64,000 bases of DNA, taken from the NCBI GenBank assembly GCA_016841425.1, contig JAENZE010000001.1, forward strand, positions 186,001-250,000, written 5' to 3'. Positions 1 to 64,000 of this stretch are shown here, piece by piece. Each line of letters starts with the position of its first letter. Within the stretch, counting starts at the first letter, position 1. Made by a program: the position numbers and the translations under genes. The notes below the pieces were generated by a model that saw only the letters and a list, made by a program, of their open reading frames with translations, ran no database searches and was not told where the DNA came from. The stretch is from Syntrophomonas sp. GTDB lineage: Bacteria; Bacillota; Syntrophomonadia; Syntrophomonadales; Syntrophomonadaceae.

Positions 1-35
1 GCAACACTGGCACGCTGTTATTTTATGTGCATTTA

Positions 36-1196
36 TTAAATTTTACGATTTATTCTATTTAACAGGCTGCCCCGCTTAATAGTATCAATTCCGAATTTAC
101 TCTTCATATCATCTATTATTTGATCTAGAGTATCGTTTTCATCTACAAAAAGAGCCGGTTGTTCTATAGTCCGGTCATTCAATTTGCTGCAGTTTAGTCC
201 TAACAAACGAAGACATTCTCCTGCCAGGCCGGATTTGTGGTACAGATTAAGGGCTATTTTATAGATGGTAAGGTCAGCATCCACGCCTTGCTGCAGGGTC
301 TGGCTGCGGGTCAAGGTCTGGAAGTCGGGGGTGCGCATTTTGATGGTAACGGTATGGGCTATAAGCGAGGCATGTCTTACTCGGTAAGCTACCTGACAGC
401 TCAATTCCAGCAGCAGGTGCTCGATTTCTTTTTGGTCGTCCAGGTCCTGAGGGAAGGTTATTTCATTTCCAATAGACTTTTGTTCTGACCTTGATAACAC
501 CGGTCTGGAATCCTGCCCCCTGCAGAGTTGGATATAAAAGTCGGTATTTGATCCTAGAATCGCTTCCAACTTGAAGCGCGGATATAACAGCAGGTCGGAA
601 GCAGTAGCAATACCTGCCTGCTTTAATCGTTGAGCAGTTTTGCTGCCTATCCCCCATATCTCGTTTACAGGAAGCAAGGGTAAAATTTCCCTTACCTGCT
701 CCTCGCCCAATTCCAATAGACCATTTGGTTTGCCGAGATTAGTGGCCAATTTAGCCAGGAATTTATTGGCTGCAATACCTACTGATATCAACAGGCCAGT
801 CTCCTCCCATACATCTTGTTTTATCAATTGAGCGATTTGAGTAGAGCTGCCGAACAAACTATGGCAGCCGGAAACGTCGAGGAAAGCCTCGTCTATGGAA
901 AGGGGCTCTATAACAGGCGAGTACCTATGAAGAATGGCAAAGACCTGTTGTGAAGCCTTAATATATTTAGGAATGTCGGGTGGGAGAAAAATGGCCTGCG
1001 GGCAAAGCCGGTAGGCCTGGTTTGCAGGCATGGCCGAATATATTCCATACTTCCTGGCTTCATATGAACAGGTAGAAACCACGCCCCGACTTCCAGGACG
1101 TCCACCAACGATGACCGGTTTTCCACGCAGAGCAGGTTGATCCCGCTGTTCAACTGAAGCATAAAAAGCGTCTAGATCGCAGTGAAGGATGTCCAT
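36..1196 (-). CDS. dinB: DNA polymerase IV (Y-family translesion polymerase)
   Basis: Error-prone polymerase that copies damaged templates. The 386-residue length is normal for bacterial DinB. The N-terminal catalytic block HCDLDAFYASVEQ (residues 5-17) and SIDEAFLDV (100-108, metal-binding Asp102/Glu103) supply the three carboxylates. Helix-hairpin-helix (EIWGIGSKTAQRLKQAGI) and little-finger regions follow. QPALF near residue 346 fits the QxxLF beta-clamp binding motif. The gene stands alone, and a LexA-like box directly upstream indicates SOS control. Assignment is very secure. Confidence 0.96.
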   Translation of the reverse strand: MDILHCDLDAFYASVEQRDQPALRGKPVIVGGRPGSRGVVSTCSYEARKYGIYSAMPANQAYRLCPQAIFLPPDIPKYIKASQQVFAILHRYSPVIEPLSIDEAFLDVSGCHSLFGSSTQIAQLIKQDVWEETGLLISVGIAANKFLAKLATNLGKPNGLLELGEEQVREILPLLPVNEIWGIGSKTAQRLKQAGIATASDLLLYPRFKLEAILGSNTDFYIQLCRGQDSRPVLSRSEQKSIGNEITFPQDLDDQKEIEHLLLELSCQVAYRVRHASLIAHTVTIKMRTPDFQTLTRSQTLQQGVDADLTIYKIALNLYHKSGLAGECLRLLGLNCSKLNDRTIEQPALFVDENDTLDQIIDDMKSKFGIDTIKRGSLLNRINRKI

Positions 1197-1206
1197 AACT
1201 ATACCT

Positions 1207-1231
1207 CGAACAGATGTTTGAATTAATTATA
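1207..1231 (-). promoter_or_regulatory. LexA-like SOS box with -10 element of dinB
   Basis: CGAAC-N4-GTTTG at 1207-1220 differs at one base from the Firmicutes LexA (DinR) consensus CGAAC-N4-GTTCG. On the minus strand a TATAAT at 1231-1226 lies just upstream, so the box covers the expected transcription start of dinB. A -35 element is not convincing. Confidence 0.7.
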
Positions 1232-1395
1232 CTATAGACCGAAAGGGGTAACCAGGGCGAAAAAATTCTGCAGCATCTTGTGCAAAATTCCACTTTGTGT
1301 GACATGTTTGATGCAATTTGTTGATAAATAAGGACACAGGTCGTATAATTCTAAAAAAAAAATGGTAATTTAGGTTAATATTTATGGCATATCTT

Positions 1396-1404
1396 TGTTA
1401 TAAT
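1396..1404 (+). promoter_or_regulatory. Extended -10 promoter for the NERD gene
   Basis: TGTTATAAT (TG-N-TATAAT) lies about 50 bases before the GTG start of the NERD gene. No good -35 box is seen, which is usual for extended -10 promoters. Confidence 0.45.
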
Positions 1405-1452
1405 AAAAATGATATATCCACCAGGAAAACTGAATAAGGAAAGGAGCGACAC

Positions 1453-2121
1453 GTGAGTACGATATTGATACTGTCTCCGATAATCCTGGTTGCGATAGCT
1501 GCGGTCATATTTATCCTGGCGGTAAAGTCAAGGGATAAAAAGAATGAAACCCAGAGAAAGATCATGCAGAGTGGAGACAGAGGGGAACTAAAAGTTCAAC
1601 AAGTATTATCTAATTTGGAGAATCCGAAATCGCGTTATAGAGTCTATCATAACATCAAACTGGGGCCCGATGATGAGCATACTAATGAATACGATACTTT
1701 AGTAGTAGGGCCTAATGGAATATTCCACATAGAAACCAAGAATTACGGCGGAGAACGCGGTGGAATAATTGATGTTGACAGCAATGGGAATTGGATCCTG
1801 CATAAAAAAAGCGGATACTCCAAGATCATTACCAATCCTGCAGGACAGCTTGATTCACACGAATATCGTCTGCAGGGCTTTCTGAAAAAAGTAGTAGGTG
1901 TAAGAAATTTGCCTACGCAGGGGATTGTGGTGTTATCATGTGATAACATTACGGTACGTTATAATAAAAAATTAGAAAATGAATTAACGGTTTTAGGCCG
2001 TCATGAATTGGTAGGATATATCAAAAACTACAAAAGCGGCAAAAAATTACTGTATCCTCGTACAATAAATAAGATTTGCAAGAATATCGAATCTATGAAT
2101 AACATGGCTAAAGCAAATTAA
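1453..2121 (+). CDS. Membrane-anchored NERD domain protein
   Basis: A 222-residue protein with one N-terminal membrane segment (about residues 4-24) followed by a NERD (nuclease-related) domain. Visible motifs are GDRGELKV (about 42-49), EYDTLVVGPNGIFHIETKNYGG (Asp plus the ExK pair) and a C-terminal region ending NKICKNIE. NERD domains belong to the restriction-endonuclease-like superfamily, so DNA cleavage or processing is plausible but unproven. It starts at GTG 1453 behind AAGGAG. It is monocistronic. Family call is firm; function unknown. Confidence 0.85.
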   Translation: MSTILILSPIILVAIAAVIFILAVKSRDKKNETQRKIMQSGDRGELKVQQVLSNLENPKSRYRVYHNIKLGPDDEHTNEYDTLVVGPNGIFHIETKNYGGERGGIIDVDSNGNWILHKKSGYSKIITNPAGQLDSHEYRLQGFLKKVVGVRNLPTQGIVVLSCDNITVRYNKKLENELTVLGRHELVGYIKNYKSGKKLLYPRTINKICKNIESMNNMAKAN

Positions 2122-2761
2122 TACGGGGTTGAATTATCAGGTTAATCTATTATCCAGTATTATTGATTTTTTTATCTTTTCGTTGTGATTACCTGAATGT
2201 TAGTACAGGTAGAATAGAAAAATATCTGAGTGTATACCGGGGTAACCCTGTTTACGTTAGATGGTCAACAGTGGTTTGATTAAAAAAGTTGTTAAAAAGC
2301 TATTAACCCAAATTTATTATTAACCGTTGGTATGTTTTGAATGATTATTAGGACCTGCCCGGTTGCTGTCCATTAAGAGATTAACTTGATTAAAAGCAAA
2401 GGAAGATGGTTTCAAGCCATCTTCCTTTTTTTGGGTGTAGGGCTGATGAATATCGTTGGAGCAATAGAGTAACTGTTATAAATGGTATTAATGGGGGGAT
2501 GGCCTTGCTTTTTGAAGAGTAAAATCCTAAGAATCTGAGTATTACGCTGGTTATAATTTAACGGAATTTGCTGACATGGCAACGCCCATAACAAGTATTT
2601 ATGGCTCATATTAAATAGGCAGATATTTACATAGTCATTCCCTATAGACTCCATAAGACGAAAAATGTGATATTATTAAAATTAATATTAATCGACACGG
2701 AGGTAGCGATTTCGTTGGGAGGACGAAATTGACATAAAAAGAGGAAAAGGAGTTGTAATGT
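2122..2761. other. Gene-free interval with terminator and leader hairpin
   Basis: AT-rich spacer. It holds an intrinsic terminator at 2401-2432, and a small perfect hairpin (ATTTCGT-N7-ACGAAAT, 2709-2729) whose loop carries GGGAGG, close before the symporter start. A minus-strand open frame at 2412-2654 has no ribosome site and unconvincing composition, so it is not called. Confidence 0.5.
2401..2432 (+). terminator. Intrinsic terminator
   Basis: Perfect 9-bp stem (GGAAGATGG / CCATCTTCC), 7-base loop, then seven T. It is about 280 bases beyond the NERD stop codon. Confidence 0.85.
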
Positions 2762-4114
2762 ATGAAGGAAACTGTAGGAAGGGGTCGCTGGGCTTCCAAA
2801 GCCGGGTTCGTACTGGCTGCGGCGGGATCAGCAGTCGGCCTGGGGAACTTGTGGAAATTTCCCTATATGGCTGGTGAAAACGGAGGGGCCGTATTTGTAC
2901 TAGTTTATCTGTTGATTCTGGTGCTTATAGGGATGACTGTAATGCTGGCCGAATTGACAGTAGGTCGTCACACTCAGCTGGACGCTCTGGGAGCTTATAA
3001 AAAGCTGAGCGCAAAGTGGGCCTGGGTTGGCGGAATGGGTGTTTTATGCGCATTCTTGATAATGGCCTTCTATACTGTGGTAGGTGGCTGGGCTATCAAA
3101 TATTTCATTGGCTCATTTGCCAGTGCTGCAGCAAACATCGATTTTGTTGGTTTTATTACCGCACCTGTCGAACCGATTATCTATACCCTTATATTTTGTT
3201 TGCTGACCTGGGTTATAGTATTCTATGGCATAGGCGGTGGTATTGAAAAAGCCAGCAAAATAATGATGCCGCTGTTATTCATATTTATAATAATAATCGC
3301 TATCAGATCCTGTACCCTGCCTGGTGCAGGAGCAGGGCTTGATTACTATCTCAACCCTGATCTTTCTAAAATTAACGGAGGAGTAATTCTGGCCGCCATG
3401 GGTCAGGTGTTCTTCTCACTGAGTCTGGGCATGGGCTGTATGATTACTTATGGCAGCTATCTTGACCGGAACAGCAGTCTCACCCAGAGTGCCTGGATGA
3501 TTCCCGCTCTGGATACTGGGGTAGCGTTCCTGGCTGGTCTGGCCATATTCCCAGCTGTTTTTGCTTTCGGGATGCAGCCGGATGCAGGCCCGGGACTGAT
3601 GTTCGGGATTTTGCCGCAGGTCTTTGCTCAGATGCCGGCTGGAACATTCTTTGCCGCCATATTTTTCCTGCTGGTAATTTTTGCGGCACTTACCTCGGCT
3701 ATTTCTCTGTTAGAGGTAGTAACTGCCTATTTTGTTGATGAAAAAGCGATAAAGAGAAGCGGGGCATCCATAATCGGCATATTAGGTATATTTATACTGG
3801 CTGTTCCTTGTTCCTTATCTATGGGATCATTGGCTGGAGTTCACATTATTCCGGAAATAGCAGCCATGAACATTCCGGCTATGGGTTTCTTTGATGCTTT
3901 TGATTTTCTTACTTCTAAAGTGATGCTTCCCCTGGGTGGGTTGCTGCTATGTATCTTTGTGGGCTGGGTATGGGGTACTGACAACGCTATCAACGAAATT
4001 ACTGATGGTGGATTCAGTTCTTTCTCCCTGGCAGGAATATGGAGTGTACTAGTGAAATTTGTTGCGCCGATAGCAATATTCCTGGTATTCCTCAGCGGTT
4101 TTGGAGTTATTTAA
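2762..4114 (+). CDS. Sodium-dependent transporter, neurotransmitter:sodium symporter family
   Basis: LeuT-type secondary transporter that couples Na+ entry to uptake of an amino acid or related solute. The family hallmark GLGNLWKFPY is at residues 26-35 in the unwound first membrane helix. About 11 hydrophobic segments follow over 450 residues, which is typical for the shorter bacterial members. Start ATG 2762 follows AAAGGAG. Monocistronic, with a terminator directly after. The substrate cannot be read from sequence; amino acids are most likely. Confidence 0.93.
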   Translation: MKETVGRGRWASKAGFVLAAAGSAVGLGNLWKFPYMAGENGGAVFVLVYLLILVLIGMTVMLAELTVGRHTQLDALGAYKKLSAKWAWVGGMGVLCAFLIMAFYTVVGGWAIKYFIGSFASAAANIDFVGFITAPVEPIIYTLIFCLLTWVIVFYGIGGGIEKASKIMMPLLFIFIIIIAIRSCTLPGAGAGLDYYLNPDLSKINGGVILAAMGQVFFSLSLGMGCMITYGSYLDRNSSLTQSAWMIPALDTGVAFLAGLAIFPAVFAFGMQPDAGPGLMFGILPQVFAQMPAGTFFAAIFFLLVIFAALTSAISLLEVVTAYFVDEKAIKRSGASIIGILGIFILAVPCSLSMGSLAGVHIIPEIAAMNIPAMGFFDAFDFLTSKVMLPLGGLLLCIFVGWVWGTDNAINEITDGGFSSFSLAGIWSVLVKFVAPIAIFLVFLSGFGVI

Positions 4115-4135
4115 TACCAATTGTCATCGGTCTGA

Positions 4136-4160
4136 GGCCGCGCGCGAGCGCGGCCTTTCT
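4136..4160 (+). terminator. Intrinsic terminator of the symporter gene
   Basis: GGCCGCG (4136-4142) pairs with CGCGGCC (4149-4155), followed by a T-rich run. Confidence 0.85.
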
Positions 4161-4307
4161 ATTATAGTTTTCATGTAGAAAAAACTTCAGGGAATATATC
4201 AGAATGATTAGCTATGCTTCAGGAAAACATAAACTAAGTGGTTTTCGGGGGCATTTTTTTATTTAAAATCACCTGGAAAGCTCGTAAATATGAACCGGGG
4301 TGATATT

Positions 4308-5171
4308 ATGAAAAAACATAGATTAAGAATCCTAGTGATTATATTAATCATATTATTCTTACCAGGACTAGTTAGTGGTTGTTCTGGTGGTAAGGAAGCT
4401 GAGAAAAAGCCCTCTTCCAGTTCGGAAAAAGCAGCAGATCTGCCACCAGCCTTAAAATCTATTCGTTCAGAGCTGGAAGGATTAATTGCCCAGTTAGAAC
4501 AAACCGTTCAGATACTGTCTGGAAAATCAACTCAGGATGAACAGCAGTCTGGTGAAGAGGGAGGAGAGCAGCAGAATGGGGGTCAGGGCCAACAGGAGTC
4601 CTCATCCGCATCGGGGCAGAAAGAGTCCCCTTCATCCAAGATACAGGATACCTGGAGTAAAATAAATGATAGCGTCAAAAAGGTACATCAGAATTGGAAT
4701 GATGCAGAAGCTGCGGTGGTAAAAGAAGGGCTCAGTACTGACATACGAGATAAATTTGAAAAAGCCCTGGAGGAACTCACCATAAAAACGGATGAAAGAA
4801 ACATAGAGGAGAGTGTGTTTGCTGCTATTGAGGTTTACCGTTATTACCCTGATATGGTTGAATTATTTGATAGCAAGATACCGGCTGAATTTTTCCGACT
4901 AAGATATGAGGTTATGTTGATAAAAGCCGAATCCGGACGGGGAAACTGGGAACAAGCCAGGGCTGAATTGCCCAATTTAAAGGCACAGTGGAATATCCTG
5001 AAGAAAAATGAAGCTATAAAGAATGAAGACATCAGCAAAAAAACAGAAAACTCCCTTAATGATTTAGGGGATGCGGTGGAAAAACAAGAGGCTTGTCTGG
5101 TAGAAATAAAGAGTGAAATTGTGATGAAGAATATGGATGCCTTGGAAAAGAAACTAAATACTTCTATGTAA
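4308..5171 (+). CDS. Secreted lipoprotein of unknown function
   Basis: The likely start is ATG 4308, not the ATG 18 bases earlier, because GGGGTGAT lies correctly before it. The 287-residue product begins with a basic/hydrophobic signal and a lipobox (LVSGC), so it should be lipid-anchored outside the membrane. After a Ser/Gln/Glu-rich, low-complexity stretch (roughly residues 70-115) it is mainly helical and charged, without a domain I recognise. Monocistronic, with its own terminator. A structural or solute-sensing surface role is possible but not supported by any motif. Confidence 0.82.
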   Translation: MKKHRLRILVIILIILFLPGLVSGCSGGKEAEKKPSSSSEKAADLPPALKSIRSELEGLIAQLEQTVQILSGKSTQDEQQSGEEGGEQQNGGQGQQESSSASGQKESPSSKIQDTWSKINDSVKKVHQNWNDAEAAVVKEGLSTDIRDKFEKALEELTIKTDERNIEESVFAAIEVYRYYPDMVELFDSKIPAEFFRLRYEVMLIKAESGRGNWEQARAELPNLKAQWNILKKNEAIKNEDISKKTENSLNDLGDAVEKQEACLVEIKSEIVMKNMDALEKKLNTSM

Positions 5172-5198
5172 ATGTTCACTAGATATTCAAACACTAGA

Positions 5199-5233
5199 AG
5201 CCGATCAGCCCGTATGAGCTGATTGGCTTTTCC
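5199..5233 (+). terminator. Intrinsic terminator of the lipoprotein gene
   Basis: AGCCGATCAG (5199-5208) pairs with CTGATTGGCT (5219-5228) with one wobble, followed by TTT. Confidence 0.8.
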
Positions 5234-5306
5234 TTGTGCACCATGAGATGTTTTGCATCAGCTTGGAATATTTAATATTGCCGGTCTATTTTACTTATGG
5301 ATTTGC

Positions 5307-5335
5307 TTGACAATGGCTCACTTATGCAATACAAT
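5307..5335 (+). promoter_or_regulatory. Sigma-A promoter of the GntR/ABC operon
   Basis: TTGACA (5307-5312), exact 17-base spacer, TACAAT (5330-5335). Nearly consensus. Confidence 0.85.
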
Positions 5336-5336
5336 A

Positions 5337-5364
5337 ATAGTGCATTAATAAACTAATGCACTAT
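5337..5364. promoter_or_regulatory. Operator palindrome for the GntR regulator
   Basis: Perfect 11-bp inverted repeat ATAGTGCATTA-N6-TAATGCACTAT starting two bases after the -10 box, so a bound dimer would block initiation. Position and form suit autoregulation by the YtrA-type GntR protein encoded directly downstream. Confidence 0.8.
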
Positions 5365-5383
5365 ATAACTGGGGGTGAAGGTT

Positions 5384-5752
5384 ATGGACTTTGATAATTC
5401 CCAGCCCATATACATGCAGATAATCGATGAATACAAAAAGAGCATTATCAGGAATGAACTTAAGAAGGGGGATAAAATACCATCCCAGAGAGAATATGCC
5501 CAGATGGTGCGTGTAAACCCGAATACGGTCCAAAGGGCTTACCGGGAGATGGAAAGTATGAATATGGTTGAGACATTAAGGGGACAGGGGACGTTTATCA
5601 TTGCAGGGGAGCAGATGAGGGAGCTAATGGTAAAGGATATGGCAGGCAAGCTTATGAAGCACTTTATTAGTGAAATGCGTTCTCTCGGATATGAAGATAT
5701 GGTGACGCTGGATATGCTTAAACATGAGTTTGAAAGCTTGGAGGATGAGTAA
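5384..5752 (+). CDS. GntR-family regulator, YtrA subfamily
   Basis: A 122-residue DNA-binding repressor. The winged helix-turn-helix (about residues 10-75) includes YMQIIDEYKKSIIRNELKKGDKIPSQREYAQMVRVNPNTVQRAYREM and the closing RGQGTFI. The short C-terminal helical tail (about 45 residues) is that of YtrA-type members rather than the larger effector domains of FadR/HutC types. Start ATG 5384 is preferred over GTG 5375 because GGGGGTG lies at proper distance. First gene of an operon with an ABC exporter, preceded by its own probable operator. Confidence 0.92.
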   Translation: MDFDNSQPIYMQIIDEYKKSIIRNELKKGDKIPSQREYAQMVRVNPNTVQRAYREMESMNMVETLRGQGTFIIAGEQMRELMVKDMAGKLMKHFISEMRSLGYEDMVTLDMLKHEFESLEDE

Positions 5753-5753
5753 T

Positions 5754-6458
5754 TTGATAGATTTTAGGAATGTTAGTAAGAGGTTTGGGCAGGTAATTGC
5801 ATTGGATAACATAAGTATTGATTTTTCGCAAGGAAGCATCACCGGTCTCTTTGGCCCCAATGGAGCAGGCAAATCCACTATCATGAAGCTCATAGCTGGT
5901 ATTAACTACCCTGATCAAGGTGAGGTCAGGGTGGATGGAGAGTTTCCCCGGGCTAAACGTCAGTCTATCGCGTACCTGCCCGAGATAGACCACCTTTATC
6001 CATGGTGGACACTAAAACAGGCAGCCAATTTCATCAGTACCTTTTATCAGGATTGGGATGAACTTCGTTATAAAGATCTTATCCCCTTTTTGAACCTGGA
6101 GGAGCAGATGATAATGGGGAAAATCTCCAAGGGCCAGCGTGCTAAATGCAAGCTTCTGCTGGTTTTGGCCCGGAAAGCTCCTTATCTGCTGCTGGACGAA
6201 CCTTTCTCTGGTATTGATCTCTTGACCCGAGAAGAAATTGCCGACGCTTTGCTGAGAGGTTATCGAGAAGGGGAACAAGCCATAATTATTTCTACCCATG
6301 AAATAGATGAGATCGAAAGTCTGGTAGATAAGGTTGCGTTCATCGATCAGGGTAGGATTCAGTTATACGGGGACGCAGAGCAGCTCAGAATGGAGAGGAA
6401 CAAGTCATTGGTAGAAATAATGAAGGAGGTGTTCAGGTATGGAAACCAGCAAATCTAA
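5754..6458 (+). CDS. ABC transporter ATP-binding protein (YtrB/CcmA type)
   Basis: ATPase subunit of an ABC-2 type exporter. Walker A GPNGAGKST, a degenerate signature SKGQRAK in place of LSGGQ, Walker B YLLLDEPFSG and the H-loop STHEIDE are visible. TTG 5754 is the best start because GGAGG at 5740-5744 is 9 bases away; ATG 5745 would touch that site. The coding region begins right after the GntR stop and overlaps the permease start by 20 bases. The substrate is unknown; YtrA-linked exporters often respond to cell-envelope stress. Confidence 0.92.
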   Translation: MIDFRNVSKRFGQVIALDNISIDFSQGSITGLFGPNGAGKSTIMKLIAGINYPDQGEVRVDGEFPRAKRQSIAYLPEIDHLYPWWTLKQAANFISTFYQDWDELRYKDLIPFLNLEEQMIMGKISKGQRAKCKLLLVLARKAPYLLLDEPFSGIDLLTREEIADALLRGYREGEQAIIISTHEIDEIESLVDKVAFIDQGRIQLYGDAEQLRMERNKSLVEIMKEVFRYGNQQI

Positions 6459-7179
6459 GATGTTTAAAAGTCTGTATCTAAAGGACCTCAGGGAGGTAAG
6501 AACTGAGATAATAGTGGTTGCTGCGGTAGCCATAATTCTAATAAGCTGGGCATATTTAAGGACAGATGGTCTAGCCCGGGGAATAATCATTGCTCCCATG
6601 GCATTTGCGCTGGGCCTGGCTGGATTTTTGCCCATAATTACATCATTCCGGTTGCTGGGGAGGGAATGGAGCAATAGTACCATTTATATGATGATGTCCC
6701 TGCCAGTATCAGGCAGCATGATTCTGGGTTCCAAACTAGCCGTGCTTCTTACTGAATACTTAGCAGGTACCCTTATAGTACTTTTGTCTGGTGGAATCGC
6801 ATTACTTACGTCATTTCCCGATATCTGGCAGGAATTCATAGGAAATCCTTATTATATACAACTAGCGGCAGCAGTATATCTGGTTAGTATTACCGGCATA
6901 TTCTTCATATTCTGCAACAGTTTCCTGAGCCAGGTAGCTGGGAGATTGTTTAAGAAAGCATCAGGCTTTATATCCGCTCTGGTTTTCCTGGGAGTGTTTA
7001 TAACGGCTGGAAAAATTATGCCGGAAACCGATGTTTTATTAACCCAGAGCCAGTTGCTGGTTTCCTGTTCCATGCAGGATATTGGAGTCATCTTGACTAA
7101 AGGGGCTATTGACCTGGCTTTTGCTGCCCTGTTATTTATAGCTGCGGTGATAATCTGGGAACGTAGAATAGAATTATGA
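6439..7179 (+). CDS. ABC-2 type permease
   Basis: A 246-residue membrane protein with about six hydrophobic segments (first near 28-46, last near 222-240). It is the membrane partner of the preceding ATPase. Start ATG 6439 follows GAAGGAGGTG and lies inside the end of the ATPase gene, which implies translational coupling. Family typical in size. It completes a regulator-ATPase-permease operon. Confidence 0.88.
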   Translation: METSKSKMFKSLYLKDLREVRTEIIVVAAVAIILISWAYLRTDGLARGIIIAPMAFALGLAGFLPIITSFRLLGREWSNSTIYMMMSLPVSGSMILGSKLAVLLTEYLAGTLIVLLSGGIALLTSFPDIWQEFIGNPYYIQLAAAVYLVSITGIFFIFCNSFLSQVAGRLFKKASGFISALVFLGVFITAGKIMPETDVLLTQSQLLVSCSMQDIGVILTKGAIDLAFAALLFIAAVIIWERRIEL

Positions 7180-7468
7180 ACGTAAACCTGAGAGCTAGAT
7201 GAGTACTCCAGAAATTACCCGTTGGCCAGGATGGGAAAAAATGCAAATAGGACTGTAAGAAGTGAGCCGGTTTTTCCGTCTTATATTAAAGAACCTTAAA
7301 TGCGGCCGCATAATCTACACAATATAAATCTTTGGAATGCTTCAGGTATATACCCGAGAAAAATATATAACTGTAATAAATTTCCTTAAACGGGTTGTCT
7401 TTTACTAAAAATACATGTAGTTTATAGTGAAGGGGTTTAGCAAATAATCAGCTAACCGGGAGGAGATA

Positions 7469-9199
7469 TTGTTGAGATCAGGACGAAGCATATTAAGCAT
7501 AATCGTGCTTTTTATGATAGCTATTCAGCCAGTGGTATTAATTCCTGCTGTAGCCGCTCGAGAAATGCGTATTGAAATTACGAATTATTCGGTTTCCAGC
7601 AGGCTGATTGCACCTGGAGAGCAGTTTACTATGGATTTGGTAGTTAAGAATATTTCAGATGAAAAAATAACCGGGCTGTACGTAGAGGTTATAGAATCAT
7701 CCGGATTTTCAATTAAGGGGTCGAATCAAGATATACAGGTATCTGCTTCGTTGGATTCCGGGGCAACAGCATCTGCTTCCATCACTATGGTTTATAACGG
7801 GAGCGGCGATGGCCAAATCCCAGTTTCTTTTATATATACTAGGAACGGCTATACTCAGCAGATAACAGAAGAAAGATATCTGTCAGTTAATGTGGAGGAT
7901 TCAAATGCTAAACCGCCGGGTGAATATCTGCCCATTTTGCAGATAGAAAATAAAAATACTTTGTATACTTCTGCCGGCAGTCAGCTTAACACGAAGATTG
8001 ATATACAGAATGTAAGCAGCTATTCGGGCAGGGAAATTGTAATTACGGCCTCTTTTAACCAAGATGCACCGTTATCCTTTCCTGGTGAGCAAATGTTTTA
8101 TTTTCGCTCGATGGATAGTGGAGAGACTAAAACATTAAATTTATCCATGCTGACCAATGAAAGTGCCGCGAAAGGCACCTATATACTAAGAATTGATTAT
8201 CAGTTTACTAATAATATGGGTGAAAGTTGGGAGGCTTTTGAGAACCTGTATATACAGGTTGATGATACAAAAGCTCCGCCTTCCCTGGTATTGCTGCCAC
8301 ATTTGGATGAGGATGCATATATAATACCAGGAGAAGATTTTGAACTGCTTATAAGTACAAGAAATGAGGGACAACTGAGCGCCCGGGATATTACCATAAG
8401 TCTAGAGGGACTTAGCAGTAATGGCATTTCCATGGTTTCAGGAAGCCGCCATCAATATATTGATGAGCTTGAGGCAGCAACGGAAAAGCAAATCTCTTAT
8501 ATGATAACAGCTGCGCCGGCTATGGCAGATGATTCTTATCCGATCATTCTAAAGGCTGACTACAGTGACCAGACCGGGGCAATATATAGTACTGAACAAG
8601 AATTAAAGCTGAGGGTAAGCTCAGAACTAGTAACTCGAGACAAGGAAGAAGCCCAATCCAGCTCGGCGGATACAGCCGGTAGCAGGATCCAACAGTTGAG
8701 CCGACTGGAAGTAGGAAGTATAAGGTTCACCGGGGAGTTGAAGTACGGAAAGCCGATAAGTGTACACTGTACCTATTATAATACGAGCAAAGACATGCTT
8801 GCCAACCTGATTATCAAAATAGAAGGGGATTTCGAAATTACAGACGAAACTGTTTTTGTAGGTGATATGGAACCTGACAGCAGCGGTTATTACCATGGTA
8901 CTATTAAACCTGTTAAAACCGGTGAGATTACCGGCAGACTGGTTTTTTCTTACCAGGATCAATCCGATGAACCTCTGGTACTGACAGAACCATTTACCAT
9001 AAACATCGCCGAGCAAGTGGCTCTATCCAGTGATGAGGATACCAAACAGGATGACGATGGGTTTGGGTTCTGGTATCTAATTATTCCGATATTGATAGCC
9101 GGTGCTGCCACCGCCGGCCTGCAGACACAACGTAAGAACCGACTGGATGAAGAAGAAGTGCCAGTGGACGAAGCAGTATCAGTGGATAATGGCGAATAA
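7469..9199 (+). CDS. Secreted, C-terminally anchored CARDB/NEW3-like repeat protein
   Basis: A 576-residue extracellular protein. It has a signal peptide (residues 1-30, ending AVAAREM), several beta-sandwich units of CARDB/NPCBM-associated type (recurring 'GE.F.M.L.VKN.S' patterns near 45, 165, 285 and 415), one C-terminal membrane helix (FGFWYLIIPILIAGAATAGL) and a charged cytoplasmic tail. Start TTG 7469 or TTG 7472 follows GGGAGGAG. Such COG1361-type proteins are often found near export permeases; here it sits about 290 bases after the ABC-2 operon. Exact role unknown. Confidence 0.8.
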   Translation: MLRSGRSILSIIVLFMIAIQPVVLIPAVAAREMRIEITNYSVSSRLIAPGEQFTMDLVVKNISDEKITGLYVEVIESSGFSIKGSNQDIQVSASLDSGATASASITMVYNGSGDGQIPVSFIYTRNGYTQQITEERYLSVNVEDSNAKPPGEYLPILQIENKNTLYTSAGSQLNTKIDIQNVSSYSGREIVITASFNQDAPLSFPGEQMFYFRSMDSGETKTLNLSMLTNESAAKGTYILRIDYQFTNNMGESWEAFENLYIQVDDTKAPPSLVLLPHLDEDAYIIPGEDFELLISTRNEGQLSARDITISLEGLSSNGISMVSGSRHQYIDELEAATEKQISYMITAAPAMADDSYPIILKADYSDQTGAIYSTEQELKLRVSSELVTRDKEEAQSSSADTAGSRIQQLSRLEVGSIRFTGELKYGKPISVHCTYYNTSKDMLANLIIKIEGDFEITDETVFVGDMEPDSSGYYHGTIKPVKTGEITGRLVFSYQDQSDEPLVLTEPFTINIAEQVALSSDEDTKQDDDGFGFWYLIIPILIAGAATAGLQTQRKNRLDEEEVPVDEAVSVDNGE

Positions 9200-9330
9200 T
9201 CTATTGCCCCAAAGCCCTAATTCAAAAAAGTGACGTAGATTTATATCAAAGGCCAGAACACCGAGAATAGGAAAATAAGATCAGGTATATATCATCTGGG
9301 ATTGAAAAAACTATGTCTGAGGTGATAAAT

Positions 9331-9507
9331 ATGGATCTGTCATTTAAACGCAATATAGGCAATATTGATCGGGTGGTTCGTGTGATTCTGGGGATAATAC
9401 TGTTGTATACCGCTTTATTCCAGCCCATAGCGATGAGTTTGCTATGGATTTACCTGGTTGGGATAGTTGGGATCTTCATGCTCATAGAAGGGGCGGTTGG
9501 ATATTGA
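9331..9507 (+). CDS. DUF2892 (YgaP-type) small membrane protein
   Basis: A 58-residue protein. The start is ATG 9331, with TGAGGTGA correctly placed; the ATG 18 bases upstream lacks a ribosome site. It begins with the typical RNIGNIDRVVRVILGIILL segment of DUF2892 and contains two membrane helices. Function of the family is not established. Confidence 0.85.
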   Translation: MDLSFKRNIGNIDRVVRVILGIILLYTALFQPIAMSLLWIYLVGIVGIFMLIEGAVGY

Positions 9508-9603
9508 CTGGTCTATGATCTGCTGGGTTGGTCAACCAGTGAAATACCTGATTGAAATATATTGAAATCTTCTTATTGTTATCTAACCTGAAGGATTGAT
9601 TGT

Positions 9604-9759
9604 ATGAAAGCGCTGGAGATATTAATAGCTGTCTCGCTGTTTAATATGCTTTTGTATTACTACCTGAAAAACCGCAGGGAAAGGCATGCTTATTATCAGC
9701 AGCTAGCTGAGATGGAGTATCCAGAGGCTGCTGAGTATGAAAAAGAAGAAAAAGAATAA
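9604..9759 (+). CDS. Small single-span membrane protein, 51 residues
   Basis: ATG 9604 to TAA 9757, preceded by GAAGGATTG. The product has one N-terminal membrane segment (about residues 4-20), a basic stop-transfer patch (KNRRERH) and an acidic tail ending EKEEKE. The arrangement of hydrophobic helix, positive patch and charged tail looks real rather than random. Follows the DUF2892 gene on the same strand. No family recognised. Confidence 0.6.
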   Translation: MKALEILIAVSLFNMLLYYYLKNRRERHAYYQQLAEMEYPEAAEYEKEEKE

Positions 9760-9932
9760 TTTCCAAACTTTTATTCATGTATTTTTAAATAGCGTAAAAC
9801 ACAGTATACTTTTAGGTCTAATATCATATACTATTAGTTGAAGCGAATATTAGCACTTGCAATCATCCCTAATTTATAATAGAATATTCAAGTGCGAATT
9901 GGCACAGCAAAGTCATAGAAAAGAAAACCTTC

Positions 9933-9961
9933 TTGAAATGGCTATTAAAAAAATGTATAAT
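9933..9961 (+). promoter_or_regulatory. Sigma-A promoter of the tRNA cluster
   Basis: TTGAAA (9933-9938), exact 17-base spacer, TATAAT (9956-9961); the first tRNA begins 12 bases later. Confidence 0.85.
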
Positions 9962-9972
9962 ACACTTTGCGG

Positions 9973-10205
<233 letters not shown>

Positions 10206-10222
10206 TTTTATGTATACTTGTT

Positions 10223-10299
<77 letters not shown>

Positions 10300-10319
10300 T
10301 TTGATTCGAATTAAAACAT

Positions 10320-10397
10320 GGTGGGTGTAGCTCAGTTGGTTAGAGCACCAGATTGTGGCTCTGGGGGCCGTGGGTTCGAGTCCCATCATCCACCCCA
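10320..10397 (+). tRNA. tRNA-His (anticodon GTG)
   Basis: Acceptor GTGGGTG/CATCCAC with the diagnostic extra G at -1 (10320) facing discriminator C. Anticodon loop TTGTGGC; encoded CCA. Confidence 0.96.
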
Positions 10398-10444
10398 ATA
10401 TATCCTTGACACGCTGCAGCCGCAGCTAGTATACTCATATACGT

Positions 10445-10519
10445 TGGGGTGTAGCCAAGCGGTAAGGCAACGGACTTTGACTCCGTCATTCGTTGGTTCG
10501 AATCCAGCCACCCCAGCCA
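10445..10519 (+). tRNA. tRNA-Gln (anticodon TTG)
   Basis: Acceptor TGGGGTG/CACCCCA, anticodon loop CTTTGAC, T-loop TTCGAAT, encoded CCA. Confidence 0.96.
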
Positions 10520-10540
10520 TTTAAAAAAGCAATAGTTTTT

Positions 10541-10616
10541 GGGCCATTAGCTCAGCAGGTAGAGCACCTGACTTTTAATCAGGGCGTCGGAGGTTCGAAT
10601 CCTCCATGGCTCACCA
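10541..10616 (+). tRNA. tRNA-Lys (anticodon TTT)
   Basis: Acceptor GGGCCAT/ATGGCTC with one wobble, anticodon loop CTTTTAA, encoded CCA. Last tRNA of the cluster. Confidence 0.96.
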
Positions 10617-10629
10617 TTTAAAAACAAGT

Positions 10630-10658
10630 ACCCGTGCCGGTTGGCACGGGTTTTGTGT
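10630..10658 (+). terminator. Intrinsic terminator of the tRNA cluster
   Basis: CCCGTGCC (10631-10638) pairs with GGCACGGG (10643-10650), followed by TTTTGTGTTT. Confidence 0.9.
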
Positions 10659-10762
10659 TTTATGCCAGAGAACAACATCAGCTTCTTTGCTTTAGCTAGA
10701 TCTTGAGTAAAGGCTTTTGAGCTAATAGAGATAACTGTAAATATAACCATCCCTTGTAACCA

Positions 10763-12313
10763 TTATTCAAATATTCTGGCTTCCACTTGGTTTGGGCATG
10801 TTCCCGGGGGCTGCAGATGGTTGAAAGCAGGTCCTTCGATAATATCACCGTCATAGTCAAATCTCGAACCGTGGCAGGGGCAGTCCCATGTTCTTTCAGC
10901 ATCATTCCACTTTAATTCACAGCCCAGGTGGGTACAGGTCAAATCTACAAGATGCAGTTCTCCCATGTCATCTCGGAAAGCACCGAGCCTTTGGCCCTCT
11001 ATATCTACTGCTCTTGCTTCTCCTTTGGAGATATCAATGTTTCCAGGCAGCGTCTCAGTTTTCCCGGCTACATACTCCTTAGCGACATCAGCATTTTCTA
11101 TAACAAAGGTTTTTAAAGAACTGAGGTTAAATCTGGAGGGATTGTAGACCGGTGCCCAGGGATTGTCACCTTTAGTAATCAGATCACTCAGTATCATAGC
11201 AGAAGCCGTACCATTCGACATGCCCCACTTTCCGAAGCCTGTTGCAACATACAAATTGGGGTTCCTGGAGGTAAGATTTCCAACATAGGGCACACTGTCC
11301 AGGGTCATGCAGTCCTGCGTTGACCACCGGCATATAACGTCACGTACTTCGAAGGTTTCATGAGCAAAATCCAGCAGGTTTTTATAGTGTACATTCAAAT
11401 TCTGACCATCGCCGGTTTTGTGGTTTTCTCCAGCCAAGAGGATTAACTCCCCATCTCCATCACTTTGGGAACGGAGCGAGCGAACCGGAGACTCAGCGTT
11501 TATAAAAGTGCCTTCAGGAAACTGATCCTCAATTCGGATAGCTGTAATGTATGATTTTTCTGCGTGAATCCTGGTGAAGTACATACCTCCCCCATCAAAA
11601 AACGGAAAATGAGTGGCAATTATAATCTTAGCAGCTGTAATCTTTTGGCCGTTACGGGTGACTACAGCAACAGGATCATCCTGGATATTAACCGCTGCCG
11701 TCTGTTCATATATAGCACTGCCCTGACCTGGGATGTGCTGGGCCAGGACTTTCAAATACTTAAGCGGGTGAAACTGTGCCTGCTTATCAAAACGCAGCGC
11801 TGCTTTAATCGAAATTGGCAGGGGGATTGTATCAATACAACTCGCCTTTATGCCAAAATTTGAAGCGGCCCGGGCCTCATCTTCTATGGCTTTGACATTT
11901 TGTGCGGATTGAGCATAAACATATGCCGGGCGCCAGGAGAAATCACAGTCAATTCTATACTCTTCAGCTATACTGGCTACCATACGAATGGCGCTTTCAT
12001 TAGCTTCAGCATATTGATGAGCTAATTCCTTACTCATTTCCTTCTCCAGTTTGGCATAGATAAGTGAGTGCTGGGAAGTTATTTTTGCGGTAGTATGTCC
12101 GGTAGTACCTTGAAGAATCCGGTTTGCCTCAACAACTGCCACTTTCAAACCTTGTTTCTTTAAAAGGAATGCCGATGTAATACCTACAATACCCCCTCCT
12201 ACGATAGCGATATCAACGTCAATATCTTCTTCCAGCCGCGGATAGTCAGTCTGAGGGGTAGAATCTATCCAATAGGAATTAGGAACATCAAGAAACTCAT
12301 TATTTGTATTCAT
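10763..12313 (-). CDS. FAD-dependent oxidoreductase with C-terminal Rieske domain (YhfW type)
   Basis: A 516-residue flavoprotein. The N-terminal Rossmann FAD site IAIVGGGIVGITSAFLLKK belongs to the DAO/glycine-oxidase-like fold. The C-terminal 90 residues form a Rieske [2Fe-2S] domain: CTHLGCEL (C-x-H) followed by CPCHGSRFD (C-x2-H). The fusion fits the B. subtilis YhfW family, whose substrate is not established to my knowledge. The third of three clustered ATG codons (12313) is chosen because AAGGA lies 8 bases before it. Monocistronic and convergent with the tRNA cluster. Confidence 0.9.
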   Translation of the reverse strand: MNTNNEFLDVPNSYWIDSTPQTDYPRLEEDIDVDIAIVGGGIVGITSAFLLKKQGLKVAVVEANRILQGTTGHTTAKITSQHSLIYAKLEKEMSKELAHQYAEANESAIRMVASIAEEYRIDCDFSWRPAYVYAQSAQNVKAIEDEARAASNFGIKASCIDTIPLPISIKAALRFDKQAQFHPLKYLKVLAQHIPGQGSAIYEQTAAVNIQDDPVAVVTRNGQKITAAKIIIATHFPFFDGGGMYFTRIHAEKSYITAIRIEDQFPEGTFINAESPVRSLRSQSDGDGELILLAGENHKTGDGQNLNVHYKNLLDFAHETFEVRDVICRWSTQDCMTLDSVPYVGNLTSRNPNLYVATGFGKWGMSNGTASAMILSDLITKGDNPWAPVYNPSRFNLSSLKTFVIENADVAKEYVAGKTETLPGNIDISKGEARAVDIEGQRLGAFRDDMGELHLVDLTCTHLGCELKWNDAERTWDCPCHGSRFDYDGDIIEGPAFNHLQPPGTCPNQVEARIFE

Positions 12314-12483
12314 TTTCATCATCCTTACATGGAATTATTTCTAGTATTTTGTGTTATTTAAAGATAAGTATACTGATGATAATCGATTAACGGGATAGGT
12401 TCCTTTTAACTCACTCGGGGAAACCTAATAAGAAATTAACAATGTGGGAAGAAAAAATTTTTCTTTATCAGGGAGAAGGCATT

Positions 12484-13422
12484 ATGACACAAGTTTTGTT
12501 GCACACCGTACCTCAACAGCTAAGGGCTTTATATACCCTGATTCGAGTCGTACCAGTATTATCCTGGGGTATCTCATCCAGCCTGTTAGGATTGGGCTTT
12601 TCCTATGCAGTAAATAACAGGGTGCGCTGGCTGGACTTTATTTTAATTCTTTTGCTGATCATCCTGCTCCATGGGATAGTTTCACATGCTTTAAATGACC
12701 GAGAAGATTGGTTATCAGGTACTGATCAACTAAGCCCGGGTATATTATCCGGAGGCTCAGGGGTAATTCCCTGCAAGCAGTACAGTCTTGAAGAGCTATC
12801 ATGGATTGCCAGAGCTGCTCTGCTGCTGGCATTGATTGCGGCAGGCTATTTTCTGTGGCGAGCTGGTCCATTCCTGATTATAATATTGGCAGTGGCGGTC
12901 TGGTCAGCCACTGCCTACAGCTGTGCCCCCTTTAGGCTTGCTTACCGCCCCCTGGCAGGAGAGTGGCTGTGTGCCTTCCCTGCAGTATTTGCATGTGCAG
13001 TGGGTACTTTCTATGTGCTCACAGACTCGCTTCAGTTAGCAGCTTTATTTGCTGGAGGGATTCATGCCCTGCTTGCCATAGGCTTGTTAATGCACCATCA
13101 TTTGAGTGATATTAGCAGTGATCTTAAGGCAACTCCTCGCAAATTGACAACTGTGGCCCTGGTGGCAATGATCATGGGAATAGAAAGAACTCCTCTGGTG
13201 GAATTACTCTATTTTCTGCTGGCTTTGTTGCTGGGGATAATGGGGGGGCTGTTTTATAACCCGGTATTCTGGTTCACTGTTCCAACCGCTCTTGGCTGTA
13301 TAGGAACCGCACTTACTACTATACCCGATGACATTGGCAGCATAACGCGGAGGGAATATTTGCTCTACGGTCTTATTATTGGAGATGCCGTCAGCAAAAC
13401 CGCATGGCTTTTGTTAAGTTAG
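12484..13422 (+). CDS. UbiA-family prenyltransferase
   Basis: An integral membrane enzyme of 312 residues with about eight hydrophobic segments that attaches a polyprenyl chain to an acceptor. The two Asp-rich motifs are present: NDREDWLSGTD (about residues 62-72) and DISSDLKATPRKLT (about 205-218). The second resembles the MenA-type D-x3-D followed by R-K-L-T. ATG 12484 follows GGAGAAGG and is preferred over an ATG 42 bases upstream with no site. No menaquinone or heme genes are adjacent, so the acceptor is unknown. Confidence 0.82.
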   Translation: MTQVLLHTVPQQLRALYTLIRVVPVLSWGISSSLLGLGFSYAVNNRVRWLDFILILLLIILLHGIVSHALNDREDWLSGTDQLSPGILSGGSGVIPCKQYSLEELSWIARAALLLALIAAGYFLWRAGPFLIIILAVAVWSATAYSCAPFRLAYRPLAGEWLCAFPAVFACAVGTFYVLTDSLQLAALFAGGIHALLAIGLLMHHHLSDISSDLKATPRKLTTVALVAMIMGIERTPLVELLYFLLALLLGIMGGLFYNPVFWFTVPTALGCIGTALTTIPDDIGSITRREYLLYGLIIGDAVSKTAWLLLS

Positions 13423-13641
13423 AACCTGGATGAGTGGCTTAATGTTCCACCCCATCATTTTATGAGATTTCCATAGAAGGATGGCATTATTGTTTTAAGC
13501 CGGGGAAAGGCCAATCTGTTCATGTATAGAAGAGATGAAGGGACAATAGATACTACTAATCATATATAATAATGTGGTTTTTTGCTGACCGATATATTAC
13601 AATTATTGTCGGGTAAGTGAAGAATATAATGGGATGGAGAG

Positions 13642-14586
13642 ATGAAAGTGAAGAAAATACTTATCGGGGTGCTAATAGTTCTCTGCAGTTTGAGTTTTGT
13701 GGGCTGTAGTCAGGAAAAAAACGAGACAGCACCTGAAAAGATAATAAATATCGGCGTTATGCCTGATGTTGAATCGATACCTTTTATTATTGCGGAAAAA
13801 AACGGCTATTTTGAAAAAGAGGGAGTCAAGGTAAATATTGAGCATTTTACCAGTGCCAAGGATAGAGATAGTGCCTTGCAGAGCGGAAAATTAGATGGAG
13901 TTATCACCGATATGCTGGCTGTACTATTTGCTAACGAAGGCGGAATTAACTTGAGGATGGTTGCTAAAACTGATGGCAATATTGAGCTGATGGCAGGGAA
14001 AGATTCGGGAATCAGTTCGGTTTCCGATCTTAAAGGAAAAGATATCGGTATGTCAACCAACACGATCATGGAATATACCACTGATAAAATGCTTGAAGCT
14101 GCCGGATTGAGTCCCCAGGACGTTAACAAAGTGGCTATTCCTCCTCTGCCAACCAGGTTAGAAATGCTTCAGGGCGGGAAGGTTACGGCAGCTATCTTAC
14201 CGGAACCTCTGGCTGGATTAGCTGTGAAAAATGGAGCGATTGTTTTGAATAGCACCGATCAGATGGCCAATAAAGCTGGTGCAATAGCCTTTACTGCCGG
14301 GAGTCTGGAAGAAAGCCCGGAAGAGATAAAGGCCATCCTTAGAGCTTATAATCAAGCATCGGAATATCTACAGAAGGAACCAGCTGCATCCTATCTTGAT
14401 TATATTATTGAAGAACAGGGCTTCCCGGCAGAGATCAGAGATTCTCTGCAGCTGCCTGAATACCAGCAGGCGAAACTGCCTGAGGAAGAAATTTTCTTGG
14501 ATGTAATACGATGGATGCAGGAAAAAGATCTTATTAAAGGAAGTTATGAATATAAAGAACTGGTGGATGAACAAATCTTGAGGTAA
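13642..14586 (+). CDS. ABC transporter substrate-binding lipoprotein (SsuA/ThiY/NMT1 type)
   Basis: A 314-residue extracytoplasmic binding protein. Signal peptide with lipobox (SFVGCSQ), then an NMT1/SsuA-like periplasmic fold: IGVMPDVESIPFIIAEKNGYFEKEGV at the N terminus, DLKGKDIGMS about residue 130, and PEPLAGLAVKNG about 190. First gene of a three-gene importer operon of the nitrate/sulfonate/taurine class. The ligand is uncertain; no TPP or other riboswitch is seen upstream. Confidence 0.9.
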   Translation: MKVKKILIGVLIVLCSLSFVGCSQEKNETAPEKIINIGVMPDVESIPFIIAEKNGYFEKEGVKVNIEHFTSAKDRDSALQSGKLDGVITDMLAVLFANEGGINLRMVAKTDGNIELMAGKDSGISSVSDLKGKDIGMSTNTIMEYTTDKMLEAAGLSPQDVNKVAIPPLPTRLEMLQGGKVTAAILPEPLAGLAVKNGAIVLNSTDQMANKAGAIAFTAGSLEESPEEIKAILRAYNQASEYLQKEPAASYLDYIIEEQGFPAEIRDSLQLPEYQQAKLPEEEIFLDVIRWMQEKDLIKGSYEYKELVDEQILR

Positions 14587-14593
14587 TAGTTTA

Positions 14594-15334
14594 GTGATTG
14601 AAATAAAAGATCTTGTAGTAAAATACCGCAGAAAAAATGAAGAGACTCCGGTTCTGGACAATATAAATATTAATATTGGCACCGGAGATATCTATACCTT
14701 TATTGGTCCATCTGGGTGTGGTAAATCAACTTTGCTTCATGTGTTGTCAGGAATATTAAAAGACTATACTGGCAGTGTTAGGATCGATGGACATGCTATC
14801 GATCCTAAAACACAGCGTATTGGGTTAATTCTCCAAAACTATGGACTGTTGCCCTGGAAAAATGTCTACCACAACACTATGCTGGGAGTAAAAATCAAGA
14901 ATGATCAGCAGGTCCTGGATGAGTACGGTAGATATATTTTGCAGCAATTAGGCATCGATTCTCTTCTAGATAGATTTCCCAAGGAGTTAAGTGGTGGTCA
15001 ACAGCAGAGAGTGGCTATTGCTCGGGCTTTCATATTAAAGCCCGATTTATTGTTGATGGATGAGCCATTTTCAGCACTTGATGCCATAAGCCGGGAAGAA
15101 TTACAGGATCTTTTCTTAAAAATCTGGAAAGAGAATAATGTTACTACTGCATTTGTTACCCATAGTGTTGATGAAGCCCTTTATTTGGGCAGTAAAATCG
15201 TGGTATTTTCATCCGCGCCGGGAAGAATCCTGGAGGTGGTAGATAACTCCTGCTTTCAACTGGATAACTTGAGGTTTCGAGATGAGTATTACGATATGTG
15301 CATGAACTTAAGAAAAATACTGGATAAAGGATGA
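14594..15334 (+). CDS. ABC transporter ATP-binding protein (SsuB/TauB type)
   Basis: A 246-residue ATPase. Walker A GPSGCGKST, Q-loop LILQNYGLLPW, signature LSGGQQQR, Walker B LLLMDEPFSALD and H-loop VTHSVDEAL are all intact. GTG start 14594, seven bases after the preceding stop, with GAGGT upstream. Its stop overlaps the permease start (ATGA), which indicates tight coupling. Confidence 0.94.
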   Translation: MIEIKDLVVKYRRKNEETPVLDNININIGTGDIYTFIGPSGCGKSTLLHVLSGILKDYTGSVRIDGHAIDPKTQRIGLILQNYGLLPWKNVYHNTMLGVKIKNDQQVLDEYGRYILQQLGIDSLLDRFPKELSGGQQQRVAIARAFILKPDLLLMDEPFSALDAISREELQDLFLKIWKENNVTTAFVTHSVDEALYLGSKIVVFSSAPGRILEVVDNSCFQLDNLRFRDEYYDMCMNLRKILDKG

Positions 15335-16080
15335 TCAAGGTGTCGTCAGATAAGAAATGGCAGGGAGCACTGTACAGCCTGGTACTGGTAATTGTTATCT
15401 GGCAGGCATTGTCCTGGCTTCTAAAACTTCCTATCATTCCATCTCCATTTGCTGTTCTAATAAACATCATACAGATTTTTGCAGCCAAGATGGAAATACA
15501 TCTTCTATACAGCCTGGGCAGGATTATGGGAGGGATAGCTTTATCCATCCTGTTGGGAGTACCGTTAGGTTTTCTGATGGGCTATTTTAATAGAGTGGAC
15601 AAGGTACTGTCACCACTGGTGTATTTTACTTATCCGGTTCCTAAAATAGCCCTGCTTCCCATAATAATGCTTCTATTCGGTCTGGGTGAGGCTTCCAAGC
15701 TGATAATGATAGTCCTGATAATAATATTTCAAATAATAATTACTTCCCGGGATGCAGTGAAAGGCATTCCGCAGGAAATATTCCGGTCGCTGCAGTCATT
15801 AGGAGCCAGCCGGCTCCAGGTCTTTAAGGAAGTGATAATTCCCGCTTCTCTGGCTGACGTTCTGACCGCTACCAGGCTGGCACTGGGTACGGCCGTATCC
15901 ATTTTATTTTTTACCGAAACTTTTGGCACCCAGTATGGTATGGGATATTTCATTATGGACGCATGGATGCGGGTAAATTATCTAGATATGTATGCTGGTA
16001 TTGTCATCCTGAGTCTGATGGGATTTTGCTTATTTACCGTCATAGATATTACCGAAAGGCACATCAGCTCCTGGAGATAA
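15331..16080 (+). CDS. ABC transporter permease (SsuC/TauC type)
   Basis: A 249-residue membrane subunit with about six helices. The binding-protein-dependent transport (EAA) loop is visible around ...LQSLGASRLQVFKEVIIPASLADVLTATRLAL. Overlaps the ATPase gene by four bases. Completes the importer. Confidence 0.92.
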   Translation: MIKVSSDKKWQGALYSLVLVIVIWQALSWLLKLPIIPSPFAVLINIIQIFAAKMEIHLLYSLGRIMGGIALSILLGVPLGFLMGYFNRVDKVLSPLVYFTYPVPKIALLPIIMLLFGLGEASKLIMIVLIIIFQIIITSRDAVKGIPQEIFRSLQSLGASRLQVFKEVIIPASLADVLTATRLALGTAVSILFFTETFGTQYGMGYFIMDAWMRVNYLDMYAGIVILSLMGFCLFTVIDITERHISSWR

Positions 16081-16322
16081 ACAGGAAATAAAAGCTGTCT
16101 CATTCTGGACTGTGTTTACTATATTTTAGAGAGGTAACAAAACTGTATACCCCTAAAGGCATATGCCCCAAAATAACCTCCACAAAAGAATCTTAGTATA
16201 TCCCCCAACAATATTTATCAATATAATTGACCATATCCAATAAGTAAATTTGCTCAAGCCTGACAACAGTCCCCACCTATAAGCCTCTATATTTTACTAT
16301 CCTTTGTATTGTTAATAAGAAT

Positions 16323-16344
16323 ACCTATAAGGACAGCTATAGGT
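16323..16344. promoter_or_regulatory. Candidate upstream activator site
   Basis: Perfect inverted repeat ACCTATA-N8-TATAGGT about 70 bases before the sigma-54 -24 element. A related ACCTATAAG half-site occurs at 16275, 48 bases upstream. Spacing and position fit enhancer sites of Fis-type sigma-54 activators. Confidence 0.5.
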
Positions 16345-16412
16345 TGTTTCCTTTAATCTATTTAAAAGGAAAAGGTATACATCAATGCTCCCTACAACTT
16401 ACTGACCAGTAC

Positions 16413-16429
16413 TTGGCCCGATAATTGCA
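16413..16429 (+). promoter_or_regulatory. Sigma-54 promoter of the CoA-transferase gene
   Basis: TTGGCCC-GATAA-TTGCA matches the -24/-12 consensus TGGCAC-N5-TTGCW with one change. The invariant GG (16415-16416) and GC (16427-16428) are separated by exactly 10 bases. Confidence 0.75.
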
Positions 16430-16515
16430 TATAGATTAGGAAATGAGATTTATTTCACTAATTAAATCTGAGTTGGAAATATTCCCCTAAGACCAACATA
16501 GATGTGCAGGAGGTG

Positions 16516-16599
16516 ATGGTTGCCAGGCAGGGGATAATAAATTACTGTTATCGCTTGATAAGTACTATTGATCGTAATAATTTAGGAGGTATTAGATGA
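16516..16599 (+). CDS. Possible 27-codon leader peptide
   Basis: ATG 16516 to TGA 16597. AGGAGG lies very close before it (two bases), and the frame ends exactly against the ATG of the CoA-transferase at 16600. It could couple translation or be chance. The 27-residue product has no recognisable features. Low confidence. Confidence 0.25.
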   Translation: MVARQGIINYCYRLISTIDRNNLGGIR

Positions 16600-17940
16600 A
16601 TGACGAATTATGCTCAAGATTATAAGAATAAGCTACGAACTCCAGATGACGCAGTAAAGATTGTTAAAACAGGCGATTTAGTATGTTACAGTCAATTTGC
16701 CATGACACCCCCAGCCCTGGATGAAGCGCTGGCCAGACGAGCAGGAGACTTATCGGATGTAACCGTAAAGGGTGTTTGCCCGCTTTTTGAACCCCAGGTG
16801 GCAACAGCAGGTACCGACTCGTTTACCTATTTCAGCTGTTTCTTCAGTCCAATTGACAGGAGACTTGCAGAAAGAGGGCTTTGTTACTATTCGCCCAATA
16901 ACTATGGGTGGACACCCGTTCATGCCCAAAGGAAATATTCTAAACCAGCTAACGTCATGATGGTGATGACTACCCCTATGGACGAACATGGATTTTTTAA
17001 TTTTGGAACTTCATGTTCAGATATCCGGGTTTTATGCGATATGGCTGACCTGATTATTATTGAAGTAAACGATCAGGCTCCCTGGGCATTGGGCGGGGAA
17101 CAGGAAAGCATTCACATTTCCAAGGTAGACTACATTGTGGAACACAGCGCTCCCTTACCAACTATCCCTTCAGAGGTTCCAGCATCAGAGGCTGATAAAA
17201 AGATTGCCGCCATGCTGATCGAAGAGATTGAGGATGGAGCCTGCCTGCAGTTTGGTATAGGAGGAATGCCTGGTGTTATAGGAAAACTGATTGCGAATAG
17301 CGATTTAAAGAATCTGGGTATTCATTCGGAAATGATGGCGGACTGTTTCATTGACCTATTCGAGAAAGGAATTGTAACCGGAGCTAATAAAAACATCGAC
17401 AAATATAAGATGACCTATACATTTGCTATGGGCAGCCAGAGATTATATGATTTCATAGACAAGAATCCTGCTTGTGCTATCTATCCGGTGGATAAAACTA
17501 ATAGTCCGGAAAGAATTGCGTTGAACGATAAGCAGATAGCTATTAATAACGGAGTTGAAATAGATCTGTGGGGTCAGGTGAGTTCAGAGTCTTCCGGGTT
17601 CAAGCATATCTCGGGAACCGGTGGTCAGCTTGATTTTACCCTGGGAGCCGAGAAATCGAAAGACGGTAAGGCTTTCATATGCATGTCCTCAACCAAGGGT
17701 ATTGGAGAGAAACGGGTTTCCCGAATTGTACCCTGGTTATCTCCTGGTACAGCGGTTACAGTTCCTCGTTCGGCGGTTACAAATGTGGCAACAGAGTACG
17801 GTATAGCCAACATAGCGGGGAAACCGACCTATGAACGGGCAAAGATGCTTATTGGAATTGCTCATCCAGACTTCCGGGACGAACTAATAGCTGCTGCTGC
17901 TAAACAGAAAATATGGAGAAGAACCAATAAGATATTATAA
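16600..17940 (+). CDS. Acetyl-CoA hydrolase/transferase family CoA-transferase
   Basis: A 446-residue enzyme of the Cat/AbfT/butyryl-CoA:acetate CoA-transferase group. It exchanges CoA between an acyl-CoA and a carboxylate, forming a glutamyl-CoA thioester. The likely catalytic Glu is Glu244 in IHSEMMAD; the glycine loop QFGIGGMPG (217-225) precedes it. Start ATG 16600 follows TTAGGAGGT. Single gene behind a sigma-54 promoter, so its expression probably depends on an activator and a carbon source. In a syntroph or fermenter it would activate or release short-chain fatty acids. Exact acyl specificity cannot be read. Confidence 0.9.
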   Translation: MTNYAQDYKNKLRTPDDAVKIVKTGDLVCYSQFAMTPPALDEALARRAGDLSDVTVKGVCPLFEPQVATAGTDSFTYFSCFFSPIDRRLAERGLCYYSPNNYGWTPVHAQRKYSKPANVMMVMTTPMDEHGFFNFGTSCSDIRVLCDMADLIIIEVNDQAPWALGGEQESIHISKVDYIVEHSAPLPTIPSEVPASEADKKIAAMLIEEIEDGACLQFGIGGMPGVIGKLIANSDLKNLGIHSEMMADCFIDLFEKGIVTGANKNIDKYKMTYTFAMGSQRLYDFIDKNPACAIYPVDKTNSPERIALNDKQIAINNGVEIDLWGQVSSESSGFKHISGTGGQLDFTLGAEKSKDGKAFICMSSTKGIGEKRVSRIVPWLSPGTAVTVPRSAVTNVATEYGIANIAGKPTYERAKMLIGIAHPDFRDELIAAAAKQKIWRRTNKIL

Positions 17941-18121
17941 ACCCTACTTTCCTGGAGGTTATAATGGTCTTCGGAAAATATCATTAGAATATATGCTGAG
18001 GATTGTTGGAACAGGGAGGTACGTCTATAAGCAGGGGAGTGGAAGTTTCCAGGCGAAGTAATTCTATTCGGGTGAGGATGTTTTACTCCTCAGGAACAGC
18101 TAAAGAATTTGCCTAAATAAA

Positions 18122-18165
18122 AACAGCCTGTTGGCAGTGTAGTGGCCAATAGGCTGTTATTTCGT
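18122..18165 (+). terminator. Terminator of the CoA-transferase gene
   Basis: 14-bp stem: AACAGCCTGTTGGC (18122-18135) pairs with GCCAATAGGCTGTT (18145-18158) with one wobble, then ATTTCGTTTG. Confidence 0.75.
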
Positions 18166-18443
18166 TTGTTGAATAAGTACTTAAATGACTGTCCCAACTT
18201 GATAAGTTAAATTGTCTGACTGTTTCCATATATCCGAACACATTGTAGTGGAAACCGGAAAATAATCCTCAGATTGCTGTGGCTGACTGAAACAGCTTTC
18301 CCCGTCAGCCGTGTTATGCTTTCAATATTTGTATTTTCTGGGTAGGGGTTACTTTGCAGCTCAGATTCTTAAAAGCAGAAGTTATTACCATACCATAAGG
18401 ATAAAATCGCTGCCCATCTCCGCAGTCTCTACGTAATTGCACT

Positions 18444-18485
18444 TAATAAAAAAGAATACCCGCAGACGATCTTCCTGCGGGTATT
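18444..18485 (-). terminator. Terminator of the Mg-chelatase-like ATPase gene
   Basis: 11-bp perfect stem AATACCCGCAG-N9-CTGCGGGTATT; on the minus strand it is followed by CTTTTTTATT. Confidence 0.85.
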
Positions 18486-18528
18486 ATAAGAAATAAGAGT
18501 TAAATGAAGGAGTATAATAGTTACCGAA

Positions 18529-19731
18529 TTATAAAGTTAAAGCTTTTTCTGTATTAACCAGTTCACCCCGGTGCATGTCTTTTAAGGGGCGGGCATTGTG
18601 CTGAAAGTAATCCTCATCTTGGTCTCTGCTTCTATCGCTTTGACGATTTTTGAAGCTCAAGATACTATCCCGGCTCCCCTTGCTTTCTGCCTCATTAATC
18701 AGCCGCACCAGGGTGTCCCCATCTACTCGGTGCTTAAGAGCCATAGGAATTACCTGGTTGACATCACTGATCAATACTTTCTCCCGGCCCTGCAATACGG
18801 CATGCAGCAAGGCTGCCTGCTGTATTGCTTCAATAGCCCGGATACTTTCCAGGTTATGTTTCAGGTAGAGTCTGGCGATATAACTGCGTAAAAAGTCAGG
18901 CATATATAGGCACTGATAGTTCTCTGCCCACTTAATTACATCCCGTTTATAACCCTGCTCATTTGATTTTAAAGGACGTTTTTCTTTTTTGTGGACATTT
19001 CGCACCCGGTATGAATAAGAATTCTCCTCTAAAATATTGGCTACGATATCCACCGAATCCGGTCGTCCCATGTAGCAAACCAGGTCAAACCGGTCTGATA
19101 ACTGTCTTCTGATTTCCTCTAAAGGACCTGGATCTTCGTCGGGATTAGATGCTGCCCATACTGAAACCCTAACCTGTATATCTACTGCCGGCAGGCCGGC
19201 CTCCTCGATCTGTAGATGTCCCGGCTTGTTCCCCATCACATCCAGCAGGATATCTGTTATTTCCGGCGAAGTATCGGCCAGCCGGTTAATTTCATCGATA
19301 AAAATAATCCCGCGATGGGCCTGGGGAATTAAGCCTGGTAATAAATGGGCTTCGGGTTTGGAGATATCTGTCAGCCTGGCCAGGTCGATACTTCCGGCCA
19401 CCGTTCCAACTTTGGCTGAATGAGAGATTTCCAAAAAAGGCATCTGTATATCTTCTGTGCCTATAGCTTCAATTTCCGAGGCACTCAGATCTCTATGCTT
19501 TGGACAATGGGGATCCAGAGGATCACAGTTATATATGCATCCTTTGATACGGGTTATGGTCGGCAATATTCCGCGGGCGGCCCTCATTATAGTAGTTTTT
19601 CCCGTTCCTCTTAAGCCTTCTGCATGCAAATGCAGGGGTTCGCCTGCATAACTCGAGACAATTGACATCATTACCGTTTGGAAAAGGGCTTCGTTTCCTT
19701 CATAGCGTTCCAGCATACTGAATGGGATCAT
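18529..19731 (-). CDS. Orphan Mg-chelatase subunit I-like AAA+ ATPase
   Basis: A 400-residue ATPase of the BchI/ChlI/MoxR group. Walker A GLRGTGKTT, Walker B GIIFIDEINRL, sensor-1 WAASNPDEDPGPL and a small C-terminal lid are visible. A Cys-rich insert CIYNCDPLDPHC (about residues 65-76) matches the conserved PYNCDP stretch of BchI-type proteins. No BchD, CobN or VWA partner is near, so metal chelation is not supported; it may remodel another protein complex. ATG 19731 is preferred over GTG 19740 because AAAGGAG is 8 bases before it. Confidence 0.82.
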   Translation of the reverse strand: MIPFSMLERYEGNEALFQTVMMSIVSSYAGEPLHLHAEGLRGTGKTTIMRAARGILPTITRIKGCIYNCDPLDPHCPKHRDLSASEIEAIGTEDIQMPFLEISHSAKVGTVAGSIDLARLTDISKPEAHLLPGLIPQAHRGIIFIDEINRLADTSPEITDILLDVMGNKPGHLQIEEAGLPAVDIQVRVSVWAASNPDEDPGPLEEIRRQLSDRFDLVCYMGRPDSVDIVANILEENSYSYRVRNVHKKEKRPLKSNEQGYKRDVIKWAENYQCLYMPDFLRSYIARLYLKHNLESIRAIEAIQQAALLHAVLQGREKVLISDVNQVIPMALKHRVDGDTLVRLINEAESKGSRDSILSFKNRQSDRSRDQDEDYFQHNARPLKDMHRGELVNTEKALTL

Positions 19732-20125
19732 GAACCTCACTCCTTTCTATTATTATTTTTCACCAGGTTGATTACTCCCTAACCTTTAAACCGTTCACAA
19801 ATATTTATCCCAATACTCAATTAGCATTTGAGCATTTATAACCGGGGGGACGCTCCCTGAAAGGCAAATGTATGCCTTTCGGGAGCATAATGTCAGGCGT
19901 AAAATATGAAATTGATATTATTTAATGCAAAAACTATGCCAAAATTAATTGGAGTTTTTGAAAAGAATGCTAGATGGCCATGAAAACTGAGTTTTTCGCT
20001 TATTATAGAAGTTATTTAATAACGAAGGAAGGCGAATTAGGCTGGTATCTTCTGTCCGGATAACCGGTCAGATGTGACAGAACGGCGGTCAGTAAGCGAA
20101 CAGTATGTGTAGGGTAGGAACAACA
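19732..20125. other. Gene-free spacer with a strong hairpin
   Basis: Between two minus-strand genes. It contains GCTCCC-T-GAAAGGCA (19852-19866) facing TGCCTTTC-GGGAGC (19873-19886): a 14-bp stem with a single bulged T and no T run on either side, so it is not an ordinary terminator. No gene seen. Confidence 0.5.
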
Positions 20126-22039
20126 TTAGACTTTCGTGTTTTTCAACTGTCTTTCCAGGTTACGCAGGTATTCCTGACGCTCCATTTTATAAAGCAGGTC
20201 TTCTTCTGTCTGCTCTTTCCTTTTGAATAGTTCCTGCAGTTTTATGAAATCGCTGCTTATGGCACTCATTTCGTCATCCAGTCTGGAGAGCTCATTTTCT
20301 AAAGTCTCAATGTCTGCATCTATCGTGTTGTATTCAAGCTGTTCCTTATAGGTAAATTTCAATGGGCGTTGTTTGCTCTTATCGTTCCGGATATGCTCAT
20401 TTATTTTGCTGGTTATTTCAAGACTGCTTTGGTTGAGGTCGACAGTTTTGTACTCTAAAAAATCCGAGTAATTGCCAACATGGATAATGATATCTCCTGA
20501 GCCTTCCAGGGAGAATATCTTATGGCAGGTTCGATCCAGGAAATAACGGTCGTGGGATACGGAAATCACCGCTCCGTTAAATTCATCAATATAGTTTTCA
20601 AGTACCTGCAGGGTATTGATATCCAGATCATTGGTAGGCTCATCCAGCAGGAGAAGGTTGGGGGCATCCATCAGTACTTTCAACAGATAGAGTCTTCTTT
20701 TTTCACCTCCGGAAAGTCTGGCAATAGGAGTCCACTGCAGGTCAGCCGGGAAAAGAAATCTTTCCATCATCTTTCCAGCACTAATTTTACTGCCTTCTGC
20801 AGTTGTTATATACTCGGCCGTGTTTTTTATATATTCAATGGCCCTCAGATTACAGTTCATATCATCTGATTCCTGGGATAAGTATGCAATTTTAACGGTG
20901 GAGCCGATTCCTATACTACCGCTATCTGTCTCTATTTTCCCGGCTAGAATATTTAACAGAGTTGATTTCCCGGTGGCATTATCTCCAATAATACCAATAC
21001 GATCATTTCTTAATAAAATATAAGCAAAATTTTTAATAACAGGTCGGCCATCATAACTTTTGGTTACATTGGTTATTTCCAGGGTTTTCTTGCCCAAACG
21101 GGAGTGAGCAACAGATATCTCCAGTTTGGAAGAATCATCTAATCCCCCCATTGATTCTTTAAGCTCTTCGAAGCGCTGGATTCTAGCCTTTTGTTTGGTT
21201 CTGCGGGCACGGGGGCCGGTCCTGATCCATTCCAGTTCCTTTCGGTAAAGGCTGGTGCGCTTGGCTTCTATAGCGGACTCGAGAGATTTTCTTTCAATTT
21301 TTTTCTCGACAAAGCGGGAATAAGAACAATCATAAATATATAATTTCCCGTAGTCCAGTTCAAACATCTTGTTAACTACCCGATCTAGAAAATAGCGATC
21401 ATGAGTAATCATTAAAAGTGCGCCTTTTCTATTGGCAAGATATTTTTCCAACCACTCAATAGTATCATTGTCCAGATGGTTGGTAGGTTCATCCAATAGA
21501 AGCAGATCGCAGGGAGTAATAAGAGCACTTGCCAGAGCAACTCTTTTCCTTTGTCCACCTGATAAGTTAGCCATCCGTTCCTCATAATTTCGAATACCGA
21601 GTTTGTTCAGAATAGTCTTGACCTGACTTTCAAGATGCCAGGCATCTAAAATAGTTATCTGGGATGTTAGTTCTGCTAATAGAACCTGTAGATCAACATT
21701 ATCTGGTTTGCTGATGATATCCTCCAGAGTTAATTGGTATTCTCGAATCACCTTCATAGCAAGGCTGTCACCCTTAAGTACCTGTTCTATTACTGTAGCA
21801 TGTGGATTAAACTCTGGATTCTGAGTTAAATACTCAATGGTGATGCCCCGGGAAGTAGTGATTGTTCCTGAATCAGGGCTATCCAGACCGCATATTAGGT
21901 TTAGGAGGGTGGATTTCCCTATACCATTAATTCCAATCAATCCGACTTTATCATAATCTTCCATGGTAAATGAAATATTATCAAGCAGAGTACGTTCTCC
22001 ATAGCTTTTAGATACATTTTCTACAGATAGTATAGTCAT
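20126..22039 (-). CDS. ABC-F family ATPase (Uup/YfmR-like)
   Basis: A 637-residue protein with two ABC cassettes and no membrane domain, acting on the ribosome. Cassette 1 has Walker A GINGIGKST, LSGGQRKR and LLLLDEPTNHLD; cassette 2 has GDNATGKST, LSGGEKRR and LLLLDEPTNDLD. The linker between them is basic. The C-terminal about 80 residues form the coiled-coil tail of Uup/YfmR types. ATG 22039 follows AGGAAG. Resistance-type ABC-F function is possible but the tail favours the housekeeping group. Confidence 0.92.
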   Translation of the reverse strand: MTILSVENVSKSYGERTLLDNISFTMEDYDKVGLIGINGIGKSTLLNLICGLDSPDSGTITTSRGITIEYLTQNPEFNPHATVIEQVLKGDSLAMKVIREYQLTLEDIISKPDNVDLQVLLAELTSQITILDAWHLESQVKTILNKLGIRNYEERMANLSGGQRKRVALASALITPCDLLLLDEPTNHLDNDTIEWLEKYLANRKGALLMITHDRYFLDRVVNKMFELDYGKLYIYDCSYSRFVEKKIERKSLESAIEAKRTSLYRKELEWIRTGPRARRTKQKARIQRFEELKESMGGLDDSSKLEISVAHSRLGKKTLEITNVTKSYDGRPVIKNFAYILLRNDRIGIIGDNATGKSTLLNILAGKIETDSGSIGIGSTVKIAYLSQESDDMNCNLRAIEYIKNTAEYITTAEGSKISAGKMMERFLFPADLQWTPIARLSGGEKRRLYLLKVLMDAPNLLLLDEPTNDLDINTLQVLENYIDEFNGAVISVSHDRYFLDRTCHKIFSLEGSGDIIIHVGNYSDFLEYKTVDLNQSSLEITSKINEHIRNDKSKQRPLKFTYKEQLEYNTIDADIETLENELSRLDDEMSAISSDFIKLQELFKRKEQTEEDLLYKMERQEYLRNLERQLKNTKV

Positions 22040-22176
22040 AGAACGAGATCTTCCTTTTTATGTAGTCAGCTAGCTTTTCTGATACAACCATTCTTAGTTT
22101 ATCACACAGGCGATAGAATAGCTCTTCGGATGTAAGGAGATGCTTATGACTTATTACAAAACCAACATACTAAAGG

Positions 22177-22219
22177 AAATAAAAAAGGATTAACTGAATT
22201 TTGGCTAATCCCTTATTTA
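22177..22219 (-). terminator. Minus-strand intrinsic terminator
   Basis: On the minus strand AAGGGATTA pairs with TAATCCTT and is followed by TTTTTTATTT. It lies over 500 bases beyond the nearest minus-strand stop codon (22753), so it may end a separate non-coding transcript. Confidence 0.6.
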
Positions 22220-22490
22220 AGCATCATTATATTTTAAGGTTCTATTACTAATCTATCTCTCTTCTTAATGTCTATTTGGTCTATAGTAACATGGGTATAA
22301 TATCAGCAGTCCCATCATTCGCTCATGGGGCTGTGCTGAGAGTCCAGGTTAAGTTTGATGGCTGTAAAATTTTGTTTTGGAGAGGACTATGCAGTCAGGA
22401 TAACTGTTTATCTCTAATTTCTAGATTGCTTGGAGTACAGTCCTGAAATACAGGATCTGCAGGTATTCCTCCACAGCTTATCTAAATGTT
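22220..22490 (-). ncRNA. Candidate structured RNA of unknown class
   Basis: On the minus strand a TATAAT-like box precedes a region with a stem TCCTG-AAATA-CAGGA (22441-22455), GACT/AGTC (22385-22396) and a long compound hairpin (CAGCA..CCCAT at 22304-22315 with ATGGG..TGCTG at 22325-22339). It ends at the terminator at 22177-22219. I recognise no known RNA family. Speculative. Confidence 0.25.
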
Positions 22491-22752
22491 CTCATAAATT
22501 AATTATAATAAATACTGGCGACTATATTGGATAGTCTTTATTTATGTATGGATAATAACAATTAATAACCTAGGTTTGTTGAATTTCAACATTCAAACCT
22601 TCAGTCAGTAGTTCCTCCTTTCTGATTATTTCCAGCCCAATATCACCTCTGCAGAATAGTTCATTTATATTGTGTTCAGCAGTATATGATATTGTAGCTG
22701 TTGTAGTACCTCTTATTAAATAGACCCTGACAACAAAAATGCTTAACGCCCC

Positions 22753-23169
22753 CTAATCATTATCTTGCTGTATAGACCCCTCCCTTGAAGTTAATTTGTA
22801 CAGCTCAAACTCAATCTGTTTCCATGCTTGTTCACAAATGCGGATTTTCTCCTTTTCATTGATCAGGCCAGCTTTTTCAGCTTCATTGATAGTTTGTGTT
22901 ATTTGCTGCAATAATTGCTTGATCTCTGGTTCCGCAATAGAAATATGAGGTTTTTCAGGTTGGCGAGTATCACTATAACCGAGTAGGTAATCCACCGAAC
23001 AGGCGAATACCTCTGCGATTTTGACTAACATCTGTCCGTCTGGAAACCGGCGGCCTGATTCGTAGTTGCCTATAGCCGGGCCGGATATTCCCAGCACAGA
23101 GCCGAGGTACACTTTAGACCATCCTTTTCTCTCGCGCTCCTTTTTCATTCTTTGTGCAAAAACAAGCAT
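22753..23169 (-). CDS. XRE-family helix-turn-helix regulator
   Basis: A 138-residue regulator with an N-terminal Cro/C1-type HTH (FAQRMKKERERKGWSKVYLGSVLGISGPAIGNYESGRRFPDGQMLVKIAEVFACSVDYLLGY) and a C-terminal helical region (about residues 75-130) probably used for dimer formation. ATG 23169 has GGAGG about 10 bases upstream and is preferred over an upstream ATG. Divergent from a small gene across a shared operator, as in phage-type or toxin-type switches, although no other phage genes are present. Confidence 0.88.
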   Translation of the reverse strand: MLVFAQRMKKERERKGWSKVYLGSVLGISGPAIGNYESGRRFPDGQMLVKIAEVFACSVDYLLGYSDTRQPEKPHISIAEPEIKQLLQQITQTINEAEKAGLINEKEKIRICEQAWKQIEFELYKLTSREGSIQQDND

Positions 23170-23236
23170 ACTTCCCAACCTCCTGCATAGTGGAGTGTTC
23201 CAACCGAGATTATATCTATCTAAACATCCTGTATTC

Positions 23237-23242
23237 ATTATA
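23237..23242 (-). promoter_or_regulatory. -10 element of the XRE gene
   Basis: TATAAT on the minus strand about 70 bases before the XRE start; GTCC half-sites of the operator lie just upstream. Confidence 0.5.
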
Positions 23243-23257
23243 ATGGACTAGAACCAA

Positions 23258-23291
23258 TTGTCCTAGTAATTTACAAAAAATAATAGGACAA
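23258..23291. promoter_or_regulatory. Divergent operator between XRE and the small + gene
   Basis: Perfect 8-bp inverted repeat TTGTCCTA-N18-TAGGACAA, with a further GGACTAG half-site at 23245. TTGACT directly follows at 23295 and may be a -35 element for the + gene. Confidence 0.6.
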
Positions 23292-23417
23292 AGGTTGACT
23301 TAACATAATGAAAAGAATTAACATTAAGGATACGGGATGTATTTTACAAAGCATGATACATTGTAGCAGATGATAATTAGTTTATCTTGCTTTATTAGTT
23401 GGAAGGGGGATCAGGAA

Positions 23418-23708
23418 ATGCCGGTGATGATAAAATCTCAAGATGGAGGGATTTGGGAAGTACATGGTTTGGAACCTGCCTATTCCTCAATTGGTGTATT
23501 CATTTATGGTTACATAGTTGACAAGAAACTGGTTAGACTGGGCAAATATGAATCAAGGGAACAAGCCAACAAAGTTCTCTACAAACTGGAACAATGGTAT
23601 GCTGATTCAGTGTCTGCGGCGGCTAAAGATGAAAGCACTGAGGGAGAACCATCCCTATCTGCACCCAGGGTTTTCAGAATGCCGCTGGTGGAAGAATTGG
23701 CAGTATAA
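23418..23708 (+). CDS. Small hypothetical protein divergent from XRE
   Basis: A 96-residue soluble protein with no family I recognise. ATG 23418 has GGAAGGGGGATC before it. The N-terminal half is beta-rich (GGIWEVHGLEP.., GVFIYGYIVDKKLVRLGKYES) and a helix follows (REQANKVLYKLEQWYADSV), then a Ser/Glu-rich tail. The 'G-x-Y-x-S-x-E-x-A' segment resembles small single-domain proteins that modify a sequence element, but no function can be given. Probably regulated by the adjacent XRE protein. Confidence 0.7.
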   Translation: MPVMIKSQDGGIWEVHGLEPAYSSIGVFIYGYIVDKKLVRLGKYESREQANKVLYKLEQWYADSVSAAAKDESTEGEPSLSAPRVFRMPLVEELAV

Positions 23709-23858
23709 AGTTTTGGTCTAAACACAAGTCCGGTTAAAATAATGATAATGTGTTGCTGTCTCCGCTATACCTGCTGGGATCCCTATCCTAACTGGTACGC
23801 TTTTCCCACCTGGGGGGTCTTATTTAATTCAAACAAATCCTTATATGCTGTGCTGCTT

Positions 23859-24068
23859 TTATCTTGGTGCAGGTGCAAGCAATCCTGCCAGGGCACCGAT
23901 GGATGCAGAGCCCAAGGCAACTAACGATTCTGGGATCGGTTTCCCAAGAACTGCCAGCGCAATAAATCCTCCTGCTGCCATTATCGATACTGCCCCTAAT
24001 ACTCTAACGACAGTGTGGTAAACGGGTATATCTTCAGGTATATGTGGCGGTAATTCTCGTTCGGTCAT
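23859..24068 (-). CDS. Small membrane protein, 69 residues
   Basis: The N terminus is acidic/proline-rich (MTERELPPHIPEDIPVYHTV). Two hydrophobic segments follow (about 26-43 and 48-65) with a GKPIPESLVALGSASIGALAGLLAP ending of the type seen in phage- and plasmid-linked small membrane proteins. GAGGT lies before the start. No function known. Confidence 0.72.
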   Translation of the reverse strand: MTERELPPHIPEDIPVYHTVVRVLGAVSIMAAGGFIALAVLGKPIPESLVALGSASIGALAGLLAPAPR

Positions 24069-24212
24069 TGGATTTACCTCTAATTAACATTTTATATAAT
24101 TTTACAATTTAATTACATAAATTACCATACTAATTTTTCCAAGTACCAGTTATTTTTTAAATCCCTAAAAATATTGCATAATATAACTAGATGACAGAGA
24201 GGATGTTAATTT

Positions 24213-24524
24213 ATGTTCAATATCAGCGATTCAGCTAGAAGTTATATTCTTAACAAAGGCAGCAACATAAGATTATATACCCGGCTGCTCCAAACCGGAG
24301 GAGGATGATGTAATCCGCGGCAGGTTGTCCGCCGTATCCCAGTCGTTCGACTGGGTGTACCCCCTGAAAAAGATAAAATCGATTTTATTCATACTGAAGT
24401 TGATGGAATAAGCATCTGGTATGACCAGTATATCGTACCGGAACAACTGGATACCCCTATCTTGATAGATTTACGCAAAGGCTTTTTTACGAAGAGACTG
24501 GATATAAAGGGGACCAAACAATAA
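24213..24524 (+). CDS. HesB-like CC/Se-motif protein, probable selenoprotein (in-frame TGA)
   Basis: ATG 24213 (AGAGGA upstream) to TAA 24522, 103 residues if TGA 24306-24308 is read as selenocysteine (U32). The context is GGG-U-C at residues 29-33, followed by a tail resembling small IscA/HesB-like proteins (VDGISIWYDQYIVP, ILIDLRKGFF). In other genomes this family has CC or UC at this place. A stem GCGG-(CAGGTTGT)-CCGC at 24317-24332, with GG in its loop, lies about 14 bases beyond the TGA and may be the bacterial SECIS. A pipeline reading TGA as stop would miss it. No Sec-insertion genes are in the window. Confidence 0.75.
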
Positions 24525-24560
24525 AGAAAAAATTCCAGCTCTCATAACAAAATAGAGCTG
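24523..24560 (-). terminator. Terminator of the YkpA-like ABC-F gene
   Basis: On the minus strand CAGCTCT-N11-AGAGCTG is followed by GAATTTTTTCTTT; it abuts the end of the selenoprotein gene. Confidence 0.7.
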
Positions 24561-24655
24561 CCGGCTTATTAGCCCTGGCAACTCCAACGGCTTAAGGTAA
24601 TTTTTTCTGAAATTGTTGTTGGGGCTGTCAGGTTTGCTGTATAAAGCCGATTTAG

Positions 24656-26272
24656 TTAGCTATACATGAGGTTAACAAGGTTTCTAACATCTGGATTTTG
24701 CAGATACTCGTCATAAGTCATCAGTTTATCAATAACCCCCTTGGGAGTAATCTCTATGATGCGGTTGGCGGTGGTCTGCAGCAATTGGTGGTCATGGGAT
24801 ATCAAAAATAGGGTGCCCGGGAAATTTATCAATCCATTGTTTAAAGCAGTTATCGCCTCTAAATCCAGATGATTAGTAGGTTGATCCAAAAGCAGCACGT
24901 TAGCTCCCGTAAGCATCATTCGGGCCAGCATGCATCTGACCTGCTCACCTCCGGATAAAATGTCAGCTTGCTTCTGAGATTCCTCACCCGAGAATAACAT
25001 TCTGCCAAGAAAACTGCGGATAAATGTCTCTTCCTGATTGTTGGAAAACTGACGCAGCCAATCCACCAGGTTCAGTTGAGAGTCAAAAAAGGATGCGTAC
25101 TCCCTGGGAAAGTATGCCTGAGCAGTAGATAAGGCCCAATTAATCTCACCACTATCGGCTTGGGATTCGTTCATTAGTATCTGTAAAAGGGTAGTGTTGG
25201 CTAATTCATCAGGTCCGACTAGTGCAATTTTGTCTCCTCTATTGACCACCAGGTTGAAATCCCCTAATACCGTTCGGCCATCTATACTTTTATTGAGGTT
25301 TTGAATAGTTAATACGTTTACTCCTCCAACCTCCCGCTCCGGTTTAAAATGAATCCAGGGTAAACGGCGGGAAGAAGGCCGAATATCTTCCAGGGTAAGT
25401 TTCTCCAGCTGTTTTTTGCGAGAGGTAGCCTGCCTGGACTTAGAAGCATTAGCACTAAACCTCTGTATAAAATCCTGCAGTTCCTTAATTTTCGCTTCAG
25501 CCTTTTTGTTGGCATCTTTAGCCTGCTGCAGAGCCAGTTGGCTTGATTCCAGCCAGAAATCATAATTGCCGACATACAGTTGGATTTTACCATAGTCTAT
25601 ATCGGCGATGTGAGTACAAACCTGATTCAAAAAATAACGATCATGGGATACGACGATGATGGTGCTGTCCATATCATAAAGAAAATCTTCCAACCAGGAG
25701 ATAGAAGCAATATCCAGGTGGTTAGTAGGTTCGTCTAAGAGCAGAATATCTGGATGTCCAAATAAAGCTTGAGCTAGCAGCACTTTAACTTTTTCACTGT
25801 CTTTAAGCTCCTGCATTTTTTTCGTATGCAGACCTTCGGGAACTCCTAAACCATTTAGCAATGACGCGGCTTCTGCCTCTGCTTCCCAACCGTTCAGCTC
25901 AGCAAATTCTCCCTCCAGTTCAGCTGCTCGTATACCATCCTCTTCAGTGAAATCAACCTTGGAGTAAATGGCATCTTTTTCTTCCATAATAGAGTATAAA
26001 CGGGAATGTCCCTTCAATACGGTTTGGATTACCTCAAACTCATCGAATTCAAAGTGGTCTTGTTTTAAAATAGATAGTCTGAGGTTGGAGGGAATATTTA
26101 CTGTACCTGCATTAGCTTCTATTTCCCCTGAAAGTATCTTCAAAAAAGTTGATTTGCCTGCTCCGTTAGCACCAATAAGGCCATAACAGTTACCAGGAGT
26201 GAATTTGATGTTCACGTCTTCAAACAAAGGGCGTGTCCCAAACCTTAAAGTTAAGCCGCTAGTCGTAATCAT
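24656..26272 (-). CDS. ABC-F family ATPase (YkpA/YbiT-like)
   Basis: A 538-residue protein of two ABC cassettes. Cassette 1: Walker A GANGAGKST, LLLLDEPTNHLD; its signature region reads LKDSEKVKV instead of LSGGQ. Cassette 2: GPDELANTT in place of a normal Walker A (no Lys at the usual place) and LSGGEQVRC with LLLLDQPTNHLD, where Gln replaces the catalytic-side Glu. The second site therefore looks catalytically degenerate, which is also seen in this ABC-F branch. Length fits YkpA/YbiT. Monocistronic. Confidence 0.9.
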   Translation of the reverse strand: MITTSGLTLRFGTRPLFEDVNIKFTPGNCYGLIGANGAGKSTFLKILSGEIEANAGTVNIPSNLRLSILKQDHFEFDEFEVIQTVLKGHSRLYSIMEEKDAIYSKVDFTEEDGIRAAELEGEFAELNGWEAEAEAASLLNGLGVPEGLHTKKMQELKDSEKVKVLLAQALFGHPDILLLDEPTNHLDIASISWLEDFLYDMDSTIIVVSHDRYFLNQVCTHIADIDYGKIQLYVGNYDFWLESSQLALQQAKDANKKAEAKIKELQDFIQRFSANASKSRQATSRKKQLEKLTLEDIRPSSRRLPWIHFKPEREVGGVNVLTIQNLNKSIDGRTVLGDFNLVVNRGDKIALVGPDELANTTLLQILMNESQADSGEINWALSTAQAYFPREYASFFDSQLNLVDWLRQFSNNQEETFIRSFLGRMLFSGEESQKQADILSGGEQVRCMLARMMLTGANVLLLDQPTNHLDLEAITALNNGLINFPGTLFLISHDHQLLQTTANRIIEITPKGVIDKLMTYDEYLQNPDVRNLVNLMYS

Positions 26273-26419
26273 TCTAATACCGCTTTCTATTTAAATTAAC
26301 AACTTAAAAATTGTATCACAAACTGGGGTGAAAGAGAAAGCATAGGATGCCGGAGTTAACCCTGATATAATTCATTGTCAGTGATTGAATGCTCTAAAAT
26401 AGACTACAATTGCTTAAGC

Positions 26420-26458
26420 AAAATTATAATGACCATGCTTGCTGCATGGTCATTATAA
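26420..26458 (-). terminator. Terminator of the amino-acid ABC importer operon
   Basis: 15-bp perfect stem (26424-26438 with 26444-26458), loop of five, followed on the minus strand by TTTTG. Confidence 0.85.
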
Positions 26459-26509
26459 CTCATTGCGATGAACACTGTGATAGACTATAGCTGCTTTATT
26501 GTATAAAGA

Positions 26510-27235
26510 TTAAATAATAGCGCTGAGAAATGCCTGGCTTCTTGAATTTTGGGGATTATCAAAGAGATGATCTGGGATTCCCTCTTCAATAATCATTCCA
26601 TTATCCATAAATATAACCCGATCGGCAACCTCTCGGGCGAAACCCATTTCATGAGTTACGATAACCATAGTCATACCTTCTTTAGCCAGTTCTTTCATTA
26701 CGCATAAAACTTCCCCCACCAGTTCTGGGTCTAAAGCTGAGGTAGGTTCATCAAAGAGCATTACGGAAGGTTCCATTGCCAGAGCTCTGGCTATAGCAAC
26801 TCTTTGTTTTTGGCCCCCTGATAGCATCGAGGGATAAACATTTGCTTTATCAATCAGGTCAACTTTTTCCAAATAATATCGGGCAAGCTTTTTAGCCTCA
26901 AACTTAATAATTCCCTTAACCTGAGTCGGACCTTCCATGACATTCTCCAGTACGGTTTTATGCGGAAAGAGGTTGAAATGCTGAAAGACCATTCCCACCT
27001 GAGTACGCATCTTATTAATTTCCTGTTCATTATTCTTGTCGATTAACTGTCCATTTATTTTTACCGTACCACTCTGTGGATGTTCCAGGAAATTAATACA
27101 GCGTAAAAGGGTGCTCTTTCCGGAACCGCTGGCGCCAATAATAACAACAACTTCCGATTCCCTGACGTATAAGTCTACGTTTTTCAAGACCTTCAACTTG
27201 CCAAAAGACTTATTGAGATTTCTTATTTTAATCAT
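26510..27235 (-). CDS. glnQ: Polar amino-acid ABC transporter ATPase (GlnQ type)
   Basis: A 241-residue ATPase. Walker [11 protein letters not shown]-loop [17 protein letters not shown], signature LSGGQKQR, Walker [20 protein letters not shown] and H-loop [15 protein letters not shown] are typical of glutamine/arginine/cystine importers. Last gene of a binding protein-permease-ATPase operon; overlaps the permease stop by four bases (ATGA). Confidence 0.95.
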
Positions 27236-27903
27236 ACCAATCCCCTTTGTTTATCAGAATCAACATCGAGTCTTTTTTCTGTCCAACTTACCAGCCAGGT
27301 AAAAATACTGGTGTAAAAAAGATAAAACACCGCTGCAATTGTCAGCATTTCCAGCATTTTATAATTAGCTGCGGCCAGTCTCTGAGCCTGCAGAAGAACT
27401 TCACTAATTGTAATGGCACTAGCCAATGAGGAATCCTTCAGGGCAATAATAAATTGATTACCCAGTGGTGGAATAGATCTTTTGAAAGCCTGAGGCAAAA
27501 TGATCCTGCGCATAGCCTGTGAAGAGGTCATGCCAATTGAACGGGCAGCCTCCATCTGGCCCCGGTCAATAGATTGAATAGTGCCGCGAAAGATTTCCGC
27601 TATATAAGCACCGTTGTGGATAGCCAGAGCCAGATAAGCAGCGCTGAAAGCCTCTAATCCCAGCGATTGACGCAAAACATAGAAGAAGAAAAACAACTGC
27701 AGCAGCAGCGGCGTTCCACGTATAAGAAAAATATATAAACGCGATACGTTGGCCAGTAGAAAATTATTGGATATACGCGTTAAGGCAGTACCCAATCCGA
27801 TTAACATACCAAAAGCTATCCCCAGCAGGGTAATCTTTAATGTCATCCATGCTGCGGGAAGAAAAAAAGGCGTATATTTTATTACTACATCAATAAAATC
27901 CAT
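27232..27903 (-). CDS. glnP: Polar amino-acid ABC transporter permease (HisM/GlnP type)
   Basis: A 223-residue membrane subunit with about five helices. The conserved [11 protein letters not shown] segment and the EAA loop ([33 protein letters not shown]) are diagnostic of the HisMQ/GlnP family. Confidence 0.95.
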
Positions 27904-27936
27904 TATTTTACTCCAGTGCAGCCCAGGAGATGCGTC

Positions 27937-28737
27937 TTACTTTTTAGTAATGTCAGCATTAAGCCATTTGCTGCTTAGGTTACTCAGAGTTCCATCATCA
28001 TGCATTTCTTGCAGAATTTCATTTACTGCTTCTCTTAAAGCATCGTCTTCATCTCTGAAAGCTACGGCAATATCTTCAGTACGAACCGGAGTTCCCAGAA
28101 GCTTGATATTAAACTCCCCGCTATTAATTGCATTAACTCCAACTACCCGGTCAGTAATAACGGCATCAAGATTACCATTGTTCAGTTCCATTAAGGTCTG
28201 GTTGTCGTCTTTATAAAGTTTGATGTCTGCATTAAGTGAATTGGCGTCATTCTCGAAGGTAGTTCCGGTCACCAGACCAACTGATTTTCCTTCCAGATCT
28301 TCTATGTTCTCAATAGCACTGTTCTCTTGTACCAGAATCTGAGCTCCTGAATAGTAATAGGGAATAGTAAAATCAACTACTTCTTCTCTTTCCTCAGTTA
28401 TAGCCATGCTGCCTAGAATACCGTCATAAACTCCAGATCTTAAGCCTTCAATAATGCCGCTCCACTCATTTGGTACTGGTTTGAATTCAACTCCCAGTCT
28501 AATGGCGATTTCTTCACAAACATCAATATCAAAACCTACCAGCTCATTTTCATTATTATAAAAGTTGAAAGGTGGATATCCACCGCTCATGGAAAAAGTA
28601 ATTTCTCCTGCATCCTTAATTCTTGCCAGGGAAGTATCTCCGGTTTGTTCCTCTGCCTGTTGACAGCCTTCTGTGAATATACTTACCATGATTATCAAAG
28701 CTACAGCCAGCACTAAATATTTTCTATTCCTAAACAT
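27937..28737 (-). CDS. glnH: Polar amino-acid binding lipoprotein (GlnH type)
   Basis: A 266-residue SBP_bac_3 protein. Signal peptide and lipobox (FTEGCQQ), then GGYPPFNFYNNENELVGFDIDVCEEIAIRLG, the typical ligand-site opening, and the DGILGSMAITEEREEVVDFTIPYY hinge segment. The ligand is likely a polar amino acid (glutamine or similar). First gene of the operon; a c-di-AMP riboswitch lies upstream on the same strand, so import is probably reduced when c-di-AMP is high. Confidence 0.94.
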   Translation of the reverse strand: MFRNRKYLVLAVALIIMVSIFTEGCQQAEEQTGDTSLARIKDAGEITFSMSGGYPPFNFYNNENELVGFDIDVCEEIAIRLGVEFKPVPNEWSGIIEGLRSGVYDGILGSMAITEEREEVVDFTIPYYYSGAQILVQENSAIENIEDLEGKSVGLVTGTTFENDANSLNADIKLYKDDNQTLMELNNGNLDAVITDRVVGVNAINSGEFNIKLLGTPVRTEDIAVAFRDEDDALREAVNEILQEMHDDGTLSNLSSKWLNADITKK

Positions 28738-28890
28738 ATGTTTGAAAATCTCCTCTCCTTATTTGTGATTTAACGAAAAGTTATTATAGAAAACCAGGTG
28801 CCTATAGCGGAAAGAATGTCACCCCCAGTCATGCGTTATTAAACGACACAAAAATACAAAAATAGAAAAATAAGGAAGATAGCAGAAACA

Positions 28891-28911
28891 AAAATAACCG
28901 GTAAAGACCGG
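28891..28911 (-). terminator. Expression-platform terminator of the riboswitch
   Basis: CCGGT-CTTT-ACCGG on the minus strand, then TTATTTTTG, between aptamer and gene. Confidence 0.6.
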
Positions 28912-28934
28912 CTGGTTTGTAAGAAAACCGTTCT

Positions 28935-29070
28935 TCCCTCTTAACGCCTACGAGGTTAGCTGACGGGTTCGGGCCAAAAGGGCAGCCCTACCAATATATA
29001 TTAATTGGATTCACCCCGAAAAGACAATGGGTCCCCCGTTCCTACCTGGCGATAGAACTCGGCGTATGAT
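28935..29070 (-). ncRNA. Cyclic-di-AMP riboswitch (ydaO/yuaA class)
   Basis: On the minus strand all conserved blocks occur in order: TACGCC (P1), GGAACGGGGGACCCA, TCGGGGTGAATCC, GGTAGGGCTGCC, TTTTGGCCCGAACCCGTCAGC, TAACCTCGTAGGCGTTA (P1 partner) and a purine-rich AAGAGGGAAG tail. These are the ydaO aptamer signatures. Ligand binding normally turns expression off. It precedes the amino-acid importer operon, so c-di-AMP would lower solute uptake, in line with its osmotic role. Confidence 0.95.
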
Positions 29071-29113
29071 GTATGATTCTGTGTCTCGCTACACTATAAA
29101 CTATACATTTATA

Positions 29114-29142
29114 ATTATAAAAAGTATTTATAGTTTATACAA
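29114..29142 (-). promoter_or_regulatory. Sigma-A promoter of the riboswitch-importer transcript
   Basis: On the minus strand TTGTAT (29142-29137), 17-base spacer, TATAAT (29119-29114), about 45 bases before the aptamer P1. Confidence 0.75.
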
Positions 29143-29443
29143 AAGACCAATAAGGCGGTTAAACCCAATAAATAGCAATACTATAGTATAAGGCATACAT
29201 AAGGCCCGATTACATATAAATGGTAAGATATCCTCTAATATCCTTTTGATATCTCCTTTTTGTTAAAAAAGTGAAGTTTTAACAGGCCGAATGCACCAGT
29301 ATGTTGTTATTCAAGAATATCGTGCTTTGTTTTTTAGCTTCTTCCTAATGAAATAGGACTGTCTATTCACGGACAGCCCCTTCAGTAGTGGTATTATTCT
29401 TGGTATTTATTAGCTATTTTCTACGAAGGATTTTCCTGTTCAA

Positions 29444-31396
29444 TTACTCTGGTAGAATAATACCAAATTTTTTTATTTTCTTATAAAGTGTTGTTCTGGT
29501 TATACCTAATTCTTTTGCACTTTTTGAAATGTTTCCCTGGTGTTTTTTAACTACTTCCTCAACAACTATTTTCTCGGAATCTGTAAGCGTACCTTCAGGG
29601 TTCTTGAAAATAGTATGCTTTCTATTCATGATATGAGGCGGCAGACACTCAAGCGTTATTATATTAGAATCAGAATAAACATACGCCCTCTCAATGACGT
29701 TTTTTAATTCGCGAATATTTCCAGGCCATGGGTAGTTTTGCATCTGCCGCATTGCCTCTTTGCTGAATTTAACGTCTGTTTGGCCATAACTGCTGCAGAT
29801 TTGGTTAAGTATATAGGAGACAAGTAACGGAATATCATCCAAACGTTCTCGCAGTGGAGGCATTTGTATCTGAAGAACATTGAGGCGATAGTATAAATCT
29901 TCTCTAAAATTGCCTCGAATAACTTCCTGGTATAAATCTCTATTGGTAGCTGCAATAATTCGAATATCTACCTTAATGGAACGATTTCCCCCTACCCGTG
30001 TAATAGTTCTGTCTTCGAGAAAGCGTAATAAGGCGACCTGCATGGACAAGGGCATTTCTCCAATTTCATCTAAGAAAAGGGTACCTTTATCGGCAAGTTC
30101 AAATTTACCAGGCTGTCCACCTCTTTTGGCACCGGTAAAAGAACCTTCTTCATAACCAAATAATTCACTCTGTAATAAATCTTTGGGGATGGCGCCGCAG
30201 TTGACTGCTATGAATGGACCATCAGGACGGCTGTCTATATGAATAGCATTTGCCATTAAATCCTTACCGGTACCACTTTCGCCTTCTATCAGTACATTGC
30301 TTAGGGATTTAGCAGACTTTTGGGCTAATTTCATGGCCATTATGAAAGCCTTGCTCTCACCTACCATTTTCTCATAGGGATTGCTTGGAACGCTGCAGCA
30401 TGACAAATCTTTCCAGCACATGGTATTAATACTGAGCTTGTTGATGTTTTCAAAAGTAAAAAGAATTAAGGGTTGATAGTTTTGCGGGCCAATGAGCAAT
30501 TTTTTGTTCAAATAGAATGAATGAATCGGCTTATCATGTTTAGGCTTACCTTTAGTAATACCAATATTAGAAAACGTACTTGATCTGGGTGGGATGGAAA
30601 ATATATCTTCGAAATCAACATTACCAGATAAATAATGCCTGATACTTTTTCCAATCAATTCGTCTCGTGGAACCTCTGTATAATTCAAAAACTCTTGGGT
30701 GGCATTAATAATAATGCCATCCTTGTTGATGAGAACACTTATATCTCCAACAGTACTTAAGAAAATATCTGTATTATACTCCATAATTTGTACAGGTAAG
30801 TAACGCGACTGTATAAGTCTGGCTCCAAGATTAACCATTGGTATAGCTGATGGAAGTCTGCCAGTCAAGTTAACTACACCTAGTACTCCAGCTACACTAT
30901 TGTCGACGTTGAAAATACCAGCGGCTATAGTATGCCAGTCGTGAGCAGACGGATATAGGTGCTCATATCCATTTACCTCCGTTACCAATCCTTGCCGCAA
31001 TGCAAGTCCTATAGCAGTGGTGCCGGTACAAGTTTCATGGCAGGAACTGCCCAATTGTATTGAATCATGCCCTCGGTTAATAAAGTCTATAACATCACCT
31101 TCACTATCAACAAACAAGACAATATAACGGTTTGAAATATTCTTAATAATTTCGTCTAAATCTTCTATCACCGGGTGGGAAACTTCGATCAGTTTTCTAT
31201 TCTTTTTTCTCTTTAATTGAACGATTTTTTCTGGAAGGATTTCGTTCGGGTTCGCAGGGTCATTAATTTTGCGGCATCTAACCCAGGAATCCGCTATTTC
31301 CGGCCGTAATACATCTTTGGAAATAATACCTTTATGAATAAATGATTTCCATGCATGTTCGAGCTTATCGTTATTAATTATACCGGTTGAATACAA
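29444..31396 (-). CDS. Sigma-54-dependent activator, AcoR-like (GAF-PAS-AAA-Fis)
   Basis: A 650-residue enhancer-binding protein. The N-terminal region (about 70-200) is GAF-like with a C-H-E-T-C-T-G-T-T segment, then PAS (about 210-320), AAA+ (about 340-570: GESGTGKD, Walker [13 protein letters not shown]-finger region) and a Fis-type HTH (NISKSAKELGITRTTLYKKIKKFG). The sigma-54 contact loop reads GSFTGA rather than the common GAFTGA. The start is TTG 31396 with GGAGG 10 bases upstream. Divergent from a consensus sigma-54 promoter at 31815, its likely target. The signal may be a metabolite sensed by GAF or PAS. Confidence 0.93.
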   Translation of the reverse strand: MYSTGIINNDKLEHAWKSFIHKGIISKDVLRPEIADSWVRCRKINDPANPNEILPEKIVQLKRKKNRKLIEVSHPVIEDLDEIIKNISNRYIVLFVDSEGDVIDFINRGHDSIQLGSSCHETCTGTTAIGLALRQGLVTEVNGYEHLYPSAHDWHTIAAGIFNVDNSVAGVLGVVNLTGRLPSAIPMVNLGARLIQSRYLPVQIMEYNTDIFLSTVGDISVLINKDGIIINATQEFLNYTEVPRDELIGKSIRHYLSGNVDFEDIFSIPPRSSTFSNIGITKGKPKHDKPIHSFYLNKKLLIGPQNYQPLILFTFENINKLSINTMCWKDLSCCSVPSNPYEKMVGESKAFIMAMKLAQKSAKSLSNVLIEGESGTGKDLMANAIHIDSRPDGPFIAVNCGAIPKDLLQSELFGYEEGSFTGAKRGGQPGKFELADKGTLFLDEIGEMPLSMQVALLRFLEDRTITRVGGNRSIKVDIRIIAATNRDLYQEVIRGNFREDLYYRLNVLQIQMPPLRERLDDIPLLVSYILNQICSSYGQTDVKFSKEAMRQMQNYPWPGNIRELKNVIERAYVYSDSNIITLECLPPHIMNRKHTIFKNPEGTLTDSEKIVVEEVVKKHQGNISKSAKELGITRTTLYKKIKKFGIILPE

Positions 31397-32050
31397 AGAT
31401 TATGCACCTCCTGTTGTTAAACAAAAAACCGTAGAAACTACTGTCTAATAACTGCACAATGTACATTTAATAGACACTGATGCCTGGCATACTCTTTATC
31501 GATATTGTTGTTATTCCAGCTTCATCTTGATTGGAATCAAGTAATTAACGGTTAGCTTCGGAGGAAATAGATCACTATCCAACTTTTTTTCATTATAACA
31601 GAGTTGTCCATGGTTTTGGAACAGGGTAGATGTATCAAAAAAATGGATGAGTAATTTAGGTATTTTTAGTTAGTACGTATGGAGCAGTAAGTTGAATAGT
31701 GTATACACATTTTTTGTCTACAACGCACTACCAGATTATTTTATTTATTAAGTTAATGGCTTGATAAACCCTATGCTGCTGGGTATTCAGTGTATGAATA
31801 AGATACATATAACCTTGGCACATTTATTGCACTTATTTGTATGCAACGGTCAGGTGCAGGAGATGATAAATCACTATTTATCTTTTATAGGAGGTGTATG
31901 CACTTACAATCGGTTCAACCCGTACATTTGACATAAACATTATTGAAGCGGAGTGATGTAAGGAATTAGTGGAATATCATCTGCCCTATGTAAGAATGCA
32001 ATCCAGAAAGAGGGAGAAATTGACCTGATTAACAGAAAGGAGAATGAATA
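31397..32050. other. Divergent regulatory region
   Basis: Between the activator and the duplicated gene block. It holds the palindrome GTGTATACAC at 31699-31708 (possible activator site, about 110 bases before the promoter), the sigma-54 promoter and a 12-codon frame at 31898-31936 behind AGGAGGTGT that could be a leader. Otherwise nothing. Confidence 0.5.
31815..31831 (+). promoter_or_regulatory. Sigma-54 promoter of the duplicated block
   Basis: TTGGCAC-ATTTA-TTGCA is a full match to the -24/-12 consensus; GG (31817-31818) and GC (31829-31830) are separated by exactly 10 bases. Confidence 0.9.
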
Positions 32051-32773
32051 ATGGCAGAGGCAAAAAGATTGTTTACGGAAGCTGAACTTGAGGAAATGAA
32101 AAAAGATCATATTATGATCGCGAGAGAAGCCTTGGACAAGGGTGACATTGAAAAGGCCAGATATTGGCTGGACAGAAATGATGCAACTAAATATTGGATT
32201 CATGATCATTATGTACACTGGGTAACGTCTCTTTTCACGTATATTCAGAAAAATTGGGGCGATGAGCAAGTTTCAGACGCAATTAAGGAGACTTATTTCC
32301 TTCCGCTACTAGGTCTTGAAAAAGCCCGGAAGGAACTGGGGGTAAAAGCATATATAGAATTGTGGGTAGATGCTTTGATCAGACATCATGCCATGATGCC
32401 AGGTTTCAATATTGAGGAAGATGACGAAAAGTTCATTTTTACCTTTGGCAAATGCGGCAGCGGGGGATATTTGATAGATCGAGGAGCTTATGGCGGAAAG
32501 TTTGGTTATGGCGTTATGAAGGGACCGAGCACTGATACCTGGGGTGAAGAAAATGTGCCCCTGTACTGCACTCACTGTGTTTGGGTAGAGAGATGGTCCT
32601 GCCTGTTAAGTGGAGAAGGCGCACAAAATATAGTCATTGCCAACCGCAAGAAACTTCCCGGAGAGGCATGCACCCTTTACTTTTATAAAGATGCCTCAAA
32701 AGTTCCCGAAGAGTACCTTGACCGTATTGGCATGAATCAAACCTACTGGCACGAAGAGCCAAAGAATAAATAG
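32051..32773 (+). CDS. Unrecognised Cys/His-rich 240-residue protein, copy 1
   Basis: I do not recognise the family. The protein is soluble, with no signal or membrane segment. The first 60 residues are helical and charged and end in IHDHYVHW (His51, His53, His56). A second part has RHH (111-113), and GKCGSGGY (133-140) followed by a Gly/Tyr-rich stretch. LYCTHCVWVERWSC (171-184) carries a C-x2-C pair with a third Cys, and Cys207 lies near the end. The His and Cys groups could bind a metal or serve thiol chemistry; this is inference. Strong ribosome site AAAGGAG. First gene downstream of a consensus sigma-54 promoter and paired with a SnoaL-like gene. Confidence 0.88.
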   Translation: MAEAKRLFTEAELEEMKKDHIMIAREALDKGDIEKARYWLDRNDATKYWIHDHYVHWVTSLFTYIQKNWGDEQVSDAIKETYFLPLLGLEKARKELGVKAYIELWVDALIRHHAMMPGFNIEEDDEKFIFTFGKCGSGGYLIDRGAYGGKFGYGVMKGPSTDTWGEENVPLYCTHCVWVERWSCLLSGEGAQNIVIANRKKLPGEACTLYFYKDASKVPEEYLDRIGMNQTYWHEEPKNK

Positions 32774-32781
32774 TCTAAAGC

Positions 32782-32810
32782 CCTGCTCTGCTCATGAAGA
32801 GCGGAGCAGG
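32782..32810 (+). other. Intercistronic hairpin, copy 1
   Basis: CCTGCTCTGCTC-N5-GAGCGGAGCAGG, a 12-bp stem with one wobble and no T run. It more likely stabilises the upstream mRNA or tunes expression than ends transcription. Also present at 34127-34155. Confidence 0.6.
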
Positions 32811-32852
32811 TTGGATACCTGGATTAAGACATGAAAACAAGGAGGGAACTAG

Positions 32853-33335
32853 ATGAATGACTTAGAAAAACGGATTCAAACGCTGGAAGATATTGAATCT
32901 ATAAAGAAACTAAAGATGTTGTATTGTTATTACTCGGATGCGGCTTTATCTCAAAATCAAGGCCAATATGATGAACTGGTTTCTTTATTTACCGATGATG
33001 CTCGTATAGAGTTTATAGGGTTCGGCGTGTGGAATGGAAAAGACGAGGTAAAAAAGTTCTTTACCGAGACCGTTTTCCCTCTATGGAGTTATCATTCGCA
33101 TATGGTAATGAACCCTATTATTGAAGTGAATGTAAATAGAGCCAATGGCAACTGGTATTGCCTTGCACTGTCCACTACCAGGAACGGAAACCGGGCAGTA
33201 TGGGTGCACGGAAAGTACGAAGAAGAATATGTGAAAGTGGCAGGCCAGTGGATGTGGAAATCGATTACTTTCATTCCCGACTTTTATAGCCCGTACGAAG
33301 ATGGATGGGCAAAAACAGCATTTATAACCCTGTAA
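32853..33335 (+). CDS. SnoaL-like/BaiE-like (NTF2-fold) protein, paralog 1
   Basis: A 160-residue cone-shaped NTF2/SnoaL-type protein. The N-terminal helix LEKRIQTLEDIESIKKLKMLYCYYSD matches bile-acid 7-alpha-dehydratase BaiE and scytalone-dehydratase relatives. Tyr24, Asp29 and His83 stand at the spacing of the BaiE catalytic Tyr/Asp/His set, so dehydratase or isomerase chemistry is plausible. AAGGAGGGAAC precedes the start. The first 44 bases are inside the direct repeat; the rest is distinct from paralog 2. Confidence 0.86.
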   Translation: MNDLEKRIQTLEDIESIKKLKMLYCYYSDAALSQNQGQYDELVSLFTDDARIEFIGFGVWNGKDEVKKFFTETVFPLWSYHSHMVMNPIIEVNVNRANGNWYCLALSTTRNGNRAVWVHGKYEEEYVKVAGQWMWKSITFIPDFYSPYEDGWAKTAFITL

Positions 33336-33395
33336 CGATTCTTGTGAGTATTCATTTTACAAGCAATACCTGAAGTCTAGAAAGGAGAATGAATA

Positions 33396-34118
33396 ATGGC
33401 AGAGGCAAAAAGATTGTTTACGGAAGCTGAACTTGAGGAAATGAAAAAAGATCATATTATGATCGCGAGAGAAGCCTTGGACAAGGGTGACATTGAAAAG
33501 GCCAGATATTGGCTGGACAGAAATGATGCAACTAAATATTGGATTCATGATCATTATGTACACTGGGTAACGTCTCTTTTCACGTATATTCAGAAAAATT
33601 GGGGCGATGAGCAAGTTTCAGACGCAATTAAGGAGACTTATTTCCTTCCGCTACTAGGTCTTGAAAAAGCCCGGAAGGAACTGGGGGTAAAAGCATATAT
33701 AGAATTGTGGGTAGATGCTTTGATCAGACATCATGCCATGATGCCAGGTTTCAATATTGAGGAAGATGACGAAAAGTTCATTTTTACCTTTGGCAAATGC
33801 GGCAGCGGGGGATATTTGATAGATCGAGGAGCTTATGGCGGAAAGTTTGGTTATGGCGTTATGAAGGGACCGAGCACTGATACCTGGGGTGAAGAAAATG
33901 TGCCCCTGTACTGCACTCACTGTGTTTGGGTAGAGAGATGGTCCTGCCTGTTAAGTGGAGAAGGCGCACAAAATATAGTCATTGCCAACCGCAAGAAACT
34001 TCCCGGAGAGGCATGCACCCTTTACTTTTATAAAGATGCCTCAAAAGTTCCCGAAGAGTACCTTGACCGTATTGGCATGAATCAAACCTACTGGCACGAA
34101 GAGCCAAAGAATAAATAG
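33396..34118 (+). CDS. Unrecognised Cys/His-rich 240-residue protein, copy 2
   Basis: Encodes exactly the same 240 residues as the gene at 32051, from the same nucleotides, including silent positions. With a diverged paralog on each side, this points to recent gene conversion or duplication, or to strong selection for dosage. An assembly artefact is less likely, since the flanks differ on both sides. Function unknown, as for copy 1. Confidence 0.88.
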   Translation: MAEAKRLFTEAELEEMKKDHIMIAREALDKGDIEKARYWLDRNDATKYWIHDHYVHWVTSLFTYIQKNWGDEQVSDAIKETYFLPLLGLEKARKELGVKAYIELWVDALIRHHAMMPGFNIEEDDEKFIFTFGKCGSGGYLIDRGAYGGKFGYGVMKGPSTDTWGEENVPLYCTHCVWVERWSCLLSGEGAQNIVIANRKKLPGEACTLYFYKDASKVPEEYLDRIGMNQTYWHEEPKNK

Positions 34119-34126
34119 TCTAAAGC

Positions 34127-34155
34127 CCTGCTCTGCTCATGAAGAGCGGAGCAGG
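34127..34155 (+). other. Intercistronic hairpin, copy 2
   Basis: Same 12-bp stem as at 32782-32810. Confidence 0.6.
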
Positions 34156-34197
34156 TTGGATACCTGGATTAAGACATGAAAACAAGGAGGGAACTAG

Positions 34198-34680
34198 ATG
34201 AATGACTTAGAAAAACGGATTCAAACGCTGGAAGATATTGAGTCTATAAAGAAATTAAGGTCTATGTATAGCTATCTAGTTGATGCCGGTATAGCTGGAG
34301 ATGAAACAAAATACGATGAACTCGCATCGCACTTCGTAGACGAAGGTTGGCTGGATTATGGACCATTTGGTGTTCACAGGGGTAAAGAGGCGATTGTGGG
34401 ATTTTTTAAGGAAGCTGTTAACACGATATTTTCCTATGGCTCTCATATGAATATGAATTCAATTATTGAAGTAGATGGAGACCAAGCAACTGGTAAATGG
34501 TATGTGCTGGCCCCTGGAATTACCCGGAGCGGCAACCGGGCAACTATTACACATGGAAAATATGACGAAGTTTATGTGAAAGTAAGAGGAGAATGGAAGT
34601 GGAAGTCAATTATATTTACTGCTGACTTCCTAACTCCTCTGGATGAAGGATGGGCTAAAACGCCATTCATAAGTTCATAA
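34198..34680 (+). CDS. SnoaL-like/BaiE-like (NTF2-fold) protein, paralog 2
   Basis: 160 residues, same length as paralog 1 and the same first 20 amino acids (LEKRIQTLEDIESIKKL), then clearly diverged (YSYLVDAGIAGDETKYDELASHF). Tyr24, Asp29 and His83 are conserved, as are GNRA and HGKY in the C-terminal half, so both paralogs probably keep the active site. Two different SnoaL-like partners beside identical 240-residue proteins suggest two activities sharing one helper, or a hetero-complex. Substrate unknown. Confidence 0.86.
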   Translation: MNDLEKRIQTLEDIESIKKLRSMYSYLVDAGIAGDETKYDELASHFVDEGWLDYGPFGVHRGKEAIVGFFKEAVNTIFSYGSHMNMNSIIEVDGDQATGKWYVLAPGITRSGNRATITHGKYDEVYVKVRGEWKWKSIIFTADFLTPLDEGWAKTPFISS

Positions 34681-34867
34681 ATTCTAGGGGGGGAGGCCGT
34701 ACATCGTTTTCCAATCATTCTTTCAGATTATCGAAGAGTAATCAAGGATGGAGTAGCAAAATATTGATTCTTTGAGGGGATTCAGAAAATGCATAGAGAG
34801 AGGCTTTTAACGATAGGAAGGTCTTTCGCAATTAGATATTAAAGCAAATATCAATCAGGAGGCTGAC

Positions 34868-35632
34868 ATGAGTAAGACCATAGTATGTTACAAATGGGTA
34901 AAAGATGAGGCGGATATCAAGGTTAATCCAGACTTATCTGTAGATTTAAGTAAAGCAAAAGGCAAAATAAGTGACTATGACAAAAATGCTATTGAAGCAG
35001 CCGTGCAGGCGGCCCGTTTATTAGCGGGCAAATCTATTGGTTTGACTTTTGGTACCCCTAAAACCAAACAATCCTTAAAAGATGCTTTATCCAGAGGGTT
35101 GGAAGAAGTTTGCTGGATAAATACAGAAGCAGCAGCCGAAGCAGACGGAATTGTAACATCCAAAGCACTGGCAGCAGCGATAAAAAAAATGGATGATGTT
35201 AGTCTGGTAATATGTGCGGAAGGTGCAAGTGATACCTATGCCAGGCAGACAGCGCCCAGGCTGGGTGCTCTTCTGCAGTGGCCTGTCATAACCTCAGTAT
35301 CAAAAATACAGATTAATGGAGATATATTGAGCGCTTCAAGAAAACTGGATGACTGTATAGAGACTGTAAAAGTAAAACTGCCAGCCGTAATTGCAGTACT
35401 GCCGGAAATATGCAATGCACCTATACCTGGCTTAAAAGCAGTTATGGCTGCAGGCAAGAAACCGATTGCTGAATACCAGGCCGGAGATATCGGGATTGAT
35501 TTCACATCTAAATCTCAGGTGAGTGGTTTAAAAGCATATGCAATGAACCGAAAGAACATTATTCTGGAGGGCGATACGTCTGAAAAAATTGCATCCTTGG
35601 TGGCGGCACTAAAGAAGGAAGGTGTTCTTTAA
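34868..35632 (+). CDS. etfB: Electron-transfer flavoprotein beta subunit (FixA)
   Basis: A 254-residue EtfB/FixA protein. The opening IVCYKWVKDEADIKVN, the DKNAIEAAVQAARLL nucleotide-binding stretch and the IVTSKALAAAIKK region are typical; SDTYARQTAPRLGALLQWP marks the FAD/AMP-binding part. It carries the AMP or second flavin. AGGAGG before the ATG. Its stop overlaps the next gene's ATG by one base. Part of a FixABCX-type cluster. Confidence 0.94.
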   Translation: MSKTIVCYKWVKDEADIKVNPDLSVDLSKAKGKISDYDKNAIEAAVQAARLLAGKSIGLTFGTPKTKQSLKDALSRGLEEVCWINTEAAAEADGIVTSKALAAAIKKMDDVSLVICAEGASDTYARQTAPRLGALLQWPVITSVSKIQINGDILSASRKLDDCIETVKVKLPAVIAVLPEICNAPIPGLKAVMAAGKKPIAEYQAGDIGIDFTSKSQVSGLKAYAMNRKNIILEGDTSEKIASLVAALKKEGVL

Positions 35633-36546
35633 TGGCAGGCATTTATGTATACAGTGACCAGAGCAGAATTACAGCAGAACTTATCAGCTTTGCCCGGCAG
35701 ACGGGAGCCGCAGCTTTTGCACTTTGCTTTTCTATAGAGCAAGCTAAAGCGATTAAGGATTTTGGAGCTGATAAAGTTTATGTACTGCAGGGAGGCAGCC
35801 CCCTGGTTGAAAACTACGGCAGGGCGGTTGCGGATTTCTTAAAAAGCCAGGGAGCAGATCTGTTCTTAGTAGGAGCAACAGCCAGGGGGCGGGATATTGC
35901 ATCCAGGGTGGCTGGACATTCTGATTGCGGTATGGTAAGTGATGTATCATCCGTAAGTTGGACGGAGGGCAGGGTGAGCTGTGAAAGACTGATGTATGGC
36001 GGGGCCGTAATCCAGGAAGAATTACTTTCCGGCTTTTGTGTAGTCAGCATACCGGCAGGTAAATTTGAAGCTGAAACAGGTGAGTCTTCAGAAATAGTAG
36101 TTGTAGAAGTAGAGGCTGATAACCGGGTAATCCTGGTTGATACTGCACCCATCGTGAGGGAAGGAGCAGACCTTTCAGCAGCAGATAAAGTGATATGCGT
36201 AGGTCTGGGAATAGAAAAGGAAGAGGACTTGCAGCTGGCGAAAGATTTGGCTGATGTATTGGGAGCTGAAATAGGCTGTACCCGGGGAATATCTGAAGAA
36301 AGACACTGGCTTCCGGTTGAAAAATATATCGGCATATCTGGTGCTGCAATAAAACCGCAATTGTATATATCCATGGGTGTATCAGGACAGGTACAGCATG
36401 TAGTAGGTATTCGGGAATCAAAAATAATAGTAGCTGTAGATACAAATGAGAAAGCGCCTATTTTTAGAGCTGCTGATTATGGCATAGTGGGTGACTTGTA
36501 CGAAATCATCCCTCTGTTAACCCGGGCATTGAAGAAAGATTTATAA
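35632..36546 (+). CDS. etfA: Electron-transfer flavoprotein alpha subunit (FixB)
   Basis: A 304-residue EtfA/FixB. The C-terminal FAD site MGVSGQVQHVVGIRESKIIVAVDTNEKAPIFRAADYGIVGDLYEIIPLL (about residues 248-297) is intact. Partner of EtfB. With the FixC-like and FixX-like genes it could route electrons from an acyl-CoA dehydrogenase or NADH to quinone or ferredoxin. Confidence 0.95.
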   Translation: MAGIYVYSDQSRITAELISFARQTGAAAFALCFSIEQAKAIKDFGADKVYVLQGGSPLVENYGRAVADFLKSQGADLFLVGATARGRDIASRVAGHSDCGMVSDVSSVSWTEGRVSCERLMYGGAVIQEELLSGFCVVSIPAGKFEAETGESSEIVVVEVEADNRVILVDTAPIVREGADLSAADKVICVGLGIEKEEDLQLAKDLADVLGAEIGCTRGISEERHWLPVEKYIGISGAAIKPQLYISMGVSGQVQHVVGIRESKIIVAVDTNEKAPIFRAADYGIVGDLYEIIPLLTRALKKDL

Positions 36547-36597
36547 AAAATATTCTTCATATAAAAGGGGATTACGTATCAAAGGGGCGTTAAAGCT

Positions 36598-37890
36598 ATG
36601 AGCGAAGACGAAAAATTCGATGCAATTATTATCGGAGCCGGCCCGGCAGGGTCCGCATGCGCATATACTCTAGCCAAAGACGGCAAAGAAGTACTGGTAA
36701 TTGAGAAGGGAGATACACCAGGGAGTAAAAATCTGACCGGTGGCAGGTTTTACACCTACGCCTTAGAGATGTTAGATGCAGATTTGCTTAAAGAAGCCGC
36801 CCTGGAAAGGAAAGTTACTCATGAACAGCTCATGATGCTGAGTGGCGATAGAGGTATTACCATTGATTACTATGATCCGTCATTTAACCAGAAAGGACAT
36901 ACCCCGGTGTCCTACACTATACTGCGGGCCAGTTTTGATGAGTGGCTGGCAGGTAAAGCTGAAGAAATGGGTGCAGTGGTAGTATGTGGGGTTAAAGTTG
37001 ACGGGCTTATTGAAAAGGATGGAATGATTGTAGGAGTCATTGCTGGTGAAGATGAAATGTATGCTGATGTAGTAATAGCAGCCGATGGAGTAAATTCTCT
37101 TATTGCTCAGCATGCCGGTCTGATAAATGATATTGAGTCTCATACAGTTGGTGTGGGAATAAAGGAAGTCATAGAACTGTCCGGTAAAACCATAGAAGAA
37201 AGGTTCAATTTAAAACCCGGAGAAGGAGCAGCTCGCATGATCCTGGGTTGTACCGATGGCATTCACGGTGGAGGCTTTTTATACACCAATCAAGAGAGCA
37301 TATCCCTGGGCTGTGTTTTGATGCCGGAAGAAGCAGCTGAGAGGAAGATATCTGTACATGAAGTCTTGCAGAACCTGAAAATGCATCCAGCTGTATATCC
37401 GCTGCTTGAAGGAGGACATACGGTTGAATATGGAGCCCACCTGGTCAGTGAAGCAGGTTTTAGAGGCATACCGAAAAAGCTCTACAGGGATGGTTTTATA
37501 ATAATCGGGGATGCAGCCGGTCTGGTTATAAATACAGGCTACTCTATAAGGGGAATTGACCTGGCCATAGTCAGTGGAATAGCTGCTGCAAACGCAGTAA
37601 TTCGTGCCAATGATACAGCCAGTGTTGGTCCAGCATATATTACTGAACTGGAAAACTTAAAGCTGATACCAACTATGAAAGCAACCGATGGCTTCTTCGA
37701 GATCTTGGAAACACCATGGTTGTACGATAAACTACCCAATTTAGGAGCAGATATATGTGCCTACCTGTACAGGGAGGATGGAGAATTACCCGGCAGTATT
37801 AAAAAGGACATTCTGAAGTTGGTAAAAGCAAACGGGTTGTCAGTATTCCAGTTAGCAAAATTTGGTTTGAAAGGGGTTAGATCACTGTGA
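36598..37890 (+). CDS. fixC: FixC-like flavoprotein (ETF:quinone oxidoreductase family)
   Basis: A 430-residue FAD protein. Rossmann motif AIIIGAGPAGSACAYTLAKDG at 10-30, second FAD contact GDAAGLVINTGYSIRGIDLAIVSG about 306-330. Length and layout match FixC rather than the larger eukaryotic ETF-QO, which has a fused Fe-S domain; here that domain is the separate FixX. Overlaps FixX by four bases. Likely accepts electrons from EtfAB. Confidence 0.93.
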   Translation: MSEDEKFDAIIIGAGPAGSACAYTLAKDGKEVLVIEKGDTPGSKNLTGGRFYTYALEMLDADLLKEAALERKVTHEQLMMLSGDRGITIDYYDPSFNQKGHTPVSYTILRASFDEWLAGKAEEMGAVVVCGVKVDGLIEKDGMIVGVIAGEDEMYADVVIAADGVNSLIAQHAGLINDIESHTVGVGIKEVIELSGKTIEERFNLKPGEGAARMILGCTDGIHGGGFLYTNQESISLGCVLMPEEAAERKISVHEVLQNLKMHPAVYPLLEGGHTVEYGAHLVSEAGFRGIPKKLYRDGFIIIGDAAGLVINTGYSIRGIDLAIVSGIAAANAVIRANDTASVGPAYITELENLKLIPTMKATDGFFEILETPWLYDKLPNLGADICAYLYREDGELPGSIKKDILKLVKANGLSVFQLAKFGLKGVRSL

Positions 37891-38180
37891 GTATAGAGAA
37901 GATGGAAGCCCCTGAACTTTTAAGTCTAAATAAATTCAATGTTGACGAGCAAGAACCCCATATAGTAATAGACCAGGAAATTTGCATAACATGCGGTAAA
38001 AAACCCTGCCTTTACATCTGTCCTGCCCGGCTGTATAGGCTGGACAAAAACGAGCAGATAAGCTTCGACTATGCTGGATGCTTGGAATGCGGCACCTGTC
38101 GGGTTCTGTGCCAAAAGAAAGGTATTCTAAAGTGGGTTTACCCCCGGGGGACGTTTGGTATCAGCTTTAGATACGGGTAA
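37887..38180 (+). CDS. fixX: FixX-like ferredoxin
   Basis: A 97-residue ferredoxin-like protein. ICITCGKKPCLYICPARLY has a disrupted first Cys spacing, and GCLECGTCRVLCQKKGI gives a regular C-x2-C-x2-C. Together they could hold one [4Fe-4S] cluster, as in FixX. GTG start 37887 overlaps the FixC stop (GTGA). Completes the FixABCX-type set. In other bacteria the complex can bifurcate electrons from NADH to ferredoxin and quinone; whether it does so here is inference. Confidence 0.9.
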   Translation: MSIEKMEAPELLSLNKFNVDEQEPHIVIDQEICITCGKKPCLYICPARLYRLDKNEQISFDYAGCLECGTCRVLCQKKGILKWVYPRGTFGISFRYG

Positions 38181-38364
38181 TCTAACCACAACAGCAGTAC
38201 AGTGTTTGCAGGGTGTGAGGTACAATCTGGCAGTTATCGGAGGAGGTGACGAATGCCTTTTTGTATAGTAAGTGAAACCATCTTAGTTTAATTATGTAAC
38301 AATGCGAAAAAGAAAGAACAAATCAGCCGACAAAAACACCTGATAAGAAAAATAATGGGAGGTA
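38181..38364. other. Spacer before acyl-CoA dehydrogenase
   Basis: Contains a 12-codon frame at 38253-38291 behind the strong site GGAGGAGGTGA. It might be a leader peptide or a decayed gene start. No terminator seen, so the dehydrogenase may belong to the same transcript. Confidence 0.35.
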
Positions 38365-39510
38365 ATGTATATGTGGTATATGACAGAAGAAAGAGAACTC
38401 ATGAGAAATATCGCCAGGGAGTTTACCGAGCAAGAGGTTAAACCTTTCATTGCAGAAATGGAAAATAACCATACATATCCCAGACATTTATTAAAACGTA
38501 TGGGTGAGTTGGGCTTTCAGGGACTAATATTCCCGGAAGAAATTGGAGGTATAGGCCCGGACTGGGTGACAATGGGAATCGTGTCCGAGGAGATAGCTAA
38601 GGAAAGTAATCTGGTGGCGATACTCCTAATGCTTAACACTGCCATATGTGCTGAAACTATCTATCAATTGGGCACTCCTGAACAAATAGAAAAGTGGGTT
38701 AAGCCAGCCATTACCGGGGATGTAAATCTGGCTCTTTGTCTAACTGAGCCCAATGGAATATTCAATTTTTCTGAGAACCAGACCCGTGCTGTACTGGATG
38801 GTGATAGCTGGGTTGTTAACGGGGGAAAAATATTCACTACCAATGCCGGTAATGCAGACTGCTATATTGTTGAATGTCTTACTTCAGAACCAAATCCGGA
38901 AACAATGATGGGTGTGAGTTATATATTGATACCGGCAGATACTCCGGGCTTTGAAGTTGGTCATATTGAGAATAAACTGGGCTGGCATGGTTCATCAACG
39001 GGACAAACCTATTTCAAAAACTGCCGGGTTCCTAAGGAATACCTGCTCGGTCCACAGGATACCGTATTCCCTATAATATATACAAATCTGGAAGATGAAT
39101 TCATAATGTTCGGAGCTTGCTGTCTTGGTTCGGCTGTAGGTGTTTATGAGAAAACTTTAAAATATACCCGGGAAAGAATTCAACTCGGCAAGTCAATGTT
39201 TGATACCCATCAGTCCATAAGACAGAAATTGGCACAAATGTATAGTGACATAGAAGCGTTTCGGGGAATGATGTACATGACATTAGCAATGAAGGACAAA
39301 GGAATCGACACCTTTAAACAGGCCTTTATTTGCAAGCTGCAGGGAGCCACCCTGATGGAAAGAGTTGCCAGCGAATGCATAGTACTGCATGGCGGTAATG
39401 GTACAGTAAAAGAAAATGGAATCGAAAGGTATTTTCGAGATGCGAAGATGTGCTTCCTCGCTGGAGGTTCAAATGATACCTTGCTAGATGGCTTGTCCTC
39501 ACTAATATAG
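38365..39510 (+). CDS. Acyl-CoA dehydrogenase
   Basis: A 381-residue FAD enzyme that introduces an alpha-beta double bond into an acyl-CoA. It has N-terminal helical, middle beta (LTEPNGIFNFSENQTRA.. GGKIFTTNAGNADCYIV) and C-terminal helical domains. The catalytic base is probably Glu350 in GTVKENGIERYFRDAK, at the place of the short/medium-chain enzyme Glu. The usual DxxG of the substrate pocket differs, so the acyl group cannot be inferred. Electrons would pass to the adjacent EtfAB. GGGAGG precedes ATG. Confidence 0.94.
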   Translation: MYMWYMTEERELMRNIAREFTEQEVKPFIAEMENNHTYPRHLLKRMGELGFQGLIFPEEIGGIGPDWVTMGIVSEEIAKESNLVAILLMLNTAICAETIYQLGTPEQIEKWVKPAITGDVNLALCLTEPNGIFNFSENQTRAVLDGDSWVVNGGKIFTTNAGNADCYIVECLTSEPNPETMMGVSYILIPADTPGFEVGHIENKLGWHGSSTGQTYFKNCRVPKEYLLGPQDTVFPIIYTNLEDEFIMFGACCLGSAVGVYEKTLKYTRERIQLGKSMFDTHQSIRQKLAQMYSDIEAFRGMMYMTLAMKDKGIDTFKQAFICKLQGATLMERVASECIVLHGGNGTVKENGIERYFRDAKMCFLAGGSNDTLLDGLSSLI

Positions 39511-39574
39511 ATTAAAGTTTATACATTGTTAAATAATCTTACCTCAGTAATAACAAATCCTAAGTGCTCGCTTA

Positions 39575-39625
39575 GACATTCAGACCACCGGTATATCCGT
39601 TGGCCTGAATGTCCTGTTTTCTTTA
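39575..39625 (+). terminator. Terminator of the acyl-CoA dehydrogenase gene
   Basis: GACATTCAG (39575-39583) pairs with CTGAATGTC (39605-39613), then CTGTTTTCTTT. Confidence 0.8.
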
Positions 39626-39800
39626 GCGAAAAAGATATACAGCTGTTTTTTTCTATCGAGCCGCGGTTAATTGGCCGATGCCAGTAACCCAGTATTGATT
39701 TAGGCATTTAGCATATAAAAAATAATTACAGCAAGTGCTATAATGGAACATAGGTTCGTGGAGTTCCCCGACTGCGTTTCAGCTAGAAGCTAAATGCTAT

Positions 39801-40955
39801 TCAATATCGAAATAAAGCTGCTAGATCCTGACCGTCCGGAATTTCATCATGTTCCCGCACATAGACTTTTCCTCCATTAAGAATGGTCTGGATGGCGGTG
39901 AGATCGAATAAGTCTTCATCGTCTGATTCTTTTTGTTCATGGACAGCAACAGCGTTGGTCTGTGAATCAAAGTTGCCCCATTGGCCCGCGCCCGGGGCCA
40001 TAAACAGCGCTTCTATTCTGCCATTACAAGCTGCGGGAGCAGCCTCGATAATATTATAGGTAGTTCTTCCTGTACCTTTTAATGGACCAAAGCGATTTAA
40101 AGCTTCCTGCTCTGCCTGTCGGAAATATTGCTCTGCCAACGGCCAGGCTGTAGTTCTGAGATCCTCAGCACTTAGTTCTTCTGGATTACCGGGTATTCCC
40201 TCAGCAGCTAGATAAGCATAAGTATTGGCTTCCCGGTAAATTGGATGGAGAAATCCAACTCCTGCCACAAACAGAGGAGAATTTTCCTCGCGCAGTATTT
40301 CTCGCAGGCCCCGATCAATTAAACGAAAATACCGTAAAATGTTTTCTTTAGAATCATCAGTACCCACTCCATGACCATGATAGATAGCTGCTGCCTGGCG
40401 ATTTGTTCCTTCCAGAGTGTTGGTATGGTACTGCAGCTGTCTCTCAGGATCATCAAACTGCAGAGCGTCTGACATGCTGTGAGGGATATTCTCCAGCTCT
40501 AATTCTATTACACTGCTGCGGGTACACTGCAGAAGCCGGACCGCATTTTGACTGAGGGCCAGAATATAAAACAAACCGTTCCCACTCAGTAAGGGAAACA
40601 AAGGTTTGAGATGGAAGCGCCTGCCGATCTGTAAAAACTCATCAAGATTTATAGGAAGATGGTAATAATTAAAGATATCTGGTGCCAGGAATATGGCCAG
40701 ACCATCTCTTTGATGCTGCCAGAATAAATCATCAATGGAGAGCTTTTTTAGTGGCTCTAAAAGGTGGTTAGCCTGTGAAGAGCGCATCCCGCGGTTTATC
40801 AGGCGTTCTTCAGCTTCTCGAATCAAATTCTTAAGCCGGATTCGGCCTTGTCTGGTTTCAACTCCTGCTCGGAAAGTAGGCAGGTAAATAGTAATACATA
40901 AATCATCCTGAAAGTTTATCAGAGTCTTTAAATCAGTATTAGTTAATAAGTTCAT
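39801..40955 (-). CDS. Bacterial archaeo-eukaryotic release-factor-like protein (baeRF)
   Basis: A 384-residue protein of the baeRF group, distant relatives of eRF1. The opening DLCITIYLPTFRAGVETRQGRIRLKNLIREAEERL and the C-terminal AIQTILNGGKVYVREHDEIPDGQDLAAL fit this group; the Gly-rich acidic C-terminal domain resembles the eRF1 third domain. No GGQ loop is evident. Role probably in ribosome or stress handling, unproven. Monocistronic with GAGG-type site. Confidence 0.75.
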   Translation of the reverse strand: MNLLTNTDLKTLINFQDDLCITIYLPTFRAGVETRQGRIRLKNLIREAEERLINRGMRSSQANHLLEPLKKLSIDDLFWQHQRDGLAIFLAPDIFNYYHLPINLDEFLQIGRRFHLKPLFPLLSGNGLFYILALSQNAVRLLQCTRSSVIELELENIPHSMSDALQFDDPERQLQYHTNTLEGTNRQAAAIYHGHGVGTDDSKENILRYFRLIDRGLREILREENSPLFVAGVGFLHPIYREANTYAYLAAEGIPGNPEELSAEDLRTTAWPLAEQYFRQAEQEALNRFGPLKGTGRTTYNIIEAAPAACNGRIEALFMAPGAGQWGNFDSQTNAVAVHEQKESDDEDLFDLTAIQTILNGGKVYVREHDEIPDGQDLAALFRY

Positions 40956-41268
40956 CGTTCAACCTCCTCGTCCTTATTATCCCTGTAAGTTGGCCTGGAT
41001 ATCCTTATTCCATAAAATAATGCTCGCTAAACCGTAGCCTTAATATGCGAGAGTTATTATGAAAAGCTTCTTAAGGATGAAAGCTTAAGGTTAGCGCAGG
41101 GGGATAAAGGGGGTTCATTTAGCGTGAACATAACTTGTTTTAGCCCATCAATCTAAAGCATCACTAGCTAACTTATCTGGAGAAAGTAAGACCGGACCCA
41201 AGCGGTCTTAAGCATTCATCCGTACAATTTTCGTCTGCACTTGTGTCATACAGACATGTTTGCTTGAG
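40956..41268. other. Gene-free spacer
   Basis: Holds a 7-bp stem AAGACCG/CGGTCTT (41188-41209) that may end the copA transcript on the minus strand, though its T run is weak. Nothing else seen. Confidence 0.4.
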
Positions 41269-43665
41269 TTAACAAGTAGCTTTGAAGCGCCGCAGGCGCA
41301 GAGAGTTTGATACAACGCTTACCGAACTCAATGACATAGCACCGGCTGCTATGATAGGCGATAGGAATCCTAGAGCTGCGAAGGGTACTCCTATGATATT
41401 ATAAAAGAAAGCCCAGAAGAGGTTTTGCTTGATGTGTTTCATAGTAGTGCGGGATAGTCTTATGGCCACGGGTATACTGCGCAGGTCAGACTTCATCAAG
41501 GTAATCTGGGCTGTCTCCATGGCTACATCTGTTCCAGTTCCCACGGCGATGCCAATATCTGCCACAGCTAAGGCGGGTGCATCGTTAATCCCGTCACCCA
41601 CCATAGCCACGGTTTTCCCCTGCTTTTTCAAATCCAAAATCTTATCGGCTTTATCAGCAGGAAGAACTTCTGCTATAACCTGTTGTATTGCTACTTGTCG
41701 AGCAATCGCTCTGGCAGTGCGCTGATTGTCACCGGTAAGCATATAGACCTCTATGCCCATATTTTTAATTTCTTTTATGGCCGCTGCGGCATTGTCTCGG
41801 ACGGTATCTGCCACGGCAATGATGCCCTGGAGCCTGTAGTTTATAGCCAGCAGCATGGACGTCTTGCCCTCTTCTGCCAGTGTGTCCAGGAACGGTGTGC
41901 TGGCAGATAGGTCAACACTCTGTTGTTCCATCAAACGGCTGTTTCCCAGTAGGATATGCTTTTCATTCCAGTCAGCAGTTAATCCTAATCCTGGCAGAGC
42001 TTCAAAATTTAGCGCATCTGGCAGTTCACCAACTTCTTCTTTGGCTCTATTATATATTGCTTCTCCAAGGGGATGTTCAGAATGTTTTTCTGCAATACCT
42101 GCTATACGTATGATTTCTTCCCTACTTATATCCCCGAGGCCTATAATGTCAGTAACCTGCGGTTTTCCTATGGTAATAGTACCTGTTTTGTCCAGGACCA
42201 GAGTGCCGATTTGGTAGGCTATTTCCAGGTATTCACCCCCTTTTATAAAAATGCCGTTTTCGGCTCCAATGCCTGTTCCTACCATAATTGCGGTAGGAGT
42301 AGCGAGTCCCAGGGCACAGGGGCAGGCTATGACCAAAACTGCTACTGCTGCGGTAACCGCTGTGGTAAGGCCTCCGCCCAACCAGTATTGCAGGAAAAAG
42401 GTCAGGAATGCTATCCCGATGATGCCCGGAACAAAAACCCCGGATACCCGGTCGGCGATTTTTTGGATGGGGGCTTTGGAGCCCTGAGCATCCTCGACCA
42501 TCTTGATAATTTGAGCCAGTACCGTATCTTTACCTACCCGGGTAGTCTTGAATTTAAAACTGCCGCTCTTATTGATGGTGGAGCCGACCACTGAATCACC
42601 GGGATTTTTTTCTACCGGAAGACTTTCCCCGGTCAGCATGGACTCATCCACCAGAGATTTTCCTTCGATTAACTCTCCGTCCACGGGTATTTTTTCCCCC
42701 GGTCTAATCAGAACAATATCGCCTATCTGCACTTCCTCCACTGGTATATCCAGCTCTATCTCATCCTTGATTATTCGGGCGGTTTTAGCCTGCAGGCCGC
42801 TTAGGGCTCGAATTGATTCGGTGGTTTTACTTTTGGCTACTGCCTCCATATATTTTCCCGCCATAATCAGGGTGACTATAAAGGCTGAAGTTTCGAAATA
42901 CAAGTTGTTATGATCACCGATGATCATATTATAGATGCTGAAAAGGTAAGCGGCGGTGGTTCCCATGGCCACCAGTACATCCATATTACTGCCTCCTGAG
43001 CGCAAAGCCAGGAAAGCGTTTTTATAAAAGCGGTAACCGATAATAAATTGAACCGGAGTGACCAGAATTAACTGAACATAAGAATTGTGTAGAAACCGGG
43101 CTTCAATGCCCAGCAGCATCAAGAACATCCCCAATATCAATGGGGAACTCAGTATTATGGATGCTGTCAGAAGGCTGCGGAGATGGTGCGTCTCGTTTGT
43201 TTCCACATCCATTGGACCTGTTGGCTCCAGAGACTCCATACGGGCTGAGTACCCAAGAGCTGCTATCGCAGCAGTGATGTTATCGTTGTTGATCAGTACC
43301 GGATCATAATCAACTACTGCTTTATTAGTTGCCAGGTTGACTGCTGCTCGACTTATGCCTTCCATGGACTGAAGTTTCTTTTCGATACGGGCGGCACAGG
43401 CAGCACATGACATGCCGGTGATGTCAAGTTTGGTTGTTTTCTGCAGGGCAGGTTCTGCCTGAGCAGAAAACCCTAGTTTTTCAATGTTATCTATAAGTAT
43501 CTTTAAATCAATCTGAGAAGGATCATAATCTACAGAAGCTTTATTGGTAAGCAGGTTGACACTGGCCGAATTTATACCATCTAGCGTTGACAAACGTTTT
43601 TCAATGCGGGCGGCACAGGCGGCACAGGACATACCATTGATTTCTAATTCAGCAGTTTGATTCAT
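41269..43665 (-). CDS. copA: Copper-exporting P1B-type ATPase
   Basis: A 798-residue Cu+ pump. Two N-terminal heavy-metal domains each have GMSCAAC (about residues 10 and 79). Eight membrane helices, the metal-site motif CPC (ACPCALG), phosphorylation DKTGT, and the [11 protein letters not shown] hinge follow. Start ATG 43665 with AGGAGA is preferred over an ATG 42 bases upstream. No CopZ chaperone or CsoR gene is adjacent, so it is an isolated gene. Assignment secure. Confidence 0.96.
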
Positions 43666-43764
43666 AAATTCGTCTCCTGGAGCATTCATTCTATATCTTA
43701 TCCACAACGTGTAAGCTCTGACTTTATTATGGCCCTTTTTTGCCGTTTAGAAACTTAATGGGGA

Positions 43765-45960
43765 TTACTGATGGAAACGAACGCAAAAAGTGGTTCCGTA
43801 AGGAGAACTGTCTACATTAATTATAGCATTATGTCTTTCTGCAATACTGTAGCAAACGGAGAGGCCCAGCCCGGTACCATGTTCCTTAGTAGTTAAGAAT
43901 GGGGTCCCGAGCTTATTGATGATTTCCGATGGCATACCGCAGCCCTCATCCTTTACCTCCAGAACGATGTCCCTATCTTCTACATAAGTGCGGATAGTAA
44001 CAGTCTGTTTAGGCTGCACAGCTTCAATGGCATTACGAACTAAATTTAGCAGCAGTTGCCGTATCTCCTTGGGGTCCAGAAGCTGATCAGGAACTTCTTC
44101 CAGCTGTATTTCAATGTTTTTATCGTTAGCCAGAGCATCAGCTTGTATTAAAATATTCAGATTATCAATAATACGATTGATGTTACCTGGCTCTAAGCGC
44201 AGTTTTACATTGGGAGCCAGAGACAGAAACTCTGAAATGATTGAATCAGCCCGGTCTAACTCTTCAATCATGATATCAAAATATTCCGCATCTTCCCCAT
44301 ATTCTGACTTATTTTTCAGCATCTGCAGAAAACCACGTACGGTGGTCATTGGGTTTCTGGTTTCATGACTTATACTGGCTGCCATCTGTCCAATCAGATT
44401 GAGTCTGTCCAGACGGGCCATTTCTGCCTGCATTTGTATTCTCTGACTGATGTCAGTTATGGAATTTAATAGACAGGCCTTACCATCTATAGTTATTATT
44501 TCTGATGACATTAAACCGATACGATGTTCTCCAGCTTTAGTAACAAAGGGCACTTCAAAATTCTGGACCGGTTTTTCCTGGAGCATCATGTCGTTAACAT
44601 TTTCGATGTCTTCTATCCTGGACCAGAGGTTGAAACTTCTGGCACTGCGTCCTATGATTTCCTCGCGGGTATAACCGGTCACGCGGCAGAACATTTCATT
44701 GACATCCAGATACTTCCGATCCTTAACGGTAGTTATGGTCATCATACTCGGACTGGAGTGAAATGCCTTGGAAAACTTTTGTTCTGACAGGCGTAAAGAT
44801 TCTTCAGCCTGTTTGCGGTCGGTAACATCGGTAGTTAAGATCGCTATCTGACCTACTTCAAGATAAAAGATGCGTACCGCAATAATTTTACCCAGATAAT
44901 CAATATACTCCTCGCTATCCATGGGTTCTTTAGTTAAAGCTACTTTATTTAAGGTATTCATAAGTTTGATATACATATCTGGTAAAATATCACCTAATTT
45001 TTTACCGATTAATTCCTCACCTCTGGTACAGGTCAATGTTTCAAAAGCTGGATTAACATCTAAACATTGATAATCTATTTGATTCTTATTATTACTATAG
45101 GATATTTCATAAAGGCTGAAACCTTCGTCTATTGAATTGAATAATGAACGATATTTGCGATCACTTAAATGCAGGGCTACCTCCGTGCGGGTGTGTCTTC
45201 GCATTTCCGCTTTCAGCATTTCGTTCAGTATGCGCAAGCTTTGATTACGTTCCTGGGATAACTTCTCAAATGTATACCGGTTCTTTGGCAGCAGGAGTCC
45301 GTTATCAACTGAGTTTAGATCAGATTTTCTATACTCAGAACTCGCTATCAGTTTAATTTCTTCGGAGCACTTTATTAAAGTAGATTGGTGGGTACAGACC
45401 ACATCGGTCATCTGGGAAGCATCACAATTATTTATTGGGTAAGAACACATGGCTATGATTCTTTGACCTTGGACCATATGATTAAGTTGTTCTTCATAAT
45501 CTTGAAACCTTTTCCAATGTTTAGTTTCCAACCACATATTGTTGGAAGTGATTCGCAAACCTTCATATCCTCGGGCAGCAGCTTTATTAAGCCAATTGAT
45601 CCACCCGTTTTGTGCTTCGTCCAATCTTAGTTTTCCCTTGTGCTGGTACAAATCTTTACTATCGATAAATACTATCTGGCCCCTATCGTAATAGGAATTA
45701 AAATTTGGCACCGTTTTTCTTAAAGCTGTGCGAGCCTGGTAACTTGATATGGCTTCAGAAGTTATCCAGACACAATATTCATTGTTCCTTAAACCAGCCT
45801 GTATAAAAGGAATTGACACTTCCATTAGGTCCTGTTTAGTCTTGTAAAGCAGGCAGATATGAGTGCCCGAGGGGAGCTCGAGAAGCCCATCTATTTTGTT
45901 TTTTCCAGGTGTCGTGTAAATATTTGGCGGTTGTTGATTATCATTGATTAGATAGAGCAT
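43765..45960 (-). CDS. Orphan MEDS-PAS histidine kinase
   Basis: A 731-residue sensor kinase. It has an N-terminal MEDS (DcmR-like) sensory domain (about 25-195: HICLLYKTKQDLMEVSIPFIQAGLRNNEYCVWI), a helix, two PAS domains (about 270-390 and 400-520), HisKA with phosphorylated His in SISHETRNPM, and HATPase (KDEGCGMPSEIINKLGTPFLTTKEHGTGLGLSV). There is no membrane segment, so it is soluble, and no response regulator is adjacent. The kinase core is closely similar to that of the kinase at 52807 and resembles sporulation-type kinases. Confidence 0.92.
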   Translation of the reverse strand: MLYLINDNQQPPNIYTTPGKNKIDGLLELPSGTHICLLYKTKQDLMEVSIPFIQAGLRNNEYCVWITSEAISSYQARTALRKTVPNFNSYYDRGQIVFIDSKDLYQHKGKLRLDEAQNGWINWLNKAAARGYEGLRITSNNMWLETKHWKRFQDYEEQLNHMVQGQRIIAMCSYPINNCDASQMTDVVCTHQSTLIKCSEEIKLIASSEYRKSDLNSVDNGLLLPKNRYTFEKLSQERNQSLRILNEMLKAEMRRHTRTEVALHLSDRKYRSLFNSIDEGFSLYEISYSNNKNQIDYQCLDVNPAFETLTCTRGEELIGKKLGDILPDMYIKLMNTLNKVALTKEPMDSEEYIDYLGKIIAVRIFYLEVGQIAILTTDVTDRKQAEESLRLSEQKFSKAFHSSPSMMTITTVKDRKYLDVNEMFCRVTGYTREEIIGRSARSFNLWSRIEDIENVNDMMLQEKPVQNFEVPFVTKAGEHRIGLMSSEIITIDGKACLLNSITDISQRIQMQAEMARLDRLNLIGQMAASISHETRNPMTTVRGFLQMLKNKSEYGEDAEYFDIMIEELDRADSIISEFLSLAPNVKLRLEPGNINRIIDNLNILIQADALANDKNIEIQLEEVPDQLLDPKEIRQLLLNLVRNAIEAVQPKQTVTIRTYVEDRDIVLEVKDEGCGMPSEIINKLGTPFLTTKEHGTGLGLSVCYSIAERHNAIINVDSSPYGTTFCVRFHQ

Positions 45961-46179
45961 TAGATTGTCCCCCCTTAGCCTGGTATATCTATTATATTAT
46001 GATTTTGATAAAAAATGGTAATATTTTTCGGAAAAAACAACCAATAAGGCTGAATGAATAATAATTATTAGTTATATAATGCATGATTAATAATAGTAGT
46101 TTATTTTGTGTGTGAGTCCGGAGATGCAGGTGAATGCCTGGATTAACAGGCCTGAGAAAAGTAATTGGCAGGATTCATG

Positions 46180-48039
46180 TTAGCTTTTTCTATCTGGATT
46201 AGGTTCTTTTTTGCTTTTTTTTCTTTTCATATATGGGGGTGGAGTATTCTCTTTCAATAAAGCCTTGTCAGAGGAGCCTATTAAATCGCTTCGACCACAT
46301 TTCTGAAGGGCTTCAAGGGCCATAGCTCTGTTATTGGGATGCCTATACTGCAGCAAAGCACGTTGGGCTTTTCTTTCCCAGCTGCTGTCCGGAATATAAA
46401 CGGGTCGGCCGTTCAAGGGATTAACTCCTGTATAATACATGCTGGTTGACAGGGTCATAGGAGTAGGGGTGAAATTTTGCGTCTGTTCTGGGTAATACTG
46501 AAGGTGATCCCTGATAAACTCGGCCAGCTCAGCAGTTTCATTCAATCCACAGCCTGGATGGGCAGATATGAAATAGGGGATAAGGTACTGCTTTTTCCCA
46601 AGGTTTCTGTTGATGGTGTTAAACTTCTGGACAAAAAGTTCATATTTTTCCCGGCCTGGTTTGCCCATAAGCCTGGTGACTGTCGGTGATACATGCTCGG
46701 GTGCTACTTTCAGTTGTCCACCCACATGATGGCGGCATAGATCATAGAGGTATTTTCCCTTAGGGTCCTCTAGTACCAAATCATACCGCACTCCGGATGC
46801 TACCCTTATATGCTTGATTCCTGCAAGCTTACGCAAACTAGACCATAGTTTAACCGAGGGGGAATGGTCGGTACCCAGGTTTTTACATACCCGGGGGTAA
46901 AGGCAGCTTGTTCTCTGGCAGTCAAGGCACTTACTCTGATCCTTTCCGGATAAGCCATACATATTAGCAGAAGCAGCGCCTAAATCGGGTATAGATCCTT
47001 TAAAGTCCGGGTGGTCAATGAATGCTTGGGCCTCCCGAGTCAAGGACTGAATACTTCGGTTCTGGATGAATTTTCCCTGGTGCAATCCAATGGAACAAAA
47101 ATGACAGCCTCCAAAACATCCGCGGTGGGTTAACAGGGAGAATTGTACCGGAGTCAGAGCCGGGATACCTCCTGCTTTTTCGTACATGGGATGATAGGTG
47201 CGTTGGAATGGAATTTCGTAAATTGAATCCAGCTGTTCGGTGCTTAACGGCAGCGGAGGAGGGTTTACTATGACAAATTTATCGCCATGAGCTTGAGCCA
47301 GTGTAGATGATGAATAAGGATTAATATTATGGAACAGCTCGCGGTTAAACGTACTGAAGCTCTGTTTGCTTTCCCGTACTTCTTCGTAAGAGGGGAGTGT
47401 TAAGGTGGTCGGGGGAAGTGCGTCGGTAACATAAGCGGTACCAGGTATATCATGGATTTGCATGATATCTTCACCCTGAGCTAAACGACTGGCAATATCC
47501 AACAGGGTATACTCGCCCATTCCATAAACCAGCAGATCTGCTCTGCTGTCCAGGATTATGGAACGCCTTATCTGATTACTCCAATAATCGAAGTGGGCCA
47601 GTCGTCTGAGACTAGCTTCTATTCCTCCTGCAATTATCGGAATATCGGGAAAAGCTTCCCGTATTCGATTGGCATATACGATGAGAGCTCGATCAGGCCG
47701 ATGACCGTCCTGACCACCCGGGGAGTACTGGTCTCCCCGACGCTTTTTCTTATCTGCGGTATAATGGCTGACCATACTGTCCAGATTACCCGCGCTTATG
47801 CCAAAGAATAGGCGAGGTGCCCCAAGTTGCATAAAATCATGGATGCTTCTCCAATCCGGCTGGGCGATTATACCTACCCGAAAACCATTTGATTCCATAA
47901 AACGTCCCAGTACAGCAGCGGCCCAGGCTGGATGATCAACGTAAGCATCTCCACTTATGAGTATAATGTCTAGTTGATCCCATCCTCTTTTTTTCATATC
48001 CTTCTTATTTACCGGTAAGAAATTCAATTCAGCACCCAT
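46180..48039 (-). CDS. YgiQ-family radical SAM protein
   Basis: A 619-residue radical SAM enzyme of the YgiQ/UPF0313 family, which has an N-terminal HP-type domain (GWDQLDIILISGDAYVDHPAWAAAVLGRFMES), a CxxxCxxC cluster site CFGGCHFCSIG (about residues 315-325) and a C-terminal DUF3362-type tail. Function not established in the family. Basic Lys-rich C terminus. Monocistronic. Confidence 0.93.
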   Translation of the reverse strand: MGAELNFLPVNKKDMKKRGWDQLDIILISGDAYVDHPAWAAAVLGRFMESNGFRVGIIAQPDWRSIHDFMQLGAPRLFFGISAGNLDSMVSHYTADKKKRRGDQYSPGGQDGHRPDRALIVYANRIREAFPDIPIIAGGIEASLRRLAHFDYWSNQIRRSIILDSRADLLVYGMGEYTLLDIASRLAQGEDIMQIHDIPGTAYVTDALPPTTLTLPSYEEVRESKQSFSTFNRELFHNINPYSSSTLAQAHGDKFVIVNPPPLPLSTEQLDSIYEIPFQRTYHPMYEKAGGIPALTPVQFSLLTHRGCFGGCHFCSIGLHQGKFIQNRSIQSLTREAQAFIDHPDFKGSIPDLGAASANMYGLSGKDQSKCLDCQRTSCLYPRVCKNLGTDHSPSVKLWSSLRKLAGIKHIRVASGVRYDLVLEDPKGKYLYDLCRHHVGGQLKVAPEHVSPTVTRLMGKPGREKYELFVQKFNTINRNLGKKQYLIPYFISAHPGCGLNETAELAEFIRDHLQYYPEQTQNFTPTPMTLSTSMYYTGVNPLNGRPVYIPDSSWERKAQRALLQYRHPNNRAMALEALQKCGRSDLIGSSDKALLKENTPPPYMKRKKSKKEPNPDRKS

Positions 48040-48234
48040 TTCTTGTATCGTTATTTAATTAGTATACCTCATTCTGGAGGGTGGATGCCGGGTAGTATTT
48101 AGTTTTAAAATATAAGATCTGAGGAAGATCCAACCGCTGTCCGGGGGGGCAGAGGCAAAAAGTCTGTATTTGCTAAAAAAATAGAGGGAATTCAACAGTG
48201 CCTGTTCATCACCCTGCAGTAAGAGTTCAATTTA

Positions 48235-49047
48235 TTAGGTTTTGCAGCTGTCAGGCAAGTCACTGGTTGAACCCCATTTCTCAAGGAGTTCATTTTGTCG
48301 TATAAAACCAAGCAGTAAGAGGGTAAGAAAAGGATTCCTGAGTTGGCTGCGATATTTGTATACAGCTGATTTTTTAACCTCTTTTACTTCAAATGTTAAA
48401 GTATACTGCTGCCATTGATGATTTATCCCCATTAATCTCCTGGGAGGGATGATTAATCCATCTTTTGCTAATATCCTGGGCTGGGGGAAAAACCAGTAGT
48501 GAATAAGGTAACGGTAGGCAAGGATATTAGACCGTTTGGGCGAGCTGCTTAATACTGCTTCTAATACGCAGCCTGATACCGAGTGATCACCATGGCGGTC
48601 TGATGGATGAGGATAGATAATTATCGTTGGATTAAAACTATCGAGTTCTTCTTCTATCTGCTTAAAAAGCCTGTTAGCATTTACCTTAACCCGACCATCA
48701 TGGTATTCCCAAAAAACAAGTTGTCCAGATGAGATTCCAAGTAAAGCCGCAGCCTCTGCAAACTCGGCATAGCGTTTTTCTTTAAGACCCTGTCTATTTC
48801 CATCAGTTATCAGAATTATTCTCACGATGGCTCCATTCTGGCAAGAATTGCAAATGTATCCTCCCACTGCAATACTCTCGTCATCAGGATGGGGAGAAAA
48901 AACCAGAATGCGGTCTTCACTCCGGGGAGCCTTAGCTTCGGAGACCGGGTTGTTTAGACTTCTATATCGCCAAACAGGGAGATATTTACCTGATATTATT
49001 CCGGCCATAATAAGACTAACCAAGCCTAGAAGCTTTAACCACAGCAT
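48235..49047 (-). CDS. PIG-L/LmbE-family deacetylase
   Basis: A 270-residue Zn-dependent deacetylase, probably acting on an N-acetyl sugar. One N-terminal hydrophobic segment, then HPDDE (residues 54-58) and PHPSDRHGDHSVSG with the Zn-binding HxxH pair. Starts 32 bases inside the end of the glycosyltransferase gene, so the two form a unit for sugar-based lipid or envelope glycan synthesis. Confidence 0.9.
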   Translation of the reverse strand: MLWLKLLGLVSLIMAGIISGKYLPVWRYRSLNNPVSEAKAPRSEDRILVFSPHPDDESIAVGGYICNSCQNGAIVRIILITDGNRQGLKEKRYAEFAEAAALLGISSGQLVFWEYHDGRVKVNANRLFKQIEEELDSFNPTIIIYPHPSDRHGDHSVSGCVLEAVLSSSPKRSNILAYRYLIHYWFFPQPRILAKDGLIIPPRRLMGINHQWQQYTLTFEVKEVKKSAVYKYRSQLRNPFLTLLLLGFIRQNELLEKWGSTSDLPDSCKT

Positions 49048-50212
49048 TTTTTGCTACCTCAAAGTATATTTTCTCAATTTTCTGCAGGCTGGAATTAATT
49101 TCGTGCTGCAGCACCTTCGTTACACTGCGCTGTCCCATGGTCATATTCAAATCCTGGTCCTCTAACAAGCGGCAAATCTTATCCGCTAGTTGTTTTGAAT
49201 CACCTGGCCTAAATAAATAGCCATTATCACCATCAGCGACTAATTCCGGTAAAGCTCCTGCCCGTGCTGCAACTATAGGCAGCCCAGATGCCATCGCTTC
49301 CAGGGTCACTATACTCTGGGTCTCCATTTTAGCAGGAATAGCAAAGCAGGCTGCTGATCTATATATTTTGGGCAAATCAGAGCTTTGGTAGTCAATCGGT
49401 CCTAGAAAGGATACATTATGGGATAACCCCATCCTTTCTGCCAACTTCCTGCAATCCTCTGTCAGTTCACCACTACCGCAGAAAACAAAGTGGGCTTTAA
49501 CCCGGTTTAATACTAGCGGAATTGACCTGATCAGGGTTTCGAGATTTTTTTCTTTGGCCAGGCGTCCAACATAAAGAACCAGTGGTCCCTCAGGCAGGCT
49601 ATACCTGAATCTAATATCCTCTTCACTTTCCTGATTAATGAAGCGTTCCAGGTTTACTCCATTTGATACCACTGTAACTGGCTTTTTAAGACCCAAGCCC
49701 AGGAGTTCTTGCTTAACCATCTGGCTGGGACACACAATATGCTGACAGGAATTATAAAACCTTATCAACGCAGAACTAAGACTCTTTCTAACATAAGTGT
49801 GAGCAGGGCGGAGAAACCTTAGATATGACAAAACGAAATCTAAAGTAAAATGGTGGCTTATTATTATTGGCACCATCTGAGCTTTTGCAGGACCCAGCAA
49901 GGCCAAACCGATGGAGCCCGGGTCCTGCAGATGGATTATATCTGGATTCCAGGAAGCTATAAATCCACGCAGCTGGCGCCATCTATATACTCCCATACGC
50001 AGGTCTTTACGAAATGGATTGGGTACGGAACCAACCCGCCAAACCAGGAAGCCTCTATCAAAATTCTCTTTGTAATTACGTCGATTTTTTGATGGTGCTA
50101 TTACCACCACTTCATGTCCCTGTGCTGAAAGATATGAAGCCAGGTTTAAAGTTGAAACAGATACTCCTGAAATATACGGGTAAAAGGAGTCTGCACCAAT
50201 AAGAATACGCAC
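49016..50212 (-). CDS. Glycosyltransferase family 4 (GT-B)
   Basis: A 398-residue GT4 enzyme. N-terminal DSFYPYISGVSVSTLNLASYL acceptor-site loop, C-terminal nucleotide-sugar site LVLYVGRLAKEKNLETLIRSI, and the E-x7-E signature ETQSIVTLEAMASGLPIVAARAGALPEL. Resembles alpha-glucosyl or mannosyl diacylglycerol transferases. Paired with a PIG-L deacetylase. Confidence 0.92.
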   Translation of the reverse strand: MRILIGADSFYPYISGVSVSTLNLASYLSAQGHEVVVIAPSKNRRNYKENFDRGFLVWRVGSVPNPFRKDLRMGVYRWRQLRGFIASWNPDIIHLQDPGSIGLALLGPAKAQMVPIIISHHFTLDFVLSYLRFLRPAHTYVRKSLSSALIRFYNSCQHIVCPSQMVKQELLGLGLKKPVTVVSNGVNLERFINQESEEDIRFRYSLPEGPLVLYVGRLAKEKNLETLIRSIPLVLNRVKAHFVFCGSGELTEDCRKLAERMGLSHNVSFLGPIDYQSSDLPKIYRSAACFAIPAKMETQSIVTLEAMASGLPIVAARAGALPELVADGDNGYLFRPGDSKQLADKICRLLEDQDLNMTMGQRSVTKVLQHEINSSLQKIEKIYFEVAKNAVVKASRLG

Positions 50213-50943
50213 TTTGGGAGTCCACCTTTCCTGGAGATAAATTTATTATATTTGCTTTTTAGTCAGCAGTATTTTTCGACTGCTTATTTTCTTAATCGAC
50301 TATACCATACACTAGCTCATTTTTAACCAAGAGTATTCGAAATTTATTTCTAAAGTTATGAAAACTCTCAGAGCGAATAGATACTCGTATGACGCGATAT
50401 GGGATACAAGGCTTATTGAACTAAAATATCAAACACTTTACTTATTGTATATATACGGTGGTCGATCCCAATTTAGCATTAATTTGTATCTGTTCACCAT
50501 AGTCCAGAGGCTGCAATTGCCATCATTAGGAAGTTCTTTAGTTTATCGATGTAAAATAAAAATAATGGGACATTTATGTAGAGACAGTGACAATTTGGGG
50601 ATACCAAGATAGTTAAGGAAATGCTAACCATAAATTATTTAGAACATACAAATGCATGAGGTATGGATGAACAGAAGTAAGCCCCGACAGTAATCGGGGC
50701 TTAGACTGTCAAAAAAGGTGAATTCCTGCGTCATTACTCAAAAGCCGCTCAATCAACGTACTCCGTATACGCCTCAATCGCGGCATTTGGTAATTCCTTG
50801 ACCTTCACCTTTTTTGCTCGCTCTGACAGCTTGTTTGACAACCAAGCCCCGACAGTAGTCGGGGCTTATATATCAATATATATAATTATTATAGGGTTTA
50901 GTCTATAAGTATAGATGGACTGGCAATACGCCCGCTCATTTCA
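50213..50943. other. AT-rich spacer containing a palindromic element
   Basis: The first 430 bases are AT-rich without a supported gene. The structured element at 50679-50867 is listed separately. Confidence 0.5.
50679..50867. repeat. Palindromic, hairpin-bounded element of 189 bp
   Basis: Two near-identical hairpins bound it: AAGCCCCGA-N6-TCGGGGCTT at 50679-50702 and 50844-50867 (one base differs in the loop). Inside them lie inverted repeats CTGTCA/TGACAG (50706, 50824) and AAAAAAGGTGAA/TTCACCTTTTTT (50711-50722, 50804-50815). The core on the minus strand reads a short open frame (VKELPNAAIEAYTEYVD then stop). It could be a small non-autonomous element or the remains of a duplicated gene end with its terminator. 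Confidence 0.7.
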
Positions 50944-51948
50944 TTATTCCCCGGACTCTGTCTCATCAGCAGTATCATCAGTATCATCAGTATCACTATC
51001 GGAGTCACTGGTTTCTTCAATACTTTCTTCAATAACTTCTTCGTCTCCAGTATCTTCGTCAACCGGTTCTTCCTCGGTGAGCAACCGGATAATTACTTCT
51101 GCCATTTGCGCTCTGGTCATAGCAGAATTAGGATTGAATTTTCCCTGGGCATCACCACAGAAGATTCCCTGCTGTTGAAGGGCAGCAATATATCCAAAAT
51201 CTTCAGGTGAAATTAGTATACCATCTGCAAAGCAGACCTCACTGCTGTCCACTGGTTCAATACCTAGTGCTTTGGCCAGCATGACCGCTACTTGGGCCCG
51301 GTTGGCCTGGGTTGCAGAATGAAAACGGTTTATATTTATTATCCCATTTTGAGAAGCTTTTTTTGCAGCTCCCTTAGCCCAGGCGGGGACATCTGCCAAA
51401 TCTTCATCTTCAGTGTCTTCAGAGCCTTCTACTGCCTCTTCCTCTGCAGCAGGGTCTTCCTCGCTAAGAAAATCCCCCTCTACAGCAGGGTCTTCTTCGC
51501 TGGGAGAATCTTCATCTGTCAAACCGGGGTCTTCTTCGGAAGCTGGCTCAACCTCATCTTGCTCTTCATCAGTTACCCGCATGATGAGAGAAAGAGCTTC
51601 TGCCAGGGTCATCTCTCCATCTGGATCAAAACTTCCATCCGGGTAGCCGGTTATTACACCTAGTTCGGCAAGAGTAGCGATAGATTTGGAGGCCCAGTGG
51701 CCATCGGTATCCGAAAAGCGCATGGTTTTTTCTAACTGCATAAATAACTGCTTCTGCAGTTTAAGCTCCTGTTTTAATTGATTATCAACATGGTTGGATT
51801 TAATCTCTGAAGTTTTCTGATTTTTGTCATCGTTTAACTGTACTATTGATTTACCGTTATTGGCTTTTCCGGGTTTAGCTGCTGCAGTACCAGTACAGAA
51901 TGTTAGTATCAGCAGAAGTACCATGGTTATGGAAATTAATTTTTTCAT
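50944..51948 (-). CDS. Secreted S-layer homology (SLH) domain protein
   Basis: A 334-residue secreted protein. Signal peptide (1-24, cut near AAA). Three SLH-type units follow: FSDTDGHWASKSIATLAELGVITGYPDGSFDPDGEMTLAEAL (about 78-120), DVPAWAKGAAKKASQNGIIN (about 185-205) and FADGILISPEDFGYIAALQQQGIFCGDAQGKFNPNSAMTRAQMAEVI (about 245-295). Very acidic linkers (DEEQDEVEPASEEDPGLTDEDSP) separate them and form the C-terminal tail. It would bind secondary cell-wall polymer. Strong AGGAGG site. Confidence 0.92.
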   Translation of the reverse strand: MKKLISITMVLLLILTFCTGTAAAKPGKANNGKSIVQLNDDKNQKTSEIKSNHVDNQLKQELKLQKQLFMQLEKTMRFSDTDGHWASKSIATLAELGVITGYPDGSFDPDGEMTLAEALSLIMRVTDEEQDEVEPASEEDPGLTDEDSPSEEDPAVEGDFLSEEDPAAEEEAVEGSEDTEDEDLADVPAWAKGAAKKASQNGIININRFHSATQANRAQVAVMLAKALGIEPVDSSEVCFADGILISPEDFGYIAALQQQGIFCGDAQGKFNPNSAMTRAQMAEVIIRLLTEEEPVDEDTGDEEVIEESIEETSDSDSDTDDTDDTADETESGE

Positions 51949-52105
51949 ATTTGATTACCTCCTAAACTTTTACTAATTATACGACCATAAGTCATGAATT
52001 TTAAGGGTCATGGCTATAAAATGAGAATATAGTCCTAAATAGCGGGACGAATGTTGCTGGTGATATCCAAAGTTAAGGCGGTCACAGAGGGTTTAAGAGA
52101 TATGA

Positions 52106-52134
52106 AAAGACCCCTGCGTCACAGGGGGTCTTTT
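52106..52134 (-). terminator. Terminator after the UPF0316 gene
   Basis: GACCCC-type stem (AAAAGACCCCTG with CAGGGGGTCTTTT, one bulge) directly after the stop codon; works on either strand. Confidence 0.7.
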
Positions 52135-52660
52135 AAAATAGTATTTCCGGGTTTTGTCTGGTGCCAATTTTACCATAGGTTTTGGAGATGTTTTTTATCA
52201 CCATATTTAACTTGCCAGCCTGGGATAAAATCTCCTGCAGTTTAGGCAGTTCTTTCCTGGGCAGAATAATAGTCAAGACCAGGCGTTCTTTGCCCTGCAG
52301 ACCGTAACCTTTTTCGGTCGTTACTGAGTAACCGAATTTCCTCAGTTGGTCTGCAAGTTCTATTCCATCATCAATATGTTTATAAACCGTAGCCTCGATA
52401 AGGCCAAAAGCCATCCTGGTTTCGGCGAAATTCCCCAGAAAGACACCGGACAGGCGCCCCAGGGCAAAGGCTAATATATAGACAAATCCTGATGATTCTG
52501 CGATCAATCTAAATGCATAAGCAAATATCAACGCATCCAGGAATACTGTTGCATAAACTGGTTTAATAATCTGCTTGCTGAGAAATATGGTTTTTAATGT
52601 TCCCAAGCAGGTGCTGACAGCATTAAGCATGAATATTATAGTAATCTCGATCAGTATCAT
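52133..52660 (-). CDS. UPF0316/DUF2179 membrane protein
   Basis: A 175-residue protein. Three N-terminal membrane helices (DUF5698) with LGTLKTIFLSKQI and FALGRLSGVFLGNFAE are followed by a soluble DUF2179 domain (about 100-170). Family function unknown, although DUF2179 is thought to be a ligand-binding fold. ATG 52660 follows AAGGAGG. Confidence 0.9.
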   Translation of the reverse strand: MILIEITIIFMLNAVSTCLGTLKTIFLSKQIIKPVYATVFLDALIFAYAFRLIAESSGFVYILAFALGRLSGVFLGNFAETRMAFGLIEATVYKHIDDGIELADQLRKFGYSVTTEKGYGLQGKERLVLTIILPRKELPKLQEILSQAGKLNMVIKNISKTYGKIGTRQNPEILF

Positions 52661-52671
52661 AATCCTCCTTC

Positions 52672-52709
52672 CTAAAAATAAAAAAACTTCTGCTCACTAC
52701 AGAAGTTTT
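52672..52709 (-). terminator. Terminator of the PAS histidine kinase gene
   Basis: AAAACTTCTG-N7-CAGAAGTTTT on the minus strand, followed by TTTATTTTTAG. Confidence 0.88.
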
Positions 52710-52806
52710 CCAGGTTCTTATAGTACTATCAAATTATAATAACACAAACATGGGATAATGTAAAGGCCAATAACTACTATTGCAGCCGTATAATGCATGG
52801 ATTCAT

Positions 52807-55473
52807 TCATTCTGTGGAATTGGCCCTGAAACGAACCAGGAAGGTAGTGCCATGGGAACTGGTTTCAATCTCTATACCGGCGTTGTGTCGACTGGCTATC
52901 CCATAACAGATGGGCAAACCGAGTCCTGTGCCCTGGTCTTTAGTAGTTAGAAAGGGAGTACCCAGCCTGGAAATTATACTGGTATGGATACCTTTACCCT
53001 GGTCTGAAACAGCTAATATTATATCATCTTGATCGTGAAAGGTTTTGATGGTAACAGTACCGCCAGGATCCATGGCTTCCAGGCCATTGCGTACCAGATT
53101 CATGATAAGCTGACGAATCTCTTTCTTATCAAGCAGCAGGGCTTCAACATTCCCTAAATCCAGCTGAATATTTTTATCCAAGGAAACGGCATCGGCCTTG
53201 ATGAGTGGGTGAAGGGCTTCAATAATCTGGTTAATACTGGAGACTTCCAGTTCAACTGCTTTATTTCTAGCCAGCAGCAGGAACTCGGTGATTATGGAAT
53301 TACCCCGGTCGAGTTCCTCAATCATAAGCTCAAACATCTCCCGGTGTTGATTAAATGATTCTTCACTATTCAGATACTGTAGATAGCCGCGCACGGCGGT
53401 CATAGGATTCCTTATTTCATGACCGATTCCTGCTGCTATCTGGCCTACCAGGTTTAATCTATCCAACTGCAGCATTTCTTCCTCTAGTTTTTTTCTCTCG
53501 GTTATATCAGTTACCATGGCCAGACTGCCTGCGTATTTATCACTGGAGTCATATATACTGGTGGTAGAACAGATGCCCCAAAAAGGCTGCCCGCATTTGG
53601 TTTCGAGTTTTATGTCGAATTCAGCCTGCCGGTCCTTATGCATTTTTCGTAAGGCCGTTTCAGTTACCTGCTGGTCTTCTTCATCCAGCAGATTAAACAT
53701 TGACATATTTATCAATTCATAAACATCATATCCCAGCATATCCGCCATCTTGCGGTTAGCAAATTCAATCTTATTATTTTCGTCAATTATTAGTATTCCT
53801 TCATTGGCGGTTTCTACTATACGACGGTATTTTTCTTCACTGCTCTCCAGTGCTTGTTCAGCTTGCTTGCGCTCCGTTACATCTCTAATGCATTCTATGG
53901 CCCCGACTATATTACCATTGGTATCGTACAGGGGAGCGGCTGTCGCCCGTAGAAATGCACCCGATTCACCAACTGCCGGGCAGAAATTCTCTCCTATTAA
54001 TATATCGCCCTTTCTTTGAATGGATGGATAATCTTTTTCCCACTCCTCCATAGGTGTTAAGACCAGATCTACCAGTATAGGCCTGCGGCAGCCATAAAAG
54101 GGAAGGGCATGCTCGTAATTTCCTTTATGGGAGATATCCTGTGCTTTAATGCCGGTCATATCTTCCGCCGCCTTATTCCATACTAGTAAATTACCCCGGT
54201 TATTTATCACCATGGTAACATCTGGGAGGAAATTAAAAATATCCGTCATACGCTGCTCAGTTTCAGCCAGAGCTTGTTTTACTTGCTTGCGCTCCGTTAT
54301 ATCTATGAAAAGAACCGCACATTGGTTCTTGCCGGGACGAAAGGCTATCACTTCAAAATACTTGTTGATGCCGGTTACAAATTTTTGAAAGTAAGCAGGT
54401 TGTCCGGTTTGAACTACCTTGCCATACACATTGGTCCTATAGATAACCTCTTCGGGAAGAAGGATGTCATAGCCGGTTCTGCCTACTACCTGCAGTCGGG
54501 TTAGTCCATATATTCTTTCAAAAGCCGGATTTACGTCAATATAACGAAAATCATAGGGACGATGGTTTTCATCATAAATCATTTCCAACAGGGCAAAACC
54601 TTCATACATAGTATTAAATAAAGAGCGATATTTTCTTTCGCTTAGCTCCAGAGCTTTTTCCACCTGTTTCCGCAGGGTTACCTCACGACCTACTGACTGA
54701 TATTCAAGCAGACTGCCATTAGGATTAAATATAGCCCGGTTAGTCCATTCAATCCATTGCATACTTTGGCCGGATAATTCCATCTGCTCTTCCTGAACTG
54801 CTGCTGGAGTCTCAGGACTCAGCAGTCTTAAGTTATCTTTAAGGGCAATACCATGACTCTTGGAAATATAGTTCAGAAGGCTGGTAGATATAACAGAATG
54901 TTTTTCGATTCCCATGCAAGTGCAGAAAGCAGCATTGGCATAAGTTATAGTAAAATCAGGCAGGAAGCGGCAGATCATTTCAGACTGATCTTCGATAATA
55001 TCCCGGTAATGGGCATTGCTTAACTTTATTTCATTTATTGCTCGGGTATAGGGACTTGTATCTTTTATAAGATATATCAGACCTTGTTTTTGCCCCAGAG
55101 AATTTTTGAAAAGGCTGACTGACATCTCCACATAAATTTGATTTCCATCCTTTGTAACATGCAGGTTCTGGCCTTCCCATCTGCCATTCTCAGCTAGAGA
55201 CTTACGAGCCAGGTCATAGTCGGCAGTTTTAATCCAGGAGTATTTATGAATTTCGTCCAACTTGCGGCCGAGTACTTCCTCCAAGGAATACTTATATAGT
55301 TCTTCTGCCTGCTTATTCCACCCTACAACGCGGTCTTCAATATCCACAACTACAACCGGCTGGTTAAGCTGTGCCAGTACTCCAAGCTGTATATGAAATT
55401 CTTCGGCTGCATTAGGTGATATCTGATGCAATTTATCAGCAAGCGGAGTGACAATTGCCGGAGAGTCGTTCAT
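52807..55473 (-). CDS. Orphan multi-PAS histidine kinase
   Basis: An 888-residue soluble sensor kinase with about five PAS domains, each ending near a WxG or ERKQ segment (DITERKQVKQALAETEQR, DVTERKQAEQALESSEEK). The kinase core is GIGHEIRNPMTAVRGYLQYL (phosphorylated His) and VSDQGKGIHTSIISRLGTPFLTTKDQGTGLGLPICYGIASRHNAGIEI. No membrane segment, and no response regulator nearby. Core closely resembles that of the kinase at 43765, so both may feed the same phosphorelay, for example Spo0F/Spo0A (inference). Confidence 0.93.
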   Translation of the reverse strand: MNDSPAIVTPLADKLHQISPNAAEEFHIQLGVLAQLNQPVVVVDIEDRVVGWNKQAEELYKYSLEEVLGRKLDEIHKYSWIKTADYDLARKSLAENGRWEGQNLHVTKDGNQIYVEMSVSLFKNSLGQKQGLIYLIKDTSPYTRAINEIKLSNAHYRDIIEDQSEMICRFLPDFTITYANAAFCTCMGIEKHSVISTSLLNYISKSHGIALKDNLRLLSPETPAAVQEEQMELSGQSMQWIEWTNRAIFNPNGSLLEYQSVGREVTLRKQVEKALELSERKYRSLFNTMYEGFALLEMIYDENHRPYDFRYIDVNPAFERIYGLTRLQVVGRTGYDILLPEEVIYRTNVYGKVVQTGQPAYFQKFVTGINKYFEVIAFRPGKNQCAVLFIDITERKQVKQALAETEQRMTDIFNFLPDVTMVINNRGNLLVWNKAAEDMTGIKAQDISHKGNYEHALPFYGCRRPILVDLVLTPMEEWEKDYPSIQRKGDILIGENFCPAVGESGAFLRATAAPLYDTNGNIVGAIECIRDVTERKQAEQALESSEEKYRRIVETANEGILIIDENNKIEFANRKMADMLGYDVYELINMSMFNLLDEEDQQVTETALRKMHKDRQAEFDIKLETKCGQPFWGICSTTSIYDSSDKYAGSLAMVTDITERKKLEEEMLQLDRLNLVGQIAAGIGHEIRNPMTAVRGYLQYLNSEESFNQHREMFELMIEELDRGNSIITEFLLLARNKAVELEVSSINQIIEALHPLIKADAVSLDKNIQLDLGNVEALLLDKKEIRQLIMNLVRNGLEAMDPGGTVTIKTFHDQDDIILAVSDQGKGIHTSIISRLGTPFLTTKDQGTGLGLPICYGIASRHNAGIEIETSSHGTTFLVRFRANSTE

Positions 55474-55878
55474 AAATTCACCTTTATTCCTTAAGATATC
55501 TGTATTTTACCATTATATATAGGCGTAGTTTCAGGAAATTGCACGTATTTTGTCATACGGCGAGAAATATATTATTAATTATGACAAATCTATACAAATA
55601 CCTGTTTATGCTGCATTAACTTTAACTTTTCCAATAAATTTGGAGCACCATGTACTAGCCCTCATTTGGATCCCATTACTGCTCTTCTGCAAGTATCTGC
55701 AGTACCAAGGACTGCTTTTAAGGTCAAGGAAGGAAGATCTCATCTGGAGGAAGGATGATTCTAGCTATTTTATGATTTATAATATATATAGAAATGACCA
55801 GCTGACTTACATAAGCAACTCGGGTGTGTTAACTCCTATGAGAAACTTCCATATATAGAACAGAGCAGGTGAAGGCTG
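55474..55878. other. Divergent spacer between kinase and activator
   Basis: A 102-codon frame at 55550-55858 lacks a ribosome site and is low-quality, so it is not called. No promoter of consensus quality found. The activator start at 55879 has GGTGAAGG upstream. Confidence 0.45.
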
Positions 55879-57915
55879 ATGAATGAAAAGAATTGCGATA
55901 CCAGTATAAAGGGCATTGTCAGAGCTTGGCAGCAATTTGTGGCAGAAGGAGAACTGGATGCGTTAATTGTACGCAGCGAAATTGCTGAATCATGGTACAG
56001 GTGCAAACAAGCAAAAGTGAATCCATATGCTGTAATTAACGGAGAAATATTGGATGAAAAGAAGCTGAGCGAACATCTCGAAAGAAAAAAGGCTTTGATG
56101 GGGATTGCTTTTCCCTTCATGCAGAAGTTGTATGAATTTGTAGACGGGACAGGATTTATTGTTGTGCTTGCTGATGAACAAGGTTATATACTTGAGCTGC
56201 TAGGAGCCGGGGATACTATTGTTAAAGGTCAAGAAATCAATTTGGTTCGAGGAAGCCGGTGGATAGAAGAAGTGGCTGGTACCAATGGTGTAGGTTCGGC
56301 ACTGGTAACCAGAGGACCGGTACAAGTATCAGGTGCAGAACATTACTGTCAGGCGACCCATGATTGGACCTGTTCAGCCGCTCCAATATTTGATAATAAT
56401 CATCAACTGGTGGGTGTCTTACAAATGTCCGGTCCTTCTGAAGAAAGTCATCAGCATACGCTTGGTATGGTAGTAGCAGCCGCAGCGGCTATTGAAGAGC
56501 AGATGCAAATCAATCAACAAAACTCGGAATTAATACTAATAAATAATCATCTACACAATATTTTTCATACTATGTCTGAAGGGGTCGTAATCATTGACCG
56601 ACGAGGGGTTGTAGAACAGGTAAATCCAGGTGCAGAACGTATTTTGAGAAAACCTGCTGAGGATCTTGTCGGATTATATTTGGAAGATATTTTCAGAGAA
56701 ATACCGCGAGTAAAAGAAATGCTGGCAGCAGGTACCCCCTGCTCAGATATCGAGATAAATGTAAACTGGGAAGGTCGTAACATACATTGCCTTGCCTCTG
56801 GCAAAGCGATTAGAAACGAAGAAGATAAGCTCAATGGTGGGGTCATTATACTAAGTCCTATAGTAAAAATCAAGAATCTGGTCAACCGTTTTAGTGGTGC
56901 ACATGCGAGATTCACTTTTGACGATATTATAGGAAACAGCCCGGAGATTGTTGAAGCTGTAAGAATTGGCAGGCTAGCTGCTCTGAACGACAATAATGTT
57001 CTGTTGCAGGGGGAAAGTGGTACCGGCAAAGAAGTGTTTGCTCAGGCCATCCATAATAAGAGTATGCGTTCTAATGGTCCTTTTGTGGCACTTAACTGTG
57101 CAGCTATCCCCCGGGATCTATTAGGCAGTGAATTGTTTGGTTATGTTGAGGGAGCTTTTACCGGTGCTCATCGGGGAGGGAGACCTGGAAAATTCGAATT
57201 GGCCAGTGGAGGGACCCTGTTTTTAGATGAAATAGGAGATATGACTTACGGCAAGCAAGGTGCACTCCTGCGTGCGATACAGGAAAAAGCAATAATCAGG
57301 ATTGGAGACAACCGGGTTATACCAGTTGATGTTCGCATTATTTGTGCCAGCAATAAAAACCTTCAGGAGGCAGTGGAAAAGGGCAGCTTTCGACGCGATT
57401 TGTTTTATCGTTTAAATGTTTTGAAAATCAATCTTCCCCCTCTGCGTGAGCACCCCGGAGATATACCTTACCTGTTTAACTATTTTGTCAATCAGATTTG
57501 TCAAAGACAGGGAGCTGAAATAGAGTACATCCAGCCAGAACTTATAAACGCCTTGCGAAATTACAACTGGCCAGGCAATGTACGGGAGCTGGAAAACGTA
57601 GTAGAGAGAATGGTTTGCATGGCTCAGGGGAACGTGCTTAACATTAAAGACCTTCCGACAGAAGTATACAGACCAGTAATAAACGATAGGCAGGAAATAC
57701 TAGCATATGATTACTCCGAGTCTCGTGGCTTTAACCCATTAAACATCAGCCAGGAGAGAAAAAAAAGAAAGATAATTCTTGAAGAACAGGAGAAACAGGA
57801 ACTCATAGAATTGATTAGAAGCTGTGGCGGAAATATAAGCCGGGTTGCACGGGAAATGGGGGTTTCCCGCAACACTATATATAGGAAAATGAAACACCAT
57901 AGTATATCCATTTAA
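55879..57915 (+). CDS. Sigma-54-dependent activator, AcoR-like (GAF-PAS-AAA-Fis)
   Basis: A 678-residue enhancer-binding protein: N-terminal GAF-like (about 75-210), PAS (about 215-330), AAA+ ([18 protein letters not shown] intact, [11 protein letters not shown]), Fis-type HTH ([24 protein letters not shown]). It ends about 250 bases before a consensus sigma-54 promoter that drives the aldehyde oxidoreductase operon on the same strand, and a perfect inverted repeat lies between, so this operon is its likely target. The inducer may be an aldehyde or alcohol. Confidence 0.94.
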
Positions 57916-57969
57916 AACATTGAAAAATGTGTCAGCGGTGTGACTTGAGTGGTACATCCTTGATGCACG

Positions 57970-57992
57970 TATGTTACACAACATGTAACATA
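57970..57992. promoter_or_regulatory. Upstream activator site of the AOR operon
   Basis: Perfect inverted repeat TATGTTACA-N5-TGTAACATA, about 170 bases before the -24 element. A weaker TGTGTCA-N4-TGTGACT copy lies near 57930. Typical form and distance for an enhancer site of a Fis-type activator. Confidence 0.75.
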
Positions 57993-58112
57993 TAATATCA
58001 TTTTTATGGATCAGGCTTGTAGATGAAATGAAACAACTGCATAATTATTGGAGCAGCCAATATGTCTTTATTAAATTGCTAAGAGACAGCGAAAATGAAT
58101 TTTGACGGTCTG

Positions 58113-58136
58113 AAGCCCCTCCGCATGGAGGGGCTT
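58113..58136 (+). terminator. Terminator of the activator gene
   Basis: AAGCCCCTCC-GCAT-GGAGGGGCTT, 10-bp perfect stem, then a short T-rich run. Confidence 0.8.
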
Positions 58137-58164
58137 ACCTATTTCTTCGTACAGCTTATGCCGG

Positions 58165-58181
58165 TTGGCACAAAAATTGCT
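58165..58181 (+). promoter_or_regulatory. Sigma-54 promoter of the AOR operon
   Basis: TTGGCAC-AAAAA-TTGCT is an exact consensus; GG (58167-58168) and GC (58179-58180) are 10 bases apart. Confidence 0.92.
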
Positions 58182-58260
58182 TTAACATAATACATATGAT
58201 GTCTTGTAGTGGATATTTATTGGTTTCGTTACTTGATGAAGACAAAGCAAAGGTCAGGAG

Positions 58261-58779
58261 GTGAATAACTGGTTTCAAGAAGTTTGGGACCAGGAAAGTA
58301 TGCACAAAGAATTAATTGTTCAGCCGGAAAGATGTACAGGGTGCCGGACCTGCGAATTGATTTGCTCGTTTGTTCATGTGCAGGAATTTGATACAACCCG
58401 CTCTAGAATTAGTGTATTCAACTTTGAAAAAGCAGGTTTTTCTGTCCCTGTAGTCTGTCAGCAGTGCAGTGTGGCGGCCTGTATGGAGGTATGCCCGGTA
58501 GAGGCTATAACTCGCAGTGATAGGACAGGGGCCATGGTTGTCAACCATGATAAGTGTTTGAGATGTAAAATGTGTACTATTGCCTGCCCGTTCGGGGCAA
58601 CTATCTACGACCCGATAAAAGATATAATAGCCAAGTGCGATCTTGGTAATGGGGATCCCATGTGTGTTAAGGTTTGTCCTTCCGGTGCCTTGACCTACCA
58701 GGAGCCCACTCAGGCTAATATCAGTAAACGTAAAGCGTACGCTGCCAGATTCAAAGCGGTTTATGAGGAGGTGGGCTAA
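58261..58779 (+). CDS. Polyferredoxin subunit of aldehyde oxidoreductase
   Basis: A 172-residue protein with four [4Fe-4S] sites: CTGCRTCELIC, CQQCSVAACMEVC, CLRCKMCTIAC, and CDLGNGDPMCVKVC (sixteen Cys). Resembles the small electron-transfer subunit (AorA type) found with bacterial aldehyde oxidoreductases. Start is GTG 58261 (AAAGG upstream) or ATG 58300; AGGAGGTGA overlaps the GTG. Ends four bases before the AOR gene, so the two are cotranscribed. Confidence 0.9.
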   Translation: MNNWFQEVWDQESMHKELIVQPERCTGCRTCELICSFVHVQEFDTTRSRISVFNFEKAGFSVPVVCQQCSVAACMEVCPVEAITRSDRTGAMVVNHDKCLRCKMCTIACPFGATIYDPIKDIIAKCDLGNGDPMCVKVCPSGALTYQEPTQANISKRKAYAARFKAVYEEVG

Positions 58780-58782
58780 ACC

Positions 58783-60588
58783 ATGTATGGATGGACAGGT
58801 AGAATTTTAAGAATTAATTTGAGTGATAGCACAGTCAAAACCGAAGCCTTGAAAAAGTCCGACCTGCAAGACTATATTGGCGCCCGTGGCCTGGGTACCA
58901 AATTATTCACTGATGAAGTTGATCCGAAAGTAGACCCATTAAGTGAAGCCAATAAATTAATATTCATGACCGGACCGCTGACCGGTACGGCAGCTTCTTC
59001 AGCGGGAAGATATAATGTTGTAACTAAAGGGGTTCTTAATGGAACTATCGCCGCCTCTAACTCGGGTGGGAGTTTTGGGCCAGAAATCAAGTATGCTGGA
59101 TATGATGGATTTATTATTGAAGGGAAGGCCAGCAACCCGGTATATTTATGGATATATAATGATCAGGCGGAAATAAGGGATGCTTCCGAAATATGGGGTA
59201 AGGATACCGTGGAAACTACCGATATGATAAAGGAAGCTACTATTGATGAAGCTAAAGTAGCCTGTATTGGACCGGCCGGGGAAAACCTGGTTAAATTTGC
59301 CTGCATAATGAACGAATACAATCGTGCCGCCGGTCGTTCCGGAGCCGGAGCGGTTATGGGAGCAAAAAACCTGAAAGCTATTGCCATACGCGGAACCAAA
59401 GGGTTAAAGGTTGCTGATAATACCAAGTTTTTAGACGTCATTATGGATGCTCGGGGTAAACTTCAGGCTCACCCGGTTACCGGAGCCGGGCTAAAAGCAT
59501 ATGGGACCAACATCTTAGTTAATATACTGAATGAGCATGGCGGACTGCCTTTTAAAAATTTCAGTGAAGCTGCGATTTTTCCTAAGGCTGAAAAAATCTC
59601 CGGGGAGTACCAGGCGGAAAAATATCTGCTCAGAAATAAAGGGTGTTTTGGATGTTCTATTGGCTGCGGAAGGGTTACGAAAATAAAGCAGGGCAAGTAT
59701 AAGGGTCTGGGAGAAGGACCAGAATACGAAGCAACCTGGGCGATGGGGGCCAACCTGGCTCTGGCTAATTTTGAGGCCATTTCTAAAGCCAATTTTCTCT
59801 GCAACGAACTGGGGTTAGATCCGATAACTATGGGAGGTACCTTAGGCTGTGCCATTGAAATGGTAGAAAAGGGGTTTATCCCGGAAGAAGACACAGGAAT
59901 CGAAATGAGATGGGCAGATCCAGACCTGTTGATTGATATGGTGAAAAAAACTGCTTTCCGGGAGGGATTTGGAAACCGACTGGCCGAAGGTTCGTATCGC
60001 CTGGCCGAAAGTTATGGACATCCTGAGTTCTCAATGACAGTTAAAAAGCAGGAACTGCCTGCTTACGATCCTCGAGGCCAGCAGGGTATTGGGCTCAATT
60101 ATGCAACTTCTAATCGAGGAGGGTGTCATGTAAGAGGGTATATGACGTCTCCCGAGGTGCTAGGAATTCCGGTAGTAGTTGATCCTGATGCAACTGAAGG
60201 CAAATCGGAACTGTTGATAATATTTCAGGATTTGACTGCTCTGGTTGATTCAGCCGGGCTGTGTTTGTTTATCACTTTTGCTCTGGGCTTGCCCGAGATA
60301 TCAGAACAGCTGCGGACTGCAACAGGAGTTACCATGACCGACGAAGAATTTCTGCTGGCGGGAGAACGCATCTGGAACCTGGAACGGATGTTTAATCTGC
60401 AAGCCGGGTTCAGTAAAGATGATGATACATTACCCAGGAGGCTGTTGGAAGAGCCTATGGCAGCTGGACCGCATGAAGGCCGGGTAGTGGAATTAGATAA
60501 GATGCTGCCCGAATATTACGGACTTCGAGGATGGGATGATAATGGAATACCGACCGAGGATAAGTTGTCTCAGCTGGGTATATCCTGA
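58783..60588 (+). CDS. aor: Tungsten-dependent aldehyde:ferredoxin oxidoreductase
   Basis: A 601-residue AOR that oxidises aldehydes to carboxylic acids (or the reverse) on a W-bis-pterin site. The four [4Fe-4S] ligands are Cys288, Cys291, Cys295 and Cys494, the same numbers as I recall for P. furiosus AOR. The catalytic-site Glu and His equivalents are in EGPEYE (311-316) and GGCH (446-449). N-terminal [14 protein letters not shown] is the classical start. In an operon with a polyferredoxin and NuoEFG-like subunits. Confidence 0.97.
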
Positions 60589-60606
60589 TAATCGCAGTAT
60601 AAATGG

Positions 60607-60640
60607 CTGGCTGTCACTCGATGTGAGTGGCAGGCAGTCT
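60607..60640 (+). other. Intra-operon hairpin
   Basis: A 13-bp stem with one mismatch (60607-60619 with 60625-60637) then TCTTTT, just before the NuoE-like ribosome site. It may be a partial terminator that lowers expression of the downstream subunits relative to AOR. Confidence 0.55.
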
Positions 60641-60660
60641 TTTAAAGGAGGAAGATGCTA

Positions 60661-61152
60661 ATGGCTGAGGAAGCAGCACATACTGAAGGTGGTATAAGAG
60701 GTATTATCCAGGCTTATCCCCGTGAAAAACGTTTTATTCTGCCTCTTATGCAGGACATACAGAAGGAATACAACTATTTGCCTCGAGAAGCTTTGCTGAC
60801 TATCGCAAACCATGTAGGTGTGCCCTTCAGCAAAGTATACTCCATGGCTACTTTTTATAAAGCTTTTAGTTTAACTCCAAAGGGACGCTACAACATAAGA
60901 GTATGTGATGGCACTGCTTGTCACATAAAAAACTCAGCGGTACTAATTGATCAGATTTATAATAATTTAGGCATAAAACCCGGTGAAACAACCGGGGACG
61001 GGATGTTTTCACTCGAAACGGTTAATTGCCTGGGAGCCTGTGCTATAGCTCCAGTAGTAATGGTAAATGAGATGGTTCACCCCAAGGTTTCTTCATCTGG
61101 TATCCTGGATGTTATTAAAAGATATAAGGGGGGATCAGATGATGCCAATTAA
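60661..61152 (+). CDS. NuoE-like [2Fe-2S] subunit
   Basis: A 163-residue thioredoxin-fold NuoE/HndA type. Cluster ligands are CDGTAC (C-x4-C) and CLGAC (C-x3-C). ATG 60661 has AAAGGAGG 9 bases before it and is preferred over ATG 60655. Partner of the NuoF-like subunit. Confidence 0.94.
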   Translation: MAEEAAHTEGGIRGIIQAYPREKRFILPLMQDIQKEYNYLPREALLTIANHVGVPFSKVYSMATFYKAFSLTPKGRYNIRVCDGTACHIKNSAVLIDQIYNNLGIKPGETTGDGMFSLETVNCLGACAIAPVVMVNEMVHPKVSSSGILDVIKRYKGGSDDAN

Positions 61153-62962
61153 CAATTACCGCGAATCCAGGCAGATTCTGGTCTGCTGCGGGACAGGATG
61201 TCAGGCCAGCGGAAGCATGGAGGTTTTCAATGCTTTTAAGAGTCAGCTGAGATCAATTGAGGGGGTGGAAGTAACAGCATCAACTAAGGCAACTGGCTGC
61301 AACGGTTGGTGCGAGCAGGGGCCACTGGTTAAAATTTTACCGGACGATATTACTTACTGCCTGGTAAAAGTCAAGGATGTGCCGAGAATCATAGAAAAGA
61401 CCATATTAAACCAGGAAATAGTTGAACAGCTCTTATACCGAGATCCGGTCAGTAAAAAGAGAATTAAATCTCACCACCAGCTAAATTTTTATCGCAAGCA
61501 AAAAAAGATAGCTCTGCGTAACATTGGAGAAATCGACCCGGCTTCCATCGATGATTATATTGCCCGGGATGGCTATCAGGCTCTGAAAAAAGCTTTCTCC
61601 ATGAGTGCCCTGGATATTATTAATGAAGTTATTGCATCGGGCCTGCGAGGCAGGGGCGGCGGTGGGTTTCCCACCGGCTTGAAATGGCTGAGTTGTTTTA
61701 AGCAGCAAGAAACCAAACGTTATATTATCTGTAATGGTGACGAAGGTGATCCAGGTGCCTTTATGGATCGCAGTATTATGGAAGGGGACCCACACACAGT
61801 AATTGAGGGTATGCTAATTTGTGCTCTGGCGCTTGGAGCTTCTTCCGGATATATATATGTGAGAGATGAATATGGCCTGGCGGTAAACAATCTTCGACAG
61901 GCTATTCAGGATGCCCGGGACCGATCCCTGCTGGGTCATGATATTATGGGGCAGGGTTATTCTTTTGATATTGAGATCGTAAGAGGTGGAGGTGCCTTTG
62001 TCTGTGGGGAAGAAACTGCGCTGATGGCATCCATCGAAGGTAATGTTGGCGAACCCAGGGATAAGTATCTCTTTCCCGCTGAAAAGGGATTGTGGGGATA
62101 TCCTACTATCATCAATAATGTCGAGACCTGGGCTAATATTCCAGTGATTATTAATCAAGGTGCACAAGAATTCACATCCATAGGAACAGAAAAGAGCACA
62201 GGAACCAAAGTGTTTTCGCTGGTTGGTAAAGTTGTAAACACTGGATTAGTAGAAGTGCCTATGGGTACTACTCTAAGAGAAATAATCTTTGAAATCGGCG
62301 GGGGCATTTTAAAGGGCCGGCGATTTAAAGCTGTTCAGACCGGAGGACCTTCAGGGGGGTGTATTCCAGCAGATCTGCTAGACCTGGAGCTGGACTTTGA
62401 TTCCCTGAGCAAAGCAGGTTCTATGATGGGCTCCGGCGGGCTGATAGTAATGGATGAGCGTACCTGCATGGTGGAAGTGGCCCGCTATTATCTGAATTTC
62501 CTGGCGGGTGAATCCTGCGGTAAGTGTGTTCCTTGTCGCGAAGGTATCCGGCGCATGCTGGAGATACTCTCAAGAATATGTGATGGTAAAGGGCAGTCAG
62601 GCGATCTGGAACTTTTGGAGGATCTGGCGGAGACGGTGCGAGATGCTTCTCTGTGCGGGCTGGGTAAGACTGCTCCCAATCCCGTATTGTCCACAATCAG
62701 GTATTTCCGAGATGAATATTTGGCCCACATAGAAGAACACCAGTGTCCGGCCGGGATCTGCCGCAGCTTGACCCGGTTTTCCATTGATCCAGAAAAATGT
62801 ACCGGGTGTAGTTTGTGTAAAAAGAACTGTCCTGCCGATTGCATAATTGGAGAGCTAAAAGAAGCTCATTGGATCGATATTAATAAGTGTATTAAATGTG
62901 GTTCGTGTGTTGATACCTGCAAGTTTGAAGCAGTTGTCATCGGTAAGGAGGGAGGAAAATGA
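61139..62962 (+). CDS. NuoF/HndC-like FMN and NAD(H)-binding subunit
   Basis: A 607-residue subunit that passes electrons to or from NAD(H). It has an N-terminal thioredoxin-like [2Fe-2S] domain (LVCCGTGCQASGS, CNGWC), FMN/NADH site GRGGGGFPTGLKW, an SLBB region, a [4Fe-4S] site CGKCVPCREGIRRM, and a C-terminal 2x[4Fe-4S] ferredoxin (CTGCSLCKKNC, CIKCGSCVDTC). This is the layout of HydB/HndC subunits of electron-bifurcating hydrogenases. ATG 61139 overlaps the NuoE-like gene by 14 bases and lies after GGGGGG. Confidence 0.95.
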   Translation: MMPINNYRESRQILVCCGTGCQASGSMEVFNAFKSQLRSIEGVEVTASTKATGCNGWCEQGPLVKILPDDITYCLVKVKDVPRIIEKTILNQEIVEQLLYRDPVSKKRIKSHHQLNFYRKQKKIALRNIGEIDPASIDDYIARDGYQALKKAFSMSALDIINEVIASGLRGRGGGGFPTGLKWLSCFKQQETKRYIICNGDEGDPGAFMDRSIMEGDPHTVIEGMLICALALGASSGYIYVRDEYGLAVNNLRQAIQDARDRSLLGHDIMGQGYSFDIEIVRGGGAFVCGEETALMASIEGNVGEPRDKYLFPAEKGLWGYPTIINNVETWANIPVIINQGAQEFTSIGTEKSTGTKVFSLVGKVVNTGLVEVPMGTTLREIIFEIGGGILKGRRFKAVQTGGPSGGCIPADLLDLELDFDSLSKAGSMMGSGGLIVMDERTCMVEVARYYLNFLAGESCGKCVPCREGIRRMLEILSRICDGKGQSGDLELLEDLAETVRDASLCGLGKTAPNPVLSTIRYFRDEYLAHIEEHQCPAGICRSLTRFSIDPEKCTGCSLCKKNCPADCIIGELKEAHWIDINKCIKCGSCVDTCKFEAVVIGKEGGK

Positions 62963-63696
62963 AAATACTGATAGATGACCTGGAGGTAGAGGTCACACAT
63001 GGGGAAACTATTCTTACATCAGCCAGGAAAGCAGGTATTCATATTCCTACCCTCTGCTACCACGAAGCTTTTGAGGGACAGGGAAGATGCCGCCTCTGTT
63101 TGGTAGAAGTAGACTGCCGGGGTGTAAAGCAAGTGGTAACCTCCTGCACCTATCCGGTTACTGAAGAAATAACAGTCAGGACCTCCACCCCCGGGATTGA
63201 AAAGATGAGAAAGAATATTGTGATGCTCCTATACAAACAGGCTTCTGCCAGCACTATATTACATGATATGTACCTGGAATATGGATGTTCGGAAAACTCT
63301 CTGAGTGATAACCCGGAAGAAAAGTGTATGGTCTGCAACCTGTGTGTTTTAGCCTGTGAAGAGATGGGAAGCAGTGCGATATCCCTCATAATGCGAGGTA
63401 CCGAAAAAAGGGCAGCCACTCCGTACGATGAAGCATCAGAGGTGTGTTTGGGGTGCGGTGCATGTGCAGCTATATGTCCTACTCAGGCCATAGAAGTTAT
63501 TGAGCGAGATGGATACCGGATTATCTGGAATAAGAAGTTTACACTCCTAAAATGCCAGCACTGTGGCAGGTCTTTTGCGACCGAGGAGCAGCTGGCTTAC
63601 ATCGATTCAAAAGGGAAATATGCAGATCCAGATAGCCTCATTTGTTTGAACTGCCGACGAAAAATGACTGCCGAAAAGATAGGGATATTTACCTGA
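62959..63696 (+). CDS. NuoG-like N-terminal iron-sulfur subunit
   Basis: A 245-residue protein. It has an N-terminal [2Fe-2S] domain of NuoG/HydA type (HIPTLCYHEAFEGQGRCRLCLVEV), then two [4Fe-4S] motifs, CMVCNLCVLAC and CLGCGACAAIC, then a Zn-ribbon-like part (CQHCGRSF, CLNCRRK). There is no H-cluster domain, so it is not a hydrogenase; here AOR would take that place. Four-base overlap with the preceding gene (ATGA). Confidence 0.92.
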   Translation: MKILIDDLEVEVTHGETILTSARKAGIHIPTLCYHEAFEGQGRCRLCLVEVDCRGVKQVVTSCTYPVTEEITVRTSTPGIEKMRKNIVMLLYKQASASTILHDMYLEYGCSENSLSDNPEEKCMVCNLCVLACEEMGSSAISLIMRGTEKRAATPYDEASEVCLGCGACAAICPTQAIEVIERDGYRIIWNKKFTLLKCQHCGRSFATEEQLAYIDSKGKYADPDSLICLNCRRKMTAEKIGIFT

Positions 63697-63722
63697 GGTC
63701 ACAGGTCTGGAGGTGAAAAGCA

Positions 63723-63953
63723 GTGAAAATCACTGTTAAACTCTTTGCTTATCTGCGTGCGGGACGATTTAAAATCAGCTCAATGGATTTGCCTGAAGAC
63801 TGCACAGTGCAAGAAGTATTAGAAATGCTGGCTATTTCCAGAAAAGAAATGGAAATTGGGATTATTATGATAAACGGAAAACGGGCCAGTTTTAACAGCA
63901 TATTAAAAGGGAATGACACTCTGGCCATTTTCCCCCCGGTTGCAGGTGGTTGA
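63723..63953 (+). CDS. MoaD/ThiS-like sulfur carrier
   Basis: A 76-residue ubiquitin-fold protein that ends FPPVAGG, with the C-terminal Gly-Gly needed for adenylation and thiocarboxylate formation. GTG start at 63723 after GGAGGTG. Such proteins often accompany AOR and probably supply dithiolene sulfur for tungstopterin. Confidence 0.92.
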   Translation: MKITVKLFAYLRAGRFKISSMDLPEDCTVQEVLEMLAISRKEMEIGIIMINGKRASFNSILKGNDTLAIFPPVAGG

Positions 63954-63954
63954 T

Positions 63955-64000
63955 ATGAAGAAGAAATTGCTGGAACTGCTTAATGATTCCAAATATAGTC
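63955..64000 (+). CDS. Truncated gene at the window edge
   Basis: ATG 63955 one base after the MoaD-like stop opens a frame (MKKKLLELLNDSKYS) running off the window. In AOR operons a MoeB/ThiF-type adenylyltransferase often follows; 15 residues cannot confirm this. Confidence 0.5.
   Translation, partial: MKKKLLELLNDSKYS

Follow-up and report, generated by a model that had tools for sequence, protein, structure and literature searches.

The closest described counterparts of the locus analyzed here are the SnoaL-fold proteins LinA and BaiE, the V4R/XylR-N sensors MopR, DmpR and PoxR together with the TRAPP protein Bet3, and the ydiO-ydiQRST and fixABCX genes of E. coli. V4R/XylR-N sensors are linked to the breakdown of hydrophobic compounds, and the zinc ligands of DmpR are Cys151, Glu172, Cys177 and Cys185 (PMC7264223). 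Bacterial tandem paralogues that underwent gene conversion show a perfectly identical or near-identical tract within otherwise diverged units.

The window, i.e. the whole 64-kb stretch of DNA that was analyzed, contains two tandem units of a gene A and a SnoaL-like gene B, with an electron-transfer cassette downstream. The following features were assigned:

29444–31396, minus strand: divergent gene for a sigma-54-dependent activator with PAS, AAA+ (PF00158) and Fis-type HTH domains
31816–31831, plus strand: predicted sigma-54 (−24/−12) promoter, which matches TGGCACATTTATTGCA exactly and lies about 220 bp 5′ of the A1 start codon
32034–32896, plus strand: copy 1 of the 863-bp exact repeat, with ribosome site, gene A1, A-B spacer and the first 44 nt of B1
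32051–32773, plus strand: gene A1, 240 aa, undescribed family, predicted TRAPP/V4R-like fold
32453–32455, 32567–32569, 32576–32578 and 32669–32671, plus strand: putative metal ligands C135, C173, C176 and C207 of A1
32782–32810, plus strand: intercistronic hairpin between A1 and B1, with a stem of 12 bp, a loop of 5 nt and no U-run (z −4.2)
32853–33335, plus strand: gene B1, SnoaL_4 family (LinA/BaiE-like), with the Tyr, Asp and His shared with B2
33379–34241, plus strand: copy 2 of the 863-bp exact repeat, with ribosome site, gene A2, A-B spacer and the first 44 nt of B2
33396–34118, plus strand: gene A2, identical to A1
34127–34155, plus strand: second copy of the hairpin, in the A2-B2 spacer
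34198–34680, plus strand: gene B2, SnoaL_4 family, 55.6% identical to B1, Y24, D29 and H83 retained
34868–35632, plus strand: etfB (YdiQ/FixA-like)
35632–36546, plus strand: etfA (YdiR/FixB-like)
36598–37890, plus strand: FixC-like flavoprotein gene (YdiS-like)
37887–38180, plus strand: FixX-like ferredoxin gene
38365–39510, plus strand: gene for an acyl-CoA dehydrogenase family member, probably the last of the operon

In an exact-repeat search the sequences 32034–32896 and 33379–34241 were identical over 863 bp, the longest exact run at the offset of 1345, and this pair is the sole exact repeat of at least 25 nt in the window, direct or inverted. The perfect direct repeat with a 240-residue gene, proposed in a first-pass annotation, was thereby reproduced with exact coordinates. 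Each copy holds a 240-codon ORF (32051–32773 and 33396–34118) with its own AGGAG ribosome site. The annotation had placed the repeat ends at the ribosome site and early in the SnoaL-like gene, and they were found there: the left edge lies just 5′ of the ribosome site, the identity on the right stops at base 44 of the SnoaL-like gene, and the first mismatch is at 32897. A mobile-element origin of the repeat unit was rejected, as no other repeats flank it.

Between A1 and A2 there are 0 differences over 144 synonymous sites (pS/pN 0/0). The first 20 codons of B1 and B2 contain two silent base differences, followed by a sharp drop in identity, with pS 0.745 and pN 0.32 over codons 21–160; the divergence of the SnoaL-like genes after a few codons had also been noticed in the first reading. 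SnoaL proteins from another phylum share 54.7% and 55.3% identity with B2, and the distance between B1 and B2 is about the same as that of B2 to these homologues. Since A is identical at synonymous sites whereas B is saturated, the data point to an old A-B duplication in which the A part was recently homogenized or re-copied. The choice of gene conversion or recent duplication given in the first-pass annotation is well supported by this contrast. The near-identical tract within diverged paralogous units is the mark of gene-converted tandem paralogues; compared to the usual cases, the difference between neighbouring genes (none versus saturated synonymous divergence) is unusually sharp.

Judged from these substitution patterns, one A copy most likely took over the sequence of the other very recently by gene conversion, the direction of which is an inference. 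An old tandem duplication of the A-B pair would have been followed by divergence of the B genes to synonymous saturation, and non-reciprocal recombination between the units would have made the A genes identical again very recently. The conversion tract would start where homology starts, at the ribosome site, probably the boundary of the unit that was once duplicated, and stop where B1 and B2 are too different for pairing. In a rather unlikely alternative, a single A originally accompanied B1 and B2, and recombination via the B 5′ ends recently placed a copy of A, together with the 5′ end of a B gene, ahead of the other B. The absence of differences between A1 and A2 fits such a very recent copy, the repeat has its 3′ edge within the homologous part of B, and tandem A genes recur in the family (L098 and fused pairs). 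However, a break exactly 5′ of the ribosome site would be required, where no homology was detectable (flank comparison, P 0.74), while conversion accounts for both edges without extra assumptions. The two routes are not separable because four congeners and 398 genomes of the phylum yielded no relative that carries this A-B-A-B locus. An assembly artefact, with a single A gene in reality or a wrong number of units, is highly improbable. An exact 863-bp tandem repeat is difficult for short reads, the assembly consists of 27 contigs, and the tandem A-B1-A-B2 makes a simple loop in the assembly graph, so the number of A-B1 units is given as assembled. Both copies are, however, located inside the same 481-kb contig, each next to a distinct B gene (pS 0.745) and distinct downstream sequence, and a diverged B gene would not arise from a false copy.

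For gene A no sequence match was found in Pfam, NCBIfam or the PDB, and beyond the two copies it is absent from its own genome. The family was found at 12 loci in the genome-contig collection, in 19 of 297 genomes in the phylum of genome G431, in 2 of 398 genomes in the phylum of the window and in none of four congeners. By these searches it is a sparse, multi-phylum and undescribed family. A and SnoaL also occur together in a gammaproteobacterium and in a Desulfobacterota-type genome, where A is present as a fused A-A pair (gene orders A-A, SnoaL, A in L003 and A-A then SnoaL in G517). The earlier pairing of the 240-aa protein with a SnoaL-like protein is upheld by this, as the two adjoin in two other phyla. 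A SnoaL gene is absent beside the majority of the family members in other genomes. The neighbours of A loci include SDR, thiolase, acyl-CoA dehydrogenase, EtfAB, CoA ligase and MMPL-DUF1302-DUF1329 genes. The identity of the A copies is not a conserved feature because the copies are diverged and partly fused in other genomes with the module, and the selection for two identical copies suggested at first is not supported.

In an alignment of 56 sequences of the A family, C135 was conserved in all 56, C173 and C207 in 54 each and C176 in 51. C138 is found in just two sequences, the same two in which C173 and C176 are both missing, and ligand-like exchanges were found in the form of Glu at position 176 (three sequences) and His at position 207 (one sequence). 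The four cysteines thus appear to vary as ligands of a predicted metal site would. The Cys-x2-Cys noted in the first reading is present as the sequence motif Y-C173-x-H175-C176 and is part of this set. K213, E123 and D52/H51 are near-invariant as well. The spacing of 34 between C173 and C207 is identical to that between Cys151 and Cys185 of the DmpR zinc site (PMC7264223). The Glu and the third Cys of that site are missing in A, where C135 and C176 are conserved instead, so that A does not have the V4R zinc site.

Two AlphaFold2 models from the A family (pLDDT 87 and 93) were compared with known structures. The best Z scores were 6.7 and 7.3, both below 8, and the best fold matches include Bet3/TRAPP, MopR/PoxR/DmpR (Z about 5–7 for Bet3 and these sensors) and BcsD, with H-NOX at a lower rank; Foldseek gave probabilities up to 0.95 with an E-value of about 0.1 at best. 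In these models A looks like the TRAPP/V4R/H-NOX ligand-binding fold, short of a decisive level. The earlier description as a protein of unknown fold is softened by the two models, which point to this fold. The Pfam V4R family (PF02830) did not match A or six homologues at E-values up to 1 or any protein of the window's genome at 0.001, and neither comparisons of the A profile with small V4R alignments nor a viral structure library gave a useful match. The A profile aligned to V4R with an E-value of 0.012 and to ATC hydrolase (PF14196) with 0.0035 in a common register, values scarcely better than the 0.014 reached by the best of 11 unrelated controls. The ATC hydrolase alignment is weak, covers 77 columns and ends at the same Cys; A has no Pfam match to that family, and the E-value comes from a single comparison not clearly above the controls. 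Unlike the V4R/XylR-N sensors, with which it shares the link to hydrophobic-compound breakdown, A has an extra N-terminal helical region and is found standalone or as a fused A-A protein, without a DNA-binding or AAA+ domain.

Both B proteins match SnoaL_4 (PF13577), B1 with an E-value of 4.5e-26 (91.8 bits) and B2 with 4.1e-24 (85.4 bits; cut-off 24). In comparisons with sequences of known structures, B1 matched LinA (2e-09) and B2 matched BaiE (2e-07). Y24, D29 and H83 (B2 numbering) are invariant in a five-sequence alignment and line up with Tyr, Asp and His residues in BaiE, positions which are catalytic in BaiE and LinA. B1 and B2 share the domain and these residues with both proteins and differ from them in their low identity and the pairing with an A protein; they are probably SnoaL-fold dehydratases or isomerases. 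In single-sequence comparisons B2 was 54–56% identical to SnoaL proteins at two A loci versus 36–39% to the four next-scoring others, the candidates coming from a profile search of A-carrying and A-free genomes that is partly circular, since its alignment includes SnoaL proteins of A loci.

The promoter at 31816–31831 has the exact sequence TGGCAC-N5-TTGCA, and with the activator gene nearby it would place the genes under sigma-54 control. Inverted repeats 5′ of the promoter are candidate activator sites. The hairpin between A and B was rejected as an intrinsic terminator, as it has no U-run, and no Rfam match was found in 31397–34900. The downstream cassette has the etfBA-fixC-fixX order of the E. 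coli ydiO-ydiQRST and fixABCX genes, with ydi/fix models and acyl-CoA dehydrogenases as best NCBIfam matches. In contrast to these, the matches are below the curated cut-offs, A-B genes are located in front and the predicted control is by sigma-54. In related genomes the etfBA-fixCX-acyl-CoA dehydrogenase cassette is kept, accompanied by other catabolic genes.

A resembles a small-molecule-binding protein with a metal site that would work in the degradation of greasy compounds. With a predicted TRAPP/V4R-like fold and a putative structural metal site of four ligands (C135/C173/C176/C207), it would, probably as a dimer, bind or present a hydrophobic substrate, probably a CoA thioester. B1 and B2 would act on it as dehydratases or isomerases, electrons of the product would be handled by the acyl-CoA dehydrogenase with EtfBA-FixCX, and the sigma-54 activator would induce the operon. 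The substrate range may be broadened by two B versions alongside a single A sequence, and A may be a helper of two catalytic partners, as the first reading had proposed. Here, metal, dimerization, substrate class and catalysis are what we infer for A and B. It is unlikely that A is itself the enzyme, e.g. a metal-dependent relative of ATC hydrolase, with SnoaL as an accessory protein: the near-invariant C135, K213, E123 and D52/H51 could be catalytic, the weak profile similarity (E 0.0035) has the same register as V4R and most A loci have no SnoaL gene, but the exchanges of Cys to Glu or His and the shift to C138 resemble structural metal ligands, and B keeps the residues aligning with those of the dehydratase BaiE. 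Even less probable is a regulatory sensor, i.e. a V4R-like effector-binding domain modulating the sigma-54 activator, although the closest bacterial fold matches include the effector domains of the sigma-54 activators MopR, DmpR and PoxR. In the window A occurs twice inside the regulated operon, equal in number to B, and elsewhere it accompanies enzymes and transporters.

The full account, with an old A-B tandem duplication, a recent conversion of A and A as a V4R-like binder with a metal site and a SnoaL-fold partner in a catabolic operon, is given about an even chance. The wider proposal is more tentative: A may found a family of TRAPP/V4R-fold metalloproteins that partner with SnoaL-fold enzymes, in substrate binding or in catalysis, within an unrecognized hydrophobic-compound pathway and whose module (fused A-A, single A, SnoaL) spread horizontally between phyla, two diverged SnoaL enzymes being served here by one A homogenized by recombination.

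The recombination at A is ordinary and the protein family is the new part. The locus is a clean natural case of a tandem unit in which one gene is kept identical and the adjacent gene diverges to saturation. The A family lies outside Pfam and NCBIfam and occurs in catabolic clusters of several phyla, with a near-invariant metal-like site on an apparent ligand-binding fold. If A and SnoaL truly form one catalytic unit, the pair would give concrete access to an unknown degradation step and, with its two genes, would make a simple test system.

The 863-bp perfect direct repeat with a 240-residue gene described in the first-pass annotation was confirmed, positions 32034-32896 being identical to 33379-34241 with an offset of 1345 bp between the starts. 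It is the only pair of exact repeats of at least 25 nt in the window, and an origin by chance is excluded. Each copy contains a ribosome site, the 240-codon gene A (A1 or A2), a 79-bp spacer and 44 nt of the 5′ end of a SnoaL_4 gene (B1 or B2). The region is arranged as follows:

29444-31396, divergent: sigma-54 activator, 5′ of the promoter
31816-31831: exact sigma-54 promoter, between the divergent activator and A1
32051-32773: gene A1
32782-32810: strong hairpin in the A-B spacer (z -4.2), without U-run
32853-33335: gene B1
33396-34118: gene A2
34127-34155: the identical hairpin in the second unit
34198-34680: gene B2

Since the hairpin has no U-run, a role in RNA stability or processing is more likely than termination.

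None of the 144 synonymous sites differs between A1 and A2, whereas pS is 0.745 and pN 0.32 for codons 21-160 of B1 and B2; in codons 1-20, two silent bases differ. Of the earlier proposal of gene conversion or recent duplication, recent copying is thus well supported. B1 and B2 are 55.6% identical, and B2 shares 54.7% and 55.3% identity with two SnoaL proteins encoded in genome G517. G517 was sampled from the same phylum as the Syntrophaceae genome G440 and therefore presumably belongs to the Desulfobacterota. Judged by these identities, the B1/B2 split is about as deep as a split between phyla, with A1 and A2 identical.

The simplest history would be an old tandem duplication of A-B followed by a recent non-reciprocal transfer across A. 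The transferred tract would begin at the start of homology and end within B where B1 and B2 cease to match; in the flank comparison of the two units, no similarity was detectable 5′ of the ribosome sites. A fresh re-duplication of A may have taken place instead of a transfer; four congeners and 398 genomes of the window's phylum yielded no relative carrying this locus by which the two could be told apart. An assembly artefact is improbable given that both copies lie within a 481-kb contig, embedded between B genes that clearly differ, although the unit number in a tandem loop is the sort of detail that short reads may miscount.

Gene A matched no Pfam model, NCBIfam model or PDB sequence and six divergent homologues matched no Pfam model; the catalogues searched have no entry for this protein family. 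Relatives with approximately 25-45% identity were found in records labelled Gammaproteobacteria, Deltaproteobacteria, Alphaproteobacteria, Nitrospinota, Chloroflexi, Myxococcales, Propionibacteriales, Flavonifractor, Desulfonema and Syntrophaceae. Sampling of the phylum of genome G431 gave 19 genomes with the family out of 297, against only 2 of 398 in the window's phylum (including the window's own) and none of four congeners. These patchy counts across phyla suggest horizontal transfer. Several genomes carry many A copies (nine matches in G517), often fused (A-A) or as neighbours. Several A homologues (loci L034, L029, L047, L062) show in their assemblies an in-frame stop inside or beside the match, which may mark the end of a reading frame, gene decay or an error of the assembly.

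The tree of 56 A domains places window A as sister to one of the single A proteins from G517 (62% identical), and the single A of the gammaproteobacterial locus L003 stands next to this pair. Among the fused A-A proteins from L003 and G517, N halves cluster together, as do C halves. Diverged A pairs are thus the rule in these module-bearing relatives, identical copies being seen in the window only, and the suggested selection for keeping two identical copies is not supported.

In the alignment of these 56 domains, C135 was found in all sequences, followed by C173 and C207 (54 each) and C176 (51). Also conserved are K213 and G70 (55 each), E123 (54) and H175 (46). Position 176 is Glu in three domains and position 207 is His in one, and C138 was gained solely in the two domains that lack both C173 and C176. 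Such Cys exchanges would be typical of metal ligands.

AlphaFold2 models were obtained for window A (pLDDT 87) and a 35%-identical homologue (pLDDT 93), which are not fully independent, most of the alignment being common to both. Both had TRAPP Bet3, BcsD and the phenol-sensor domains of MopR/PoxR/DmpR among their best structure matches, and H-NOX ranked lower; the highest Z values were 6.7 and 7.3, all below 8. We take these proteins to be of one fold class, so that their agreement weighs more than any single Z. Profile comparison yielded E-values of 0.012 for V4R, 0.0035 for ATC hydrolase and 0.014 for one unrelated control; the V4R and ATC hydrolase alignments both end on Cys135. The zinc ligands of DmpR are Cys151, Glu172, Cys177 and Cys185 (PMC7264223). 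The C173/C207 spacing of 34 residues in A equals that of the outer Cys pair, whereas counterparts of the other two ligands are missing. Because of the Z values below 8, the partial zinc-site match and the control close to the V4R E-value, A is described as V4R-like and not assigned to the V4R family. Compared directly with hhalign, the V4R (L100-L129) and ATC_hydrolase (L130-L148) alignments gave a match of 92% probability (E 8e-7), which suggests that ATC_hydrolase is a member of the V4R superfamily.

A SnoaL gene adjoining A was confined to the subclade around window A in the loci examined. In L003, the genes on one strand run from a TonB-type receptor-like gene through A-A and SnoaL to A. 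The G517 locus L080 contains, in transcription order, A, a PaaK-like gene (labelled by eye, without Pfam match), a hypothetical gene, an MMPL transporter, DUF1302, a DUF1329-like gene, A-A, SnoaL and an AMP-binding CoA synthetase. A comparable order of transporter, outer-membrane-type and DUF1329 genes lies 5′ of A in L005. AmeA (DUF1302) and AmeB (DUF1329) of Castellaniella are part of monoterpene metabolism (PMC6394551). Among the genes at other A loci are those of SDR, thiolase, acyl-CoA dehydrogenase, old-yellow-enzyme-type, CaiB-type and EtfAB proteins. In L093, L095 and L096, family members adjoin lipB-/lipA-like genes, and two of these loci also contain a CaiB-type gene. The SnoaL genes nearest to B2 in A-carrying genomes are the two at G517 A loci (54-56%), one adjoining A-A and one approximately 9 kb off an A gene; others reach 36-39%, and that of L003 is distant (22-26%).

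Downstream (3′) of B2, etfB, etfA, fixC, fixX and an acyl-CoA dehydrogenase gene (38365-39510) form a cassette nearest to the E. coli ydi/fix families, with scores below the curated cut-offs. In related genomes, this cassette has other companions: genes for an enoyl-CoA hydratase and an SDR-like protein (G003), similar genes (G005), or an acetoacetate-decarboxylase-family gene and a zinc-type alcohol dehydrogenase (G002). Given these other catabolic genes in relatives, the A-B units seem to occupy the place of substrate-specific genes. In congeners and relatives (L173, L174, L177, L178-L180), sigma-54 activators and varied catabolic genes recur in linkage with etfBA-fixCX, as in an exchangeable module. 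Another exact match to the sigma-54 promoter (TGGCACAAAAATTGCT, 58166-58181) lies 5′ of the gene at 58261. The acyl-CoA dehydrogenases of the window and of L174, L177, L178, L179 and L180 have Gly/Ala at what we take to be the catalytic-Glu position of short-/medium-chain enzymes (YEGT motif), and a conserved Glu close to the presumed isovaleryl-/long-chain position.

In the proposed mechanism, A, which may act as a dimer as the fused A-A proteins suggest, would bind or present a CoA-linked hydrophobic substrate. B1 or B2, both of which retain Tyr, Asp and His at the positions aligned to BaiE (presumably the catalytic residues), would dehydrate or isomerise this substrate, and the acyl-CoA dehydrogenase together with EtfBA-FixCX would move electrons from or to the product.
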